Part shown: positions 1-64,000 of the stretch, in pieces
How the letters are laid out: each line of letters starts with the position of its first letter
Position numbering within the stretch: the first letter of the stretch is position 1
Source of the DNA: Oceanobacillus oncorhynchi
GTDB taxonomy: Bacteria; Bacillota; Bacilli; Bacillales; Amphibacillaceae
Assembly: GCF_000821065.1 (NCBI RefSeq)
Contig: NZ_CDGG01000001.1
Span: forward strand, 62,001 to 126,000
DNA length: 64,000 bases
Reading direction: 5' to 3'
The notes under the pieces: model-generated
The model's database searches: none
Seen by the model: only the letters and a program-made list of their open reading frames with translations
Told to the model about the DNA's origin: nothing
Made by a program: the position numbers and the translations under genes

Positions 1-710
1 GTAGCGTAATGCTGAATCATAGCATTATGCACATGCAGAATGCCTTTTGGCTTCCCTGTGGAACCAGATGTATAATGAAGCAGCATGCCATCTTCTCTAT
101 CCACCCAAACAATATCAAAATCCGTGGATGCCTCTTTCATTTCGGAATCGAAATCAATATACTGGTCTCCTTCTTCCTCATGCGCACCTACTAACACGAT
201 TTTCTCTAAATGAGGCAGTCTGTCCTGCGGGATACGGTAGAGTAAATCAGGAGTTGTTATTAATACACGCGCCTCACTATTCTCTAATCGATCGCCGACT
301 GCCTGCTCCATAAATGCCTCAAACAGCGGTCCTGCAATCGCCCCTATTTTTAGAATACCAAAAAATGCTTGATAGAACTCCGGACTTCTCGGCATAAAAA
401 GAAAAACACGATCTCCTTTTTGCACATCGTATTTCTTCAATACATTCGCAAATTGATTACTTTGTAAACGAAGTTCATCAAAGCTGACCTTTTCTTCTCG
501 ATTGGGATCTGAATATAGTAATGCGATTTTATCCTTCTTATCCGGATTATCAGCATGTCTATCAATTGCTTCATAGGCCATATTCACTTTTCCTGTTTCA
601 TGCCAGGAAAAGTTCTTCTCCACACTTTCCCAAGAAAATGTTTTTCGAAAATCCTCGTAGTTTTTTAAATTATGATTGCCTTCACGTGCCGGAATTGCTT
701 GCATATCCAT
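1..710 (-). CDS. acsA: Acetyl-CoA synthetase, N-terminal part (cut by window edge)
   Basis: Only the first 236 codons are in the window; the gene continues to the left. The product should convert acetate, ATP and CoA to acetyl-CoA in the cytoplasm. I translated it from the ATG at 710. The start reads MDMQAIPAREGNHNLKNYED, and near the window edge the AMP-binding P-loop core HYTSGSTGKPKG is visible. Both closely follow B. subtilis AcsA as I remember it. Weak RBS-like GAGGTG lies just upstream. A perfect cre match 23 nt upstream fits the known CcpA repression of acsA. Adenylation and C-terminal lid motifs cannot be checked here. Confidence 0.88.
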   Translation of the reverse strand, partial: MDMQAIPAREGNHNLKNYEDFRKTFSWESVEKNFSWHETGKVNMAYEAIDRHADNPDKKDKIALLYSDPNREEKVSFDELRLQSNQFANVLKKYDVQKGDRVFLFMPRSPEFYQAFFGILKIGAIAGPLFEAFMEQAVGDRLENSEARVLITTPDLLYRIPQDRLPHLEKIVLVGAHEEEGDQYIDFDSEMKEASTDFDIVWVDREDGMLLHYTSGSTGKPKGILHVHNAMIQHYA

Positions 711-732
711 CTAATCACCTCATTCATCTTAA

Positions 733-748
733 TTGGAAACGATTACAA
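733..748. promoter_or_regulatory. cre site (CcpA) upstream of acsA
   Basis: TTGGAAACGATTACAA matches the cre consensus WTGNAANCGNWNNCAW at every defined position. It sits 23 bp upstream of the acsA start, so bound CcpA would repress acetate use when glucose is present. The match is seen; the regulation is inferred from B. subtilis acsA. Confidence 0.72.
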
Positions 749-992
749 ATAGAATTAAAAAAAGGATTAAAATATTTTGTTAACTATTTCTATTTTAGAA
801 CATTCTGTGACATTTTTAAAGAGTTTGTTTCTAATTTTACAAAATAAAGGAGATATTACTGGGATGAATACCCGTTAACCCATGATTTACAGCAGTTTAT
901 CAGGAACAAATAAATTAAGCAGAAAGCGTGCTGCAGGTTATCTCTTAATCAACTTCCAGCTAAATAGAATAAAAACAACGTACGAAACAAAG

Positions 993-1047
993 AAATCCGG
1001 ACCCATTTTGAACATTCTCTCGTTAGAATGCAAATGCGTTCGGATTT
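993..1047 (-). terminator. Possible terminator after the symporter gene
   Basis: Arms AAATCCG (993-999) and CGGATTT (1041-1047) enclose an inner hairpin CATTCT/AGAATG. On the minus strand the outer stem is followed by CTTTGTTT, a weak T-rich tail. It lies about 20 bp past the symporter stop. The rest of 711-1067 is AT-rich and holds only the acsA promoter area. Confidence 0.35.
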
Positions 1048-1067
1048 CATTGAATTAAATATTGATT

Positions 1068-2306
1068 TTATGCATTTTGTGTCTTTTTCTCATTCCGTTT
1101 TCCCCGTTCAGATATAATATATGCACAAGTAGCATCGCCGGCAATATTTAGAGATGTCCTTAACATATCGAGAAGACGGTCAATACCAATTATTAAAGCA
1201 ATACCTTCTACCGGCAGCCCAACTTGGCCAAGTACCATTGCCAGCATCACCAGTCCGACGCCAGGGACGCCTGCTGTACCAACACTTGCCAACGTAGCGA
1301 TAAGAACGACCATTAATAAATCCATAAAAGTCAGCGGGATATCATACACTTGGGAAATAAATACGGTTGCTACAGCCTGCATAATTGCTGTCCCGTCCAT
1401 ATTAATGGTTGCACCGAGCGGCTGAACAAAGCTGCTGACAGCTTTTTTTACACCCAGTTTTTCTTGAGCTGTCTTCATCGCCACAGGAAGTGCAGCATTA
1501 GAGCTGGAAGTACTAAAGCCAACCACCATTGCCGGGAAAAATACTTTAAAAAATGTAATTGGGTTCCCGCGTCCGATTAGCCAAATAGCAAGCGAATAGA
1601 TAATGAGTGCGTGCAGCAGCAAACCTGCAATCACCGTTAACATATAGCTCAACATGGAACCGAGTGCATTCAGTCCAGCATCACCAATTGCTGAGGCAAT
1701 CAAAGCAAATGCCCCATACGGAGCAAATCGCATAATCACTGTAATTAACCAATTCAAAATTTCGTTTGCCTGTTCAAATAGATTATATATTCCTTTTGTT
1801 TTATCACTTAAAAATGCCAATGCAACCCCAATAAAGATAGCAAATGCAATAATCTGAAGCATTTCTCCAGATGCCAATGCTTCTATAGGATTCTCAGGAA
1901 CAATATTAATCAACGTCTCCATAATTGGCGGTGCTTCATCTGCGCTGTATTCTGCATTTGACGTATCAAAAATCCCTGTCGACCCCGGCTGGATCAAATA
2001 ACCCAAACCTAGACCTAAACTGATTGCAATTGCCGTTGTTGTTAAGAAAAAGGCAACCGCGGAAACACCAATCTTTCCTAATTTTTTCGGGTCTCCCAGG
2101 CCTGCTGTTCCTAATACAATGGATACAAATACAAGCGGAACTACTAACATCATTATAAGATTAATAAATATTTGACCAATCGGGTCTAATACATATTTAT
2201 CGAGAGGTTCAAAAAAACTTTCCGGGGCAAATGTCAGTGCTATACCAGCAGCTGCACCAGCAACCAGAGCAATTAATATTCTTCTCGTTAATTTTTTAGA
2301 ATCCAT
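1068..2306 (-). CDS. Dicarboxylate/amino acid:cation symporter (DAACS family)
   Basis: A membrane transporter of the GltPh/DctA type, expected to move glutamate, aspartate or C4-dicarboxylates together with Na+ or H+. The 412-residue protein has the family signatures: a serine-rich stretch (STSSSNAALPV) before TM7, GATINMDGTA carrying the NMDGT cation/substrate motif, the hairpin-2 region GVPGVGL, and the substrate-contacting IDRLLDMLRTSLNIAGD near the C terminus. An in-frame upstream start exists at 2360. I chose the ATG at 2306 because GGAAGAAGG lies directly before it and the N terminus then begins as usual for the family. It is a single-gene unit. Substrate specificity cannot be read from the sequence. 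Confidence 0.85.
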   Translation of the reverse strand: MDSKKLTRRILIALVAGAAAGIALTFAPESFFEPLDKYVLDPIGQIFINLIMMLVVPLVFVSIVLGTAGLGDPKKLGKIGVSAVAFFLTTTAIAISLGLGLGYLIQPGSTGIFDTSNAEYSADEAPPIMETLINIVPENPIEALASGEMLQIIAFAIFIGVALAFLSDKTKGIYNLFEQANEILNWLITVIMRFAPYGAFALIASAIGDAGLNALGSMLSYMLTVIAGLLLHALIIYSLAIWLIGRGNPITFFKVFFPAMVVGFSTSSSNAALPVAMKTAQEKLGVKKAVSSFVQPLGATINMDGTAIMQAVATVFISQVYDIPLTFMDLLMVVLIATLASVGTAGVPGVGLVMLAMVLGQVGLPVEGIALIIGIDRLLDMLRTSLNIAGDATCAYIISERGKRNEKKTQNA

Positions 2307-2469
2307 ATACCTTCTTCCTTTCACTATGTTTTCGGGTACAAAAATATCCAACTGAAACAAAGTTTTTTTTTTTACTGCTAGTTACCTTCTCTTTAATCAG
2401 TCATTCTTCACTCTTGATAAACACTTTATTTTCATTGGATATAAAACATAGATTTATTGGATTTTTCAT

Positions 2470-2531
2470 TGTAGTTGAGGCGACTACATTTTACAGGGTT
2501 TATTCTAATTGTAGAGTAAGATAAATTCTAC
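2470..2531. promoter_or_regulatory. Paired dyads upstream of the symporter
   Basis: TGTAGT (2470-2475) and ACTACA (2483-2488) form one dyad with a 7-bp spacer. GTAGA (2511-2515) and TCTAC (2527-2531) form a second, similar dyad 22 bp on. Together they look like operator sites for an unknown regulator of the symporter at 1068-2306. The rest of 2307-2848 shows no gene that I can support. Confidence 0.3.
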
Positions 2532-2848
2532 CATAAATGTAAGGTACTTGAATAGTATGTTTTTAAATATTACATTATATTCCATATTACATAAATATGT
2601 TTAAAATCTTTACCCAGTTTTTTATTGAGTAAAACACAAGCTTCATTTATCCAATAAAAAACTACCTCCCTATGAACGAGGAGATAGAACCCGAATTACG
2701 TATTATAACAGGATAAAATATATTATGGTTGAGAGATTTTTCTTTGAGGGGATAGCTATGTGGCGCTTAATGATAGTTATATCATTCCAGCTCTTCGAGG
2801 TATCGTTTTGATCTAGGGTGTATAAAATCTCTTCCTTTTTATTTTCGT

Positions 2849-3082
2849 TTATAAAAGCTCTTTGCATTTATTTAATGCATCATTCAACTCCTTATCAAAT
2901 AACATTTTCACATCAATTTCTAATGCATCTGCTATTCTTTCCAGGGTATCTACATCTATCTTTGTTTTTCCCTTGGAAATATTGGTGTACCAGGCAGGAG
3001 TTTTAGAGCATTTTTTTGCAATTTGTGTCTTCGTTATCTGCTTTTGCTGTCTGATAAATTCGATTTTCTCATGTATTTCCAC
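2849..3082 (-). CDS. Small XRE-family DNA-binding protein
   Basis: A 77-residue protein that is almost entirely one Cro/C1-type helix-turn-helix: the recognition region reads TKTQIAKKCSKTPAWYTNIS, followed by the typical TLERIADALEIDVKMLF helices. No effector domain is present, so it is a minimal repressor-like protein. It starts with GTG at 3082, 6-7 nt after GGGGTGA. It is divergent from the XRE/ImmA pair that begins at 3238, and the shared spacer holds two nested inverted repeats. Function beyond DNA binding is unknown. Confidence 0.75.
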   Translation of the reverse strand: MEIHEKIEFIRQQKQITKTQIAKKCSKTPAWYTNISKGKTKIDVDTLERIADALEIDVKMLFDKELNDALNKCKELL

Positions 3083-3127
3083 TAAATCACCCCATCCATC
3101 TTTTGGTTTTTATACTTTAAATTATAA

Positions 3128-3198
3128 TTAAGCGCTTTGCATAAGTCAATATACGAAAACAATAAAATTTGCATTTCGCTTAAAAATATTATTGTTTT
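3128..3198. promoter_or_regulatory. Nested operator-like dyads between divergent XRE genes
   Basis: TTAAGCG (3128-3134) pairs with CGCTTAA (3177-3183); the arms extend imperfectly through TTTGCAT on both sides. A second inverted pair, AAAACAATAA (3156-3165) and TTATTGTTTT (3189-3198), interleaves with the first. This is the usual look of a bidirectional phage-type repressor control region. Confidence 0.45.
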
Positions 3199-3237
3199 TA
3201 TTAAAAATGGTATTATCTCTATATTGAGGTGGATACT

Positions 3238-3612
3238 ATGAAAATTCTTTCCCAAAGATTAAGAGAAGCACGAGAAAAAGCTGGATTAAAACAAATTGAA
3301 GCTTCGAAACTTTTAGGTATTTCAAATGGTACTTTATCTGGTTATGAAAGAGAATATCGTGATCCGGACACAGACACGTTACATAAAATGGCTAATTTAT
3401 ATGGTGTTTCCGTAGATTGGCTTTTAGGTAAATCTATGTCTCCCTCAACAAAGGATACTTCCCGGCCGGAGCCGATGTCGGAGCAAGATACATTGATGTT
3501 CCGTAATTGGAAACGAATGACAGAAGATGAGAAAGAAGAAGCTTTAAATGTGATACAATATATTTTATACAGAAAGAAAACAAATAATGGTAACGCCAAT
3601 CAAAATGACTAA
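3238..3612 (+). CDS. XRE-family repressor, ImmR-like
   Basis: A 124-residue regulator with an N-terminal Cro/C1 helix-turn-helix (REKAGLKQIEASKLLGISNG, then TLSGYEREYRDPDTDTL and VDWLLGKS) and a short C-terminal helical tail. An in-frame GTG exists at 3229, but it is part of the ribosome-binding sequence GAGGTGG, so the ATG at 3238 is preferred. The architecture and the metallopeptidase gene directly downstream recall ImmR of ICEBs1, which represses an excision promoter and is cleaved by ImmA. No integrase or conjugation gene is near, so the target is unknown. Confidence 0.75.
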   Translation: MKILSQRLREAREKAGLKQIEASKLLGISNGTLSGYEREYRDPDTDTLHKMANLYGVSVDWLLGKSMSPSTKDTSRPEPMSEQDTLMFRNWKRMTEDEKEEALNVIQYILYRKKTNNGNANQND

Positions 3613-3718
3613 TGCTGATTTATACTTCCATAAGCAATATAAAAACAGGTGTACTTGCTGCACCTTATTTTTAGCACTTCAAACCGAACATATATTCTTA
3701 TTGAAGGTGGGAAATCAA

Positions 3719-4186
3719 ATGTACTATTCAGATGTAGAAAAATTTGTCGAAGTATTATACAAGCAGCTGAATATCCAGACTCCGGCAGAGCTCTCCATTT
3801 CTGCTATTGCACAAGCTTTAAATATTGAAATTATTTATGCAGCATCTGTCAGTATGCGGATAGATAATTATATCGTACTTCCAAATACTTCCCAGCAAAA
3901 TATATGGCAATGTTTTGGGCATGAATTATGCCATTATTTTTTCCATGAAGGAGATCAGCGTTTTATGCATTCCCTTTTTGTCGACCTGCAAGAAAATCAA
4001 GCCAACCATTTTGCATATCATTTTTGTATCCCGACATTTATGCTGGACCAGCTTCATATCGAAAATGTTTATGATATTCTGCAGCATTTTCCGGTGGAAT
4101 TTTCCTTTGCGCTGCACAGGCTGGAGATGTACCATAATAACCATTTTTCTCTGTATGAAAAAACCGCTTCCTATCTCACAGGGTAA
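3719..4186 (+). CDS. ImmA/IrrE-family metallopeptidase
   Basis: A 155-residue protein of the family that cleaves partner XRE repressors. The zinc-binding HExxH motif is HELCH at residues 68-72, followed about 25 residues on by ENQANHFAYHFCIP, matching the family's ExxAxxFA helix that gives the third ligand. I chose the ATG at 3719 because AAGGTGGG precedes it; the longer reading frame from 3587 overlaps the upstream gene and has no RBS. With the gene at 3238-3612 it forms an ImmR/ImmA-like pair. What signal activates it cannot be told. A strong hairpin follows at 4192-4230. Confidence 0.8.
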   Translation: MYYSDVEKFVEVLYKQLNIQTPAELSISAIAQALNIEIIYAASVSMRIDNYIVLPNTSQQNIWQCFGHELCHYFFHEGDQRFMHSLFVDLQENQANHFAYHFCIPTFMLDQLHIENVYDILQHFPVEFSFALHRLEMYHNNHFSLYEKTASYLTG

Positions 4187-4191
4187 AAATT

Positions 4192-4230
4192 AGACCTTGT
4201 TTCCTTTCCAACAGGCAAGAAACAAGGTCT
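4192..4230 (-). terminator. Terminator between convergent genes
   Basis: A perfect 12-bp stem (AGACCTTGTTTC, 4192-4203, with GAAACAAGGTCT, 4219-4230). On the minus strand it is followed by AATTTTTA, so it mainly serves the YdcZ-type gene ending at 4287; it may also stop transcripts from the ImmA-like gene. Confidence 0.75.
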
Positions 4231-4286
4231 GCGAACTTAAAATAATGTACAAAAAGGACAGTGAAAAAGAATTTTTAAATATCCTC

Positions 4287-5204
4287 TTAAAAGATATTGA
4301 GTACGATTATTCCACTGATAATCATAATAACAGCGATAACCCTTCTTTGATCAATTAAATACTTCGGAAGGTTAAACAGCCCAAAATGATCAATTAACAG
4401 TCCCATGATAATCTGCCCTAAAATAGCAGCCATCATCGTTAATGTAACACCCAGATAAGGCATTAAACTGATATTTGATGCGATATATGCTGCGCCGAGT
4501 GCACCACCGGCAAAATGCCAGGGCTTTAATTTAAAATCTCCAGAAATACGTGTTAACTTTACTCCTTTATTCACTATCATCGACAGAATAAATAACACAG
4601 CGGTTCCTACAATAAATGAAATAAAAGCAGCATAAATAAAGGAGTCTACTTCATAACGCAAGGCGCTATTGATTGCTGTCTGCAGCGGCGGCATCATTCC
4701 TGTACATATCCCGAACAATACCCACAGACGGGAATGACTCTGCGAAACGCCGGGATTTTTTTTCGCATTCATATAGACAATTCCGGTAATTAAAAGAAGA
4801 ACACCAACGATATGCATAAAATGCAACGGTTTTACCTCTGCACCAAACCAGCCAAAGGTATCAATCAAAATACCAATCACCATCTGTCCTGTTACGGTAA
4901 CAATAACCGTTAATGCTGCACCAATTTTGGGCAGTAAAATAATATTCCCTGTAAGAAAAATTACTCCAAGCACACCACCAGTAAACCAGATATAGGAAAA
5001 GGATTGATCTGCAAAGAATGATACTGTAAATTTGTCAGGATCTATCATAAGATTAATGAAAAATAAAATAATACTTCCAGATAAAAAGGAATAAAAGGAT
5101 GTCGGCAACACCGCTTTCGTAAACACAGTCAGCCGATTATTTACTGCTGTCTGCAGCGGAATCATCATTCCTGCAATGATCCCCAGAACAATTATTACAT
5201 ACAA
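4287..5204 (-). CDS. YdcZ (DUF606) family transporter, duplicated
   Basis: A 305-residue membrane protein of the drug/metabolite transporter superfamily. It consists of two homologous halves: each has an amphipathic PPLQTAIN/IPLQTAVN-like motif at the end of its first helix and a GG(V/A)LG region followed by a Q-x-x-IGxLIDxFGWF/GLLIDHFGLF element. About ten membrane segments are expected. Single-domain YdcZ proteins are about 150 residues, so this is the fused form. It begins with TTG at 5204, eight nt after GGAAGG. Substrate unknown. It converges with the ImmA-like gene. Confidence 0.75.
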   Translation of the reverse strand: MYVIIVLGIIAGMMIPLQTAVNNRLTVFTKAVLPTSFYSFLSGSIILFFINLMIDPDKFTVSFFADQSFSYIWFTGGVLGVIFLTGNIILLPKIGAALTVIVTVTGQMVIGILIDTFGWFGAEVKPLHFMHIVGVLLLITGIVYMNAKKNPGVSQSHSRLWVLFGICTGMMPPLQTAINSALRYEVDSFIYAAFISFIVGTAVLFILSMIVNKGVKLTRISGDFKLKPWHFAGGALGAAYIASNISLMPYLGVTLTMMAAILGQIIMGLLIDHFGLFNLPKYLIDQRRVIAVIMIISGIIVLNIF

Positions 5205-5309
5205 TAAAGAAACCTTCCTTCTAAAAACCGTAATGTATTTATTTTAAGCAAATATATAGCAGAAAACAATACACTTGCTCCGTTCCCCTATCCAAAACCC
5301 GGTATTTAT

Positions 5310-5663
5310 TAAGAGAAACCAAGAAAATCACTTGGTCTTTAAAATACTAATATTCTTGCCGAGCAGATGTCCGCTTCGGGAAGTCGCTTTCCGCGGGCAA
5401 CGGTTTTGACGGGGCGAGTAACCGCAGCAGTCCTAGTGGGAAGACTCCGCAGGAAAAAAGTGTTCTTCTATTTTCTACCATAGGCATAAGCGCGACTATG
5501 CTTCTGTCTGCGCCTGTCGGCTTGCCAATCAGCAAGTCTTCTTTAAAGGAGATGAGCTCGGGGCCCATGGAAAGCGTAGTGTATTTCTGGGGCCTAAGAT
5601 TACTCCCCCCATGAAACCCGTTGGAGCGGCTATCCTCAACATTTTATACTTTCTTACTCTTTA
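5310..5663 (-). repeat. Dispersed ~340-bp repeat, copy A
   Basis: Read on the minus strand, this segment matches 40870-41205 over its whole length. Shared blocks include the opening AAGAAAGTATAAAATGTTGA, a central stretch from TCTCCTTTAAAGAAGACTTG on through GACAGGCGCAGACAGAAGCA, and the end GGCAAGAATA...TTTTAAAGA. By eye about 85 percent of positions agree. It is GC-richer than its surroundings and full of potential hairpins. It contains a 73-codon ORF that is not conserved in the other copy. It accounts for most of the 5205-5740 gap. Confidence 0.85.
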
Positions 5664-5751
5664 AAAAAGGCTTGGAACGAATGTTACTATTTTATAAAAT
5701 CCTCTTATTTCTCAAGCTTTAAATTTGAACATTTTAAGAACTTTCTTCATT

Positions 5752-5794
5752 TGTGAAGTATTTCACTTGTTTTATTTTCCGAAACCGTTATAAT
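5752..5794 (+). promoter_or_regulatory. pflB promoter with Fnr-like box
   Basis: TATAAT at 5789-5794 is preceded by TTGTTT (5767/5768-5773) with a 15-16-bp spacer. TGTGA-N6-TCACT at 5752-5767 matches the Fnr/CRP-type box TGTGA-N6-TCACA with one mismatch. Its centre (5759.5) is 41.5 bp upstream of the start expected at about 5801, the standard position for class II activation. Known biology: Fnr activates fermentation genes without oxygen. Confidence 0.6.
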
Positions 5795-5808
5795 AAAAAT
5801 AGAGGTTA

Positions 5809-5826
5809 TTGTGAATTTATTCACAA
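5809..5826. promoter_or_regulatory. Rex-type operator upstream of pflB
   Basis: TTGTGAATTTATTCACAA is a perfect TTGTGAA-N4-TTCACAA dyad, the Rex consensus; it also satisfies the Fnr consensus. It lies about 9-26 nt after the predicted transcription start, where a bound repressor would block elongation or initiation. Rex senses the NADH/NAD ratio and represses fermentative genes. Confidence 0.65.
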
Positions 5827-5850
5827 TTAATTAAGAGGAGGGTTTTTGTT

Positions 5851-8106
5851 ATGAAAGTAGCAGATGAAATGGTAAAAAGAGTCCCTTGGGATGGTTTCGT
5901 TGAAGGCAACTGGCAGCAAGAAATTGATGTTCGTGATTTTATTTTACAGAATTATCATTTATATGAAGGAAATGAATCCTTCTTAACTGATGCAACTCAA
6001 GCCACCAAAGACCTGTGGGAGCAAGTCATGCAATTAACCAGAGAAGAACGGGAAAATGGCGGTGTATATGATTTAGATACAAAAATCGTATCTACTATTA
6101 CCTCTCACGGTGCTGGTTATTTAAATAAGCCCTTGGAAAAAATCATCGGCGTGCAAACAGATGCGCCTTTCAAACGTGCTCTAATGCCTTTTGGAGGTAT
6201 CCGTATGGCTGTAGCTGCCGCAGAATCCTATGGCTACAAAGTTGATGATGACGTTGTCCATACCTTTACAGAACACCGGAAAACGCATAACCAAGGCGTC
6301 TTTGATGCCTATACACCCGAAATCTTAAAAGCAAGAAAAGCAGGAATCATCACCGGGCTTCCAGATGCATACGGCCGCGGACGTATTATCGGTGATTACC
6401 GCCGCGTTGCCCTGTATGGAGTAGACCGTTTAATTGAAGAAAAGAAAAAAGACCTGCAGCTGATTGGTAACGGAACAATGACGGACGATGTGATTCGCGA
6501 CCGTGAAGAAACCTCGGAGCAGATTCGTTCCTTAATGGATTTGAAAAAGCTCGGAGAAAAATATGAATTTGACCTTTCCAAGCCTGCAACAACTGCACAG
6601 GAAGCATTCCAATGGCTCTATTTAGCCTATTTAGCTGCCATTAAAGAGCAAAACGGGGCTGCCATGAGTCTTGGCCGTGTTTCTACATTCTTAGATATTT
6701 ATATAGAGAGAGATATTGAAAATGGGGTTATGACAGAGCAAGAAGCGCAAGAACTTGTCGATCATTTTGTGATGAAGCTGCGTCTCGTAAAATTCGCAAG
6801 AACACCAGATTATAACGAATTATTTAGCGGAGACCCGACTTGGGTAACAGAATCATTGGCAGGAATAGCAGAAGATGGACGCCCACTTGTAACAAAGAGC
6901 TCCTATCGTTTTCTGCACACATTAGATAACTTAGGACCGGCGCCAGAGCCAAACTTAACCGTACTTTGGTCTGCTAAACTGCCGGAAAACTATAAAAAAT
7001 ATTGTGCAAAAATGTCTATTAAATCAAGCTCGATTCAATATGAAAACGATGATATCATGCGCCCGATCTATGGAGATGACTATGGAATTGCCTGCTGTGT
7101 ATCTGCAATGCGCATCGGGAAACAAATGCAGTTCTTCGGTGCACGGGCAAACTTGGCAAAAGCACTTCTGTATGCGATCAATGGCGGTGTAGATGAAAAT
7201 CTAAAAATGCAGGTAGCTCCAAACTATGCACCAATCACATCAGAGTATCTTGATTACGACGAAGTGATGGAGAAATATGATAACCTCCTAGACTGGTTAT
7301 CTGGTTTATATGTCAACGCATTAAACATTATCCATTATATGCATGATAAATACAGCTACGAGCGACTGGAAATGGCGTTGCATGACCGGGAAGTATTACG
7401 GACCATGGCTTGTGGTGTAGCAGGACTATCCGTCATTGTCGATTCCCTAAGCGCCATTAAATATGCGAAGGTAAGAACCATTCGTGATGAAGACGGACTT
7501 GTTGTTGATTATGAAATAGAAGGAGACTATCCAAAATACGGCAATAACGATGATCGCGCAGATGAAATTGCTGTGAGTCTCGTAAAAGACTTTATGAATA
7601 AAATTAAGAAACACCATATGTATCGCGATGCTACACCAACACAGTCTATCCTGACGATTACTTCCAATGTGGTTTACGGGAAGAAAACGGGAAATACACC
7701 AGATGGACGAAAAGCAGGAGAACCTTTTGCTCCAGGAGCAAACCCATTACACGGACGTGATAAAAATGGCTCATTAGCTTCTTTAAGCTCCGTTGCAAAA
7801 TTGCCATATAAATACGCACTGGATGGTATCTCGAACACCTTCTCCATCGTGCCAAAAGCGTTAGGTAAAGATGAAGAAACAAGAAAAACAAACTTAGCCG
7901 GTATCCTCGATGGCTATGCAGCAAAAAAAGGACATCATCTAAACATCAATGTCTTTGATCGGGAAACTTTATTAGATGCGATGGAGCATCCGGAAGAATA
8001 CCCGCAGCTTACCATCCGCGTCTCTGGATATGCAGTAAACTTTATTAAGCTGACAAGAGAACAGCAAATCGATGTCATTAACCGGACCTTCCATGAAAGC
8101 TTGTAA
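5851..8106 (+). CDS. pflB: Formate C-acetyltransferase (pyruvate formate-lyase)
   Basis: Catalyses pyruvate plus CoA to acetyl-CoA plus formate in the cytoplasm during anaerobic mixed-acid fermentation. The protein is 751 residues, close to the usual 750-760. The adjacent catalytic cysteines are at about 415 and 416 in [10 protein letters not shown], and the glycyl-radical loop RVSGYAVNF puts the radical glycine at about 726. The ATG at 5851 follows GAGGAGG. Its activase gene pflA follows 98 nt downstream, separated by a hairpin. The presence of this oxygen-sensitive enzyme indicates that the organism can ferment; promoter boxes suggest Fnr activation and Rex repression. Confidence 0.96.
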
Positions 8107-8129
8107 GGCCATTCTGTAAGAAGTCAATA

Positions 8130-8161
8130 TCAAGCGCTCATTAAATAACTTGAGCGCTTGA
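8130..8161 (+). other. Hairpin between pflB and pflA
   Basis: A perfect 11-bp stem, TCAAGCGCTCA (8130-8140) with TGAGCGCTTGA (8151-8161), and a 10-nt loop. No T-run follows directly, so it is more likely an RNA-processing or stabilising element, or a leaky terminator that sets the pflB:pflA ratio, than a full stop. Confidence 0.55.
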
Positions 8162-8204
8162 TGCTGAATTATTTTCAGCATATGAAGTGAGGGGGAAAAG
8201 TATC

Positions 8205-8945
8205 ATGAAAGAAGGAAGAATTCATTCAATCGAAACGTGTGGAACCGTAGACGGGCCTGGATTACGCTATGTTATCTTTACTCAAGGCTGTTTATTACGC
8301 TGTCAATTTTGTCATAATCCGGATACATGGAACATGGGAGCAGGAAAGAAAATGTCTGTACAAGAGCTGGTGAAGGATATTAAGGGCTATCTCCCATTCT
8401 TCCAATCTACCAATGGAGGAGTGACTGTCAGCGGCGGAGAGCCTTTACTTCAGGTTGAATTTTTACTCGAATTGTTCACCGAACTGAAAAAATTAGGAGT
8501 ACACACAACCATTGATACTTCTGCCGGATGCTTTAACCGCTCCCCTCACTTTATAAAAAATTTAGATAAAGTACTGGAATTAACTGATTTGGTTTTACTT
8601 GATTTAAAGCATATCAACGCTGCAGCGCATAAAGAGCTCACTGGTCTGTCCAATGAACATATTCTCGACATGGCCCGCTATTTAGACGAGAAGAAAGTGC
8701 CTGTCTGGGTCCGTCATGTACTTGTTCCCGGTGGCAGCGATAACGATGCACATTTACAGCAGCTCTCCGATTTTATTGCGACATTAAATAATGTCGAAAA
8801 AATAGAAGTGCTGCCGTATCATAAATTAGGTGTCTATAAATGGGAAAATCTTGGTTTGGACTATCCGCTGGAAGGTGTAGAGCCACCGACAGAGGAACGG
8901 GTGAAAAACGCCGAAGATATTTTGAATCGGGTGAAAGTGATATAG
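8205..8945 (+). CDS. pflA: Pyruvate formate-lyase activating enzyme (radical SAM)
   Basis: Uses S-adenosylmethionine and a 4Fe-4S cluster to place the glycyl radical on PflB. The cluster-binding CxxxCxxC motif is at residues 29, 33 and 36 (GCLLRCQFC), followed by HNPDTW; VSGGEPLLQ is the SAM-binding GGE motif. Length 246 residues is normal for the family. An in-frame GTG lies upstream at 8187, but that GTG is part of the ribosome-binding sequence GTGAGGGGG, so the ATG at 8205 is the better start. It forms an operon with pflB and ends before a terminator at 9003-9028. Confidence 0.95.
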   Translation: MKEGRIHSIETCGTVDGPGLRYVIFTQGCLLRCQFCHNPDTWNMGAGKKMSVQELVKDIKGYLPFFQSTNGGVTVSGGEPLLQVEFLLELFTELKKLGVHTTIDTSAGCFNRSPHFIKNLDKVLELTDLVLLDLKHINAAAHKELTGLSNEHILDMARYLDEKKVPVWVRHVLVPGGSDNDAHLQQLSDFIATLNNVEKIEVLPYHKLGVYKWENLGLDYPLEGVEPPTEERVKNAEDILNRVKVI

Positions 8946-9002
8946 CGATAGGGAATCGGAATCCATTGCTGTATCCTGCCCTTTATATAGATGAGAAGAA
9001 TG

Positions 9003-9028
9003 GAGCCGCTTCTTTTTAGGAGCGGCTC
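9003..9028 (+). terminator. Terminator of the pfl operon
   Basis: GAGCCGCT (9003-9010) pairs with AGCGGCTC (9021-9028), with two more weak pairs inside, followed by TATTCATT. The remainder of 9029-9277 holds no recognisable gene. Confidence 0.6.
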
Positions 9029-9277
9029 TATTCATTATTACCGTCTATAAAACAAAAAAAATCAATGGTGTTTCTCATTTTGCTTTTTCACGAAAAATAA
9101 GCAGAAAAATAATTGTCTTCTCTATATAAAAAAAAGCCACCTTTCAGAAATCTTGTCATAAAACAAACAAGAAAACGAAAAATGACGTCTGTCGGTTTAT
9201 GTAATTTTCAAGTATAAACCGTGGCCTCCGATAATATAACTGAAAGACACAAATCTCTGTATAACAAGACTTTTTTA

Positions 9278-9350
9278 CGCCCCCGGCAGGATTCGAACCT
9301 GCGGCACATGGTTTAGGAAACCAATGCTCTATCCCCTGAGCTACGGGGGC
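9278..9350 (-). tRNA. tRNA-Arg (CCT)
   Basis: On the minus strand the sequence folds as a cloverleaf: acceptor GCCCCCG/CGGGGGC, D-arm GCTCAGGGGATAGAGC, anticodon stem TTGGT/ACCA with loop centred on CCT, and T-arm CAGG-TTCGAAT-CCTG. Anticodon CCT reads AGG arginine codons. The discriminator is G, and the genomic sequence continues TAA, so CCA must be added enzymatically. Confidence 0.95.
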
Positions 9351-9469
9351 TTTGCACATAATCAGCAGTGGAAACCGCTCAATTATGCTTCATTATCCGT
9401 CCATTGAAAAATAAACGAACAATCGTATTATACTAAACCTTATCTATTTTGGAAAGCATCATGTTTCAT

Positions 9470-9757
9470 TTATTTGCCGGCTCTCTGCAATCTCGTCCGA
9501 TAAGGAATCGACAGGACGTGAAGAATCATCAGCAAACAGCCCATGAGAATAATTTCTACAGAAGACAGCCTTAGCAGAAAGGCCAGCCCTAACAGAATAG
9601 GTATGGCTAATAAAGGGAGCCAGCCGCCTTTTTTACTTGCATTATAATAATTTTCTTTGCCGCAGTGCGGACAAATCATTTTAATCTTAAATACCTGCTT
9701 AAAGGTCTGTCCATAACTCCATCTTTTCCCGCAATAACTGCAATCCGGTGTATGCAT
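9470..9757 (-). CDS. Small zinc-ribbon membrane protein (cxxc_20_cxxc type)
   Basis: A 95-residue protein. The N-terminal half has two CxxCG/CxxC pairs, CSYCG at about residue 6 and CPHCG at about residue 29, with the conserved W and a KQVFKIK segment between them; this is the layout of the TIGR04104 family found in Bacillaceae. Two membrane helices follow (about residues 46-63 and 67-84) and a short basic tail. It starts at ATG 9757 after GAGGG. Function is unknown; it stands alone between proC and tRNA-Arg. Confidence 0.65.
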   Translation of the reverse strand: MHTPDCSYCGKRWSYGQTFKQVFKIKMICPHCGKENYYNASKKGGWLPLLAIPILLGLAFLLRLSSVEIILMGCLLMILHVLSIPYRTRLQRAGK

Positions 9758-9797
9758 CTGCTTTCCCTCTTCTCTTTTTTAAAGTACGTGTAAAAAA

Positions 9798-10616
9798 TTA
9801 GTTCTGAGCATTCGTAATCTCGATAGACCGATTTCGTGCGCCATCGACACATGATTTAATTATCTTATCAAATTCATTCGCCATTAACTGGTTTAAACCA
9901 GCCTCTGTGGTTCCTGCCGGGCTGGTAATATTAACACGGAGCTGTTCCGGGTCTGCGCCAGATGTCTCCAGCATTTTTCCTGCGCCGATCACCGTCTGGG
10001 TCAGCAGCTCTAATGCCGTATCCCGGTCCAATCCTGCTTCAATTGCTGCTTTTTCCATTGCTTCCACCATGTAGTAGAAAAATGCCGGTCCGCTTCCTGC
10101 AATCGCCGTAATCGTATGCATCTGCTCCTCATCAACAATTTTTGTTGTACCCACTGTCTGGAATAGTTCCTCAGCAAAGTAAAGCTGACCGAGTTCGACA
10201 TTGGTTCCCTTTGAAATAGCAGTAGCTGATTGGCCGATCAATGCAGACGTATTCGGCATGGTTCGAATAACAGGAATACCTTCTCCCAGCGTTTTTTCCA
10301 TCTGTTCGATAGATAACCCTGCAATCACCGAAATAACCATGTGATGCGGTTTTATATAATTTTTTAGCCAGTCTAAATAATCCTTCGCATCCTTAGGCTT
10401 CATCGCTAAAATAATAATATCTGCTTTCTCGATCATTTCTTCTTTATCCAGGTCGCAAGTCACTCCATACTTTTCAGCAATCAGATCTAACCTTGCTTTA
10501 TCACTGCGATTCGTCACCAGCACCTGTTCTTTTGTAACAACATTAGTCCTTGTAATGCCTGCAATAATCGCCTCTGCTAAATTTCCTGCTCCAAAAAATG
10601 CAATTGTTTTTTCCAT
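9798..10616 (-). CDS. proC: Pyrroline-5-carboxylate reductase
   Basis: Last step of proline synthesis: 1-pyrroline-5-carboxylate plus NAD(P)H to proline. The 272-residue protein has the N-terminal Rossmann motif FFGAGNLAEAI, the central AMKPKD and the C-terminal signature region AGSGPAFFYYM to SPAGTTEAGL. AGGAGG precedes the ATG at 10616. A T-box leader with a proline specifier lies just upstream, which strongly supports a proline biosynthetic role. In a halotolerant bacillus this could also feed osmoprotective proline, but that is inference. Confidence 0.95.
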   Translation of the reverse strand: MEKTIAFFGAGNLAEAIIAGITRTNVVTKEQVLVTNRSDKARLDLIAEKYGVTCDLDKEEMIEKADIIILAMKPKDAKDYLDWLKNYIKPHHMVISVIAGLSIEQMEKTLGEGIPVIRTMPNTSALIGQSATAISKGTNVELGQLYFAEELFQTVGTTKIVDEEQMHTITAIAGSGPAFFYYMVEAMEKAAIEAGLDRDTALELLTQTVIGAGKMLETSGADPEQLRVNITSPAGTTEAGLNQLMANEFDKIIKSCVDGARNRSIEITNAQN

Positions 10617-10680
10617 GTAGTTTCCTCCTGTGTGTTTCTTCTTTCCTTTAATATTTTATTTCACCGATACCTCAGAGCAA

Positions 10681-10919
10681 TAAAAAAAACTGATTATACA
10701 TCCCTTGTAAAGGACGAAATCAGTATTATTCCGCGGTACCACCTTTGTTGATAAAAGTTATCCACTCACATTGATAATGCAGTTTACTGCAGTCAGCATA
10801 CACTAACCTACTCCCGGATAGGTTCATCAAGGCATTTACAGAAATCTTACAGCCGCCGGATTTCCTCTCTTTGGTAAATACACATCGATTACTGGCCCGT
10901 TCACCGTATTTCTTTATTG
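10681..10919 (-). promoter_or_regulatory. T-box riboswitch (tRNA-Pro) upstream of proC
   Basis: On the minus strand the conserved T-box AAAGGTGGTACCGCGG is at 10746-10731, followed by a terminator stem (ACTGATTT with AATCAGT) and eight T residues near 10689-10682. The 3' side of the specifier loop reads GAACCTA, giving a CCU (proline) specifier at 10822-10820; the AGAGAG-type element and AGTA bulge of stem I are also present. Uncharged tRNA-Pro would favour the antiterminator and turn proC on. Confidence 0.9.
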
Positions 10920-10925
10920 AATTGT

Positions 10926-10954
10926 ACTATAAGGCCTTGCCATACTTTTGTCAA
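10926..10954 (-). promoter_or_regulatory. proC promoter
   Basis: On the minus strand TTGACA (10954-10949), a 17-bp spacer, then TATAGT (10931-10926). This is a strong SigA-type promoter placed a few bases before the T-box leader. Confidence 0.8.
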
Positions 10955-11061
10955 GACTGCACCCATCAGAATGGATTGCAGCGTCTTTTTATCTGCTATT
11001 CAAAACAAATTTTGCTATACTTATATTGTACATGAATGTAAGCCAGAAAGGAATTTTATCA

Positions 11062-11808
11062 ATGGATGAATCAAAACAGATACACCAGTTAACCGCTGTA
11101 CGAAAAGAACTGACACGTTTCATGCTCAGCTATAAATTTGGACTGGATGAAATCAATACCAAGCTGAACATCCTTCAAGAAGAATTTGAGCATATTCATG
11201 ATTATAATCCGATTGAACATTTAAAATCACGTATAAAAACACCTGAAAGTATTTTACGAAAATGCCAGCGAAAAAACATTTCGATTACGCAAAAATCTAT
11301 CAAGAATCATATCAAGGATATTGCAGGAATCCGGATTGTCTGCTCCTTTATATCCGATATTTATAAAATCAGCGAAATGATCCAAGGTCAGCAGGATATC
11401 AAAGTCATTGAAACGAAAGACTATATTAAGCATCCAAAACCAAACGGATATAAAAGTCTGCATCTGATTTTATCCATTCCTGTCTTTTTCTCTGACCGTC
11501 AGGAAGAGGTATTTATCGAAATTCAAATCCGTACCGTTGCGATGGATTTCTGGGCGAGCTTAGAGCATAAAATTTATTATAAATATGATGGGGAAGTACC
11601 GGCACATCTGGTAGAAGAATTAACAACCAGTGCAAATATCGCAAATCAACTGGATGAAAAGATGGAGTTTCTTCATACGGAAATCAATGAAGCAAAAGAG
11701 GATAAACATGCAGAGAGCAAGCTTAACTTTCTGCCGCTTGATAACAAACGCTTCCCGCTGCCAAAGCAGTTATTAGAATCGTTGTTGGAGCGAAGAGATA
11801 GAGAGTAA
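11062..11808 (+). CDS. sasA: Small alarmone synthetase SasA/RelP (GTP pyrophosphokinase)
   Basis: Transfers pyrophosphate from ATP to GTP or GDP to give (p)ppGpp; synthetase-only, no hydrolase domain. Over 248 residues it follows B. subtilis YwaC/SasA: YKFGLDEINTKL, YNPIEHLKSRIKTPESI, DIAGIRIVCSFISDIY, then the catalytic EIQIRTVAMDFWASLEHKIYYK. An extra C-terminal tail of about 35 residues goes beyond the B. subtilis length of 210. The ATG at 11062 follows GAAAGGA; the longer frame from 10948 would overlap the proC promoter. The gene is divergent from T-box-controlled proC. Its terminator is split by an IS element. Confidence 0.9.
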   Translation: MDESKQIHQLTAVRKELTRFMLSYKFGLDEINTKLNILQEEFEHIHDYNPIEHLKSRIKTPESILRKCQRKNISITQKSIKNHIKDIAGIRIVCSFISDIYKISEMIQGQQDIKVIETKDYIKHPKPNGYKSLHLILSIPVFFSDRQEEVFIEIQIRTVAMDFWASLEHKIYYKYDGEVPAHLVEELTTSANIANQLDEKMEFLHTEINEAKEDKHAESKLNFLPLDNKRFPLPKQLLESLLERRDRE

Positions 11809-11851
11809 ACATATATATGTATTAGAAAACCCGCAGCACGAATGATATGCT

Positions 11852-11902
11852 CCCAATACAGTGGACAGAGAAATAATAAAAATTCTCTACTACTGTATTG
11901 GG
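11852..11902 (+). promoter_or_regulatory. Hairpin inside the IS left end
   Basis: CCCAATACAGT (11852-11862) pairs perfectly with ACTGTATTGGG (11892-11902), with an inner pair AGAGAA/TTCTCT. The structure ends 10 nt before the orfA ATG. When the IS is read through from an outside promoter such as that of sasA, the hairpin could mask the orfA ribosome-binding region. Confidence 0.5.
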
Positions 11903-11912
11903 GGCATTTTCT

Positions 11913-12608
11913 ATGTCTAAAAGGAGAAGTAAACATACTTTAAATGAAAGGATAGAGGCAGTATTACGTGTGATGGAGGGGAGCGTGTCTGTAAGCAGGA
12001 TTGCTAAAGAATACGCTGTCGACCGAACGACGATTAACGTATGGGTTCGCAAGTACAAAGAAAATGGGGGCTATGGTTTAAAGGATTTGAGGACATGGAA
12101 GGGATATTCCAGCGAGCTGAAAAGGGAAGCTGTTGAATTTTATTTAAATGGAGAAGGCAGTTTGAGAACGACTTGTGAAAAGTTCAATATTTCATCTCAT
12201 TCGGTTTTACGTCAATGGATAAATCAGTATACTAGTGGGAAAGAGATAAAATCTACTAGTAAAGGAAGAGGAACCGTGACTAAAGGGCGTAAAACCAATC
12301 TTCAAGAGCGTATCGAAATTGTACAATATACGATTGCCAACGACCGCGACTATCATAAGGCAGCTGAAAAGTATAACGTTTCTTATCAACAAGTATATAG
12401 CTGGGTACGCAAGTATGAAAAAGATGGGGAACAAGGTCTTCAGGATCGTCGTGGAAAGTCCCTGGAGTCAAAGCCTACACTTACAGAAGAGGAAGAATTA
12501 CAGCTTCGTATTAAAGAGCTGGAACACCGTAATCAGTATTTAGAGGCGGAGAATGGCTTATTAAAAAAGTTGAAGGAAATCGAAAGGGGGATGGGACCGC
12601 GCGACTAG
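11913..12608 (+). CDS. IS3-family OrfA (DNA-binding subunit)
   Basis: A 231-residue protein with three successive helix-turn-helix units: RIAKEYAVDRTTINVWVRKY near the N terminus, TTCEKFNISSHSVLRQWINQ in the middle and AAEKYNVSYQQVYSWVRKYE later, each followed by a linker. A leucine-zipper-like coil (LQLRIKELEHRNQYLEAENG) ends the protein. It binds the IS ends; fusion to OrfB by -1 frameshift makes the transposase. The ATG at 11913 has only a weak GGGGG before it, and TTG at 11898 is an alternative. Single-HTH OrfA proteins are about 100 residues, so this is the long type. Confidence 0.85.
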   Translation: MSKRRSKHTLNERIEAVLRVMEGSVSVSRIAKEYAVDRTTINVWVRKYKENGGYGLKDLRTWKGYSSELKREAVEFYLNGEGSLRTTCEKFNISSHSVLRQWINQYTSGKEIKSTSKGRGTVTKGRKTNLQERIEIVQYTIANDRDYHKAAEKYNVSYQQVYSWVRKYEKDGEQGLQDRRGKSLESKPTLTEEEELQLRIKELEHRNQYLEAENGLLKKLKEIERGMGPRD

Positions 12609-13483
12609 GAACACATTTAGCTAAATTCCAAGCAATTCATGATTACCAACAGGAGACAGACACTCCGATTCTATTACTCTGTGAAATCTTAGTTGTATCA
12701 CGCTCCGGATACTATAAATGGTTGAACTATGACCCAACAGAATCCGAAAAAGAAAATGAATGGCTCATGAAAGTAGTGAAAGAAGAATTTAAAAAGTATC
12801 ACGGTAACTTTGGTTATCGTCGAATAACCATGGTGATCAACCGCAAATATAAGAAGCAGTATAACGAGAAAAGAATTCGACGCTTAATGGATCAAATGGG
12901 CCTAAAATCGCATATTCGCCGGTCGAATGGTTATTCAACGAAGACAAGTCACGAAAATATTGAAGAAAATATTTTAAACCGAGAATTTACCGCAGAGAAG
13001 CCGAATGAGAAGTGGGTAACGGATATTACGCACATGCATTATGGTTTTGGCAGTAAAGCTTATTTAAGTGCCATTAAGGACCTTTATGACGGCTCAATCA
13101 TTGCTTACCAGGTTGGACGCTATAATGACAACCCTCTAGTTATGGATACCATCAAAGCGGCTATACAAGCAAATCCTGACACAACTCCATTGATTCATAG
13201 TGATCGAGGTTCGCAGTATACATCAAAGGAGTATCGTTATATTACTACAGAAGCTGGCATGACGCGCAGTATGTCTCGTGTCGGTAACTGTATTGACAAT
13301 GCTCCGATTGAGAGCTTTTTCGGTCACTTTAAATGTGAATGTTACAACCTAAAGCAGTATAAGTCGTTTGAGGAGCTAAAGGAAGATATTGACGAATATA
13401 TAACGTTTTATAATGAAGAACGATATCAAGCAAAATTAAACAGCCTTGCACCGTTAGAATTCCGGCACCAGGCTGTCGCATAG
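12569..13483 (+). CDS. IS3-family OrfB (DDE transposase), made by -1 frameshift
   Basis: The catalytic half of the transposase. A slippery A-AAA-AAG heptamer lies at 12563-12569 in the OrfA frame; after a -1 slip reading continues from 12569 with no stop to 13483. The region has the HTH_21 part (VVKEEFKKYHGNFGYRRI), then the integrase core with the DDE residues in KWVTDITHMHY, HSDRGSQYTS and NAPIESFFGHFK, and ends in the usual YNEERYQAKLNSLAPLEF. No convincing independent start was found upstream of the ATG at 12722. Confidence 0.88.
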   Translation, partial: VEGNRKGDGTARLGTHLAKFQAIHDYQQETDTPILLLCEILVVSRSGYYKWLNYDPTESEKENEWLMKVVKEEFKKYHGNFGYRRITMVINRKYKKQYNEKRIRRLMDQMGLKSHIRRSNGYSTKTSHENIEENILNREFTAEKPNEKWVTDITHMHYGFGSKAYLSAIKDLYDGSIIAYQVGRYNDNPLVMDTIKAAIQANPDTTPLIHSDRGSQYTSKEYRYITTEAGMTRSMSRVGNCIDNAPIESFFGHFKCECYNLKQYKSFEELKEDIDEYITFYNEERYQAKLNSLAPLEFRHQAVA

Positions 13484-13571
13484 ATTTTTTGTTTTTTCAC
13501 TGTCTACTTGACAGGGCGCAGTTCACGAAAGCTGCGGGTTTTTATCTCCAATTTTTTACGGTTGTTTTAAA

Positions 13572-13664
13572 TGGAGGAGGTAGAGGGATTCGAACCCCCG
13601 CGCGGTTTGACCCGCCTCTCGGTTTTCAAGACCGACCCCTTCAGCCAGACTTGGGTATACCTCC
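13572..13664 (-). tRNA. tRNA-Ser (TGA)
   Basis: On the minus strand: acceptor GGAGGTA/TACCTCC, class II long variable arm (GGCGGGTCAAACCGC), anticodon loop CTTGAAA with TGA, T-loop TTCGAAT, encoded 3' CCA. Reads UCA serine codons. The discriminator base is T rather than the usual G. It stands just downstream of serS. Confidence 0.93.
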
Positions 13665-13754
13665 ATGAAATAACGCTAATTTGCTCACTTCCTAGCGAAC
13701 AAAATATACTATATCATCCTCAAAGATGACTTGTCAATATTTTTTATCAAAAAA

Positions 13755-13785
13755 TAAGAGGCCCCCAAAGATGGAGAGCCTCTTA
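13755..13785 (-). terminator. serS terminator
   Basis: TAAGAGGC (13755-13762) pairs with GCCTCTTA (13778-13785); on the minus strand the stem is followed by TTTTTTG. It lies 9 bp past the serS stop. Confidence 0.75.
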
Positions 13786-13793
13786 CTTAATCA

Positions 13794-15083
<1,290 letters not shown>

Positions 15084-15111
15084 CTATATTTTTAATGTCT
15101 TTAAAACCATA

Positions 15112-15387
15112 AAAAAACTCCCATCCCTTATGTAGAAAGGGACGAGAGTATATTTCCCGCGTTGCCACCCTAGTTAAAGAATCTATACAGACAGATTCTT
15201 CCGGCTTTATATACGAATAACGTCGTATCTCCGTGCTTACTTACGTGACTGAACCACTTCAATAAGCATGCTCCAGGATGGATTCACTGCATTCTAACGC
15301 TAATTTGCACCAGATATTAGCTCTCTATAGATAGAATCAAACAGCTACTGCTTCCTATCAACGCTTTATTATTTCAATGAATGATTG
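15112..15387 (-). promoter_or_regulatory. T-box riboswitch (tRNA-Ser) upstream of serS
   Basis: On the minus strand the T-box core GGGTGGCAACGCGGG lies at 15170-15156. A terminator stem (CGTCCCTTTCTACATAAGGG-type pairing, CTCTCGTCCC with GGGATGGGAG) ends in seven T residues at about 15118-15112. The specifier loop reads GAATCCA, giving UCC (serine) at 15282-15280. Uncharged tRNA-Ser would induce serS. Confidence 0.92.
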
Positions 15388-15393
15388 TATATC

Positions 15394-15422
15394 ATCATAA
15401 TCTATTTCCAATCAGGTTGCAA
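15394..15422 (-). promoter_or_regulatory. serS promoter
   Basis: On the minus strand TTGCAA (15422-15417), a 17-bp spacer and TATGAT (15399-15394), just upstream of the T-box leader. Confidence 0.65.
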
Positions 15423-15437
15423 GACTTCCTGCAAAAA

Positions 15438-16778
15438 TTAGCTGAAAAGTCCCTTCACCCAATTAAATGCACCTTGGAACATGTTTACAAAGAAATCACC
15501 AATAGATTGTAACGTAAGCATAAACCAATTTGCTTTTTCAACGGAGTCCATTGCAACTAAATCATAACTTTCCTGACTCGCTTCATCGGAAATATATCCA
15601 AAATCTTCTTCTTCTCCATCATAGACAACGGTAACTGTTCCGATAACTTCATCTGCTTCCACTGGAGCTTCTAACTCTCCATTATCATTCAATCTGTCTT
15701 CATCAATTTTATATTCTAAATGATACAGATCTTCCTCACCAGTTTTGATCGGAACATGAATCCCTTCATTGATGCCAATATTTACTTCTTTTTCTTTTCC
15801 TCTTGCAACCGGAGCTGTTTCATTGCCTTCTTCTTGATATCCTGCCGGGAATAATTCTTGTGTTTCAAATTGATCAAATCCATAATCAAACAGTTTTGCA
15901 GTCTCATTAAAACGGGCATCTTCACTGTCTGTTTTCATAACCACACTGATAAGACGTCGTCCATCCCGTTCTGCTGTTCCTGTAAAAGCATAACCGGCAA
16001 CCGTTGTAAAACCAGTTTTTAAACCATCTACACCTTCATAGTAATGCTGCTGTAAATAATCTGCATCATGATCCAGCATGTAATTCCAGTTACGGATCTC
16101 CTGATCATCAAATTCCGTACTCGGCACGCTGGAAATTTCTAATGCTTCCGGATAATCATTCACTAATGCAGACCCTAAAATTGCTGCTGAACGGGCTGAT
16201 AATAAGTTTGTATCGTTAGGACTTGTTCCTTCTGGATAATTATCCCCCAGACTCTCATTATCTAATCCGCTGGAATTAACAAATTTATATTCCGGCATTC
16301 CCAGTTCTTCTGCCTTTGCATTCATCATTTCGACAAATTCACTTTCTGAACCTGCAATTAACTCTGCAAGTGCAATCGTTGTCGCATTATCTGAGTTGAT
16401 TGCCATTGCTTTATATAAATCTTCTACTGTGTAATCTTGCTGCTGTCTTAATCCAACCCCTGAAAAATCATCATTGCTGGATATTTCATATGCATAATCA
16501 CTAATTTGTGTTGTTGTATCCCAGGAAATATCTCCGTTTTCAACTGCTTCCCAAACGAGATATTCTGTCATTATTTTCGTCATGCTAGCAGGAGGCAATG
16601 CCACATCCGGGTCCTTTGCAAATAATACTTTCCCCGTTTCTGCATCCACTAAAATAGCCGATTCCGCTTCTATATCTAATCCATCTGCATACACAGACAT
16701 GGATGGTGTAACAAAAGATGTTAAAACAAGCGCTGCTGCAACCACCAAAAGAAACAATTTTTTCATAGACTTTCTCAC
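15438..16778 (-). CDS. dacA: D-alanyl-D-alanine carboxypeptidase (PBP5 type)
   Basis: Trims the terminal D-alanine from peptidoglycan stem peptides at the outer face of the membrane. The 446-residue protein has a signal peptide (hydrophobic segment about 8-24, cleavage near VYA-D at 31), the serine-nucleophile motif SMTK at 65-68, SDN in the AINSDNATT segment and KTG in DGLKTGFT. A C-terminal amphipathic helix (FMLTLQSIGDFFVNMFQGAF...) is the membrane anchor. I chose GTG at 16778 because GGAGG is 9 nt upstream; the ATG four codons on (at 16766) is an alternative. It follows guaB as in B. subtilis. Confidence 0.94.
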   Translation of the reverse strand: MRKSMKKLFLLVVAAALVLTSFVTPSMSVYADGLDIEAESAILVDAETGKVLFAKDPDVALPPASMTKIMTEYLVWEAVENGDISWDTTTQISDYAYEISSNDDFSGVGLRQQQDYTVEDLYKAMAINSDNATTIALAELIAGSESEFVEMMNAKAEELGMPEYKFVNSSGLDNESLGDNYPEGTSPNDTNLLSARSAAILGSALVNDYPEALEISSVPSTEFDDQEIRNWNYMLDHDADYLQQHYYEGVDGLKTGFTTVAGYAFTGTAERDGRRLISVVMKTDSEDARFNETAKLFDYGFDQFETQELFPAGYQEEGNETAPVARGKEKEVNIGINEGIHVPIKTGEEDLYHLEYKIDEDRLNDNGELEAPVEADEVIGTVTVVYDGEEEDFGYISDEASQESYDLVAMDSVEKANWFMLTLQSIGDFFVNMFQGAFNWVKGLFS

Positions 16779-16872
16779 ATTTCCGTACCTCCGTTTAATA
16801 ATATAGCCATCAACATACGTTCTATGTATTCTGCTGAGCACGCTTCACATTTTACCATAAAAATTCATAAAA

Positions 16873-16903
16873 AAATAGATGGAGCAACATCCTCCATCTA
16901 TTT
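16873..16903. terminator. Bidirectional-looking terminator between guaB and dacA
   Basis: AAATAGATGGAG (16873-16884) pairs with CTCCATCTATTT (16892-16903), flanked by A-runs and T-runs on both sides. In the direction of transcription it ends the guaB transcript, so dacA needs its own promoter. Confidence 0.85.
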
Positions 16904-16962
16904 TTTTTACGACCGTATGACACAAATTTGTCATCAACTAAATTGCTTAATTATTCTCTTTT

Positions 16963-18453
<1,491 letters not shown>

Positions 18454-18685
18454 TCATTGAATTCGCAACCTCAATTCACTTCACTTACGGGTATTATACA
18501 GTTTTCAAGGTATATCCTTATCGAATATCGGAGAAACTGCTAAAAAAATACCAATCCTGTGAAAGCAGCAGCAAATATCTATTTTTACTTACATTACGCT
18601 TTTTTTCATGCTTTTTCAAGCACCCTACATATAGAAAAAATAGAGGATAGATTCAAAATATTTAAATAGTTATGGAGCTGTAGAA

Positions 18686-19630
18686 ATGTTGCATGTTGAA
18701 GATTTATATCCATTTTTAACCACTCAGGAAAATGCACAAAATTACCTGAAGAAAAGTTACTCATTTCTTCGTGAAGCTCAGGCAAAAAGCTATCAAAACA
18801 GCTCTGCTTTTATCCATTATATTCATAATGGAACATGCTTTATGGAATCAAGCAGGCAAAGCAGTGTGCTGGTTCAGCCTGTTCTGTCTTTTTATGGAAT
18901 GACACATCTTTTAAAAGGCTGGTTGCTGTCAAAGCGCCCTGATTATCCGGAAACAACAGCTGTTCTTGCGCATGGTCTGACTGCCCGGAAAAGAAAACGC
19001 AAGGATTATCGATTTATCGAGGATGAGGTCAAATTACAGCAAAAGGGGTTATTTCCATATGTAAGCCGCCATTTATTTTCTCTCTATCCCTTTCCATTAG
19101 AACGTGTTTCAATGCGTCTGTTATTAGCTTCTATTCCAGAATTAAGCAATATTTGGCAGCTTTATCAGGAGGAGTCGATGATTATTATTGGGAATAAAAA
19201 CAGTAAACTGCTTCGTTTTCCCAATCGGATTTTAGATGGATTTTATTTAAAAGAAGATACCTTTGTCGAGCGTATTCGGGCTTTTTTGCCTCCAATTGAG
19301 GATATACAACAAAAAAAGGAGGAATTACAGCTTTATCTGACCGGGCCCGTCAAAGATTGGGACGGCCCCTTTCGTTATGATTTGCATAATGAAGCAATTT
19401 ATTTTCCAGCGAATCGGGCAAACTATTTTCCTTATTCCGAAATCCTGGTACATTATCTGCTGCTATTTAATTTGAGTATGATTTGCCGTTATGAAACAGA
19501 ATGGTGGGGTGAGCTGATGCAAATGAAAGCAGACCGGGAATATCCGCTTATCCAACGATTTTTAACCGTCACCCAGCAAAAAACACCAGCGCTTATCGGC
19601 CATCATTTACTACAGAATTTTAAAGAATAA
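18686..19630 (+). CDS. yaaC: YaaC-like protein of unknown function
   Basis: A 314-residue soluble protein. Its length, its position between gyrA and guaB and its opposite orientation match B. subtilis yaaC (about 315 residues). Visible features are a helical N-terminal region with aromatic residues, the basic patch TARKRKRKDYRF near residue 95, and a conserved-looking core HYLLLFNLSMICRYETEWWGEL near the C terminus. No catalytic motif is evident and no function is known to me. It converges with gyrA at a shared terminator. Confidence 0.82.
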   Translation: MLHVEDLYPFLTTQENAQNYLKKSYSFLREAQAKSYQNSSAFIHYIHNGTCFMESSRQSSVLVQPVLSFYGMTHLLKGWLLSKRPDYPETTAVLAHGLTARKRKRKDYRFIEDEVKLQQKGLFPYVSRHLFSLYPFPLERVSMRLLLASIPELSNIWQLYQEESMIIIGNKNSKLLRFPNRILDGFYLKEDTFVERIRAFLPPIEDIQQKKEELQLYLTGPVKDWDGPFRYDLHNEAIYFPANRANYFPYSEILVHYLLLFNLSMICRYETEWWGELMQMKADREYPLIQRFLTVTQQKTPALIGHHLLQNFKE

Positions 19631-19651
19631 AGCTGTTCCAGCAGATACAAA

Positions 19652-19693
19652 AACAACGGACGGGCTATGAATCACTTTGCCTGTCCGCTGTTT
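19652..19693. terminator. Shared terminator of yaaC and gyrA
   Basis: AACAACGGACGGGC (19652-19665) pairs with GCCTGTCCGCTGTTT (19679-19693) with minor mismatches; T-rich on the plus side and A-rich upstream, so it can serve both convergent genes. Confidence 0.75.
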
Positions 19694-19724
19694 TATATCA
19701 TCTTTCAATATCTCATCGTTTTAC

Positions 19725-22238
19725 CTATTCCTCGTTGTTATCGTCTGCACCTTCATTAACTTCTTTATTTTCCTCAGATGCTTCGATTTCCTCTGCCGCT
19801 TCCTCTTCTTCTTTCTCAATTCGTGCTACTGTTGCAACTTCTTCGTCATCCTGCAGACGTATCAAGTGTACCCCTTTGGTATTTCTTCCAGTTTGTGAAA
19901 TATCGGATACTTGCATTCGGATCAGAACGCCGCCGGCAGTAATAACCATTAAGTCTTCATCACCCTGAATGGCTTTTACATCAACTACATGTCCTGTTTT
20001 TTCATCCAGCTTACACGTAAATACACCTTTACCGCCACGATTGATACGGCGATATTCATCTTCTGGTGTCTGCTTTCCAAATCCTTTGCTGGTTACATGG
20101 AGAATTTTAGAACCTTCATCCATAATTTCCATGGAAACAACTTCATCATCCTCACGCAGGGAAATACCTTTTACTCCTGCTGCGGTTCTACCCATTGGAC
20201 GCATTTGTTCTTCTTCAAAACGAATCAGATAGCCATTTTTCGTAGCAATCATAATTTCTTTTTCGCCATCTGTCATGCGGACAGAAATCAGCTCATCCTC
20301 TTCCCGAAGATTTACAGCAATCAGGCCGCCTTTACGGATGTTTTTGAATTTTTCAAGGGATGTACGTTTTGCAACCCCAAGCTTCGTTGTAAAGAATAAG
20401 AAGTGATCCTCATCAAACTCAGTTACAGAGATAACGGCGTTCACCCATTCTCCTTTTTCTACTTGAAGCAGGTTAATAATTGGAATCCCTTTAGCTGTCC
20501 GGCTGAACTCCGGTACTTCATAACCCTTTGTTTTATATACCTTCCCTTTATTCGTAAAGAAAAGAACTGTATCATGTGTTGATGTGGATACAAGGTGTTC
20601 TACAAAGTCATCCTCATTGGTTCCCATGCCCTGGATACCTCGTCCGCCACGGCGCTGCGTACGGTAAGTAGAAGCAGGCAAGCGTTTAATATAGCCCTGG
20701 TGGGTCAATGTAATAACGATATTCTCTTCCGGAATTAAATCTTCATCTTCAAAGAAGCCCGCTCCACCGGCAACAATTTCTGTACGGCGTTCATCACGGA
20801 ACTTCTCTTTGATTTCCGTCAGCTCTTCACGAATGATTTCCAATACTTTCTCTTCATCCGCTAAAATAGCTTTTAATTCAGCAATCAATGCCTGCAGCTC
20901 TTTGTATTCTTCTTCAATTTTTTCGCGTTCTAATCCTGTTAAACGCTGTAGACGCATATCAAGAATAGCTTGGGCTTGTTTCTCGGATAACTGGTAACGT
21001 TCCATTAACCCTTCTCTTGCAATATCTGCTGTTTTTGAATTACGGATTAAAGAAATAACCTCATCCAAATGATCGAGTGCAACACGCAAGCCTTCTAAAA
21101 TATGAGCGCGTGCTTCGGCTTTATTTAATTCAAAGGCTGTACGACGCTTGATAATTACTTTCTGGTGATCTAAATAATACATCAGGCATTGTTTGACAGT
21201 TAATACCTGCGGACGTCCGTCCACAAGCGCAAGCATATTGATACCAAATGTCGTTTGCAAGGAAGTATGCTTATATAAATTATTCAAAACCACATTCGCA
21301 TTTGCATCTCTTCTAAGCTCCATAACAACCCGCATGCCATTACGGTCTGATTCGTCACGAAGATCGGTAATGCCGTCAATTTTCTTATCGCGGACAAGCT
21401 CCGCTATTTTTTCAATGAGCTTGGCTTTGTTCACTTGATAAGGAAGCTCTGTCACAATAATGGTTTCTTTGTCATTTTTGCCTTGCTCAATATTGATTTT
21501 AGCCCGGATGGTAATGGAGCCTTTTCCTGTTTCGTATGCTTTACGGATACCGCTTCTGCCTAAGATTTGTCCTGCAGTAGGGAAATCTGGACCAGGAAGA
21601 TAATTTTCCATGATTTCATCCACAGTTAAATCCGGATTTTTACTGATTGCCAGAACAGCATCAATCGTCTCTCCCAGATGATGCGGCGGAATATTAGTCG
21701 CCATACCGACTGCGATTCCAGAAGTTCCATTGACAAGTAAATTCGGGAAACGTGCCGGAAATACAATTGGCTCGCGTTCCGCTCCGTCATAGTTATCCTG
21801 ATAATCAATCGTGTCTTTATTAATATCACGAAGCAGTTCCATGGAAATCTTAGACATACGTGCTTCTGTATAACGCATCGCTGCTGCTGAATCGCCATCG
21901 ACCGAACCAAAGTTACCATGTCCATCCACTAGCATATACCGGTAACTGAAATCCTGTGCCATTCTTACCATTGTCTCATAAACAGCTGAGTCACCGTGCG
22001 GATGGTACTTACCTATAACCTCTCCGACGATACGTGCTGATTTTTTAAATGCTTTGTCAGAGTGCATTCCTAAATCATTCATTGCGTAAAGAATACGGCG
22101 ATGTACGGGCTTCATTCCATCTCGAACGTCTGGCAATGCTCTTGCCACAATGACGCTCATTGCATAATCCAAGAAGGATGTGCGCATCTCTTTACTTATA
22201 TTTATTTCCTGGACACTCGGACGATTTTCCTCTGCCAT
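19725..22238 (-). CDS. gyrA: DNA gyrase subunit A
   Basis: The DNA-cleaving subunit of the A2B2 gyrase that introduces negative supercoils. The 837-residue protein shows the catalytic tyrosine at 123 ([10 protein letters not shown]), the winged-helix region [19 protein letters not shown]-like with Ser84 and Glu88, i.e. the quinolone-sensitive wild-type residues, and the GyrA-box QRRGGRG that marks gyrase rather than topoisomerase IV. The tail after the six-bladed C-terminal domain is very acidic (about 30 residues mostly E/D). GGGAGG precedes the ATG. It lies 372 bp after gyrB, the spacer holding a palindromic repeat. Confidence 0.98.
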
Positions 22239-22343
22239 AGTCTAATAACCTCCCAATCACCATTGTGTTAGTGATTCCTTGAATCTTTCATTATCAGTTG
22301 AATTGCATTTCAATATGCATAAAATATAAACAGCTCAAGTAGC

Positions 22344-22474
22344 AGCCGCTACAGAAATACACTACGCTTTCCTGTGGGCTTGCGCTCAGCCTCCTCGAAA
22401 AAGAAGACCGCTTTTTCTGCGGGGTCTTCCCACTGCGCTTTCCCACGGGAGTCTCCGTGTATTTCTTCCGCTAG
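22344..22474. repeat. Palindromic repeat in the gyrB-gyrA spacer (copy C)
   Basis: About 130 bp with imperfect terminal inverted repeats: CTACAGAAATACACTACGCT on the left, and read inward from the right AGAAATACACGGAGACTCCC. Interior GCGC and CGAAAAAGAAGACCGC...CTTTTTCTGCGGGGTCTTC blocks are also self-complementary. Its ends and its TTTTTCTGCGGGGTCTTC block are shared with the centre of copy B at 40.9 kb. It would be transcribed if gyrB and gyrA are one operon. Confidence 0.75.
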
Positions 22475-22610
22475 TTATAGTGTATAATCACCATTCGATC
22501 TTGTTATAAAAAACGCAAGCATGTAATTTAATCGTTTTAATTATATCTGACAAGAAAGGGATAGAAGTACTTCTATCCGCTTTGTTGTCCTTATTAAAAG
22601 GATGTAATAC

Positions 22611-24635
<2,025 letters not shown>

Positions 24636-24646
24636 TTATCTCAGGC

Positions 24647-24925
24647 TTATTCTTCATAATAATCATCTAGATTACTGATTGTAGTTAAAATACCTGACCG
24701 TTTTCTTAAAGTAGTTACAGATAAAGAACTGAAAAAAATATGATCTGCAGTAACCACAATGGATTTGGCCTTTTTTTCAGGACCGGAAACTTTGTTTTGC
24801 TGCTTCCATTCCTGTATCATTTGATATATTCCTGATGCATTGGTATATAAATCGTAATCAATAATCGCAACGATTTCCCGAGACCGGATAACATTGTCAT
24901 TGCCAATGTGAATGAACACGATCAA
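24647..24925 (-). CDS. remB: Extracellular matrix regulator RemB (YaaB, DUF370)
   Basis: A 92-residue protein between recF and gyrB, the fixed position of yaaB/remB. It begins MIVFIHIGNDNVIRSREIVA and carries the conserved KSIVVTADHIFFSSLSVTTLRKR segment. In B. subtilis RemB promotes biofilm-matrix gene expression alongside RemA. It starts at TTG 24925 (AAAGGAAG five nt upstream); GTG at 24919 would give a start more like the B. subtilis protein. About ten residues longer than the B. subtilis form. Confidence 0.88.
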   Translation of the reverse strand: MIVFIHIGNDNVIRSREIVAIIDYDLYTNASGIYQMIQEWKQQNKVSGPEKKAKSIVVTADHIFFSSLSVTTLRKRSGILTTISNLDDYYEE

Positions 24926-25061
24926 TCGCTTCCTTTCTTCATTAAACCAGACTTTTTTCCATCCTCAGGGGGATATTTTGTATAAAGAATAAACGCTCTT
25001 AAGTGCCAAAAAATGCAATACCCTGGAAACTTTTTGTACATCCTCTTTTTACAGCTGGAAA

Positions 25062-26186
25062 TTATGACTCTTCTTTATTGGTCGCAACTCCCTGATGAAC
25101 ATAAAATAACTCAGCATTTTTTAGCGTTTCATGGTGAATCCCGTCTACATTTGTGGTGGACACAAATGTCTGCACCTTTCCCTGAATGGTATTTAATAAA
25201 TGCGACTGGCGATAATCATCCAGTTCACTTAACACGTCATCCAGTAAAAGAATCGGATATTCGCCTACTTCCTGATAAATCAATTCAATCTCAGCCAGTT
25301 TAATCGACAATGCGGTTGTCCGCTGCTGTCCCTGAGAACCATATGTTTGTACATCTTTGCCATTTACTAAGAAGATAAGGTCATCCCGGTGCGGACCAAT
25401 CAGCGTGGTGCCGCGCTCTATTTCTTTTTCACGGACATCCTTGAAGGAATCTTGGTAGATAGTAGCTATTTTCTCCTTATCTGCCTCTTCTGATACCTTT
25501 ATTGTCGCGTCATATTGAATTTCTAAGTTTTCTAGATTGCGGCTGATGCCTTCATGAATCGGTCCTGCCCACTTTCTTAACAAATCAAGATAGACAAATC
25601 TTCTCTCCAACAAAAAAGAAGCATGCTCAACCAGTTGGTCTGTTAATACATCCAACATCGTTTCATCAGCAGAGCTCCTGCGCTGCAGCTGCTTTAATAA
25701 ATGGTTTCTTTGCTTTAGTATTTTTTGATATTGAGATAAATGGTATATATAAGTTGGCTGGATTTGGCCTAACTCCATATCCATAAAACGCCGGCGAATC
25801 TGCGGAGCACCTTTTACAATGGTTAAATCCTCCGGTGCAAACATAACCACATTAACCGCACCAATATAGTCACTTAACCGGTGCTGCTCCAAATGATTTA
25901 CTTTTGCTTTTTTTCCTTTGGATGAAATGGAGATTTGCAGGGGAATCGATTGATTTCTTTTTGTAATCCTGCCCTCTATTGTAGCATAATCTGAATCCCA
26001 GCGTATGAGCTCTTTTTCCCGCATGGTCCGGTGAGAACGGGTAAAAGAGAGTACATAAATAGCTTCCATCAGATTGGTTTTCCCTTGAGCATTCTCACCA
26101 ATGATGACATTTATTTTATCATCAAATGTAATATCCAATGTTTCATAGTTGCGGTAATTGGTTAATTTTAACTGTTCAATATGCAT
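25062..26186 (-). CDS. recF: DNA replication/repair protein RecF
   Basis: An SMC-like ATPase that loads RecA at single-strand gaps with RecO and RecR. The 374-residue protein has Walker [12 protein letters not shown] near residue 30, the ABC signature region [18 protein letters not shown] and Walker [18 protein letters not shown] lies eight nt before the ATG at 26186. It begins three nt after the yaaA stop, so the two genes are translationally close. Confidence 0.97.
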
Positions 26187-26189
26187 GCT

Positions 26190-26411
26190 TTAATCCTCTT
26201 TAAGAATGATAAATGATCCTATCTCATCAATTTCAAGGACATCTTCGGGATATAATTTTCTTCCGCGGCGATGTTCACGTTCCCCATTTACCACAGCACC
26301 TATATCTTGAAGATATGCTTTGACCATTCCGCCAGAATCTAAAAAGTTAATCAGCTTGATGCATTGCCCAAGCGTAATGTATTCCGTATCTATTTTTATC
26401 TGTTCATGCAT
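26190..26411 (-). CDS. yaaA: S4-domain protein YaaA (RlbA)
   Basis: A 73-residue RNA-binding protein with a single S4 fold (YITLGQCIKLINFLDSGGMV...VVNGEREHRRGRKLYPEDVLEI). It occupies the usual position between dnaN and recF. B. subtilis YaaA (71 residues) is linked to 50S ribosome assembly. I chose the ATG at 26411 with TGGTGAT upstream; the longer frame from 26468 adds 19 residues absent from the family. Confidence 0.9.
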   Translation of the reverse strand: MHEQIKIDTEYITLGQCIKLINFLDSGGMVKAYLQDIGAVVNGEREHRRGRKLYPEDVLEIDEIGSFIILKED

Positions 26412-26696
26412 GGATATCACCAAATACTTTCTATTTGTTTTATCTGCCTTTATTTTGACCAAAGACAAATACGATTATTTTTTCCTCTATTGTCTATTTT
26501 ACTAAAGATTGATTAAAAAAGGAAGAATAGGCCTCAAATAATTACAAAAAGATGCGTTACAGAGCTTTTAAGATATTTTTAATGGGGGAATTCTTATTTC
26601 CCTAATCTCTTCTTAGAGCGCGTTTTCTGTTGTTTTTTTAAAGGGGTTGTCAAAAAAATGCGGTTTTCTTTCTCATTATCGGTTCTAATCCAAAAG

Positions 26697-26727
26697 AAAA
26701 AGCTCTTTCTTCCACAAAAGAGCTTTT
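26697..26727 (-). terminator. Terminator downstream of dnaN
   Basis: AAAAGCTCTTT (26697-26707) pairs with AAAGAGCTTTT (26717-26727), about 70 bp past the dnaN stop on the minus strand. The rest of the 26412-26796 spacer is AT-rich with no gene I can support. Confidence 0.6.
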
Positions 26728-26796
26728 AAATGATCAGGTATAACTTTTACTTATCATCCAGCTGGAATACTTTTTTTAACGCGTAATGCGTAAAAA

Positions 26797-27933
26797 TTAA
26801 TAGGTTCTTACCGGTAAAATAAGCTGCAGGATGGAATCATTTTCTACCGGGCAAATGATAAATGGACGCATTGCTCCAGTGAATTCTATCACTACTTCAT
26901 CATATTCAATCGCTTTTAGCGCATCGATCATATATTTTGAACTGAAGGATATCTTTAAATTCTCTCCGTTAATCTCATCAGCTGTGACTTCTTCTTCAAC
27001 ATTTCCGATTTCTGGAGAGTTACTTGAAATCTGGATAACCCCATCATCATTGCTGGTAAATTTAACAACATTATTTCTTTCTTCTTTTGCTAATAAAGAA
27101 GCACGTTCGATTGATCTTAATAGCGGTGTTGTTTTTATTTGGATTGTTGTTTTACTATGATCCGGAATCAATCTCGATGTTTCTGGATAATTCCCGTCCA
27201 GTAATCGGGATAAGAAATTTAAATGCTCCGTACGGAAAAGAATTTGGTTATTCGTTACACTGATTTCTACTGTTTCCTCTGAATCATTTAAAATTTTATA
27301 GAGTTCATTGAGACTTTTTCCAGGAACAACAACCTGTTCTATCGATACATTCGTTCCTGTTACTGGAACCTCTCTTTTGGCCAGTCGATGGCTGTCAGTT
27401 GCTGTAAATACAAGCTTTTGATCTTCCAGCTTGATATTTACTCCGGTTAAAATTGGTCTGGTTTCCATCGTAGACACAGCAAAAACAGTTTGTTTAATCA
27501 TACTTTTTAATAAGTCAATTGGCATTTCAAAGCTATTTTCTGTTTCTACTTGTGGAAGATGCGGATATTCATCGGCGCTCTGTCCATTTAAATTAAATTC
27601 TGATTTTCCGGAAGTAATTTTTACATTAAACTGCTCATCAACAACTATATCTACTTGTGCTTCCGGGAGCTTGCGGACAATTTCAGGAAAATATTTAGCC
27701 TGCAATACAATAGTTCCATCTTCTATATTTTCAACATATACTTTATCTTCATCTTCTGCAGGAATATAAGATTCAATAGAAATATCTGAATCACTCCCGG
27801 TTAATGTCACTCCGTGTTGTCTCACTTCTATCTTCATTCCAGTCAATATCGGAATAACTGTTCTGGAAGAGATTGCTTTCATAACATCCTGTACACTGGC
27901 AATCAGTTTATCTCTTTGTATTGTAAAACGCAT
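26797..27933 (-). CDS. dnaN: DNA polymerase III beta subunit (sliding clamp)
   Basis: Forms the ring clamp that tethers the replicative polymerase to DNA. The 378-residue protein has three similar clamp domains; it starts MRFTIQRDKLIASVQDVMKA and ends PFIICPVENDSILQLILPVRTY, the usual C terminus. GAGGAGG precedes the ATG. It lies 370 bp downstream of dnaA across one half of the origin. Confidence 0.98.
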   Translation of the reverse strand: MRFTIQRDKLIASVQDVMKAISSRTVIPILTGMKIEVRQHGVTLTGSDSDISIESYIPAEDEDKVYVENIEDGTIVLQAKYFPEIVRKLPEAQVDIVVDEQFNVKITSGKSEFNLNGQSADEYPHLPQVETENSFEMPIDLLKSMIKQTVFAVSTMETRPILTGVNIKLEDQKLVFTATDSHRLAKREVPVTGTNVSIEQVVVPGKSLNELYKILNDSEETVEISVTNNQILFRTEHLNFLSRLLDGNYPETSRLIPDHSKTTIQIKTTPLLRSIERASLLAKEERNNVVKFTSNDDGVIQISSNSPEIGNVEEEVTADEINGENLKISFSSKYMIDALKAIEYDEVVIEFTGAMRPFIICPVENDSILQLILPVRTY

Positions 27934-28043
27934 GTTTATATCCTCCTCAGGTTTTAAGAAAAGTTTTACAGCAACTATTTCTTAAATTCTTTTCAAAATC
28001 AATAAAAAAGGGTTCTATATATTTATTAATTATAATATAAAAT

Positions 28044-28127
28044 CAGTAATAACAGTAATAAGTGTTGTGATTACTGTGGATAAGTAAGTTTAGCATGAAA
28101 ACATCAAAGTTTTCCACATGTGTATAA
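28044..28127. other. oriC: Origin half downstream of dnaA (unwinding side)
   Basis: Holds one perfect DnaA box (TTATCCACA on the minus strand, 28083-28075) and close variants TTTTCCACA (28110-28118) and TTATACACA (minus, 28127-28119). Beside the perfect box, towards dnaN, are two tandem nonamers CAGTAATAA (28044-28061), i.e. TTATTACTG twice on the other strand, then an almost pure AT stretch (about 28005-28043). This resembles the DnaA-trio plus unwinding element of B. subtilis. Confidence 0.75.
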
Positions 28128-28200
28128 CCTGTTCATAAGTGATTCACTTTTTTCACAGCATACACAGCTGCTTCCTTCTGCATAATTAAAAAGCAGGAGG

Positions 28201-28244
28201 ACAACAAAGGCAATCCTGTTTCTATTTAGGTTTGCCTTTGTTGT
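28201..28244 (-). terminator. Hairpin after dnaA
   Basis: A perfect 13-bp stem, ACAACAAAGGCAA (28201-28213) with TTGCCTTTGTTGT (28232-28244). It lies 60 bp after the dnaA stop, between dnaA and the DnaA boxes. The minus-strand tail is CCTCCTGCTTTTT, so it is a moderate terminator or an attenuator before dnaN. Confidence 0.6.
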
Positions 28245-28303
28245 GTTTTCTCTATAGGTGGATGCTCAAAAACTCCAATAAAAACGCATTTTTTGAACAT
28301 GTA

Positions 28304-29647
28304 TTATAAGGATTTAAGTTTTTCTTTTAATTCTTCAATATCCCGATCGAGCTCTGTATCTGTTTCAAGCAGCTTCGAAATTTTTTCATGGGCGTGAATG
28401 ACGGTCGTATGATCTCTTCCGCCAAATTCCTGGCCAATTTTAGGCAGGGATGAGTCCGTAAGCTCCCGTGACAAATACATTGCAATCTGTCTTGGAAAGG
28501 CAATCGATTTGGTACGTTTTTTAGCAGGAAAATCTTCCAGACGGATATGATACCGGTCTGCGACAACCTCTTGAATCGCAGGAATGGTAATTTCTTTTGG
28601 TTTATTACTTGGAATGATATCCTTTAATGCATTTGCTGCCAACGATGCGTCAATGTCTTGATTGACTAAAGAAGAATAGGCAACAACACGTATCAGCGCG
28701 CCCTCCAGCTCCCGGATGTTTGTATTGATTTGATTAGCAATATAGAGCATAACCTCATTCGGAATATCTAAACCTTCTGCTTTTGCCTTTTTATTTAAAA
28801 TGGCAATTCTTGTTTCTAAGTCAGGAGGTGTGATATCGGTAATCAGACCCCATTCAAAGCGTGAACGCAAACGATCCTCTAATGTAGGAATTTCTTTTGG
28901 CGGCCGGTCACTGGAAATAATAATTTGCTTGCTTTCTTCATGCAGCGCATTAAATGTATGGAAAAATTCTTCCTGTGTGGATTCTTTTCCAGCAATAAAT
29001 TGAATATCATCAATAAGAAGGACATCAATATTGCGATATTTATTACGGAAATGATTCGATTTATTATCCATAATGGCATTGATAAATTCATTCGTAAATT
29101 TTTCAGAAGTCAGGTAAACCACTTTCGCATCTTTATTATGTTCTCTTACATAATGACCAATTGCATGCATTAAATGTGTTTTCCCTAAACCGACGCCGCC
29201 GTAGATAAATAAGGGATTGTACGCTTTAGCAGGAGCTTCCGCTACAGCTAGCGATGCTGCGTGTGCAAAGCGATTTCCGGCGCCGATAACAAATGTATCA
29301 AATGTATATTTATCATTAAGCATTGACTTGGGGGAATCCGTTGTTTTTGCATCGATATTCGGTTTTGGCATGGGTTTTTGATCGGATGGCTCTTCCACAG
29401 AATCAGGAATAATAAATTTTGCATTCAGACTTGTCCCAGTAGTTTTTTCCAATGTTTGCGTAATTAAATCTGTATACTGTGTCTCCAGCCAGTCCTTTGT
29501 AAATTCATTTGGAGCAGAGATAACCAATGTATTTTTTTCTAAGTGAAGGGCTTTTGTATTCTTCAGCCAGGTGTCAAAGCTCGGCTTACTTAATTTCTCT
29601 TTAATAATGTCCAATGTGGCATCCCAAAGTTCTTCAATATTTTCCAA
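28304..29647 (-). CDS. dnaA: Chromosomal replication initiator protein DnaA
   Basis: Binds DnaA boxes and opens the origin. The 447-residue protein has the N-terminal domain I, a variable linker (about 85-110), the AAA+ domain with Walker [11 protein letters not shown] and Walker [10 protein letters not shown], and the C-terminal box-binding signature [15 protein letters not shown]. Family alignment and spacing (AAAGGAG 10-12 nt upstream) support a TTG start at 29647, giving MENIEEL; GTG at 29659 lies in the RBS. Origin boxes lie on both sides. Confidence 0.97.
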
Positions 29648-29840
29648 AGTTACTTTCACTCCTTTCGACCTGAGTTAGGAAATAGGCTTAATAGCTGACA
29701 GCAATAAAAAAGAATCAACCAGCGCATTCCATTAATATTCATCATAGAAATTCATAACTTCTATTCAGAAGAAAAAAGCCTCTCTCAATCTATTTCATGT
29801 ATTAGATGGAAAGGCAGACGTATTAAAATAAAAAAAGCGC

Positions 29841-30236
29841 TGTGGATAAATAAAAAAGAAATCATATATACGATTAAATACGAATATAAAAGGTATTTAC
29901 ATTATACTATTAAAGCTAATTCTAAATAAAATATGACATATATAAACGCTATCCACAACTTTGTAGAAAACTTTATCAAAAATCAGTGGAAAGAATATCC
30001 ACATCTTATCCACAATCTGTGAATAAGATTTATCTGCGAAATGATTTCCACAAACTAAAACATAAATATAATACCAAATAAAACTGAATAAATCAATGGC
30101 TTTTAAATAGTTATCCACATATTCTATCTGTTGTGTGTTTTGCTTATAAACAACACTGTATTTTGTGATTATCCTGTTTATTTTTTGTGTGGATAGAAAA
30201 AAGAAAGGAAATATATCCGATATAAGATGTGGATAA
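29841..30236. other. oriC: Origin half upstream of dnaA (DnaA-box cluster)
   Basis: Four perfect DnaA boxes: 29841-29849 and 30228-30236 (TGTGGATAA), 30006-30014 and 30111-30119 (TTATCCACA). Variants include 29949-29957, 29995-30003, 30018-30026, 30044-30052 and 30188-30196. The rest of the 29648-30690 spacer is AT-rich without ORFs of note and would carry the divergent dnaA and rpmH promoters. Confidence 0.9.
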
Positions 30237-30581
30237 TAAGAGTGATTTCTAAAATAGAAATTCTGTGCGGGCTGTATTAATTTCTGTACTATTTTTGGAG
30301 GGACACCAAAATCAATGATTAAGATGCATCGATGTTAAAGCAAGGTGATTAGTGGAAGAAGTAAAATTTAGAAGGAATAAAGGGGATGTTATATGGAAAG
30401 GAATATATCAGCATGGTAATAATGAAAATGTGTGGCAGAGAATATGATTAATCTTTACACGACAGCTGTCGCAGCGAACGCAAAATGATAAAATTTTATT
30501 TCAACTATATATAGCAGTTAAAATATCGACCGAAAAAATGTGTGAGGAATAAAGGTCGTTGGAATTTTATTAAATACCCGG

Positions 30582-30611
30582 TTGACAAAATCAATCATTT
30601 TTTCGTATAAT
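30582..30611 (+). promoter_or_regulatory. rpmH promoter
   Basis: TTGACA (30582-30587), an 18-bp spacer and TATAAT (30606-30611): both hexamers are perfect SigA consensus, as expected for a ribosomal protein operon. Confidence 0.85.
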
Positions 30612-30691
30612 ATCAAGGACTGTCTAAAGGATAAGTTATAAGCTATTTTAGTTTAAATATGAACTTGGAGATTCCAAGGAGGTGCACACTC

Positions 30692-30826
30692 ATGAAAAGA
30701 ACGTTTCAACCAAATAACCGCAAACGTAAAAAAGTTCACGGCTTTCGCACGCGTATGAGCACAAAAAATGGTCGTCATATCTTGGCTCGTCGTCGTCGCA
30801 AAGGACGTAAAGTTTTATCTGCATAA
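30692..30826 (+). CDS. rpmH: 50S ribosomal protein L34
   Basis: A 44-residue, very basic protein starting [20 protein letters not shown] and ending [12 protein letters not shown], the standard L34 sequence. AAGGAGGTG precedes the ATG. It is the first gene of the rpmH-rnpA-spoIIIJ-jag block that runs away from the origin; a terminator-like hairpin directly follows. Confidence 0.98.
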
Positions 30827-30827
30827 G

Positions 30828-30855
30828 CCACTGACAACTATCAGTGGTTTTTTTT
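30828..30855 (+). terminator. Terminator/attenuator between rpmH and rnpA
   Basis: CCACTGA (30828-30834) pairs with TCAGTGG (30841-30847), followed by eight T. Probably limits rnpA expression relative to rpmH. Confidence 0.75.
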
Positions 30856-30982
30856 CTGTATTTTAGAGGATATGCTTATTCACATAAGGAGTACATATTT
30901 TATGCTGATAAAAATGGACAAGTTTGCTGAAACAAGATGAATAGAAGAAGATGTATGCGGGTTAAATTAAAAGGTGATGACG

Positions 30983-31330
30983 GTGAAAAAACAATTTCGG
31001 ATTAAAAAAAATGAAGAATTTCAGGCAACATTTAAACATGGGAATTCTTTCGCAAATAGGCAGCTGGTTATTTATTATAAAAAGAAAGATAATCAGGATC
31101 ATTTTCGGATAGGTCTGTCTGTAGGGAAAAAAATAGGAAATGCCGTTGTCAGGAATCGGATTAAAAGGTTGTTGCGAGCGTCTTTTCAAGAGTTAGAGCA
31201 AGATATTAAACCTTGTTATGATATTGTAATCATTGCCAGAAACCCAACGAAAACAATGAGTTACGAGATGATGAAAAAAAGTCTCTCGCATTTACTATAT
31301 AAAGAAAAATTATTTAAACATTCCAAGTAA
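30983..31330 (+). CDS. rnpA: Ribonuclease P protein component
   Basis: The protein cofactor of RNase P, which trims tRNA 5' ends. The 115-residue basic protein has the RNR signature region [18 protein letters not shown] and the early [13 protein letters not shown] motif. Starts are ambiguous: GTG 30974, ATG 30977 and GTG 30983 are all in frame. GTG 30983 has AAGG eight nt upstream and gives the family-like N terminus [10 protein letters not shown], so I prefer it. Confidence 0.93.
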
Positions 31331-31412
31331 GAACAAGTTTAGGATAGAATTCGCAATGTAAATAAGCTAAAATAGCAATTATAAGCGTTGGTAATATTAA
31401 GGAGGAAATGTT

Positions 31413-32171
31413 TTGCGTAGAAAATACGGGATATTAGTCACATTTCTCGTGTTAGCGGTTTTTTTAGCTGGGTGTACCCAAATCGATGAACCGATTACAC
31501 CTGAAAGTGAAGGAATATGGAATACAATCTTTGTTTACCCATTATCATGGTTTATAACAATGATTGCAGAATTTTTAAATGAAAACTATGGACTGGCAAT
31601 TATCCTGGTAACAGTAGTTATCCGTTTACTCTTAGTACCATTAAATGTAAAACAGATCAAAAGCACGAGGGCAATGCAGGAAGTGCAGCCGCAATTACAG
31701 GAACTTCAGAAAAAGTATGCGTCTAAGGATGCGAATACACAGCAGAAATTACAGCAGGAAACGATGCAATTATTCCAAAAGAATGGGGTCAATCCATTAG
31801 CAGGTTGTTTACCGATTCTTGTACAGATGCCAATATTTATTGCAATGTATCATGCAATCAGACGTACGACAGAAATTGCTACACATGATTTCCTCTGGTT
31901 CCAGCTTGGAACACCAGATTTTGTTTTACCGATTCTGACAGCGCTGTTTACGTTCTTACAGCAGAAATTAATGATGTCTACGAACTCCGCAGCAAACAGT
32001 AATCCGCAAATGCGTTTACAGCTGCAGATTATGCTTTATGTCATGCCGATCATGATTGGTGTTATGGCATTCTTCTTCCCGGCAGCATTGGCGTTGTACT
32101 GGGTAACAGGTAACATATTTATGGTATTCCAGACACTTCTTATTAATAAGCCGATGATGTCAAAAAAATAA
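31413..32171 (+). CDS. spoIIIJ: Membrane protein insertase SpoIIIJ (YidC/Oxa1 family)
   Basis: Inserts proteins into the cytoplasmic membrane; in B. subtilis it is needed for sigma-G activity in the forespore. The 252-residue protein has a lipoprotein signal with lipobox LAGC (Cys21) and five membrane helices; core motifs include VTVVIRLLLVPLNVKQIKS with the conserved arginine of the hydrophilic groove, and NPLAGCLPILVQMPIF. It starts with TTG 31413, eight nt after GGAGG. Followed by jag, as is typical. Confidence 0.93.
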   Translation: MRRKYGILVTFLVLAVFLAGCTQIDEPITPESEGIWNTIFVYPLSWFITMIAEFLNENYGLAIILVTVVIRLLLVPLNVKQIKSTRAMQEVQPQLQELQKKYASKDANTQQKLQQETMQLFQKNGVNPLAGCLPILVQMPIFIAMYHAIRRTTEIATHDFLWFQLGTPDFVLPILTALFTFLQQKLMMSTNSAANSNPQMRLQLQIMLYVMPIMIGVMAFFFPAALALYWVTGNIFMVFQTLLINKPMMSKK

Positions 32172-32176
32172 TTTTT

Positions 32177-32206
32177 AATAATGGGGGAAGAAATTCCCCC
32201 ATTATT
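32177..32206 (+). terminator. Terminator after spoIIIJ
   Basis: AATAATGGGGGAA pairs with TTCCCCCATTATT (32194-32206) around a 4-nt loop; T-tail is weak (TATAAG), so read-through to jag is possible. Confidence 0.55.
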
Positions 32207-32388
32207 TATAAGAAAAATAGTTAAATATTTTGCATTTTTAAAAATATATGTGAATTCATCAAAAGTCCTAGCTACAGTACTTAATCAGAAGATATAGCAG
32301 CCGTTTTCCCTCACAAAAGTATATATCATTTTTTGCCAAGTAAGGGAAATTACGGATACTCATGCTGTGATTAATGGAGGGGAAGCGA

Positions 32389-33000
32389 TTGAGAGAAGTA
32401 ACTGCAAGTGGTCAAACCGTTGAAGAAGCGATTCAATCAGCTCTGGAGCAATTGGGAGTGGAAGAGAATCAAGTAGATGTTGAGGTCATTGATGAAGGCA
32501 AAAGAGGAATGTTTGGCATATTTGGGTCCAAGCGTGCTTATGTAAAAGTAACGGTCGCAAAGGATCCAGTTGAAGAAACTGCTCAATTTATCAAAGAAGT
32601 TACTAGCAACATGAATCTCTCAGTAAAAGTAGATACCGAAATAAAGGGAAACCATGTAACGTATACGATGCATCATGAAAATATTGCGAAGCTTATCGGA
32701 AAACGGGGCCAGACTTTAAATGCGCTGCAATATTTAGTTCATTTAGTCATTAATAAACAGAATGATACGTACTATACGGTAACCTTAGATGCAGAAGGTT
32801 ACCGCGCGAGAAGAAAAGAAACACTGGAATCACTCGCGTTAAAAATGGGAGATAAAGCACAGAAAACGAAGAAAAAAGTAGTACTGGAGCCGATGCCGGC
32901 ATTTGAACGTAAAATTATCCATAGCGTCCTGCAGGATAAGCAGGTTTCTACTTATTCTGACGGCGTCGAGCCACATCGTCATATTGTTATAAAACCATAG
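32389..33000 (+). CDS. jag: RNA-binding protein Jag (KhpB)
   Basis: A 203-residue protein with three parts: the Jag-N domain (LREVTASGQTVEEAIQSAL to GIFGSKRAYVKV), a KH domain with GxxG loop LIGKRGQTLNALQYL around residue 105, and a C-terminal R3H domain ending DGVEPHRHIVIKP. It is thought to act with a small KH partner in RNA binding and cell-envelope control. TTG at 32389 lies six nt after GGAGGGG and matches the family's MREVTA start; the ATG at 32374 is part of that RBS. Confidence 0.92.
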   Translation: MREVTASGQTVEEAIQSALEQLGVEENQVDVEVIDEGKRGMFGIFGSKRAYVKVTVAKDPVEETAQFIKEVTSNMNLSVKVDTEIKGNHVTYTMHHENIAKLIGKRGQTLNALQYLVHLVINKQNDTYYTVTLDAEGYRARRKETLESLALKMGDKAQKTKKKVVLEPMPAFERKIIHSVLQDKQVSTYSDGVEPHRHIVIKP

Positions 33001-33132
33001 ATAAAAGGAAAGCCAGGGAGATTAAAATCTTTCTGGCTTTTCATTTGTATTTTAATCAACTTTCGCACCTAATAATAAGTATATATCTTGTTATCCTGGC
33101 AGGAAGAGAATGATTAAATAGTGTTATGCACA

Positions 33133-33180
33133 TGTGGATAACACTAGGTCGAAAATAAACAAAACTATTTTTGTGGATAA
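33133..33180. promoter_or_regulatory. Two perfect DnaA boxes upstream of mnmE
   Basis: TGTGGATAA occurs at 33133-33141 and 33172-33180, same orientation, 39 bp apart. As I recall, B. subtilis also has a DnaA-box cluster upstream of thdF (mnmE), bound by DnaA outside oriC. A titration or regulatory role is inferred. Confidence 0.65.
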
Positions 33181-33283
33181 GTTTCCTTTTTTCTAAAACT
33201 ATGTTATTCTTGATTGTTAGTGATAATAAAAATTAACGAATTAATTTATAGATATAGAATGAAAGGAAGGCAGGTGAATAAGT

Positions 33284-34660
33284 ATGGATACAGATACAAT
33301 AGCAGCGATATCCACTCCAGTAGGTGAGGGGGCGATTGCAATTGTGCGTCTAAGCGGACCGGAAGCAATTCCGTTAGCCTCGGATGTGTTTGAAGGAAAG
33401 AGCCTGAAAGAGGCAGATTCCCATACAATTCATTATGGGAAAGTGATTGACCCGGAAACAAAGGAATTAGCAGAAGAGGTTATGGTTTCCGTGATGCGTG
33501 CTCCGAAAACCTTCACCCGTGAAGATATTGTTGAAATCAACTGTCATGGCGGATTGGTTTCCGTGAATCGTGTGTTAGAGATTATGCTCGCAAAAGGAGC
33601 ACGTCTGGCCGAGCCGGGCGAGTTCACTAAACGTGCCTTTTTAAATGGCCGCATTGATTTATCACAAGCGGAAGCAGTAATGGATTTGATCCGTGCAAAG
33701 ACAGATAAAGCAATGAATGTGGCATTAAAACAAATGGATGGACGTCTGTCGAAGCTTATTCAGACGTTGAGACAAGAATTACTGGAGACCGTTGCCCATG
33801 TAGAGGTAAACATCGATTATCCAGAGTATGATGATGTTGAGGAAATGTCGCACACCTTGATGGAGGAAAAGACCAAAGAGGTGGGAGAAGAAATAGAGAA
33901 GCTTCTGGAAGTTGCAGCGCAAGGGAAAATTTTGCGCGAAGGCTTAGCAACGGCCATTATTGGACGTCCAAATGTCGGAAAGTCTTCCTTAATGAATACC
34001 CTGGTGCAGGAAAATAAAGCTATTGTTACAGAAGTTCCAGGGACAACGCGTGATATCATTGAAGAATATGTGAATGTCCGCGGGGTTCCTTTACGTTTAG
34101 TAGATACAGCAGGAATCCGGGAAACAGAGGATATTGTAGAGCGTATTGGCGTGGATCGTTCCAGACAGGTATTGAAGGAATCCGATTTAATTTTATTTGT
34201 ATTAAATTATAATGAAGCTTTGAGTGAGGAAGATAAAAAATTATTTGAAGCTGTGCAAGGTTTAGAGTATATTGTCATCATCAACAAGACAGACTTAGAG
34301 CAGAAGTTAGATTTAGAAGAAGTACGGAAATTTGCAGAAGGCAAGCCTGTCGTGACAACTTCCTTAATTGAAGAGCAGGGTGTTGATCAGCTGGAGCAGG
34401 CAATTGCCAATACCTTCTTCTCTGGTGAAGTAGATACAGGCGATTTAACGTATGTATCCAATGTACGTCATATTCAGCTGTTAAAACAGGCAAAACAGGC
34501 TTTGGATGATGCTCGCGAGGCAATTGAGCTTGGCATGCCGATGGATATTGTGCAAATTGATGTAACACGTTCATGGGAGTTTATGGGAGAAATTATTGGC
34601 GATACAGCAAGTGACAGCTTGATTGATCAGTTATTCTCTCAGTTCTGCTTAGGAAAATAA
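33284..34660 (+). CDS. mnmE: tRNA modification GTPase MnmE
   Basis: With MnmG it installs the aminomethyl-type group on wobble U34 of certain tRNAs. The 458-residue protein has the N-terminal folate-binding domain ([21 protein letters not shown]), the G domain ([26 protein letters not shown]) inserted in a helical domain, and the C-terminal FCLGK ending that carries the conserved cysteine. AAGGAAGGCAGGTG precedes the ATG. Followed 35 nt later by mnmG. Confidence 0.97.
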
Positions 34661-34695
34661 CGGATATGTTTATATAAAGGAAAGGAAGAAAAAAA

Positions 34696-36582
34696 ATGAC
34701 TTACAACGCAGGAAATTATGATGTCATTGTTGTTGGAGCCGGTCATGCTGGAATAGAAGCAGCGCATGCTTCTGCCCGTATGGGGGCAAAAACATTAATG
34801 CTGACATTGAACTTAGATATGATTGCATTTATGCCTTGTAACCCATCTATTGGCGGTCCTGCCAAAGGTATTGTCGTACGGGAGATTGATGCACTTGGCG
34901 GAATTATGGGGAAAATCATTGATAAAAGCTATATCCAAATGCGGATGCTGAATACTGGAAAGGGGCCGGCTGTACAAGCATTACGTGCACAGGCTGATAA
35001 ACCAGTATATATGCAGGAAGTGAAGAATCTGGTTGAAAATGAAGAGAACTTAACGGTCCGCCAAGGGATGGTAAACTCGCTTATCGTAGAGGACGGCATT
35101 TGTAAGGGAGTTATTACAGAAACAAAAGCAGCTTATTATGCTGAATCGGTTATTGTGACTACCGGAACATTTATGCGCGGGAAAGTGCTGATGGGCGATT
35201 TAGAATATGAAAGTGGCCCAAATAATCAGCGTGTATCCATTAAGTTATCAGAAAACCTGGAGGAATTAGGTTTTAACTTAACACGTTTTAAAACAGGCAC
35301 ACCTCCACGTGTAAACAGCCATACAATTGATTATTCACAAACAGAAATTCAGCCTGGAGACGAGAATCCGAAAAGCTTCTCTTATGAAACAACGGAAGTG
35401 ATTGAAGATCAAATTCCTTGCTGGTTAACGTATACGAATGAATTCACACATGAAGTAATTAATGAAAATTTGACGTTATCAGCCATGTATTCTGGTATGA
35501 AGCGGGGAACCGGGCCAAGATATTGTCCGTCAATTGAGGATAAAATCGTTCGTTTTAATGATAAGCCCCGACATCAAATTTTCTTAGAACCAGAAGGAAG
35601 AAATACAGAAGAGGTTTATGTACAAGGGCTATCAACTTCTTTGCCGGAGTCTGTGCAGCATGAAATGGTAAAATCTGTTCCAGGTCTGGAAAATGCAGAA
35701 ATTATGCGTGCCGGCTATGCGATTGAATATGATGCGGTAGTTCCGACACAGCTGTGGCCGACATTGGAAACCAAACGCTTGCCTGGATTATTCACTGCTG
35801 GTCAAATTAACGGAACTTCAGGTTATGAAGAAGCAGCTGGTCAAGGCTTAATGGCCGGCATGAACGCAGCAGCAAAAGTAACTGGTAAAGAACCGATTAT
35901 CTTAGATCGTTCCCAAGCATATATCGGCGTAATGATTGATGATCTCGTAACGAAAGGAACAAATGAGCCTTATCGCTTACTGACATCACGTGCAGAATAC
36001 CGCTTATTGCTTCGTCATGATAATGCAGATTTACGTCTTACCGATATTGGCTACGACTATGGGTTAATTTCTGAAGAAAGATACGCTGCTTTCATAGCGA
36101 AGAAAGAGCAGGTGGAAGCAGAAAAGAAACGTCTAAATAAAATCGTGATCAAACCAACGGAAGAAATACAAAACGTGATGAAATCCGCTGGTGCTGCACC
36201 GATGAAAGAAGCAGTTAAAGCATATGATTTATTAAAACGTCCCGAATTAACGTATGAATATGTCGAGCAAATGATTGAAATTGACGAGAATATCAGTGAT
36301 GATGTAAAAGAACAGGTAGCGATTCAAATTAAATATGAAGGCTATATTAAAAAAGCAAAAGAGCAAGTAGCAAGAATGCTGAAAATGGAAGATAAGAAAA
36401 TACCTGCAGATATCGACTATAATGCAATCAATGGCATTGCCACAGAAGCAATTGAAAAATTGAAAAAGGTACGCCCGCTTTCTGTTGGTCAAGCATCCAG
36501 AATTTCCGGAGTAAACCCGGCAGATATCTCTATTTTGCTCGTTTATATTGAACAAGGAAATATTGCCCGAATTGCAAATTAA
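34696..36582 (+). CDS. mnmG: tRNA uridine-5-carboxymethylaminomethyl modification enzyme MnmG (GidA)
   Basis: FAD-dependent partner of MnmE in U34 modification. The 628-residue protein has the N-terminal FAD-binding dinucleotide motif [12 protein letters not shown], the active-site region [12 protein letters not shown], the NAD-binding insertion and the C-terminal helical MnmE-binding domain ([22 protein letters not shown]). ATG 34696 follows GGAAAGGAAG. Same operon as mnmE. Confidence 0.97.
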
Positions 36583-36589
36583 AATAAGA

Positions 36590-36620
36590 AAATAGCGGCG
36601 TTATCCATACGTCGCTATTT
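36590..36620 (+). terminator. Terminator after mnmG
   Basis: AAATAGCG (36590-36597) pairs with CGCTATTT (36613-36620), followed by TTCT, with A-run before it. It is 8 nt past the mnmG stop and separates mnmEG from rsmG. Confidence 0.7.
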
Positions 36621-36735
36621 TTCTAAATATTATACAGCGCTTTCTATTTTGATGTATCGATAATATTGATGCAGCAGGGGAGGGGAGTTCTCCCTGTATG
36701 AATAAAAAAGAATACATAAAACTCTCGCGTAATTG

Positions 36736-36767
36736 ATATAAGTTGAAATTTGTATTTCAACTTATAT
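36736..36767. promoter_or_regulatory. Perfect AT-rich palindrome upstream of rsmG
   Basis: ATATAAGTTGAAAT (36736-36749) and ATTTCAACTTATAT (36754-36767) are exact complements around a TTGT loop. No T-run follows, so it is more likely an operator or mRNA structure than a terminator. Confidence 0.4.
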
Positions 36768-36848
36768 AAAAAGATAAAGGATGCTTGATATCGAATTTAT
36801 TTTTAACGAACAGATGATCAAAAACAAATGAAGGAAAAGGAGACTATA

Positions 36849-37565
36849 ATGAAACCAGAACAATTTGTCCAAGCGTTGGAAGAAAAAGGAATAACATTAA
36901 ATGAATCACAACAACAAGCATTTCATCTTTATTTTCAAGAGCTTGTCGAATGGAATGAAAAAATAAATTTAACAGCAATTACAGAGGAAGAAGAAGTATA
37001 TGAAAAGCATTTCTATGACTGTATTACGGCCGCTTTTCATACAGATATGACGCAGGAGCTGTCTATTTGTGATATTGGCGCAGGTGCGGGCTTTCCAAGT
37101 ATTCCACTGAAAATATGCTTTCCACACTTAAAGGTAACTATTATTGATTCATTGAAAAAACGAATTACATTTTTAAACCATTTAGCCAATACACTGGGAT
37201 TGACTGACGTTGCTTTTTATCATGACCGTGCAGAAAATGCAGGGAAAAACGATACATTCCGCGAACAATATGATTTAGTAACGGCCAGAGCAGTAGCCAG
37301 AATGTCGGTGTTGAGTGAATTATGTCTTCCATTTGTGAAAAAAGGCGGCTATTTTGTTGCGATGAAAGGATCACAAGCAAAAGAAGAGCTGGAAACAGGA
37401 AAAGCAGCGATTGAATTGCTTGGGGGAGAAGTAGAATCGATTGATACGTTCACACTTTCCCCTGATGCAGGAGAACGTTCTATTGTTAAAATCGCAAAGA
37501 AACGAAAGACACCAAAAAAATATCCTAGAAAAGCAGGAGTACCAAATAAAGAACCAATTGAATAG
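36849..37565 (+). CDS. rsmG: 16S rRNA (guanine-N7) methyltransferase RsmG (GidB)
   Basis: Methylates G527 (E. coli numbering) in the 530 loop of 16S rRNA with SAM. The 238-residue protein has the motif I SAM site [16 protein letters not shown], the ITFLNHLA and RAEN segments and [17 protein letters not shown]; the C-terminal tail is basic ([20 protein letters not shown]). ATG 36849 has AAGGAG six nt upstream; an in-frame earlier ATG at 36828 precedes that RBS. Precedes noc as in B. subtilis. Confidence 0.95.
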
Positions 37566-37800
37566 CTGCTTTTTAATCTAAAAAAAGATTCACAAACTGA
37601 CAAAAAGATGCGCTTTCGATTATTTAAATTCATTTTATATTTTTTCAGCGGTAGGTATGGTAAAATAGAAACTGTACATATGGACTGTTCGTTGTTGTAT
37701 TTATAAAAGGATAGATGCTATTATATGAATGTTGTACAGGTGAATAAACCATCTATATAATAGTAGATGAATTCACGAAGTAATTTGGAAAGTTTAATAA

Positions 37801-37816
37801 TGTTTCACGTGAAACA
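37801..37816. other. parS: parS site 1
   Basis: TGTTTCACGTGAAACA is a perfect 16-bp palindrome matching the Spo0J-binding consensus TGTTNCACGTGAAACA. It lies between rsmG and noc, about 9 kb from the origin. Spo0J loads here and recruits condensin for origin segregation. Confidence 0.95.
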
Positions 37817-37855
37817 TTATCTTTTAATTAAGAAGTAAATTAGGAATGTTAACAT

Positions 37856-37990
37856 ATGAAAAAGAAACTTCTGCTAAAAATTGTCCGTTTAAGCGTGACA
37901 AGAGATGTTGAAGTTATCTTAAATGTTTTCGGTGGGACGCGTAATCACGAAATCTCTTCGATGGGGCAGGTGATTACAGCTCCGAGCTAA
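37856..37990 (+). CDS. Possible 44-residue protein between parS and noc
   Basis: The ORF begins MKKKLLLKIVRLSVTRDVEV and ends GQVITAPS. AGGA lies 10 nt before the ATG, and a terminator-like hairpin follows 19 nt after the stop, so the segment looks like a complete small transcription unit. I do not recognise the protein. Its DNA is GC-richer than the flanking spacers and has several short self-complementary pieces, so it could instead be a small structured RNA. Confidence 0.35.
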   Translation: MKKKLLLKIVRLSVTRDVEVILNVFGGTRNHEISSMGQVITAPS

Positions 37991-38008
37991 TCTAAGTCCC
38001 GTTCTGTG

Positions 38009-38038
38009 AAAGCTCGTACAGCTTCGGGCTTTTATTTT
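38009..38038 (+). terminator. Terminator before noc
   Basis: AAAGCTCG (38009-38016) pairs with CGGGCTTT (38025-38032, one T-G pair), followed by TTATTTTTA. It would end a transcript from the small unit at 37856-37990 and separate it from noc. Confidence 0.65.
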
Positions 38039-38090
38039 TAATAGATTTGATAATGAATAGTTTGTTAATTTTAGAAGGTGGTGTCAGCAA

Positions 38091-38948
38091 GTGGTGAGTC
38101 CTTTTAATCGGATATTTGGAAAAAGCGATAAGGATCCAATTGATACGGAGAAGGTTTCCTATTCTTCAGATGAAGTGATTCAAATCGATATCGATAAAAT
38201 TCAGGCCAATCGCTACCAGCCACGAACGATTTTTCAAGAAGAAAAAATAAAAGAATTAGCACAAACCATACACACACATGGAATGATTCAGCCAATTGTC
38301 GTTCGTAAACTAGATGAAGATTCCTTTGAGTTAATTGCAGGGGAAAGAAGATGGAGAGCAGTTCAGCATTTAGGCTGGAAACAAGTATCCGCAATTATTC
38401 GTGAAATGAGTGATACGGAAACAGCTTCTGTTGCACTTATTGAAAATCTGCAACGGGAAGAACTGACAGTAATAGAAGAAGCCATAGCATATAATAAATT
38501 GCTTGAGCTGCATGATTTGACGCAGGAAGCATTAGCGCAGCGTCTTGGTAAAAACCAGTCTACAATCGCTAATAAACTGCGATTATTAAAGCTTCCGAAA
38601 GAAGTGCAGGATGCTTTATTGGAAAAATTAATTACAGAAAGACATGCACGTGCTTTAATTAAGTTAAAGGACGAGGAACAGCAGCTTCTCCTGTTAAAAG
38701 AAATTCTTGAGAAAGAATTAAATGTGAAGCAAACAGAAGAGCGAATCTCTAAAATCAATGAGCCAAAAGAGGAAAAAAAGAAGCCAAAACCAAAATTCAA
38801 AGGTATTAATAAAGATGTCCGGATTGCAATGAATACAATCCGACAGTCTCTTAATATGGTGTCAGATACGGGTGTTGATGTGGAATCAGATGAACAAGAA
38901 CTCGATGATTATTATCAGATAACCATTAAAATACCTAAGCAAAAATAG
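38091..38948 (+). CDS. noc: Nucleoid occlusion protein Noc
   Basis: A ParB-family protein that binds its own sites and the membrane to keep division off the nucleoid. The 285-residue protein has an N-terminal membrane-targeting stretch ([10 protein letters not shown]), the ParB CTPase motifs RYQPRTIF and [17 protein letters not shown], and the helix-turn-helix region [25 protein letters not shown]. It differs from the second ParB copy, spo0J, at 39977. Start is one of two adjacent GTG codons at 38091. A matching Noc-binding site occurs at 54651. Confidence 0.93.
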
Positions 38949-38982
38949 CAGCAGAATGAATTAGCATACCGGCTTTTCTTTG

Positions 38983-39012
38983 CCCATCTTAAGATTAGAT
39001 GGGTATTTTGTT
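38983..39012 (+). terminator. Terminator after noc
   Basis: CCCATCT (38983-38989) pairs with AGATGGG (38997-39003), followed by TATTTTGTTTT. Remaining sequence up to soj (39223) is AT-rich. Confidence 0.7.
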
Positions 39013-39222
39013 TTGAACATACATGATACATTTGCTCGGGTAGTATTTTGGATTGTTCTATATTAAAATTAAATTAAAAAATGCTAGAAAGCATCGTAAA
39101 TTTAAAATAAATGCTATGATAGTGAATAGAGAAGTGATTGCTCAATTTTTTTTGATGAAAAGAATGAAATTTCATTTTATCAGGAAAAATTTGAACAACC
39201 TCCAACTAAGGTAGGTGTCAAC

Positions 39223-39996
39223 ATGGGAAAAATTATATCCATCGCAAATCAAAAAGGAGGCGTTGGAAAGACAACCTCATCTGTGAATGTCAGTGCTTGC
39301 TTAGCTTCATTGGGGAATAAGGTATTACTCGTGGACACAGACCCCCAAGGAAATGCAACAAGCGGGGTAGGCGTGAATAAAGCAGATGTCAGTCAATGTA
39401 TCTACAATGTATTAGTAGAAGATACACCAGCAGCAGATGTCATTGTTCCCTCGAATTTAGAGAACTTAGATATTATTCCTGCAACGATTCAACTGGCAGG
39501 ATCAGAAATTGAACTTGTTCCCATTATTTCAAGAGAAATTCGACTGAAAACGGCATTAAGCGAGATAAAAGACCAGTATGATTATATTATTATTGATTGT
39601 CCGCCATCATTGGGATTACTGACAATTAATGCATTAACCGCATCCGATACTGTTATGATTCCAGTACAATGTGAGTATTATGCATTGGAAGGCTTGAGCC
39701 AGTTATTAAATACAATACGATTAGTGCAAAAGCATTTGAATACAGAATTAATGATAGAAGGGGTTCTTTTAACGATGCTGGATGCACGTACTAATCTCGG
39801 TCTTCAAGTGATTGAAGAAGTGAAGAAGTATTTCCAAGATAAAGTATTTGAAACCATTATTCCAAGAAATGTTCGTTTAGGGGAAGCACCGAGTCATGGC
39901 CAGCCGATTATTTCTTATGATTCCAAATCTCGTGGTGCAGAGGTATATCTTGATTTAGCGAAGGAAGTGATGACAAATGCAGAGAGGGTTAGGTAA
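39223..39996 (+). CDS. soj: ParA-family ATPase Soj
   Basis: Chromosome-segregation ATPase that also modulates DnaA. The 257-residue protein has the deviant Walker [15 protein letters not shown] with the signature lysine, Walker A' [10 protein letters not shown] and Walker [15 protein letters not shown]. It overlaps spo0J by 20 nt, so the two are translated together. ATG 39223 follows AAGGTAGGTG. Confidence 0.97.
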
Positions 39997-40816
39997 AGGA
40001 ATTAACGCGTTGTTTCCAGAAGCTGAAAAAGACAGTAAAGATAATGTGCAGGAAATTGAATTATCTCATTGTCGTCCCAATCCTTATCAGCCAAGGAAGA
40101 GCTTTCAGGCAGATTCTATTGAAGAGCTAAAAGACTCGATTAAAGAGTACGGTGTTATTCAGCCGATTATTGTACGGAAAAGCCTTAAAGGTTTTGAAAT
40201 TGTTGTCGGGGAAAGAAGATGCCGGGCAGCAAAAGAAGCTGGATTAGAGACAATTCCTGCTATTGTCCGTGAATTGACAGATGAACGCATGATGGAAATT
40301 GCGTTACTAGAAAACTTGCAACGTGAGAACCTGACTCCAATTGAAGAAGCACAAGCCTACGCTAATTTAGTAGACAGGCTGAATATTACGCAGCACGTCC
40401 TGGCTGAAAGATTAGGGAAGAGCCGTTCCCATATTGCGAATATGATTCGTTTATTATCCTTGCCCGAGGAAGTAATTGCTCATATTAATAATGGTGAGTT
40501 ATCCATGGGACACGGACGGGCATTACTTGGGTTAAAAGAACAGGAAGCGATGCTTGCTGTAGCCAATAAAATACGCAACGAGAAGTTAAATGTGCGGCAG
40601 GCAGAGAAGCTTATTATCGCTATGAACGAAAAACAAGTGAAACAACAGAAGAAGAAGCCGAAAAAGGATGTATTTATCCAGGAAAGAGAAACGGTGCTTC
40701 GTGATACGCTTGGCACAGCCGTTCATATTCATAAAGGAAAGAAAAAAGGTAAAATTGAAATTGAATTTTACAATGACGATGATTTAAATCGTATTCTGGA
40801 ATATCTGGAAAAATAG
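39977..40816 (+). CDS. spo0J: ParB-family centromere-binding protein Spo0J
   Basis: Binds parS and spreads as a CTP-gated clamp. The 279-residue protein starts [15 protein letters not shown], the usual Soj-activating N terminus, and has PYQPRKSF, the CTP-binding [29 protein letters not shown] and the helix-turn-helix [19 protein letters not shown]; the dimerisation tail ends [14 protein letters not shown]. The GERRCR version has a Cys where Noc has Trp; I do not see that it harms function. A strong terminator follows. Confidence 0.97.
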
Positions 40817-40817
40817 G

Positions 40818-40864
40818 AAACAGCCGATATACTGCAAATAAGCAGTATATCGGCTGTTTTTTTG
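40818..40864 (+). terminator. Terminator of soj-spo0J
   Basis: A perfect 18-bp stem, AAACAGCCGATATACTGC (40818-40835) with GCAGTATATCGGCTGTTT (40842-40859), followed by further T residues. Confidence 0.9.
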
Positions 40865-40869
40865 TTAAA

Positions 40870-41205
40870 AAGTAAGAAAGTATAAAATGTTGAGGATACC
40901 CGCTCCAACGGATTTCATGGGGTGAGTAATCTTAGGCTCCAGAAATACACTCCGCTTTCCGTGGGCCTCGAGCCCATCTCCTTTAAAGAAGACTTGCTGA
41001 TTGGCAAGCCGACAGGCGCAGACAGAAGCATAGTCGCACTTATGCCCCGCGGGTAGAAAAAAAGAAGTCCGCTTTTTTCTGCGGGGTCTTCACACTGGGA
41101 CTGGGACTGCGATTACTCGTCCCATCGAAAACCGTCGCAGTTGACATCTCTTTGGCAAGAATACTCGTGTTTTAAAGATCAAGCGGTATTCTTGGTTTTT
41201 CTTAA
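40870..41205 (+). repeat. Dispersed ~340-bp repeat, copy B
   Basis: Full-length relative of 5310-5663 in the opposite orientation; it starts 6 bp after the spo0J terminator. Its centre (about 40940-40980 and 41065-41105) shares GAAATACACTCCGCTTTCCG and CTTTTTTCTGCGGGGTCTTC with the short palindromic copy C at 22344-22474. No coding sense. The remaining 41206-41590 holds a 10-bp hairpin (AAATAAGTCA 41238-41247 with TGACTTATTT 41267-41276) and no gene. Confidence 0.85.
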
Positions 41206-41591
41206 TCGTCGTAAACAAGCTAGGTGTAGATGGAATGAAATAAGTCATTTTGACAAAAAATAAAACTGACTTATTTTATATGCTGGAAATACATAGTAAA
41301 TAAAAATTTCTGATGCTTAGGAAAGTTACCTTTAGCCTAATACGCTAGGCCTCAGAATGATATTTACGTATCCTGCTCAAAATGTAATTGCAGAGACTGT
41401 AAATTCGATTTACTGTTTGCATATATGGATGAACGAATACAAGTTAAAAAATTTTTCACATGAAAAAAATATGTATTTAGATAGCTTGATTATTCTGAAA
41501 AGGTCTTTCAAATTAACTATGTGAACGCTTAATGGAATTTAATGTATTAAATGTTTCCTGAGGGAAAAATAGTAGACTAGCTAAAATTTAC

Positions 41592-41656
41592 TTGACAAAA
41601 CGAAATACAATGCATAAAGTAGGGATTAGATAATAAAGTTTACCTTATGCAAAAAA
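41592..41656 (+). promoter_or_regulatory. mntABCD promoter and MntR-like box
   Basis: TTGACA (41592-41597), 17-bp spacer, TAAAGT (41615-41620). Just downstream, AAAGTTTACCTTATGCAAAA (41636-41655) resembles, on the minus strand, the MntR operator shape TTTGC-TAAGG-AAAC. It would repress the operon when manganese is ample. The promoter is clear; the operator is a resemblance from memory. Confidence 0.5.
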
Positions 41657-41672
41657 CGAGGGAGGAAGAAAG

Positions 41673-42635
41673 ATGAAGAAAGCTTGGAAGAAAATACTGG
41701 GCTTTGCTATACTAATGGGAGTATTCGTTTTAGCAGCTTGCGGCTCAGACAGTGAGGAAGAAAACGGAAGCGGAGGCGCATCAGGTGACGACCCAATTGA
41801 AATTGTCACAACAATTGCGCAAATCGGGGAGCCGATATCCCAGATTGGCGGGGATCTAGTAAATGTAGAGACGTTAATGGGGCCTTCTGTAGATCCGCAT
41901 TTATATGATCCAACACAAGGGGATATAGCTACGTTATCAGAAGCAGATGTCGTCTTTTATTCTGGATTACATTTAGAAGCGAATATGGAAGAACCATTAG
42001 AATCAATCAGCTCCGAAAAACCCGTGTTAGCAATCGGGGAAACATTGCCTGAGGATGTTCTTTTAGAAGATGAAGAAGAGCCGGGAGCTCCAGACCCACA
42101 CATATGGTTTGATTATAATCTGTGGCAGGACGCATTAGATGCTGCGGTAGAGGAATTAAAAGAGTATGCTCCTGAGCATGCAGATGAACTGGAAGAGGGA
42201 AAACAGGAATATTTTGCACAGCTAGAAGAATTAGATGAAGAAGCAGCAAAATTACAAGATATCCCTGATGAGCAGCGCGTGCTTGTAACGGCACATGATG
42301 CATTTAATTATTTTGGTCAGCTGCACGATATGGAAGTAGTTGGTCTGCAGGGGATCAGTACAGAAAGTGAAGCCGGTGTTTCTGATGTGAATAATACCAT
42401 TTCTATTATTGAAGAACATGAAGTTCCAGCCATATTTGTAGAAAGCAGCGTGAATCAGGACACGATTAATGCAGTTATTGAAGGAGCTTCCAATAATGGG
42501 ATGGAAGTAGAAATCGGCGGAGAACTATATTCTGATGCAATGGGCGAAGAAGGAACAGACGAAGGCACATACATTGGAATGTATAAGCATAATATAAATA
42601 CAATCTATGAAGCATTATCTGGAGGAGATGAGTAA
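41673..42635 (+). CDS. mntA: Manganese-type ABC transporter binding lipoprotein
   Basis: Captures Mn2+ (possibly Zn2+) outside the membrane. The 320-residue cluster A-I binding protein has a lipobox LAAC (Cys23), a low-complexity acidic linker, and metal-ligand positions typical of the family: His in SVDPHLYDP, His in APDPHIWF, Glu/His in VTAHDAFNYFG and Asp in GGELYSDAMGEEGT. The run GLQGISTESEAG agrees with B. subtilis MntA. First gene of a four-gene operon with one ATPase and two permeases, the layout of mntABCD. Confidence 0.85.
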   Translation: MKKAWKKILGFAILMGVFVLAACGSDSEEENGSGGASGDDPIEIVTTIAQIGEPISQIGGDLVNVETLMGPSVDPHLYDPTQGDIATLSEADVVFYSGLHLEANMEEPLESISSEKPVLAIGETLPEDVLLEDEEEPGAPDPHIWFDYNLWQDALDAAVEELKEYAPEHADELEEGKQEYFAQLEELDEEAAKLQDIPDEQRVLVTAHDAFNYFGQLHDMEVVGLQGISTESEAGVSDVNNTISIIEEHEVPAIFVESSVNQDTINAVIEGASNNGMEVEIGGELYSDAMGEEGTDEGTYIGMYKHNINTIYEALSGGDE

Positions 42636-42636
42636 G

Positions 42637-43401
42637 GTGACATCATCTGTAATACGCGTAGATGATTTATCAGCTTCTTACCAAAAAAATAAAGTATTGA
42701 ATGATGTAAGTTTTGAAGTGAAAGAAGGAACGATTACAGCGATTGTCGGTCCTAACGGTGCCGGTAAATCGACATTAATCAAGACCATGTTAGGACTTCA
42801 CCCCAAGCTGACAGGAAATGTCAGATTTTGGGGTAGTCCTTTTAAAACTGCAAAGAAGAAAATTGGTTATGTCCCTCAACGCGGATCGGTTGACTGGGAT
42901 TTTCCAACGGATGCATTGGATGTAGTAACCATGGGACTGTATGGAAAGATTGGCTGGTTTCGTCTTCCTTCTAAAAAAGATAAAGAAAAAGCAATGAATG
43001 CCTTGAAGAAAATGGGTATGGAAGCTTATGCACATCGTCAAATCAGTCAGTTATCAGGAGGGCAGCAGCAGCGTGTATTCTTAGCACGTGCACTCGCTCA
43101 GGATGCTGAGCTATACTTTATGGATGAACCTTTGGCAGGAGTAGATGCGTCTACGGAAAAAGCGATTATGACTATTTTGAAAGAATTAAAGAGCAATGGC
43201 AAGACCGTGTTGGTTGTCCATCATGATCTGCAAACCGTCCCAGAATATTTTGACCATGTCTTATTTTTAAATAAAACCGTATATGCTCATGGACAAACAG
43301 AAGAAGTGTTCACAACAGACAATATAGCAAGAACGTATGGTGGAGATATGCAATGGGTTGGAAAGGGAGATCAATATGTTATCCAATCTTCTTCACATTA
43401 A
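42637..43401 (+). CDS. mntB: Manganese-type ABC transporter ATPase
   Basis: Energises the MntCD permease. The 254-residue protein has Walker A GPNGAGKSTL, Q-loop YVPQRGSVDWDFP, signature LSGGQQQRVFLARAL and Walker B LYFMDEPLAGVD, then the H-loop VVHHDLQ. The sequence VDWDFP is common in Mn/Zn/Fe(II) ATPases. I chose GTG 42637 because GGAGGAG lies nine nt upstream; the earlier ATG 42628 abuts that RBS. It follows mntA by one nt and overlaps mntC. Confidence 0.87.
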   Translation: MTSSVIRVDDLSASYQKNKVLNDVSFEVKEGTITAIVGPNGAGKSTLIKTMLGLHPKLTGNVRFWGSPFKTAKKKIGYVPQRGSVDWDFPTDALDVVTMGLYGKIGWFRLPSKKDKEKAMNALKKMGMEAYAHRQISQLSGGQQQRVFLARALAQDAELYFMDEPLAGVDASTEKAIMTILKELKSNGKTVLVVHHDLQTVPEYFDHVLFLNKTVYAHGQTEEVFTTDNIARTYGGDMQWVGKGDQYVIQSSSH

Positions 43402-44296
43402 TACGTTATGGGTGATGGCAAGTACCATGATTTTGGGAATTGCTGCAGGGGGAATTGGATGCTTAGCTTATTGGAAAAGACAAAATCTGATGAGTGATGC
43501 TTTGTCCCACGCAGCATTACCCGGTGTTGTAGTAGCTTTCTTGATTATCCAGGAAAAAAATTTATTATTACTTGTTATTGGAGCAGCACTCAGTGCGCTC
43601 CTAGGGGCATTTTTTATTCAATGGTTTTCGAATGCGTCAAGAATTACGGAAGACACCGCCATGGGAATGACCCTATCCGTCTTTTACGGTGTCGGTGTCA
43701 TGCTTTTGGCGATTGCCAACCGTTCTCCCGGCGGGAACCAGAGCGGATTAAATAACTTTATCTATGGGCAGGCAGCGGCAATGGTTCGTTCCGATGTCAT
43801 TACAATGATTGCACTGGCATCAATTGTTATTTTGATTATATTCCTTGCTTTCAAGGAATGGAAATTATTTTTATTCGATGCTAACTTTGCTAAAGGTGTC
43901 GGAATGTCCATACGCGGCATGAACGTGCTGTATACTATCGTGCTGGTAACAACCATTGTTATTGGCATCCAGGCGGTTGGTGTTATTTTAATGGCTGCGA
44001 TGCTGATTATCCCGGCTGTGAGTGCGAGATATTGGACGCATTCCTTTAAAATGATGATTTTACTTTCTTCTGCAATAGGGGGCTTAGCTGGTGCGTTTGG
44101 TACATGGGTAAGCTCCACAGGAAGCGGATTGCCGACGGGACCCTTTATCGTCCTCACTTCCTCCGCTGTTTTTATCCTTTCCTTATTGTTTGGAAAGGAA
44201 AAAGGGATTATTATCAATTTCATCCAATTTAAAATGCAGCAGCGGGCATCTCAAAAAAAGCATCCATTAGCAGCTGAAAAAGGAGGATCACAATGA
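43376..44296 (+). CDS. mntC: Manganese-type ABC transporter permease, first
   Basis: A 306-residue ABC-3 family permease with about nine membrane segments. The characteristic MSDALSHAALPGVVVAFLI coupling region lies near residue 35 and AVGVILMAAMLIIPAVSAR later on. ATG 43376 follows AAAGGGAG and overlaps the end of mntB by 26 nt; its stop overlaps the mntD start (ATGA). It carries a hydrophilic C-terminal tail (KMQQRASQKKHP). Confidence 0.86.
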   Translation: MLSNLLHINTLWVMASTMILGIAAGGIGCLAYWKRQNLMSDALSHAALPGVVVAFLIIQEKNLLLLVIGAALSALLGAFFIQWFSNASRITEDTAMGMTLSVFYGVGVMLLAIANRSPGGNQSGLNNFIYGQAAAMVRSDVITMIALASIVILIIFLAFKEWKLFLFDANFAKGVGMSIRGMNVLYTIVLVTTIVIGIQAVGVILMAAMLIIPAVSARYWTHSFKMMILLSSAIGGLAGAFGTWVSSTGSGLPTGPFIVLTSSAVFILSLLFGKEKGIIINFIQFKMQQRASQKKHPLAAEKGGSQ

Positions 44297-45174
44297 CTTA
44301 TACGATGTGGATTATTTTAACAGCATCTCTTGTGGGTCTTTCCTGCGGCTTAATCGGTGTATATCTCATTCTGAAAAAACAGGCGATGATGGCAGATGCA
44401 ATTAGCCATACGGTGCTGCTTGGGATTGTATTAGCTTATATGGTAACACAGCAGTTATCAGGAACCGCAATGCTTGTAGGCGGTATTTTTGCCGGCATTC
44501 TTACGGCATTCCTTGTGCAGTCCCTTAATAACTTGAAGGTACAGCACGACGCCTCCTTGGGAATTGTATTTACAACCTTGTTTGCCATTGGCGTTATTTT
44601 GATTTCCACCTCGGTGGGGAATGTGCATTTAGATGTGCAGCACGCATTGATGGGAGAAATTACGTTTGTTCCATTCACAACGATGGATATTCCGTTGATC
44701 GGATCAGTACCTAAAGCTACTGCAATCCTTGCGCTTGTGTTAATAGTTGTGATTTTCTTTATTATTGCCTTTTATAAGGAATGGAAAATTACTTCTTTTG
44801 ACCCGGCGCTGGCAGCAAGCATAGGTATACCAGTGATTTTCTTTCACTACTTATTTATGACACTTGTGTCGGTAACCACCGTTGCTTCTTTTGATGCAGT
44901 CGGTGCCATCCTTGTGGTTGCGATGCTCATTACTCCAGCAGCAGCTGCTTACTTATGGACAGATAAATTAATCTTGATGCTGTTTTTAAGCGGTGGATTT
45001 GGCATCATATCTGCTGTTGCAGGATATTGGGTAGCTACGTGGCTGAATACATCTATTTCCGGATCCATGGCGCTTATGACAGGCTGTATCTTTTTTATAA
45101 CCTTCCTGCTCTCGCCAAAGCATGGTCTGATCTCGAGATGGGTTCGGCCGGCAGAAGTCAGGGAAGAGGCGTAA
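44293..45174 (+). CDS. mntD: Manganese-type ABC transporter permease, second
   Basis: A 293-residue ABC-3 permease paralogous to the one at 43376: MMADAISHTVLLGIVLAYMV replaces the MSDALSHA region, and DAVGAILVVAMLITPAAAAYL the later motif. Two permeases in one operon are typical of mntABCD and not of znuABC. AGGAGG precedes the ATG. A terminator follows at 45186. Confidence 0.86.
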   Translation: MTYTMWIILTASLVGLSCGLIGVYLILKKQAMMADAISHTVLLGIVLAYMVTQQLSGTAMLVGGIFAGILTAFLVQSLNNLKVQHDASLGIVFTTLFAIGVILISTSVGNVHLDVQHALMGEITFVPFTTMDIPLIGSVPKATAILALVLIVVIFFIIAFYKEWKITSFDPALAASIGIPVIFFHYLFMTLVSVTTVASFDAVGAILVVAMLITPAAAAYLWTDKLILMLFLSGGFGIISAVAGYWVATWLNTSISGSMALMTGCIFFITFLLSPKHGLISRWVRPAEVREEA

Positions 45175-45185
45175 AAGTTTTTTGT

Positions 45186-45228
45186 AAAGGAATTTCGTAT
45201 CTGAAAGAGGATATGGAATTCCTTTTTC
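45186..45228 (+). terminator. Terminator of mntABCD
   Basis: AAAGGAATTTCGTATC (45186-45201) pairs with GATATGGAATTCCTTT (45210-45225) with G-T pairs, followed by TTC. The rest of 45229-45679 holds only the parS site below. Confidence 0.75.
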
Positions 45229-45555
45229 TATTTGCTGGATAACATGGGACGTCGATTTAGAAATCTGTAAAATGAGTCAGGTACCTGTAAGTACACTTAA
45301 TCAATTCTCAAATGTATCTAAATATGGTACCTTATCAACTTATTAGCGGAAGAAAAGGGATTGCAAATGAAACAAAATTTGATTATAATGCTTTTTAACT
45401 ATTTGTTTGAAATGAATAGCTGAAAAGAGAACATTTAATCTAGCAGAAATGAAGAAAGAATACATCCCTTTTTATTATATATTTTAAAAGATAAAACATA
45501 GCTAGATTATGATGATACCCCTTTAAGTCAATACATATAGTGCTTTTAGGAAGAA

Positions 45556-45571
45556 TGTTTCACGTGGAACA
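45556..45571. other. parS: parS site 2
   Basis: TGTTTCACGTGGAACA; on the minus strand TGTTCCACGTGAAACA, an exact match to the parS consensus. It is 7.7 kb from parS 1 and about 16 kb from oriC, in the spacer upstream of the DUF554 gene. Confidence 0.92.
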
Positions 45572-45679
45572 TTATCTACATAAGAGGGGCCCTGTAAAAC
45601 ATTATCTATTGTGGTTTTACAGCCATATGAGAAGGTTTATTTGTCTCATTAAAAAACTCATAAAAATAGGAGGCAGGAA

Positions 45680-46384
45680 GTGGCTTTATTCGGAACAATT
45701 ATTAATTTCGCATTTATTATTATTGGAAGCATCATCGGTTTATTTTTTACAAAAATTCCGGAACGGTTTAAAGAGACGGTGATGAACGGGATAGGACTGG
45801 CTATTGTTTTAATTGGTCTGCAGATGGCATTACAGACGGAACAGATTATTGTGGTCTTATTAAGTTTACTATCTGGAGCAATCATTGGAGAAGGGTTAAA
45901 GATTGAAGAAGGCTTAAATCGTTTTGGAAAGTGGATTGGCTATCGTTTTGCAGCGAATGAGAATGATACAAGCATCTCGCAAGGTTTTGTAACAGCTTCT
46001 CTTATCTTCTGTGTTGGAGCAATGGCAATTATCGGTGCTTTAGACAGCGGCATTCGCGGAGATCATGGTATTTTGATTACCAAAGGAATCATTGATGGAT
46101 TTACAGCACTTGTGTTAACGACTACCTTAGGCATTGGTGTGATCTTATCAGCCATTCCCGTTGTGCTTTATCAGGGAACGATAACGCTTTTGGCAACCCA
46201 AATTGACAAGTGGGTGTCGGCCGCTTTTTTAGATGGATTAATTGTCGAGTTGACTGCAGTCGGCGGTCTGCTTATCCTGGCAATTGGCTTCAATTTATTA
46301 AATATCACCAAGATTCGCATCGGGAATTTACTGCCAAGTATTTTAACAGTAGTCCTTGTTTACTATCTTTTTACTTTATTCTAG
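45680..46384 (+). CDS. DUF554 family membrane protein (YdfK/YqgA-like)
   Basis: A 234-residue protein with about seven membrane segments. Family-type features are the opening GTIINFAFIIIGSIIGLFF, the GEGLKIEEGLNRFGKWIG loop near residue 75, and the glycine-rich FVTASLIFCVGAMAIIGALDSGI segment. The family is described as putative transport or stress-linked proteins without firm function. It starts at GTG 45680, six nt after GGAGG, and converges with yyaC at a shared terminator. Confidence 0.8.
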   Translation: MALFGTIINFAFIIIGSIIGLFFTKIPERFKETVMNGIGLAIVLIGLQMALQTEQIIVVLLSLLSGAIIGEGLKIEEGLNRFGKWIGYRFAANENDTSISQGFVTASLIFCVGAMAIIGALDSGIRGDHGILITKGIIDGFTALVLTTTLGIGVILSAIPVVLYQGTITLLATQIDKWVSAAFLDGLIVELTAVGGLLILAIGFNLLNITKIRIGNLLPSILTVVLVYYLFTLF

Positions 46385-46389
46385 AACGA

Positions 46390-46420
46390 AAAAAATCGGG
46401 CAGAGAGAGCCCGTTTTTTT
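46390..46420. terminator. Shared terminator of DUF554 gene and yyaC
   Basis: CGGGC (46397-46401) pairs with GCCCG (46409-46413), extended by an A-run before and a seven-T run after; it works in both directions for the convergent pair. Confidence 0.8.
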
Positions 46421-46424
46421 ATGC

Positions 46425-47024
46425 TTAAATCATATTTTTAACTGTATTTATATGCCGGGAATAAGTTAATTGTCTGTCCACCTGTTTGAGTATGCCTGCT
46501 ACTTCTAAAGCCATATCCATGACGAGTGACAGGCGGGTATTTTGTAAAACGGTTTGTTCCATAAATCCGCTGACATTGACAACCCCTGTAATGTTCATAT
46601 TGCCAACCTGAGGGAGCTGTTTGTTTAATGCAAGACCAGGCTTTAAAGGCTTGTTTTCAGCAATTATACTTCCAACAGAGCTGCTTTTGCCCAGGCATGC
46701 ATCAATGGCAATCAGATAAGGTTTCTCGTGATTTTTATAAATGCTTAAGAGGGATTCTTTCAGGTTAACCGCATGAACCGGCTCATGAATCGTTCCATAA
46801 ACATGTAAATTTCTGGGACGCATTTCCTCGAAATACATACCAGCGAGCGGGCCTAATGCGTCTCCTGTAGAACGATCAGTACCAATGAAGACAGCGATAT
46901 AATCAACAGCTTTCAAAGGAAACCAGGGCATGATTTGATTAGATAATGTTTTGGCTATGTCGGGTTCTTGATAATTTGCTCTAAAATGGTTTGATTGTAT
47001 GCGTAAGCTTGTTTTTAGATTCAT
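46425..47024 (-). CDS. yyaC: Sporulation protein YyaC (GPR-like protease fold, DUF1256)
   Basis: A 199-residue protein related to the germination protease GPR. Family segments visible are IAVFIGTDRSTGDALGPLAG near residue 45, VYGTIHEPVHAVNL and IAIDACLGKSSSVGSI. In B. subtilis yyaC is expressed during sporulation and stands near spo0J on the opposite strand, as here. GGAGG precedes the ATG at 47024. Substrate unknown. Together with spoIIIJ it supports an endospore-forming host. Confidence 0.88.
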   Translation of the reverse strand: MNLKTSLRIQSNHFRANYQEPDIAKTLSNQIMPWFPLKAVDYIAVFIGTDRSTGDALGPLAGMYFEEMRPRNLHVYGTIHEPVHAVNLKESLLSIYKNHEKPYLIAIDACLGKSSSVGSIIAENKPLKPGLALNKQLPQVGNMNITGVVNVSGFMEQTVLQNTRLSLVMDMALEVAGILKQVDRQLTYSRHINTVKNMI

Positions 47025-47102
47025 AGCAGTTCCTCCAAAATCATATTGTTACAGTATACGGTAATTTACGAAGAACTATACGTATGAATTGGAGGAAATA
47101 CC

Positions 47103-48122
47103 ATGTGGAGAAGAGGCCTGCAATGGACGGCATTAATCCTTGGTGCAACGATTGGTGCCGGATATGTATCAGGAAGAGAACTGTGGCAATTTTTTGGGCA
47201 TGAAAGCGGACTGGCTATTGTGTTATTTTCTTTTCTATTTTCATTCTGCTGTTATGTGATTATGGCAATCAGCTACCAAATGAAAAGTGAAAATTATTTA
47301 CCTGTTTTAGAAATAATTGCTGGAAAAAAGCTGACGAAGGCATTTGACGGATTAATCCTTCTGTATCTGTTCACCACGACGATGATTATGATTGCGGGAA
47401 GCGGGGCAACGGGGCAGGTATTTCATTTACCATATCCGGTCGGTATCGGAATTACTGGAATTGTACTTGTATTGTTATTTATTAAGGGAATAAACGGGTT
47501 ATTGACTTTTAATGAACTTATATTGCCTATTTTGATTGGCGGGCTTTTGTATGTGTTAGCAATGTATGTTTCCAATCAAAATTTACAGCTGTTTGCATAT
47601 TGGCACCAGCAGCGAAATTGGTTTTCCGCCTTTCCCTTTACAGCATTAAATATTCTTCCGCTGATTGCTATTTTAGGAGCGATTGGAAATAAGGTGAAGG
47701 GAAGAGGAGAAATTATTATTTGCTGTATTGGGACAGGGGTGTGCTTAGGAATTGTTTCGTATATTTACAATAGTAGCTTGATTCAAATCGCGGATGAAAT
47801 TATTCTTTATGAGATTCCCTTATTCGCTATTTTAAAAGAATTTCCATTAGGGATGATTCTATTTATGTCTATCCTTCTTTGGCTGGCAATCTTTACAACC
47901 GCCGCTGCAGGGATGCTGGGCATCGCCACCAGGGTGCAGTCATTTTTAAAAGAAGAAAAGCCGATGTATCTTATTGTCCTTGTTTCAGTATTGCTGATGC
48001 TGCCATTAACAGGATTTGGTTTTGCTAATTTGGTAAATTTCCTCTATCCGCTGTACGGTATACTTAATTTATATATTTTAGCCAGACTGTTAACCTATCC
48101 GTTATGGAAAAAAACAAAATAA
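47103..48122 (+). CDS. YkvI-like membrane protein (LeuT-fold type)
   Basis: A 339-residue protein with about ten hydrophobic segments. The first helix is broken by a glycine-rich stretch, ALILGATIGAGYVSGRELWQFF, typical of LeuT-fold transporters, and the family-like SGRELWQFFG follows. No substrate can be inferred. ATG 47103 comes after GGAGG, 78 nt from the divergent yyaC start, so both probably share a promoter region. Confidence 0.7.
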   Translation: MWRRGLQWTALILGATIGAGYVSGRELWQFFGHESGLAIVLFSFLFSFCCYVIMAISYQMKSENYLPVLEIIAGKKLTKAFDGLILLYLFTTTMIMIAGSGATGQVFHLPYPVGIGITGIVLVLLFIKGINGLLTFNELILPILIGGLLYVLAMYVSNQNLQLFAYWHQQRNWFSAFPFTALNILPLIAILGAIGNKVKGRGEIIICCIGTGVCLGIVSYIYNSSLIQIADEIILYEIPLFAILKEFPLGMILFMSILLWLAIFTTAAAGMLGIATRVQSFLKEEKPMYLIVLVSVLLMLPLTGFGFANLVNFLYPLYGILNLYILARLLTYPLWKKTK

Positions 48123-48358
48123 TACTTCATTGATGAATAACATGTATATAACTTCTAAATAAAGGACTGTTAAAAAAATGAAGGTGTCAGAGAATAGTAT
48201 AACCCCGATGTCATCTCAATTTATAAATAAAAAACTTGCAAAATATAAGATATATATGTTTATATTTTTGCAGATGGGAAAAACATTATGGTAGTATTTT
48301 TTAACATCCAATAATAGAAGAACTGTTTTATTGAGAAAGTGAAAGGAGTTATATACGC

Positions 48359-49273
48359 ATGAACTTGAGTTTTATAAGTCATCAATTTGACAGGTTATGG
48401 GATTATTTCAGCAATCCTGAATTTTGGTTAACCATTTTAGGAGGGGCCATCCGGATTGCTTTAATTCTTCTTATTTCTTGGCTGGTTGTCCGTATCGTGC
48501 GGAAAATAGTAGATAAATTATTTGTACAAAGACAGCATGGGCCGATAAAAATTCCGAAACGCCGGGAAGATACACTGAAGAAATTGATTAAGAGTGTCGT
48601 TGCATATGTTGTTTACTTTATGGCACTTGTTATGATATTGGAAGTCTTTAACTTTGAAATTGGACCATTGTTAGCCGGCGCTGGTGTTGCAGGTCTGGCA
48701 ATCGGTTTTGGGGCACAGAACCTTGTGCGTGATATCATTACTGGCTTCTTTATTATTTTTGAAGATCAATTTTCAGTAGGTGATTATGTGTTAGCTGCTG
48801 GAATAGAAGGAACAGTGGAAGAAATTGGACTACGCACGTCAAAAATTGTTTCCTGGACAGGAGAACTGAACATTGTCCCTAACGGAAATATTGATCAGGT
48901 AATCAATTATTCATCTCGAAATGGCCTTTCTGTTGTCGATGTAAATGTGCCGTATGAAAGTGATATCGCACATGTAGAACAAATTATTCATGAAGTAGCA
49001 GAAACACTGCCGGAAAAATATGATTTTATTTTAGGTGTTCCAGAGATTATCGGTGTTCAAAATCTGGATGTTTCTCATTTCGTTGTTCGTATTATTGCAG
49101 AAACAGAGCCGGTCTTCCAATGGGCGGGAGAACGGAATATCCGTAAAGAGGTTCAGGACAAGCTATATAAATCCGGGGTTAAAATTCCTTCTCCTCGTAT
49201 TGTTGCTTATTCCGAGCAGGAAATGGATCAATTAACACGGGAACGTCAAGAACGTCGGCAAAATCGAGGATAA
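48359..49273 (+). CDS. Small-conductance mechanosensitive channel (MscS family)
   Basis: Opens under membrane tension to release solutes on hypo-osmotic shock. The 304-residue protein has three membrane helices; the pore helix reads LLAGAGVAGLAIGFGAQNLVRDIITG, the classic glycine/alanine-packed TM3 with AQNLVRD. The beta domain follows (FEDQFSVGDYV, IVPNGNI) and a cytoplasmic alpha/beta vestibule. Tail is charged (RQERRQNRG). AAAGGAG precedes the ATG. Useful in a salt-stressed lifestyle, but that is inference. Confidence 0.92.
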   Translation: MNLSFISHQFDRLWDYFSNPEFWLTILGGAIRIALILLISWLVVRIVRKIVDKLFVQRQHGPIKIPKRREDTLKKLIKSVVAYVVYFMALVMILEVFNFEIGPLLAGAGVAGLAIGFGAQNLVRDIITGFFIIFEDQFSVGDYVLAAGIEGTVEEIGLRTSKIVSWTGELNIVPNGNIDQVINYSSRNGLSVVDVNVPYESDIAHVEQIIHEVAETLPEKYDFILGVPEIIGVQNLDVSHFVVRIIAETEPVFQWAGERNIRKEVQDKLYKSGVKIPSPRIVAYSEQEMDQLTRERQERRQNRG

Positions 49274-49377
49274 TCCTCCTTTAAATTTGCTATAATGTAA
49301 TGTAAGAAAAGCGCTGCGTTTCCGTTAAAAAGGTTCTTGGAGCCAGACAGCATTATTTCAAAAAAGGAGCAGGAGTT

Positions 49378-49572
49378 ATGGATAAAGAATTTGATTTGCG
49401 TGACGTTGTCCAAATGAAAAAGCCGCATCCATGCGGAGAGAACCGATGGCAAATTATCCGGATGGGGATGGATATCCGGATTAAATGTCTTGGCTGCGGG
49501 CATAGTGTGCTTATCCCGAGAAGAGATTTTACGAAGAAGATGAAAAAAGTTCTAGAAAAACACGAAGAATAG
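49378..49572 (+). CDS. DUF951 family protein
   Basis: A 64-residue protein with the family core VVQMKKPHPCGENRWQIIR and IRIKCLGCGHSVLIPRRDF. The cysteines in PHPCG and CLGCG may bind a metal. It is commonly found directly before ychF, as here, and may be co-transcribed with the upstream MscS gene. Function unknown. ATG 49378 after AAAGGAGCAGGAG. Confidence 0.87.
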   Translation: MDKEFDLRDVVQMKKPHPCGENRWQIIRMGMDIRIKCLGCGHSVLIPRRDFTKKMKKVLEKHEE

Positions 49573-49629
49573 TAAAAAATGATTTTACTGATGAAAAGAC
49601 AAGACAAAAATAAAAAATTCCTTAGAAGA

Positions 49630-49674
49630 AAACTCAAAATGGGGTCAGACAATGGCCCTGTTTTGAGTTTTCTC
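49630..49674 (+). terminator. Terminator between DUF951 gene and ychF
   Basis: AAACTCAAAATGGGG pairs with CCCTGTTTTGAGTTT (about 49657-49671) around GTCAGACAATGG, followed by TCTC; only a short T-tail. Confidence 0.6.
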
Positions 49675-49765
49675 ATGCTTGTCTTTTTGCAGCGGACTAT
49701 CTATAATTGGAGTTACGAAAATGTTCATGAACGAATTAAGTCCTTAAGGAGTTGGAAAAAGTAAT

Positions 49766-50866
49766 ATGGCATTAACAGCAGGAATTGTCGGCCTTCCAAA
49801 TGTAGGAAAATCTACCTTATTTAATGCAATCACGCAGGCAGGAGCGGAAGCAGCAAACTACCCATTTGCTACAATTGATCCGAATGTAGGGATTGTGGAG
49901 GTTCCAGACGAACGTTTAAATAAATTAACAGAGCTTGTAAAACCAAAGAAAACAGTCCCGACTGCATTTGAATTCACGGATATTGCCGGAATTGTGAAGG
50001 GTGCAAGCAAGGGGGAAGGACTAGGAAACCAATTTTTATCTCATATCAGACAGGTAGATGCGATTTGTCAGGTTGTACGCTGCTTTGAAGATGAGAATAT
50101 TACACATGTTTCCGGAAAGGTCGATCCAATTGATGATATTGAAATCATTAATCTGGAGCTGATTTTAGCAGACTTGGAATCGGTCAATAAACGATTTCAG
50201 CGTGTAGAAAAACTGGCGCGTCAAAAGGATAAAGAAGCATTGGCAGAGTATGAGATTTTAAACAAAGTAAAAGAAGGCTTAGAGAACGATCAGCCGGTAC
50301 GTGCTTTAGAGTTTACAGAGGAGCAGGAGAAAATAGTTAAAGGACTGCATCTGTTAACGAGTAAACCTACCTTATATGTGGCCAATGTAAGCGAAGAAGA
50401 GGTAGCAGACTCTGATTCAAATGAAAATGTTCAAAGAGTAAAAGAATATGCAGCCAATGAGAATGCAGAAGTAATTGTGGTCTGCGCACGTATTGAGGAA
50501 GAAATAGCTGAATTAGAACCGGAAGAGAAAGAAGAATTCCTGGAGGATTTAGGTATTTCTGAATCTGGTTTGGATCAATTAATTAAAGCATCTTATAATT
50601 TACTTGGACTGGCTACATATTTTACAGCCGGTGAACAAGAAGTGCGAGCCTGGACTTTCCGTCAGGGTATCAAAGCACCTCAGGCTGCAGGGATTATCCA
50701 TACTGATTTTGAACGAGGATTTATTCGTGCAGAGACCGTATCTTATGATGCTTTAGTAGATGCAGGCAATATGGCGACAGCAAGAGAAAGAGGTCAAGTG
50801 AGACTGGAAGGAAAAGAATATATTGTTCAAGACGGTGACGTTATTCATTTCCGATTTAATGTGTAA
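49766..50866 (+). CDS. ychF: Ribosome-associated ATPase YchF (Obg family)
   Basis: A TRAFAC-class P-loop protein that hydrolyses ATP rather than GTP. The 366-residue protein has G1 GLPNVGKSTLFNA, G3 DIAGIVKGASKGEGLGNQFL, the changed G4 (NVSEEE instead of NKxD) and the C-terminal TGS-like domain (FRQGIKAPQAAGIIHTDFERGFIRAE). The changed G4 explains the loss of guanine specificity. GGAG precedes the ATG at 49766. Confidence 0.96.
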   Translation: MALTAGIVGLPNVGKSTLFNAITQAGAEAANYPFATIDPNVGIVEVPDERLNKLTELVKPKKTVPTAFEFTDIAGIVKGASKGEGLGNQFLSHIRQVDAICQVVRCFEDENITHVSGKVDPIDDIEIINLELILADLESVNKRFQRVEKLARQKDKEALAEYEILNKVKEGLENDQPVRALEFTEEQEKIVKGLHLLTSKPTLYVANVSEEEVADSDSNENVQRVKEYAANENAEVIVVCARIEEEIAELEPEEKEEFLEDLGISESGLDQLIKASYNLLGLATYFTAGEQEVRAWTFRQGIKAPQAAGIIHTDFERGFIRAETVSYDALVDAGNMATARERGQVRLEGKEYIVQDGDVIHFRFNV

Positions 50867-50938
50867 GTGTATTTTCTAATTATAAGCTGGATAACAGTAA
50901 ATATTTAAAAATAAACGTAATCAGGTTCTCTCGAAGGC

Positions 50939-51070
50939 TTGTCATAACATAATTTATTTGGTATAATGTCCAAATGTGAGTAATTAAAAAATTATTCCTT
51001 GCTCTTATATCTGTGATTCATACGGAGTTGCAGAGAACAGAGCCGCTAAGACCAAAAGGAGGTGTAACGG
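50939..51070 (+). promoter_or_regulatory. rpsF promoter and leader
   Basis: TTGTCA (50939-50944), 17-bp spacer, TATAAT (50962-50967). The leader of about 97 nt contains ACGGAGTTGCAGAGAACAGA followed by GCCGCTAAGACC; a CCG next to a hairpin recalls the S6:S18-binding leader that gives autoregulation in Firmicutes. The promoter is firm, the leader assignment weak. Confidence 0.55.
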
Positions 51071-51358
51071 ATGAGAAAATACGAAATTATGTACATCATC
51101 CGCCCAGATATCGAGGAGGAAGCACAAACTGCTTTAATCGAGCGTTTTAACAAAATCCTTACTGATAACGGTGCGGAAATCGAAAAAGTTGATGAAAAAG
51201 GCAAGAAACGTCTTGCATATGAAATCAATGACTATCGTGATGGCTATTATGTTGTTATCAATTTCCAAGGTGATGAAAATGCAGTAAATGAATTTGACCG
51301 CCTAGCGAAATTCAACGATGATATTATTCGCCATATGGCAATTCGAGATGAAAAATAA
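51071..51358 (+). CDS. rpsF: 30S ribosomal protein S6
   Basis: A 95-residue protein that pairs with S18 on the platform of the 30S subunit. It begins [20 protein letters not shown] and ends [13 protein letters not shown], both standard. AAAGGAGGTG precedes the ATG. First gene of rpsF-ssb-rpsR. Confidence 0.97.
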
Positions 51359-51373
51359 TAAGGAGTGGTTCTG

Positions 51374-51892
51374 ATGTTAAATCGTGTCGTATTAGTTGGC
51401 AGATTAACGAGGGATCCTGATTTACGCTATACACCAAGCGGTGTGGCAGTAGCTAATTTTAATATTGCTGTGAACAGACCTTTTTCAAATCAACAGGGAG
51501 ATCGCGAAGCAGATTTTATTAACTGTGTCGTTTGGCGCAGACCTGCGGAGAACCTGGCGAATTATATGAAAAAAGGAAGTTTGATTGGTGTAGATGGCCG
51601 TGTACAGACACGTAATTTTGAAGGCCAGGATGGCAAACGGGTTTATGTAACAGAGATTGTTGCAGATAGTGTTCAATTCTTAGAGACGAAAGGTTCCCAA
51701 GGGGGCGGACAGTTTCAATCGGATGGATACCAGAACAACCAAAATAATCAGAACCAATATCAGCAAAATCCATTTTCATCAAATCAAAATCAAGGATTTA
51801 ATCAAAACCAAAATCAAAATACAAGTCAGGAAGATCCATTTAAAAACAATGGAGAACCAATTGACATATCAGATGATGATTTACCGTTTTAA
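51374..51892 (+). CDS. ssb: Single-stranded DNA-binding protein
   Basis: A 172-residue SSB: an N-terminal OB fold ([23 protein letters not shown] to about residue 105), a long Q/N-rich linker and the acidic partner-binding tip ISDDDLPF. The linker repeats N/Q-rich units such as [16 protein letters not shown] 51374 has AAGGAG upstream; GTG 51365 overlaps that RBS. Placed between the two ribosomal genes as usual. Confidence 0.97.
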
Positions 51893-51916
51893 ATCATTTT
51901 CACTAAATTAATTTAA

Positions 51917-52162
<246 letters not shown>

Positions 52163-52168
52163 TTAAAA

Positions 52169-52205
52169 AATCCCTCAAGTTTTAATGGACTTGAGGGATT
52201 TTTTA
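52169..52205 (+). terminator. Terminator of rpsF-ssb-rpsR
   Basis: A perfect 12-bp stem, AATCCCTCAAGT (52169-52180) with ACTTGAGGGATT (52189-52200), then TTTT. A second hairpin, AAAAGGGC/GCCCTTTT (52213-52234), follows. Confidence 0.9.
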
Positions 52206-52398
52206 TGTCTTTAAAAGGGCATAGAAGCCCTTTTGGGGATACTCACGTCATGTAGGCAGACAGGGAGGGTCATTTCATCCAGTAGAAGTTTATTAAATAA
52301 CAAAATAAATACGATTCAGGCAAGCATAGAAATAATAATAATAAAAAAGGGATCTACAGCCTGTCTTTTTTATTTCTCTTCTAGCCTCTCCTCATAAA

Positions 52399-52444
52399 AA
52401 ACGCTTCAAGTACAGGCAAATACGTAGCTGTACTTGAAGCGTTT
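52399..52444 (-). terminator. Terminator of the CitMHS gene
   Basis: A perfect 16-bp stem, AAACGCTTCAAGTACA (52399-52414) with TGTACTTGAAGCGTTT (52429-52444); on the minus strand it runs into TTTTTTATG. The 52235-52398 part of the spacer shows nothing. Confidence 0.85.
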
Positions 52445-52466
52445 ATATGAATTTATGAATCTAATA

Positions 52467-53837
52467 TTATAGAGTAACCACACCAATTAATACAGCAATG
52501 ACTAATAGAACGATACTGAATCCCCATAACCAGAAGAAAGAGTATTTGATATGTTTCCCCATGTTAGCTGACGCAAGTCCAATTCCTAACCATAATGCAG
52601 GAGAGAAAGGACTTACAAATGTTCCAATGATGTTACCAATCATCATAGCGTATGCGGTAGATACAGAAGCAATCCCTTGGGAGCTCGCAATCTGATCCAC
52701 AATCGGCATCAATGCAAAATAATATGCGTCAGTACTGGTCAGTAAATCTAAAGGAACACCGAAGATACCAACAATAATGTGTACAATAGGAACAACAAAT
52801 GCTGGCATGATAGCAATTCCGGCAAGTGCAATTTGTTCAAGCATGCCTGATTCGTTCAAGACCCCAAGGAATACTCCGGCAGCTAAAATAACTGCTGCCA
52901 TCATTAAGGCATTAGGAGCATGGGCTTTGACACGGTTCATTTGATTATCGACGCCCTTGTAATTCAATGGAAGGGCAATCGCTACACCAATCATAAATGC
53001 ATATTGAGGAGCCAGTAAACTAGCCATCATGGCCCCTAATACCAGAACCGTAAGAACAAGGTTTGCCGCGTTTCTCCATGCTAAATTTCGCGGCTGTTCT
53101 TTCGCCTGTGCCATTTCTTCATTTTGTCTTTTCGTAAAATTGTCAGCAATCGCAAGAATATTTACGTTTTCACTTAAGGTGATTTCACCAGCCGCCACTT
53201 TTTTACTGATTTTCTTTTTCTCACGAATTCCGAGAAAAGCAGCCAGTACTAAAATTAATACAGCTCCAATTGCCTGTATCGGAATAAGCGGCAGGTAGAA
53301 GTCAATCAAATCCATATCAATAACGGTTGCTGAACGTGCAGCAGGCCCGCCCCATGGAATCATATTGATAACACTTGCACTTAAAGCAACTAATAATAAT
53401 AATAAATAACGGCTCATATGTAGTTCTTTATATAAAGGAAGCAACGCTGGAATACAGAGAAGGAAGGTAGATGCTCCTGCCCCGTCAAGTTGTGCAATCA
53501 TTCCGATAACCGCGGTTGCCATGGCTACGATGATTACGTTCCCCTTTGTCATTAAAATCATAAAGCGTATGAAAGGATTAAATAAACCACTATCCTGCAT
53601 AATACCAAAATAGATAATGGCAAAAATAAACATGATTACAACGCCCATTACTTGATCAGAACCAGCTGCTAAAAATCCAGATAGTTCCTCAAAATTAAAT
53701 CCGGCTATAAATGCTCCTATGATTGGAATGATCGTCATTCCGACAATAGGGCTGATTTTATTTGAGATAAGCAAACCTACAATTGAAAAGATAATAAGCA
53801 GTCCAACAATTGTAAGCCAAACAGAAATATCTTCCAT
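52467..53837 (-). CDS. CitMHS-family citrate (metal-citrate) transporter
   Basis: A 456-residue membrane protein with about twelve hydrophobic segments. Family features are QLDGAGASTFLLCIPALLPLY, MIPWGGPAARSATVI, GVPLDLLTSTDAYYFALMPI and FVSPFSPALWLGIGLA. CitM and CitH of B. subtilis take up citrate with Mg2+ or Ca2+; which metal applies here cannot be told. AAAGGGG precedes the ATG at 53837. A cre-like site upstream suggests carbon control. Confidence 0.85.
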   Translation of the reverse strand: MEDISVWLTIVGLLIIFSIVGLLISNKISPIVGMTIIPIIGAFIAGFNFEELSGFLAAGSDQVMGVVIMFIFAIIYFGIMQDSGLFNPFIRFMILMTKGNVIIVAMATAVIGMIAQLDGAGASTFLLCIPALLPLYKELHMSRYLLLLLVALSASVINMIPWGGPAARSATVIDMDLIDFYLPLIPIQAIGAVLILVLAAFLGIREKKKISKKVAAGEITLSENVNILAIADNFTKRQNEEMAQAKEQPRNLAWRNAANLVLTVLVLGAMMASLLAPQYAFMIGVAIALPLNYKGVDNQMNRVKAHAPNALMMAAVILAAGVFLGVLNESGMLEQIALAGIAIMPAFVVPIVHIIVGIFGVPLDLLTSTDAYYFALMPIVDQIASSQGIASVSTAYAMMIGNIIGTFVSPFSPALWLGIGLASANMGKHIKYSFFWLWGFSIVLLVIAVLIGVVTL

Positions 53838-53896
53838 AATAAACCCCTTTTCTTTGCAAACGCTTTACAAATTACTAAAAAAATGCATAATAAAAC

Positions 53897-53912
53897 TATA
53901 AAACGTTTACAG
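53897..53912 (-). promoter_or_regulatory. cre-like site upstream of the CitMHS gene
   Basis: On the minus strand CTGTAAACGTTTTATA keeps TGTAAACGTTT, matching the left half of cre, with mismatches in the last two defined positions. A second cre-like string with one extra base, TTGTAAAGCGTTTGCAA, lies at 53870-53854 just before the gene. Confidence 0.4.
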
Positions 53913-53958
53913 ATTAATTTCAACAATTTATTTGTTTAAATATGTAGAAAAATGTCAT

Positions 53959-54444
53959 TTAACGGAACCTTTTCTGTGGGTATAAAAATACCATCCGCAC
54001 CAGCAAAACTACTGGATAAATAAAAAAGATGAATAAAAACCAATCTGGAATGGACCAAATAAACGAGAATAAGGTAAAAATCAGCATCGGAATCGTCAGT
54101 GAACAAGCAGTCAACTTCCAAAGTGTGCCGTAATAGAGCTTCCGGTTGGCCAGCCGGACAATCCCTTTGCCGAGATAAGCGATAAATGAAATGACGCCCA
54201 GCAGCAGAATAGATAGAATTAAGTAATAAAACATAAAGAAATAAATAAGCTGAAAGATAATATTCATTTCTCCTCCTAAACCGCTCCAGCTTGTTAAACG
54301 GGAAATTAGTTCAGGCAGGGATGTCACCATAAATAAAATGAAAAGGTAAATCATAATTTGATCCATCCCGATTCGGTTAATCTGAAACATAGCTTTTTTT
54401 TGTGGAAGAAAAAGACTTTCTTTGAGTATTTTTGTGAATTTCAT
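53959..54444 (-). CDS. Predicted four-to-five-helix membrane protein
   Basis: A 161-residue protein that I do not recognise with certainty. It has a short basic N terminus (MKFTKILKESLFLPQKKAMF) and about four hydrophobic segments (roughly 30-50, 60-85, 90-105, 115-155), ending in basic residues. The layout, an N-terminal phrase with LFLPQK then helices, loosely recalls DUF1189/Yip1-type proteins. ATG 54444 has AAAGG nine nt upstream. No neighbour hints at a role. Confidence 0.55.
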   Translation of the reverse strand: MKFTKILKESLFLPQKKAMFQINRIGMDQIMIYLFILFMVTSLPELISRLTSWSGLGGEMNIIFQLIYFFMFYYLILSILLLGVISFIAYLGKGIVRLANRKLYYGTLWKLTACSLTIPMLIFTLFSFIWSIPDWFLFIFFIYPVVLLVRMVFLYPQKRFR

Positions 54445-54983
54445 TATTATCATCCTTTATATTGAAGTAGAAAAAGTCTTCTCCTCTAAAAATTATGAGC
54501 AAATAAAGAGCTTCATATTGGATTAAGAGAAAATATATACCGTTCAGAAACCAATGGAAAAGATATGATTTAATCTACTTTTAGTTGGCAACACTATTAT
54601 TATATAGGAGTTAGCTTTTAGTTGGCTAAGAATACAGCGTTATTCGACAAATTTCCCGGGAAATAATATGAAAATTCATTTTCAGTGTAACTTACCCTCA
54701 TTTAATTGCATACATAGAGCGGTGATACTCCCTGAGCATAGTGAACACCACCGTTACGCCCTCTTTTGAACAAGGTACTATACAAGCCTTTCTGCTAAAT
54801 TCATGTTATCATAATAGAATATGTGTGGAATTATCATATTGCCATTTAAACCCATAAAAATGGATGTGATTAAACAGGAAAGGATACAGCTAATTGGATT
54901 AATTTTGATGTATTTTTTATAGAGGAGAAGAATTTAAAACATCCTCTACTATTATTTAATTTTGTTAGAACGAGGTGCAGTAT
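54445..54983. other. Long spacer with a Noc-binding site
   Basis: No gene is supported here. It contains the Noc site at 54651-54664 and two copies of CTTTTAGTTGGC (54578-54589 and 54615-54626), 37 bp apart, of unknown meaning. The yybS promoter should lie near its right end. Confidence 0.5.
54651..54664. other. Noc-binding site (NBS)
   Basis: ATTTCCCGGGAAAT is an exact match to the 14-bp palindrome bound by Noc in B. subtilis. It lies in an intergenic region 16 kb from noc. Confidence 0.85.
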
Positions 54984-55916
54984 ATGAACCAATCGAGAAA
55001 AGTTACCGAAGGAGCATTAATGATTGCCATTGTTATGGTTTTGTTGGTGGCTTCTTTCTTACCGATACTTAGTTTAATCAGCATGTTTGTACTGCCTGTT
55101 CCTTTTATATTCTATGTGAAACGGCATGGGGTGAAGGCAGGTCTTATAATGACAGTGGCTGTTGCGATTATATCTACATTGCTGATGTCTATGATGATAC
55201 TGCCAGGTGTGCTTATTGCTGCAGCAGGCGGTATTTTTATCGGCTATGCCATGTATAAAAGGAATACAGCATATGAAACACTGGCCCAAGGAACATTCGG
55301 CTTTATTGTTGGGATGCTTTTGGCTTTTGTTTTTATTCAAATACTGTTGGATGTTAATATTGTATCTGAATACGAAAACATTGTGGAAGACTCTGTCAGT
55401 ATGAGTGCATCCATGATAGAAAGTGTCAATCCTTCGCTGAACGAAGAAGATATCACCGCATTGCAAGAGACACAAATTAGCCTACTGAAGCAATTAATTC
55501 CTACCTTTATGGTTGTATTTGCTCTAGCTACGGCATTTATTACGCAATGGATCAGTTATAAGTTATTAAATCGGATAGAGAAAGAGAAATTTTCTTTTCC
55601 GCCATTCCGTGAATTACAATTTCCGGGTGCAATTATTTGGATTTATCTGTTAGCATTAATTTTATCTGTTATCGGTTTTGAAGAAGGAAGCACCATGGAA
55701 TTTGGAGCGCAGAATTTATTGATGATTGTCGGGATTGCTTTGATGCTGCAAGGATTTTCATTTATTTTTTACTTTGCACATATCAAACGTATAGCCAAAG
55801 CAGTTCCTATTTTGATTGTTATTGCAACGATTCTTTTTCCAGGAATTCTTCTTTATTTCATCCGAATCTTAGGTATAATTGATATAGGTTTCCGGTTAAG
55901 AGGGCGGTTAAAATAA
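54984..55916 (+). CDS. yybS: YybS family membrane protein (DUF2232)
   Basis: A 310-residue protein with about eight membrane helices. The N-terminal half (TEGALMIAIVMVLLVASF, then FYVKRHGVKAGL) and C-terminal part (FAHIKRIAKAVPILIVI) follow the family, and the order yybS-gdpP-rplI-dnaC is that of B. subtilis. Function unknown; S-component-like topology has been suggested. ATG 54984 has GAGGTG upstream; GTG 54975 overlaps it. Confidence 0.85.
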   Translation: MNQSRKVTEGALMIAIVMVLLVASFLPILSLISMFVLPVPFIFYVKRHGVKAGLIMTVAVAIISTLLMSMMILPGVLIAAAGGIFIGYAMYKRNTAYETLAQGTFGFIVGMLLAFVFIQILLDVNIVSEYENIVEDSVSMSASMIESVNPSLNEEDITALQETQISLLKQLIPTFMVVFALATAFITQWISYKLLNRIEKEKFSFPPFRELQFPGAIIWIYLLALILSVIGFEEGSTMEFGAQNLLMIVGIALMLQGFSFIFYFAHIKRIAKAVPILIVIATILFPGILLYFIRILGIIDIGFRLRGRLK

Positions 55917-56042
55917 AAAAGAAGCAGGCTTATAGAGCAACCCGAGATTCCCACACCGAAAGCCATAAAATAATTGTTCGGTCTAAGAATAAGTACAGGA
56001 AAAAAACAGAAAGACTGTTGGACTTTGAAGGAGCTGAATGCC

Positions 56043-58028
56043 GTGCCAGATTTACAGAATAGACCAACATTAAGCAAGCATGTATGGATAATTTATATCT
56101 TTACATTTCTATTGCTTTTATATGTTTGGTACTATCAATGGATAGTTGGCTTAATAATGACAGTTGTCTACGCTGCTTCATTTTACTATAGTATTCGAAC
56201 GGAAAGAGTGCTTCTGGATGAAGCGGAAGAATATATATCGACGATTTCTCATCGAGTGAAAAAAGTTGGTTCGGAAGCTTTATTAGAGATGCCGTTTGGA
56301 ATTGTTCTATACAATGATAACTTTCAAATAGAGTGGTCGAACCCATTCATGAATCAGTTTAAAGCAAGCAAGGATACCATTATCGGTGAATCTCTTAATC
56401 AGTTATCGGAAGACCTAATCCCGATGATTATAGAGAACCGAGATGAAATATGGGTGGAAATTGGAGATTACACCTTTCTATGTGTGATAAAAAAGGAAGA
56501 GAAACTGCTCTATTTCCTTGATCGTACAGAGCATCAAAAACTGAAGGACCGTTACTATAATGAACAAACCGTACTTGCTATTATCTTCTTAGACAATTAT
56601 GAAGAAATCACTCAAAATATGGATGATACAGCTAAGAGTCAATTGAACTCACAGGTGACGGCTGTTTTGAATAACTGGTCCAGTCATTATGGACTCTACT
56701 TGAAACGAACATCACAGGAACGATTTTTAGCTGTTGGGAATCTGGAAATTCTCGAAGAGCTGGAAAAAGTTAAATTCTCTATTTTAGATGAAGTCCGGGA
56801 AATGAAAGGATCTGAAAGCAACCCAGTCACATTGAGCATCGGGGTCGGTGCTGGAAACATGACGCTGCCGGAGATTGGTGAAGTAGCCCAGTCCAGCTTA
56901 GATTTAGCCTTAGGCCGGGGCGGCGATCAGGTGGCTATTAAGGATGAGAATGGAAAAGTACGTTTTTACGGCGGAAAGACCAACCCGATGGAAAAACGTA
57001 CCCGTGTACGGGCACGAGTGATATCCCATGCGTTAAAAGAGTTGGTTCGTGCCAGTGATAATGTTATTATTATGGGACATAAATCACCTGATATGGATGC
57101 CATTGGTGCAGCTATCGGTGTATTAAATATTGCTAAAACAAATGATGTACCCGGTTATATTGTGTTTGATGAGAATGATGTGGAGACTGGTGTTTCCCGC
57201 TTGATAGACCGTATTCGTGAGGATGGAGAGCTTTGGGATCAATTCATCTCACCGGAAGAAGCAGAGGATCTCATGATTGATCAGCAGAGTTTATTGATCA
57301 TTGTGGATACCCACAAACCGAGCATGGTTGCAGTAGAAAGCTTATTGAACTATACCGATTATAAAATTGTTATCGACCATCATCGCCGGGCAGAGGAATT
57401 TGTTGATAATCCTACGCTTGTCTATATGGAGCCTTATGCATCCTCCACAGCAGAGCTTGTGACGGAGCTCCTGGAGTATCAGCCCAAAGGAGTGAAGCTG
57501 AAAGTACTGGAAGCTACAGCACTTTTAGCTGGGATTATCGTTGATACGAAAAGTTTTACGCTGCGTACAGGCTCAAGAACATTTGATGCGGCTTCGTATT
57601 TAAGGTCACAAGGCGCTGACACGGTATTGGTCCAGCATTTACTCAAAGATGACTTAGAGGTATTTATCGAACGCAGCAATATTATTGAAAGAACACAAAT
57701 TTATAATGACTATATTGCGATTGCGACAGCGCCGAGCGGAAGAGCATATAACCCTGTGCTGATTGCGCAAGCAGCGGATACCTTACTGTCTATGGTAGGT
57801 ATCACGGCTTCCTTTGTTATTTCGGAAAGAGCAGACGGCAGAATCGGAGTCAGTGCACGGTCGCTGGGGGATGTCAATGTACAGGTCATCATGGAACAAA
57901 TGAATGGCGGCGGACATTTAACCAATGCAGCAACGCAAATAGAAGACAAAACCATTGAGGAAGTCAAAGAAATGCTTGTTGAGATTATTGATGAGCTGGA
58001 GTATAAAAAAGGGAGAGATTCAGAATGA
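56043..58028 (+). CDS. gdpP: Cyclic-di-AMP phosphodiesterase GdpP
   Basis: Degrades c-di-AMP, the second messenger of osmotic and cell-wall balance. The 661-residue protein has two N-terminal membrane helices, a PAS-like domain ([20 protein letters not shown]), a degenerate GGDEF domain (ending [11 protein letters not shown]) and a DHH/DHHA1 phosphodiesterase with [23 protein letters not shown] and the C-terminal [13 protein letters not shown] 56043 lies nine nt after AAGGAG and gives the family-like MPDLQNRP; upstream frame opens to 55974. Its stop overlaps the rplI start (ATGA). Confidence 0.94.
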
Positions 58029-58471
58029 AAGTTATTTTCTTAAAAGATGTTAAAGGGAAAGCAAAAAAAGGCGAAGTGAAAAATGTTCCTGACGGCTATG
58101 CCCGTAACTTCCTGTTCAAAAATAAACTGGCAGAAGAAGCTACTTCCGGGAATCTGAAAGCACTTGATGCGAAAAAGAAAAAACAAGATCAATTAGAAAT
58201 AGAAGAAAAAGAAAATGCCATTCAATTAAAAGACAAACTTGCTGATTTAACGGTTGAGCTGGAAGCAAAATCTGGAGAAAATGGACGTTTATTCGGTTCC
58301 ATAACCAGTAAACAGATTTCAGAAGGATTAAATAAACAGCATGGCTATAAAATCGATAAGCGCAAGCTAGAATTAGATGAGCCAATCCGTGCGTTGGGTT
58401 ACACAAATGTTCCCGTTAAATTACATCCGGAAGTATCTGGCTCTGTAAAGGTTCATGTAAAAGAAAAATAA
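58025..58471 (+). CDS. rplI: 50S ribosomal protein L9
   Basis: A 148-residue two-domain protein: the N-terminal domain starts [20 protein letters not shown] and contains [13 protein letters not shown], a long central helix follows, and the C-terminal domain has [12 protein letters not shown]. It is translationally coupled to gdpP through the ATGA overlap. Confidence 0.97.
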
Positions 58472-58570
58472 ATAGGATGACATTCGGAAATAAACAGAGG
58501 AAAAAGAAATTGGCAGAAAAATTGTGTGCCGATTTCTTTTTTCACTTAACTAGAATACGGAGGAGAGGTA

Positions 58571-59935
58571 ATGAGTGCGTCTTTGAATGATCGTACACCA
58601 CCGCATAATTTAGAAGCAGAGCAATCTGTTTTAGGCGCTGTTTTTTTGGAGCCGACCGCCTTTGTACAGGCTTCGGAAATTTTGATACCAGAAGATTTCT
58701 ACCGTGCGAGCCATCAGCTTATTTTTACAGCGATGATGACCTTGTCTGAGCGCGGGGAACCGATTGATGTTGTAACAGTTACCACGTTTTTAAATGACCG
58801 GAAACAGCTGGAGGAAGCAGGCGGTGTCTCCTACTTAACAGAACTGGCAGAAAGTGTGCCGACTGCAGCTAACGTAGAGTATTACAGCAGAATTGTAGAA
58901 GAAAAATCAACCCTGCGCAGCTTGATTCGAAAAGCAACAGACATTGTGACGGCCTCTTTTGAAAAAGAAGATGAGGTTGAAGATGTTTTAAATGATGCAG
59001 AAAAAAGTATCCTGGAGGTTTCTGGACGAAAAAATTCAGGAGCTTTCAAAAATATAAAAGATGTCTTGATTGATGTATATGATAATATTGAACAGCTTCA
59101 CCAGCAAAAAGGTGATGTAACAGGCGTTCCAACGGGTTTCTTGGACTTAGACCGCATTACATCAGGCTTTCAGCGGAACGATTTGATTATTATTGCGGCG
59201 CGTCCTTCCGTAGGGAAAACAGCCTTTGCATTAAACGTAGCGCAAAACGTTGCCGTAAAAACAGATGAAAATGTAGCTATTTTCAGTCTCGAGATGGGCG
59301 CGGATCAGCTCGTTCAGCGTATGCTTTGTGCGGAAGGAAATATTGACGCGCAGCGTTTAAGAAACGGACAGCTGCAAGCAGATGACTGGAGTAAGCTGAC
59401 GATGTCGATGGGGTCCCTGTCGAATGCAGGAATTTATATTGATGATACGCCAGGCGTACGTGTCAATGAAATTCGTTCCAAGTGCCGGCGCCTGAAGCAG
59501 GAGCATGGGCTTGGGATGATTCTGATTGATTATTTGCAGCTCATCCAGGGAAGCGGCAGCTCGAAGGAAAACCGTCAGCAGGAGGTTTCCGAGATTTCCC
59601 GTGCGCTAAAAGCATTGGCCAGGGAGCTGGAAGTGCCATTGATTGCATTATCTCAGCTCTCCCGTGGTGTGGAGTCCAGGCAGGACAAGCGCCCAATGAT
59701 GTCGGATATCCGTGAATCAGGAAGTATTGAGCAGGATGCGGATATTGTAGGTTTCTTATATCGTGATGATTATTATGATAAAGAGACAGAGAAAGAGAAT
59801 ATTATTGAGATTATTATTGCGAAGCAGCGTAATGGTCCAACAGGAACCGTAGAGCTAGCCTTTGTAAAAGAATATAATAAATTCGTGGACTTAGATCATC
59901 GTTATGGAGAGGGAGATATTCCGCCGGCGATGTAG
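58571..59935 (+). CDS. dnaC: Replicative DNA helicase (DnaB family)
   Basis: The hexameric fork helicase, named DnaC in B. subtilis. The 454-residue protein has the N-terminal collar (PPHNLEAEQSVLGAVFLEP), RecA-like domain with Walker A ARPSVGKTAFALN, Walker B region MILIDYLQL and the arginine-finger/DNA-loop LSQLSRGVESRQDKRP. GGAGAGG precedes the ATG. It closes the yybS-gdpP-rplI-dnaC group. Confidence 0.96.
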   Translation: MSASLNDRTPPHNLEAEQSVLGAVFLEPTAFVQASEILIPEDFYRASHQLIFTAMMTLSERGEPIDVVTVTTFLNDRKQLEEAGGVSYLTELAESVPTAANVEYYSRIVEEKSTLRSLIRKATDIVTASFEKEDEVEDVLNDAEKSILEVSGRKNSGAFKNIKDVLIDVYDNIEQLHQQKGDVTGVPTGFLDLDRITSGFQRNDLIIIAARPSVGKTAFALNVAQNVAVKTDENVAIFSLEMGADQLVQRMLCAEGNIDAQRLRNGQLQADDWSKLTMSMGSLSNAGIYIDDTPGVRVNEIRSKCRRLKQEHGLGMILIDYLQLIQGSGSSKENRQQEVSEISRALKALARELEVPLIALSQLSRGVESRQDKRPMMSDIRESGSIEQDADIVGFLYRDDYYDKETEKENIIEIIIAKQRNGPTGTVELAFVKEYNKFVDLDHRYGEGDIPPAM

Positions 59936-60040
59936 ATAATAGAGGTACTTTTGATTTTTCATATGAGAAAGTCTATTTCTGTGTCACTTAGATGAGACTG
60001 TTGAACGTATAATGGTCCAATAATGAATACTAGTGTGGGA

Positions 60041-60073
60041 AGAGGTGTCTTGTAAGATAGGCATCTCTTTTTT
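60041..60073 (+). terminator. Terminator after dnaC
   Basis: AGAGGTGT (60041-60048) pairs with GCATCTCT (60061-60068, two G-T pairs), followed by five T. The remaining 60074-60407 shows only AT-rich sequence with the promoter of the next gene. Confidence 0.65.
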
Positions 60074-60407
60074 GTTTTATGAAAGGAAAATAGTAGTGCT
60101 TTCAGATGAATCGACAAAATAAGACAATGGAACTAGATTATTTTACAAGAAGTTAACAAATTAAAAAGAGTATAATGAGTGATTCTATGTTCTATGTAAA
60201 GCTATAAAAGACTGATATAGAGGGGAACAGACATGTATTTCTTTTCTGCTGGTAAATAGAGTGTAAGTGCTGGGATACAAATAGATTACAGTTATATTAA
60301 GATATTTCAAAATTTTAGTAAATTAATACTATTATTGAATTTATCTGGGAGATAGATTAGAATAGAGTAGTAAGACAAATATATTCTAATTTGAGGGGAG
60401 TACGAAT

Positions 60408-62018
60408 ATGAAATTGTCAAAAAAGTCTTTATTATTGCTAATTTTCGGTCTTTTACTTAGCGTTTTTTTGGTAGCGTGTGCAAGCGAACCAGATGAAGGC
60501 GGTAACAGCGATTCGGATGGAGAAGGCACTTCCGAAGAAGCTGCTGAGGGCGGCGAGCTTGTTATTGCCAACCAGTCAGATGTTGTTTCAATGGACCCGG
60601 CAGGTTCAAACGATACACCATCTAGTAACGTACAGGCAAATATCTTTGAAACACTTGTAACTTTAGATGAAAATATGGAATTACAGCCTGGTCTTGCTAC
60701 AGAGTGGGAAGCAGTAGAAGATAATGTATGGGAGTTCAAATTACGTGATGATGTAACTTTCCATGATGGCTCGGAATTTAATGCGGAAGTAGTAAAAGCA
60801 AATATTGAACGTATTTTAGATGAAGATGTAGCTTCTCAGCGTTACTTCCTTTATGAAATGGTAGAGGATATAGAAGTAGTGGATGATTATACTGTACGTT
60901 TTACGACAGAATATCCATTTGCGCCATTCCCGGCACATATTGCACATAATGGCGGTGGAATGACATCGCTTGAAGTAATTGAGGCAGACTATGAAGCAAT
61001 GGAAAATGGAGAAGAACCGGGAAGCTATATTAATGAGAACCCGATTGGTACAGGCTTCTTTAAATTTGATTCATGGAATTCAGGTTCTGAAGTTCGTTTA
61101 GTGAAAAACGAAGATTATTGGGGAGAGCCGGCTCACCTTGATTCCGTTGTATTTAAGGTTGTAAGTGAAGCGAATACGCGAGTAGCTGAGCTTGAAACTG
61201 GAGATTCACATATTATTGATCCTCTGGGACCAAGTAATATGGCTCAGGTTGAAAATTCAGAAGGAATCCATGTAGCACCGCAAGAAAGTGTCAGCGTATC
61301 TTATATTGGATTTAACGTAGAAAAAGAACCATTTGATGATCCGAATGTGCGTCAAGCAATCAATATGGCAATTGATAAAAGCCAGATTATTGATGGTATT
61401 TACGAAGGAGTTGGAATCCCGGCTGTTGGGCCATTAGCACCGGCAGTATATGGTTATGACGAGGATGCACCTGGTTTAGAATATGATTTAGAAGAAGCGA
61501 AGCAATTGTTAGCAGATGCGGGCTATGAAGATGGCTTCTCGACAACGCTTTGGACAAATGATACACAAGAGCGTATAGATGCTGCTACCAATGTTCAAGC
61601 TCAATTACAAGAATTGAATATTGATGTAGAGGTTGAAGTACTTGAATGGGGCACGTATTTAGAAAGAACAGCTCAAGGAGATCATGATATGTTTGTACTT
61701 GGCTGGTCTACTGTAACTGGGGATGCTGATTATGGATTATATCCATTATTCCATTCGGAGAATATCGGTGAGCCTGGTAACCGTTCTTTCTTACAAGATG
61801 AGGAATTAGATGAAATGCTTGAAGCTGCCCGCCGTGAAGGAGACGAAGAGACTCGTCTGCAGCTTTACAGTGACATTCAGGCAAAACTTACAGAGCTTGC
61901 GCCAATGCTTTATCTGCACCATCAAGAATTCTTGCTTGGTGTGAATGATAATGTACAAGGCTTAACGCAATCGCCAACTGGAATACTTCAATTACATGAT
62001 GTATCTTTAAATCAATAA
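60408..62018 (+). CDS. Oligopeptide/dipeptide ABC transporter binding lipoprotein
   Basis: A family 5 solute-binding protein of 536 residues, outside the membrane. It has a lipobox LVAC (Cys24), an acidic low-complexity linker, then the family motifs LATEWEAVEDNVWEFKLRDD and VTFHDGSEFNAEVVK. The hinge and substrate regions FDDPNVRQAINMAIDK and HHQEFLLGVND follow. Peptide or glutathione-type substrates are likely. No permease gene lies beside it; two ATPase genes point towards it from the other strand. GAGGGGAG precedes the ATG. Confidence 0.88.
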   Translation: MKLSKKSLLLLIFGLLLSVFLVACASEPDEGGNSDSDGEGTSEEAAEGGELVIANQSDVVSMDPAGSNDTPSSNVQANIFETLVTLDENMELQPGLATEWEAVEDNVWEFKLRDDVTFHDGSEFNAEVVKANIERILDEDVASQRYFLYEMVEDIEVVDDYTVRFTTEYPFAPFPAHIAHNGGGMTSLEVIEADYEAMENGEEPGSYINENPIGTGFFKFDSWNSGSEVRLVKNEDYWGEPAHLDSVVFKVVSEANTRVAELETGDSHIIDPLGPSNMAQVENSEGIHVAPQESVSVSYIGFNVEKEPFDDPNVRQAINMAIDKSQIIDGIYEGVGIPAVGPLAPAVYGYDEDAPGLEYDLEEAKQLLADAGYEDGFSTTLWTNDTQERIDAATNVQAQLQELNIDVEVEVLEWGTYLERTAQGDHDMFVLGWSTVTGDADYGLYPLFHSENIGEPGNRSFLQDEELDEMLEAARREGDEETRLQLYSDIQAKLTELAPMLYLHHQEFLLGVNDNVQGLTQSPTGILQLHDVSLNQ

Positions 62019-62029
62019 TGAAATGAATA

Positions 62030-62068
62030 AACAGCTGTTTTTCTGATAGAGATAAGCAGCTGTTTTTT
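62030..62068 (+). terminator. Terminator of the binding-protein gene
   Basis: AACAGCTG (62030-62037) pairs with CAGCTGTT (62057-62064), followed by TTTT, 11 nt after the stop. Confidence 0.75.
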
Positions 62069-62077
62069 GTACATAAA

Positions 62078-62109
62078 AAAAGTCACATGATTCATATCAT
62101 GTGACTTTT
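62078..62109 (-). terminator. Terminator of the ABC ATPase genes
   Basis: A perfect 13-bp stem, AAAAGTCACATGA (62078-62090) with TCATGTGACTTTT (62097-62109); on the minus strand it continues into T residues. Confidence 0.8.
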
Positions 62110-62118
62110 ACAATATAA

Positions 62119-63141
62119 TTACGCATTAACCGTCGGCTGATGTTCACCAGAACGGATAGCTTCCATATGGTGACAAGCTGCACGATGTCCGTCTTTCATA
62201 CCTTCTGTGTTACGCAGTTCAGGCACCTTTGTACGGCAGATGTCCGTGGCAAAAGGACAGCGTGTGTGGAAGCGGCAGCCTTCAGGAGGATCAATCGGAG
62301 AAGGCACATCTCCTTTTAGCGTAATACGTTCTTTTTTGGCTTCCAAATCCGTACTAGGGATAGCAGAAAGAAGTGCTTTCGTGTACGGATGCATGTTATT
62401 GGTAAATAATGATTTTTTATCAGCTATTTCAACAACTTTTCCTAAATACATTACTATAATACGGTCAGAAATGTGACGTACAACACCTAAATCATGTGAA
62501 ATGAAAAGATAAGTCAGTTTAAATTCACGCTGCAGCTTTTTCAGCAGATTGATAACCTGTGCCTGAATAGACACATCAAGTGCTGACACAGCCTCATCAG
62601 CAATAATTAATTTCGGATCAACAGACAGTGCTCGGGCAATCCCGATACGCTGTCGCTGCCCGCCGCTGAACTCGTGTGGATGCCGGTCAATCTGGTGGGC
62701 GCCAAGGCCTACTGTCTCCATCAACTCCTTCACACGATCATTTCTTTCATGTTTAGGAACCGCATTTTGAATTTCCATTGCTTCGGTTAAAATTTGCCGG
62801 ACAGTGTGGCGGGGATTAATCGATGCATATGGATCCTGAAAAATAATCTGCATATCTTTACGAAATTTATTCATTTCTTTTTTATTTAGCTCAAGAATAT
62901 TTGTACCATCAAATTCTACTTTTCCATCAGTAGGTTCATCTAATCGGAGAACAGCTCGTCCGGTTGTCGATTTTCCACAGCCAGATTCTCCTACGATACT
63001 TAGTGTTTCTCCTTCATACACTTCAAAGGAGATATCGTCTACTGCCTTTACGTGATTGACGGTGCGGCCAAAAAACCCGCCTTTAATCGGAAAATATTGT
63101 TTTAAGTCATCTACTTTAAGAAGTACTTTTTGATTGTTCAT
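62119..63141 (-). CDS. Oligopeptide-type ABC transporter ATPase (OppF/DppF-like)
   Basis: A 340-residue ATPase of the peptide ABC class. It has Walker [10 protein letters not shown], the Q-loop region [15 protein letters not shown], signature [15 protein letters not shown] in the FSGGQRQR form, and Walker [13 protein letters not shown]. The C-terminal extension carries [14 protein letters not shown], the cysteine-rich motif that can bind an iron-sulfur cluster in this subfamily. GGAGGTG precedes the ATG; it overlaps the upstream ATPase gene by 26 nt. Confidence 0.9.
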
Positions 63142-64000
63142 GAACGTTCACCTCCGGATCTCCGTCCCATTCATCAGAATAAATCCAGCAACGAATTTGA
63201 TTACCCTCTTCATCCGTTTCTAAGTCAGGTAATTTATTTCGGCATAAATCGGTAGCAAATGGACATCTTGGCGCAAAACGGCAGCCCTGCGGCATATCAG
63301 CTGGACTTGGAACAGATCCTCTAATCACTGCTAAATCGCCATCTACGTCTTGGTCGTGTTGTGGAACAGATTGCATCAAACCAACGGTATATGGGTGTTT
63401 TGGTTCTGTAAATAAGGTCTTTTTATCGGTGAATTCGACCACTTTCCCGCAATACATAACGGCAACATAATCACAAGTTTCTGCCACAACGCCGAGGTCA
63501 TGGGTAATTAATAAAATACCCATGTCCAATTTTTCTTGCAATTCTTTCATTAAATCTAAAATCTGTGCTTGAATTGTTACATCCAATGCGGTTGTTGGTT
63601 CATCAGCAATCAATAGATCTGGGTTACAGGCAAGCGCGATTGCGATCATCACACGCTGGCGCATCCCTCCAGATAACTCAAATGGATACTGATTGATACG
63701 TTTTTCTGGGGAAGGAATTCCTACCAGCTTTAACATCTCAATGGATTTCTTTTTTGCTTCCTTTTTGCCAAGACCTTCGTGAATGCGGAATGATTCACTG
63801 ATCTGCTGGCCGACCGTAAAGGTAGGGTTCAAGGAAGTCATTGGTTCCTGGAAAATCATTGATATTTCATTGCCTCGAATTTTGCGCATCTGTGCTTCGC
63901 TCTTATCTAAGAGGTTTTCTCCTTTGAAGAGAATTTCTCCACCTTTAATCTTACCTGGTTCTTCGATAAGACGGAGAATAGATAAGGAAGTAATACTTTT
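63116..64000 (-). CDS. Oligopeptide-type ABC transporter ATPase (OppD/DppD-like), partial
   Basis: The reading frame is open to the window edge; the visible part starts [20 protein letters not shown], i.e. just after the start of Walker A, so the first 40 or so residues lie outside. Signature [15 protein letters not shown], Walker [15 protein letters not shown] and the C-terminal [14 protein letters not shown] cysteine motif are present. The ATG at 63889 is internal. It forms a pair with the following ATPase; permease genes are expected beyond the window. Confidence 0.88.

Follow-up and report, generated by a model that had tools for sequence, protein, structure and literature searches.

Two related intergenic sequences in the 64,000-nucleotide stretch of the Oceanobacillus oncorhynchi genome analyzed here (the window) are probably mobile elements of a modular, non-autonomous family that is targeted to intrinsic terminators and moved in trans, a reading drawn from sequence comparison to which we assign a probability of about 0.7. 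Mobility and the terminator are much the firmer parts of this explanation, and the part that involves single-stranded DNA is tentative, with somewhat less than even odds in our estimate. The preliminary description of the pair had proposed either a non-autonomous mobile element or a structured RNA family, and both halves of that reading have gained support, the former from empty and filled sites in relatives and from near-identical copies with unrelated flanks, and the latter, as regards structure, from compensatory changes in three alignments (54, 52, and 42 sequences).

Copy 1 (5308–5663, minus strand) and copy 2 (40866–41206, plus strand) align from end to end, as had been described, and their identity is 81.8% over 363 alignment columns rather than the 85% estimated by eye. 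They were also correctly placed outside genes, as no ORF of at least 120 amino acids runs over either copy; the neighbors of copy 1 are a YdcZ-type exporter ORF and a pyruvate formate-lyase-like ORF, and those of copy 2 are parB and a znuA-like ORF. The higher GC content previously noted is likewise evident (0.475 and 0.466 compared with 0.26–0.37 in the adjoining non-coding flanks). Both copies are of the type designated a. Copy 1, defined by its full-length alignment to copy 2, has its ends at 5663 (LE; profile match 5662–5617) and 5308/5310 (RE; profile match 5348–5310) on the minus strand, and its RE (5310–5348, minus, from profile match and sequence) is a CCAAG..CTTGG stem followed by a T-rich tract. 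Copy 2, delimited by alignment and end profiles, lies directly 3′ of the intrinsic terminator of parB, a hairpin and T tract at 40819–40865 (plus) that was recognized from the sequence, has a 12-bp stem in the terminator scan, and would be the insertion target; its RE (41166–41204, plus, profile match) is a CAAG-type stem followed by TTTTTCTTA. The conserved core unit, the R1 hairpin, is at 5491–5540 in copy 1 (minus, 77.2 bits with the covariance model) and at 40989–41038 in copy 2 (plus, 78.2 bits). A third member of the window (22346–22490, unstranded, module matches of 80–96%) has the backbone palindrome and no R1 hairpin, and beyond these three members there are repeat-module fragments of 26–44 nt at 33053–33094 and 37921–37965.

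Single-strand folding of the two copies was better than the shuffle mean, with z scores of −2.36 and −2.65 on the element strand and −1.42 and −3.96 on the opposite strand, and therefore their folding is not strand-specific. The scan with Rfam at the gathering score showed no family overlapping either copy, and for copy 1 none was found with E up to 1. Elsewhere the window has two T-box leaders that exceed the Rfam threshold (10707–10913 and 15135–15370, both minus). The gene dnaA is at 28304–29659 (minus) and the GC skew changes sign at about 28–31 kb, which, together with dnaN and parB, places the origin between copies 1 and 2. The two copies therefore flank the origin and each is co-directional with the replication fork, in agreement with what had been noted for the pair.

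The complete genome (4.608 Mb, one contig) was searched with the copies, and the dispersed repeat has many more than two members. With copy 1 as the query there were at least 78 matching pieces, and a 22-base core pattern with up to three mismatches occurred at 49 sites compared with none for the reversed pattern. When all module searches were combined and merged within 1 kb, at least 84 places were obtained, a few of them resting on one weak match. The two window copies belong to type a, in which the sequence opens with AAGAATARGAAAGTATA and closes with CCAAGYGGTATTCTTGGTTTTTCTTA, allowing for some variation. The other three types (b, c, and d), the lists of which came from fuzzy matching and probably include chance matches, have different, inverted ends (CTATATAAATTGAAAT, GGCTCTTCACCAAAATCTATGG, and CAATGTTGTCAGGTTAATG, respectively) and share with type a the backbone palindrome and optional hairpin modules. 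The modules, which are R1 in zero to three tandem copies, the Bacillaceae-1 hairpin, and the backbone palindrome, are gained, lost, inverted, and exchanged, and are also common to repeats with IS-like ends. Type a has the ends and the central module in variable copy number that characterize a modular repeat, the R1 unit between its ends being absent (L061), single, double, or triple (L034). L061 and L195 share 97.2% identity across 463 columns and have unrelated flanks, and L068 corresponds to L061 with one additional inverted core module; copies have thus moved recently, and modules are exchanged.

Type a elements mostly begin at intrinsic terminators, where the LE (AAGAATARGAAAG, fixed) starts in or just behind the T tract, a few bases past the hairpin. 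Terminators were detected with a custom script, the loop and stem limits of which were altered once after the first run, increasing the count from 15 to 22 of the 32 type a copies for which both the LE and the RE were located. By the final rule, with which all controls for the 22/32 were also computed, the hairpin and T tract end 4–14 nt, mostly 4–8 nt, ahead of the junction in these 22 copies and are absent at the other 10/32 junctions. The corresponding values were 1/32 downstream, 64/2000 at random positions, 138/1500 at T-rich random positions (Fisher, 1.7e-15), and 82/1280 in shuffled flanks in which the last ten bases were left in place (Fisher, 2.3e-18). The first, narrower rule gave 15/32 at the LE compared with 1/32 downstream, 123/4000 at random, and 80/1600 after shuffling. 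In the other types a terminator was at the junction in 1/13 (type b), 0/18 (type c), and 0/17 (type d). The junction of copy 1 passes the wide rule, in which long loops are allowed, and fails the first. By eye, a terminator also precedes L204, L207, and L208, in which the LE was unscored, and the LE-defined L053 and L202. Many type a elements themselves end in a small hairpin and T tract, with 16/41 REs scored as terminator-like by the first rule, and the RE can itself be a target, as the type a copy in L045 sits behind the RE of another element and L288, in another family, does likewise.

The purH, fabF, and parB sites were inspected in six relatives each. At fabF, the site is filled in O. 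oncorhynchi and in G021, where the T tract is the starting point of a type a copy, a different short element with the LE TTAGGAAAGTATAAA is in the same place in G024, the terminator is present and the element absent in G014, G022, and G026, and there is no element and another gene downstream in G010. Since the downstream flank is nearly identical in G021, G014, and G022, the simplest reading would be independent insertion in O. oncorhynchi, G021, and G024, with loss as the alternative. At parB, G010 carries a different, 65-nt element at the same T tract, and an LE behind the terminator is absent from the other five relatives. At purH a type a copy was seen in none of the six, and G014 has another repeat there.

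The fork direction shared by the window pair extends to the family. In a count that covered all 80 loci of the genome, 43 of the 46 type a copies with an LE or RE match at E up to 0.01 were co-directional with the fork (the initial count was 39/41). Addition of the weak copy L047, at 3.665 Mb and close to the inferred terminus, gave 43/47, and inclusion of L050 and L060, both co-directional with the fork, and of L198, which is opposed to it, would give 45/50; these three have parts that are type-a-like by eye and no profile match. The background was 262/382 for ORFs, drawn from stretches selected for containing repeats, and 65/116 for terminator-like sites away from the elements, the respective Fisher values being 2.0e-4 and 1.9e-6 for 43/46 and 5.6e-4 and 7.1e-6 for 43/47. 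With an assumed true background of 80% co-orientation, p would rise to 0.011 (43/46) and 0.029 (43/47), and with one of 85% to 0.071 and 0.15, respectively. Type b (10/13 with the fork) is no different from type a (p 0.11), whereas type c (7/18, p 1.1e-5) and type d (10/17, p 0.0025) are. The GC skew of the fetched stretches locates the terminus between 3.19 and 3.665 Mb; with the origin near 0.09 Mb, this sign switch makes the replichores look clearly unequal.

The R1 tandem core unit is, on comparative grounds, a strongly conserved covarying hairpin, in which a short P1a and a conserved internal loop (GAUUGGCAA / GCAGACAGA in the majority of units) separate P1 from P2. The check for compensatory changes suggested in the preliminary description was carried out on three alignments. 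The first (A1) was made with MAFFT, has no gaps, contains 54 of the 55 distinct units (one deletion variant, L044, was left out), and was given a structure written by hand after the sequences had been viewed; 95.7% of its cells are paired compared with 87.4% after shuffling, and it has 76 double-change cells compared with 25.1, with pairs having a double change numbering 5 compared with 3.4, a value reached by 71/500 shuffles. The other two were fitted to the covariance model and hence lean to its structure: A2 (52 distinct sequences, among them some from other families of the order and from named Clostridia) is 96.3% paired compared with 87.0% and has 69 double-change cells compared with 21.4, and A4 (42 different sequences, all taken from four genomes that lie outside the class) is 96.8% paired compared with 82.9% and has 62 double-change cells compared with 11.5, the double changes falling at 11 of 13 pairs. 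The length of P2 is also variable outside the class.

Judging from these and the following matches, R1 is common to many Bacilli and some Clostridia. The covariance model detected it in 34/199 genomes of the order, representing 24/97 genera, and in 10/398 genomes of the phylum, including that of O. oncorhynchi, to which a near-exact pattern was confined (1/398). A 24-position core pattern occurred in 53 stretches of named genomes, comprising, as counted from record titles, 31 from Oceanobacillus, 17 from Pontibacillus marinus, and five from Clostridia MAGs. No Rfam 15 family was found (E up to 1, in one scan 0.1) at R1 of copy 1 or at that of any of 44 other loci. The Bacillaceae-1 RNA (RF01690), a different motif from R1, exceeds its gathering threshold in the sibling copies L036, L252, L254, L256, and L264 and in three Pontibacillus loci (L136, L147, and L161); neither window copy has a match above that threshold. 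RF01690, cataloged as an RNA (Weinberg 2010, PMC2864571), thus forms, in these loci at least, one of the modules of an interspersed repeat, which places a cataloged "RNA" within a repeat that looks mobile.

The arrangement of R1 varies with lineage, its orientation relative to the LE or a nearby terminator differing among Oceanobacillus, the remaining Bacillaceae, and the genomes from outside the class. Among the other Bacillaceae-like genomes, short elements have R1, on the opposite strand, as their RE (GGCTYGCCAATCGGCGAGTTTTCTTTAT), and a number of them have TTARGAAAGTATAAA as their start, placed behind a terminator. A scan run without a control across other genera of the order marked 8/21 loci as having an LE-like end behind a terminator, one of these eight (L274) at what is probably a wrong LE. 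In the four genomes outside the class, scanned with a slightly wider reach and after two of 49 R1 matches with short flanks were dropped, a terminator-like stretch is immediately upstream of R1 in 13/47 (random, 117/2000) and downstream on the other strand in 12/47, and therefore no side is preferred there.

A mechanism that would accommodate these properties has the elements moved in trans by an enzyme that would recognize the R1 or RE hairpin in its folded state and attach the element to the lagging-strand template where this is exposed as single-stranded DNA. The terminator hairpin and T tract would mark the insertion site on the exposed single strand, and recombination among the many copies would shuffle the modules. 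The most likely enzyme would be a single-strand-acting recombinase or transposase, followed by reverse-transcriptase-linked insertion and then by a classical DDE transposase. A further-reaching reading would make these elements the bacterial equivalent of SINEs, being short and modular and having a phylum-wide R1 recognition hairpin and a terminator-like tail. They would be inserted in trans precisely where transcription units end at their 3′ side, into lagging-strand template in single-stranded form, and unrelated mobile ends would have adopted their cassette. This is speculative and fairly unlikely, its odds having been lowered because the terminator signal outside the class has no preferred side.

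No enzyme or autonomous partner was found for the elements. Y1 transposase is represented in the O. oncorhynchi genome by three genes, all broken or partial, and 7/28 genomes in the genus have no Y1 match; the repeat does have matches in some genomes that lack Y1 (G004, G020, and G026). In a scan of ten Y1 loci for LE and RE motifs, none had a Y1 gene with an LE on one side and an RE on the other, and Y1 does not account well for the elements. The standard IS200/IS605 mechanism is disfavored, there being no fixed tetranucleotide 5′ of the LE and variable bases between the T tract and the LE. LINE-like insertion is disfavored by the rarity of 5′ truncation (L205 and L198, at the T tract); among nine RE copies without an LE match, three (L204, L207, and L208) do have an LE by eye and L205 is truncated at the T tract, and L198 is a truncated piece behind a terminator. 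One Bacillaceae-type element as the query matched no phage record and one plasmid record (CP053689.1, 35877–36007), a plasmid deposited as from Arthrobacter citreus, a host name that looks doubtful. The RE pattern had no match in viral contigs and copy 2 had none in plasmids.

Several other explanations of type a were considered, of which the possibility that it is an ordinary DDE-type MITE with short terminal inverted repeats is quite improbable. Its ends are weakly inverted (TAAGAAAG / TAAGAAAA), types b–d have true inverted ends, and type c has, in addition to its terminal inverted repeat GGCTCTTCACCAAAATCTATGG, 8-bp duplications; of the five end pairs inspected, the duplication is perfect at L043, L051, and L054 (low complexity), agrees in 7/8 positions at L056, and is absent at L259. 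Type c would thus qualify as an ISL3-like MITE, GGCTCTTCACC ends with 8-bp duplications being ISL3-type features, and given the duplications it resembles a classical MITE that encloses the cassette, differing from ISL3-type MITEs in that it carries the structured cassette of type a. The window copies, however, are not type c, and the combination of terminal inverted repeats and target duplication was not found in type a, the orientation of which to the terminator is constant. There was no matching target duplication at the type a junctions inspected, most of them without an empty-site counterpart, and the junction dinucleotides are TA, TC, AC, or TG on the left and mostly TA on the right. Group IIC introns insert behind intrinsic terminators in one orientation, and type a could be derived from them as remnants or satellites, sharing the same kind of target, directly behind a terminator hairpin in 22/32 copies, and the same direction, in a genome that does have group II intron matches. 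This is very improbable, as there is no group II (domain V/VI) match in the window copies, the LE is presumably unlike an intron 5′ end, and two of the three intron matches in the genome lie inside repeats, neither at type a ends. Moreover, the copy-rich relatives G010, G014, and G021 (43, 51, and 45 repeat matches) have no RF00029 match, and group II introns were rejected as donors. The two matches inside repeats border a backbone palindrome: L248 (4551232–4551324, minus) is in a type d repeat that resumes beyond the intron, and L249 (1977266–1977358, plus), below the Rfam cut-off, borders that of a type b repeat and is known from one side only.

A role for the host would make the elements structured repeats with a back-up function in termination or a protective one at mRNA 3′ ends, comparable to REP or SPRITE sequences that have been domesticated. 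Their location behind terminators, mostly in the orientation of the gene, the partly terminator-like RE, and the absence of phage records and single plasmid record for the Bacillaceae-type query are consistent with this, but their presence among relatives at fabF, purH, and parB is patchy, their internal modules are common to types b–d, which do not follow terminators, and the LE of copy 1, which is situated between two genes, faces the start of the divergent one, all of which makes such a role rather unlikely. R1 might instead be a functional RNA, an sRNA or the target of an RNA-binding protein, that was spread on the repeats and is selected as RNA, which is unlikely. In its favor are the covariation and the conserved internal loop, inside and outside the class, and a U.G pair at columns 13–37 that is standard on one strand only. 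Outside that pair, however, the strand preference is weak and not clear (G.T 17 compared with A.C 9 on the tested strand), and the orientation of R1 to the LE or terminator is not constant across Oceanobacillus, other Bacillaceae, and the genomes outside the class.

The architecture of these elements is already known from BOX-like mosaic repeats. BOX of Streptococcus pneumoniae and S. suis is a structured, mosaic interspersed repeat with a central module in variable tandem copies, and in S. suis the same boxB module type is found between two different end pairs (Croucher 2011, PMC3049150). Compared by description only, BOX and type a are alike in being modular and structured with a variable tandem central module, but the orientation of BOX mirrors coding bias (60.8% leading strand, compared with 91–93% fork-oriented for type a), and a precise terminator junction, such as that of type a, does not appear in the portion of the BOX description consulted (PMC3049150). 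The SPRITE repeats resemble type a in having a terminator-like structure near gene 3′ ends but are themselves a long terminator-like hairpin, whereas type a lies behind a separate terminator and has internal modules (PMC3049150). A literature search of titles and abstract openings, with most subscription papers out of reach, returned no description of these elements, and a text search with R1 sequence strings returned unrelated papers only. The terminator junction, the fork excess, and the phylum-wide covarying hairpin are new as far as searched. Movers of small bacterial repeats are mostly unknown, and this family offers a testable target rule, a terminator T tract and the direction of the fork, together with a covariation-backed hairpin without an Rfam 15 match as a handle for finding the mobilizing protein across Bacillota.

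Some individual R1 loci have settings of their own. In a Lachnospiraceae MAG (L138, 1235–1285) R1 is between ORFs that read as rpsH and rplF in a ribosomal protein operon. Outside the class, a TATAAT-like box lies 2–3 nt 5′ of R1 in L367, L380, L381, L382, and L384, so that some of these hairpins may start transcripts. R1 units form head-to-tail arrays with a spacing of 105–131 nt at G425:C1 27329–27745 and G481:C17 49746–50178.
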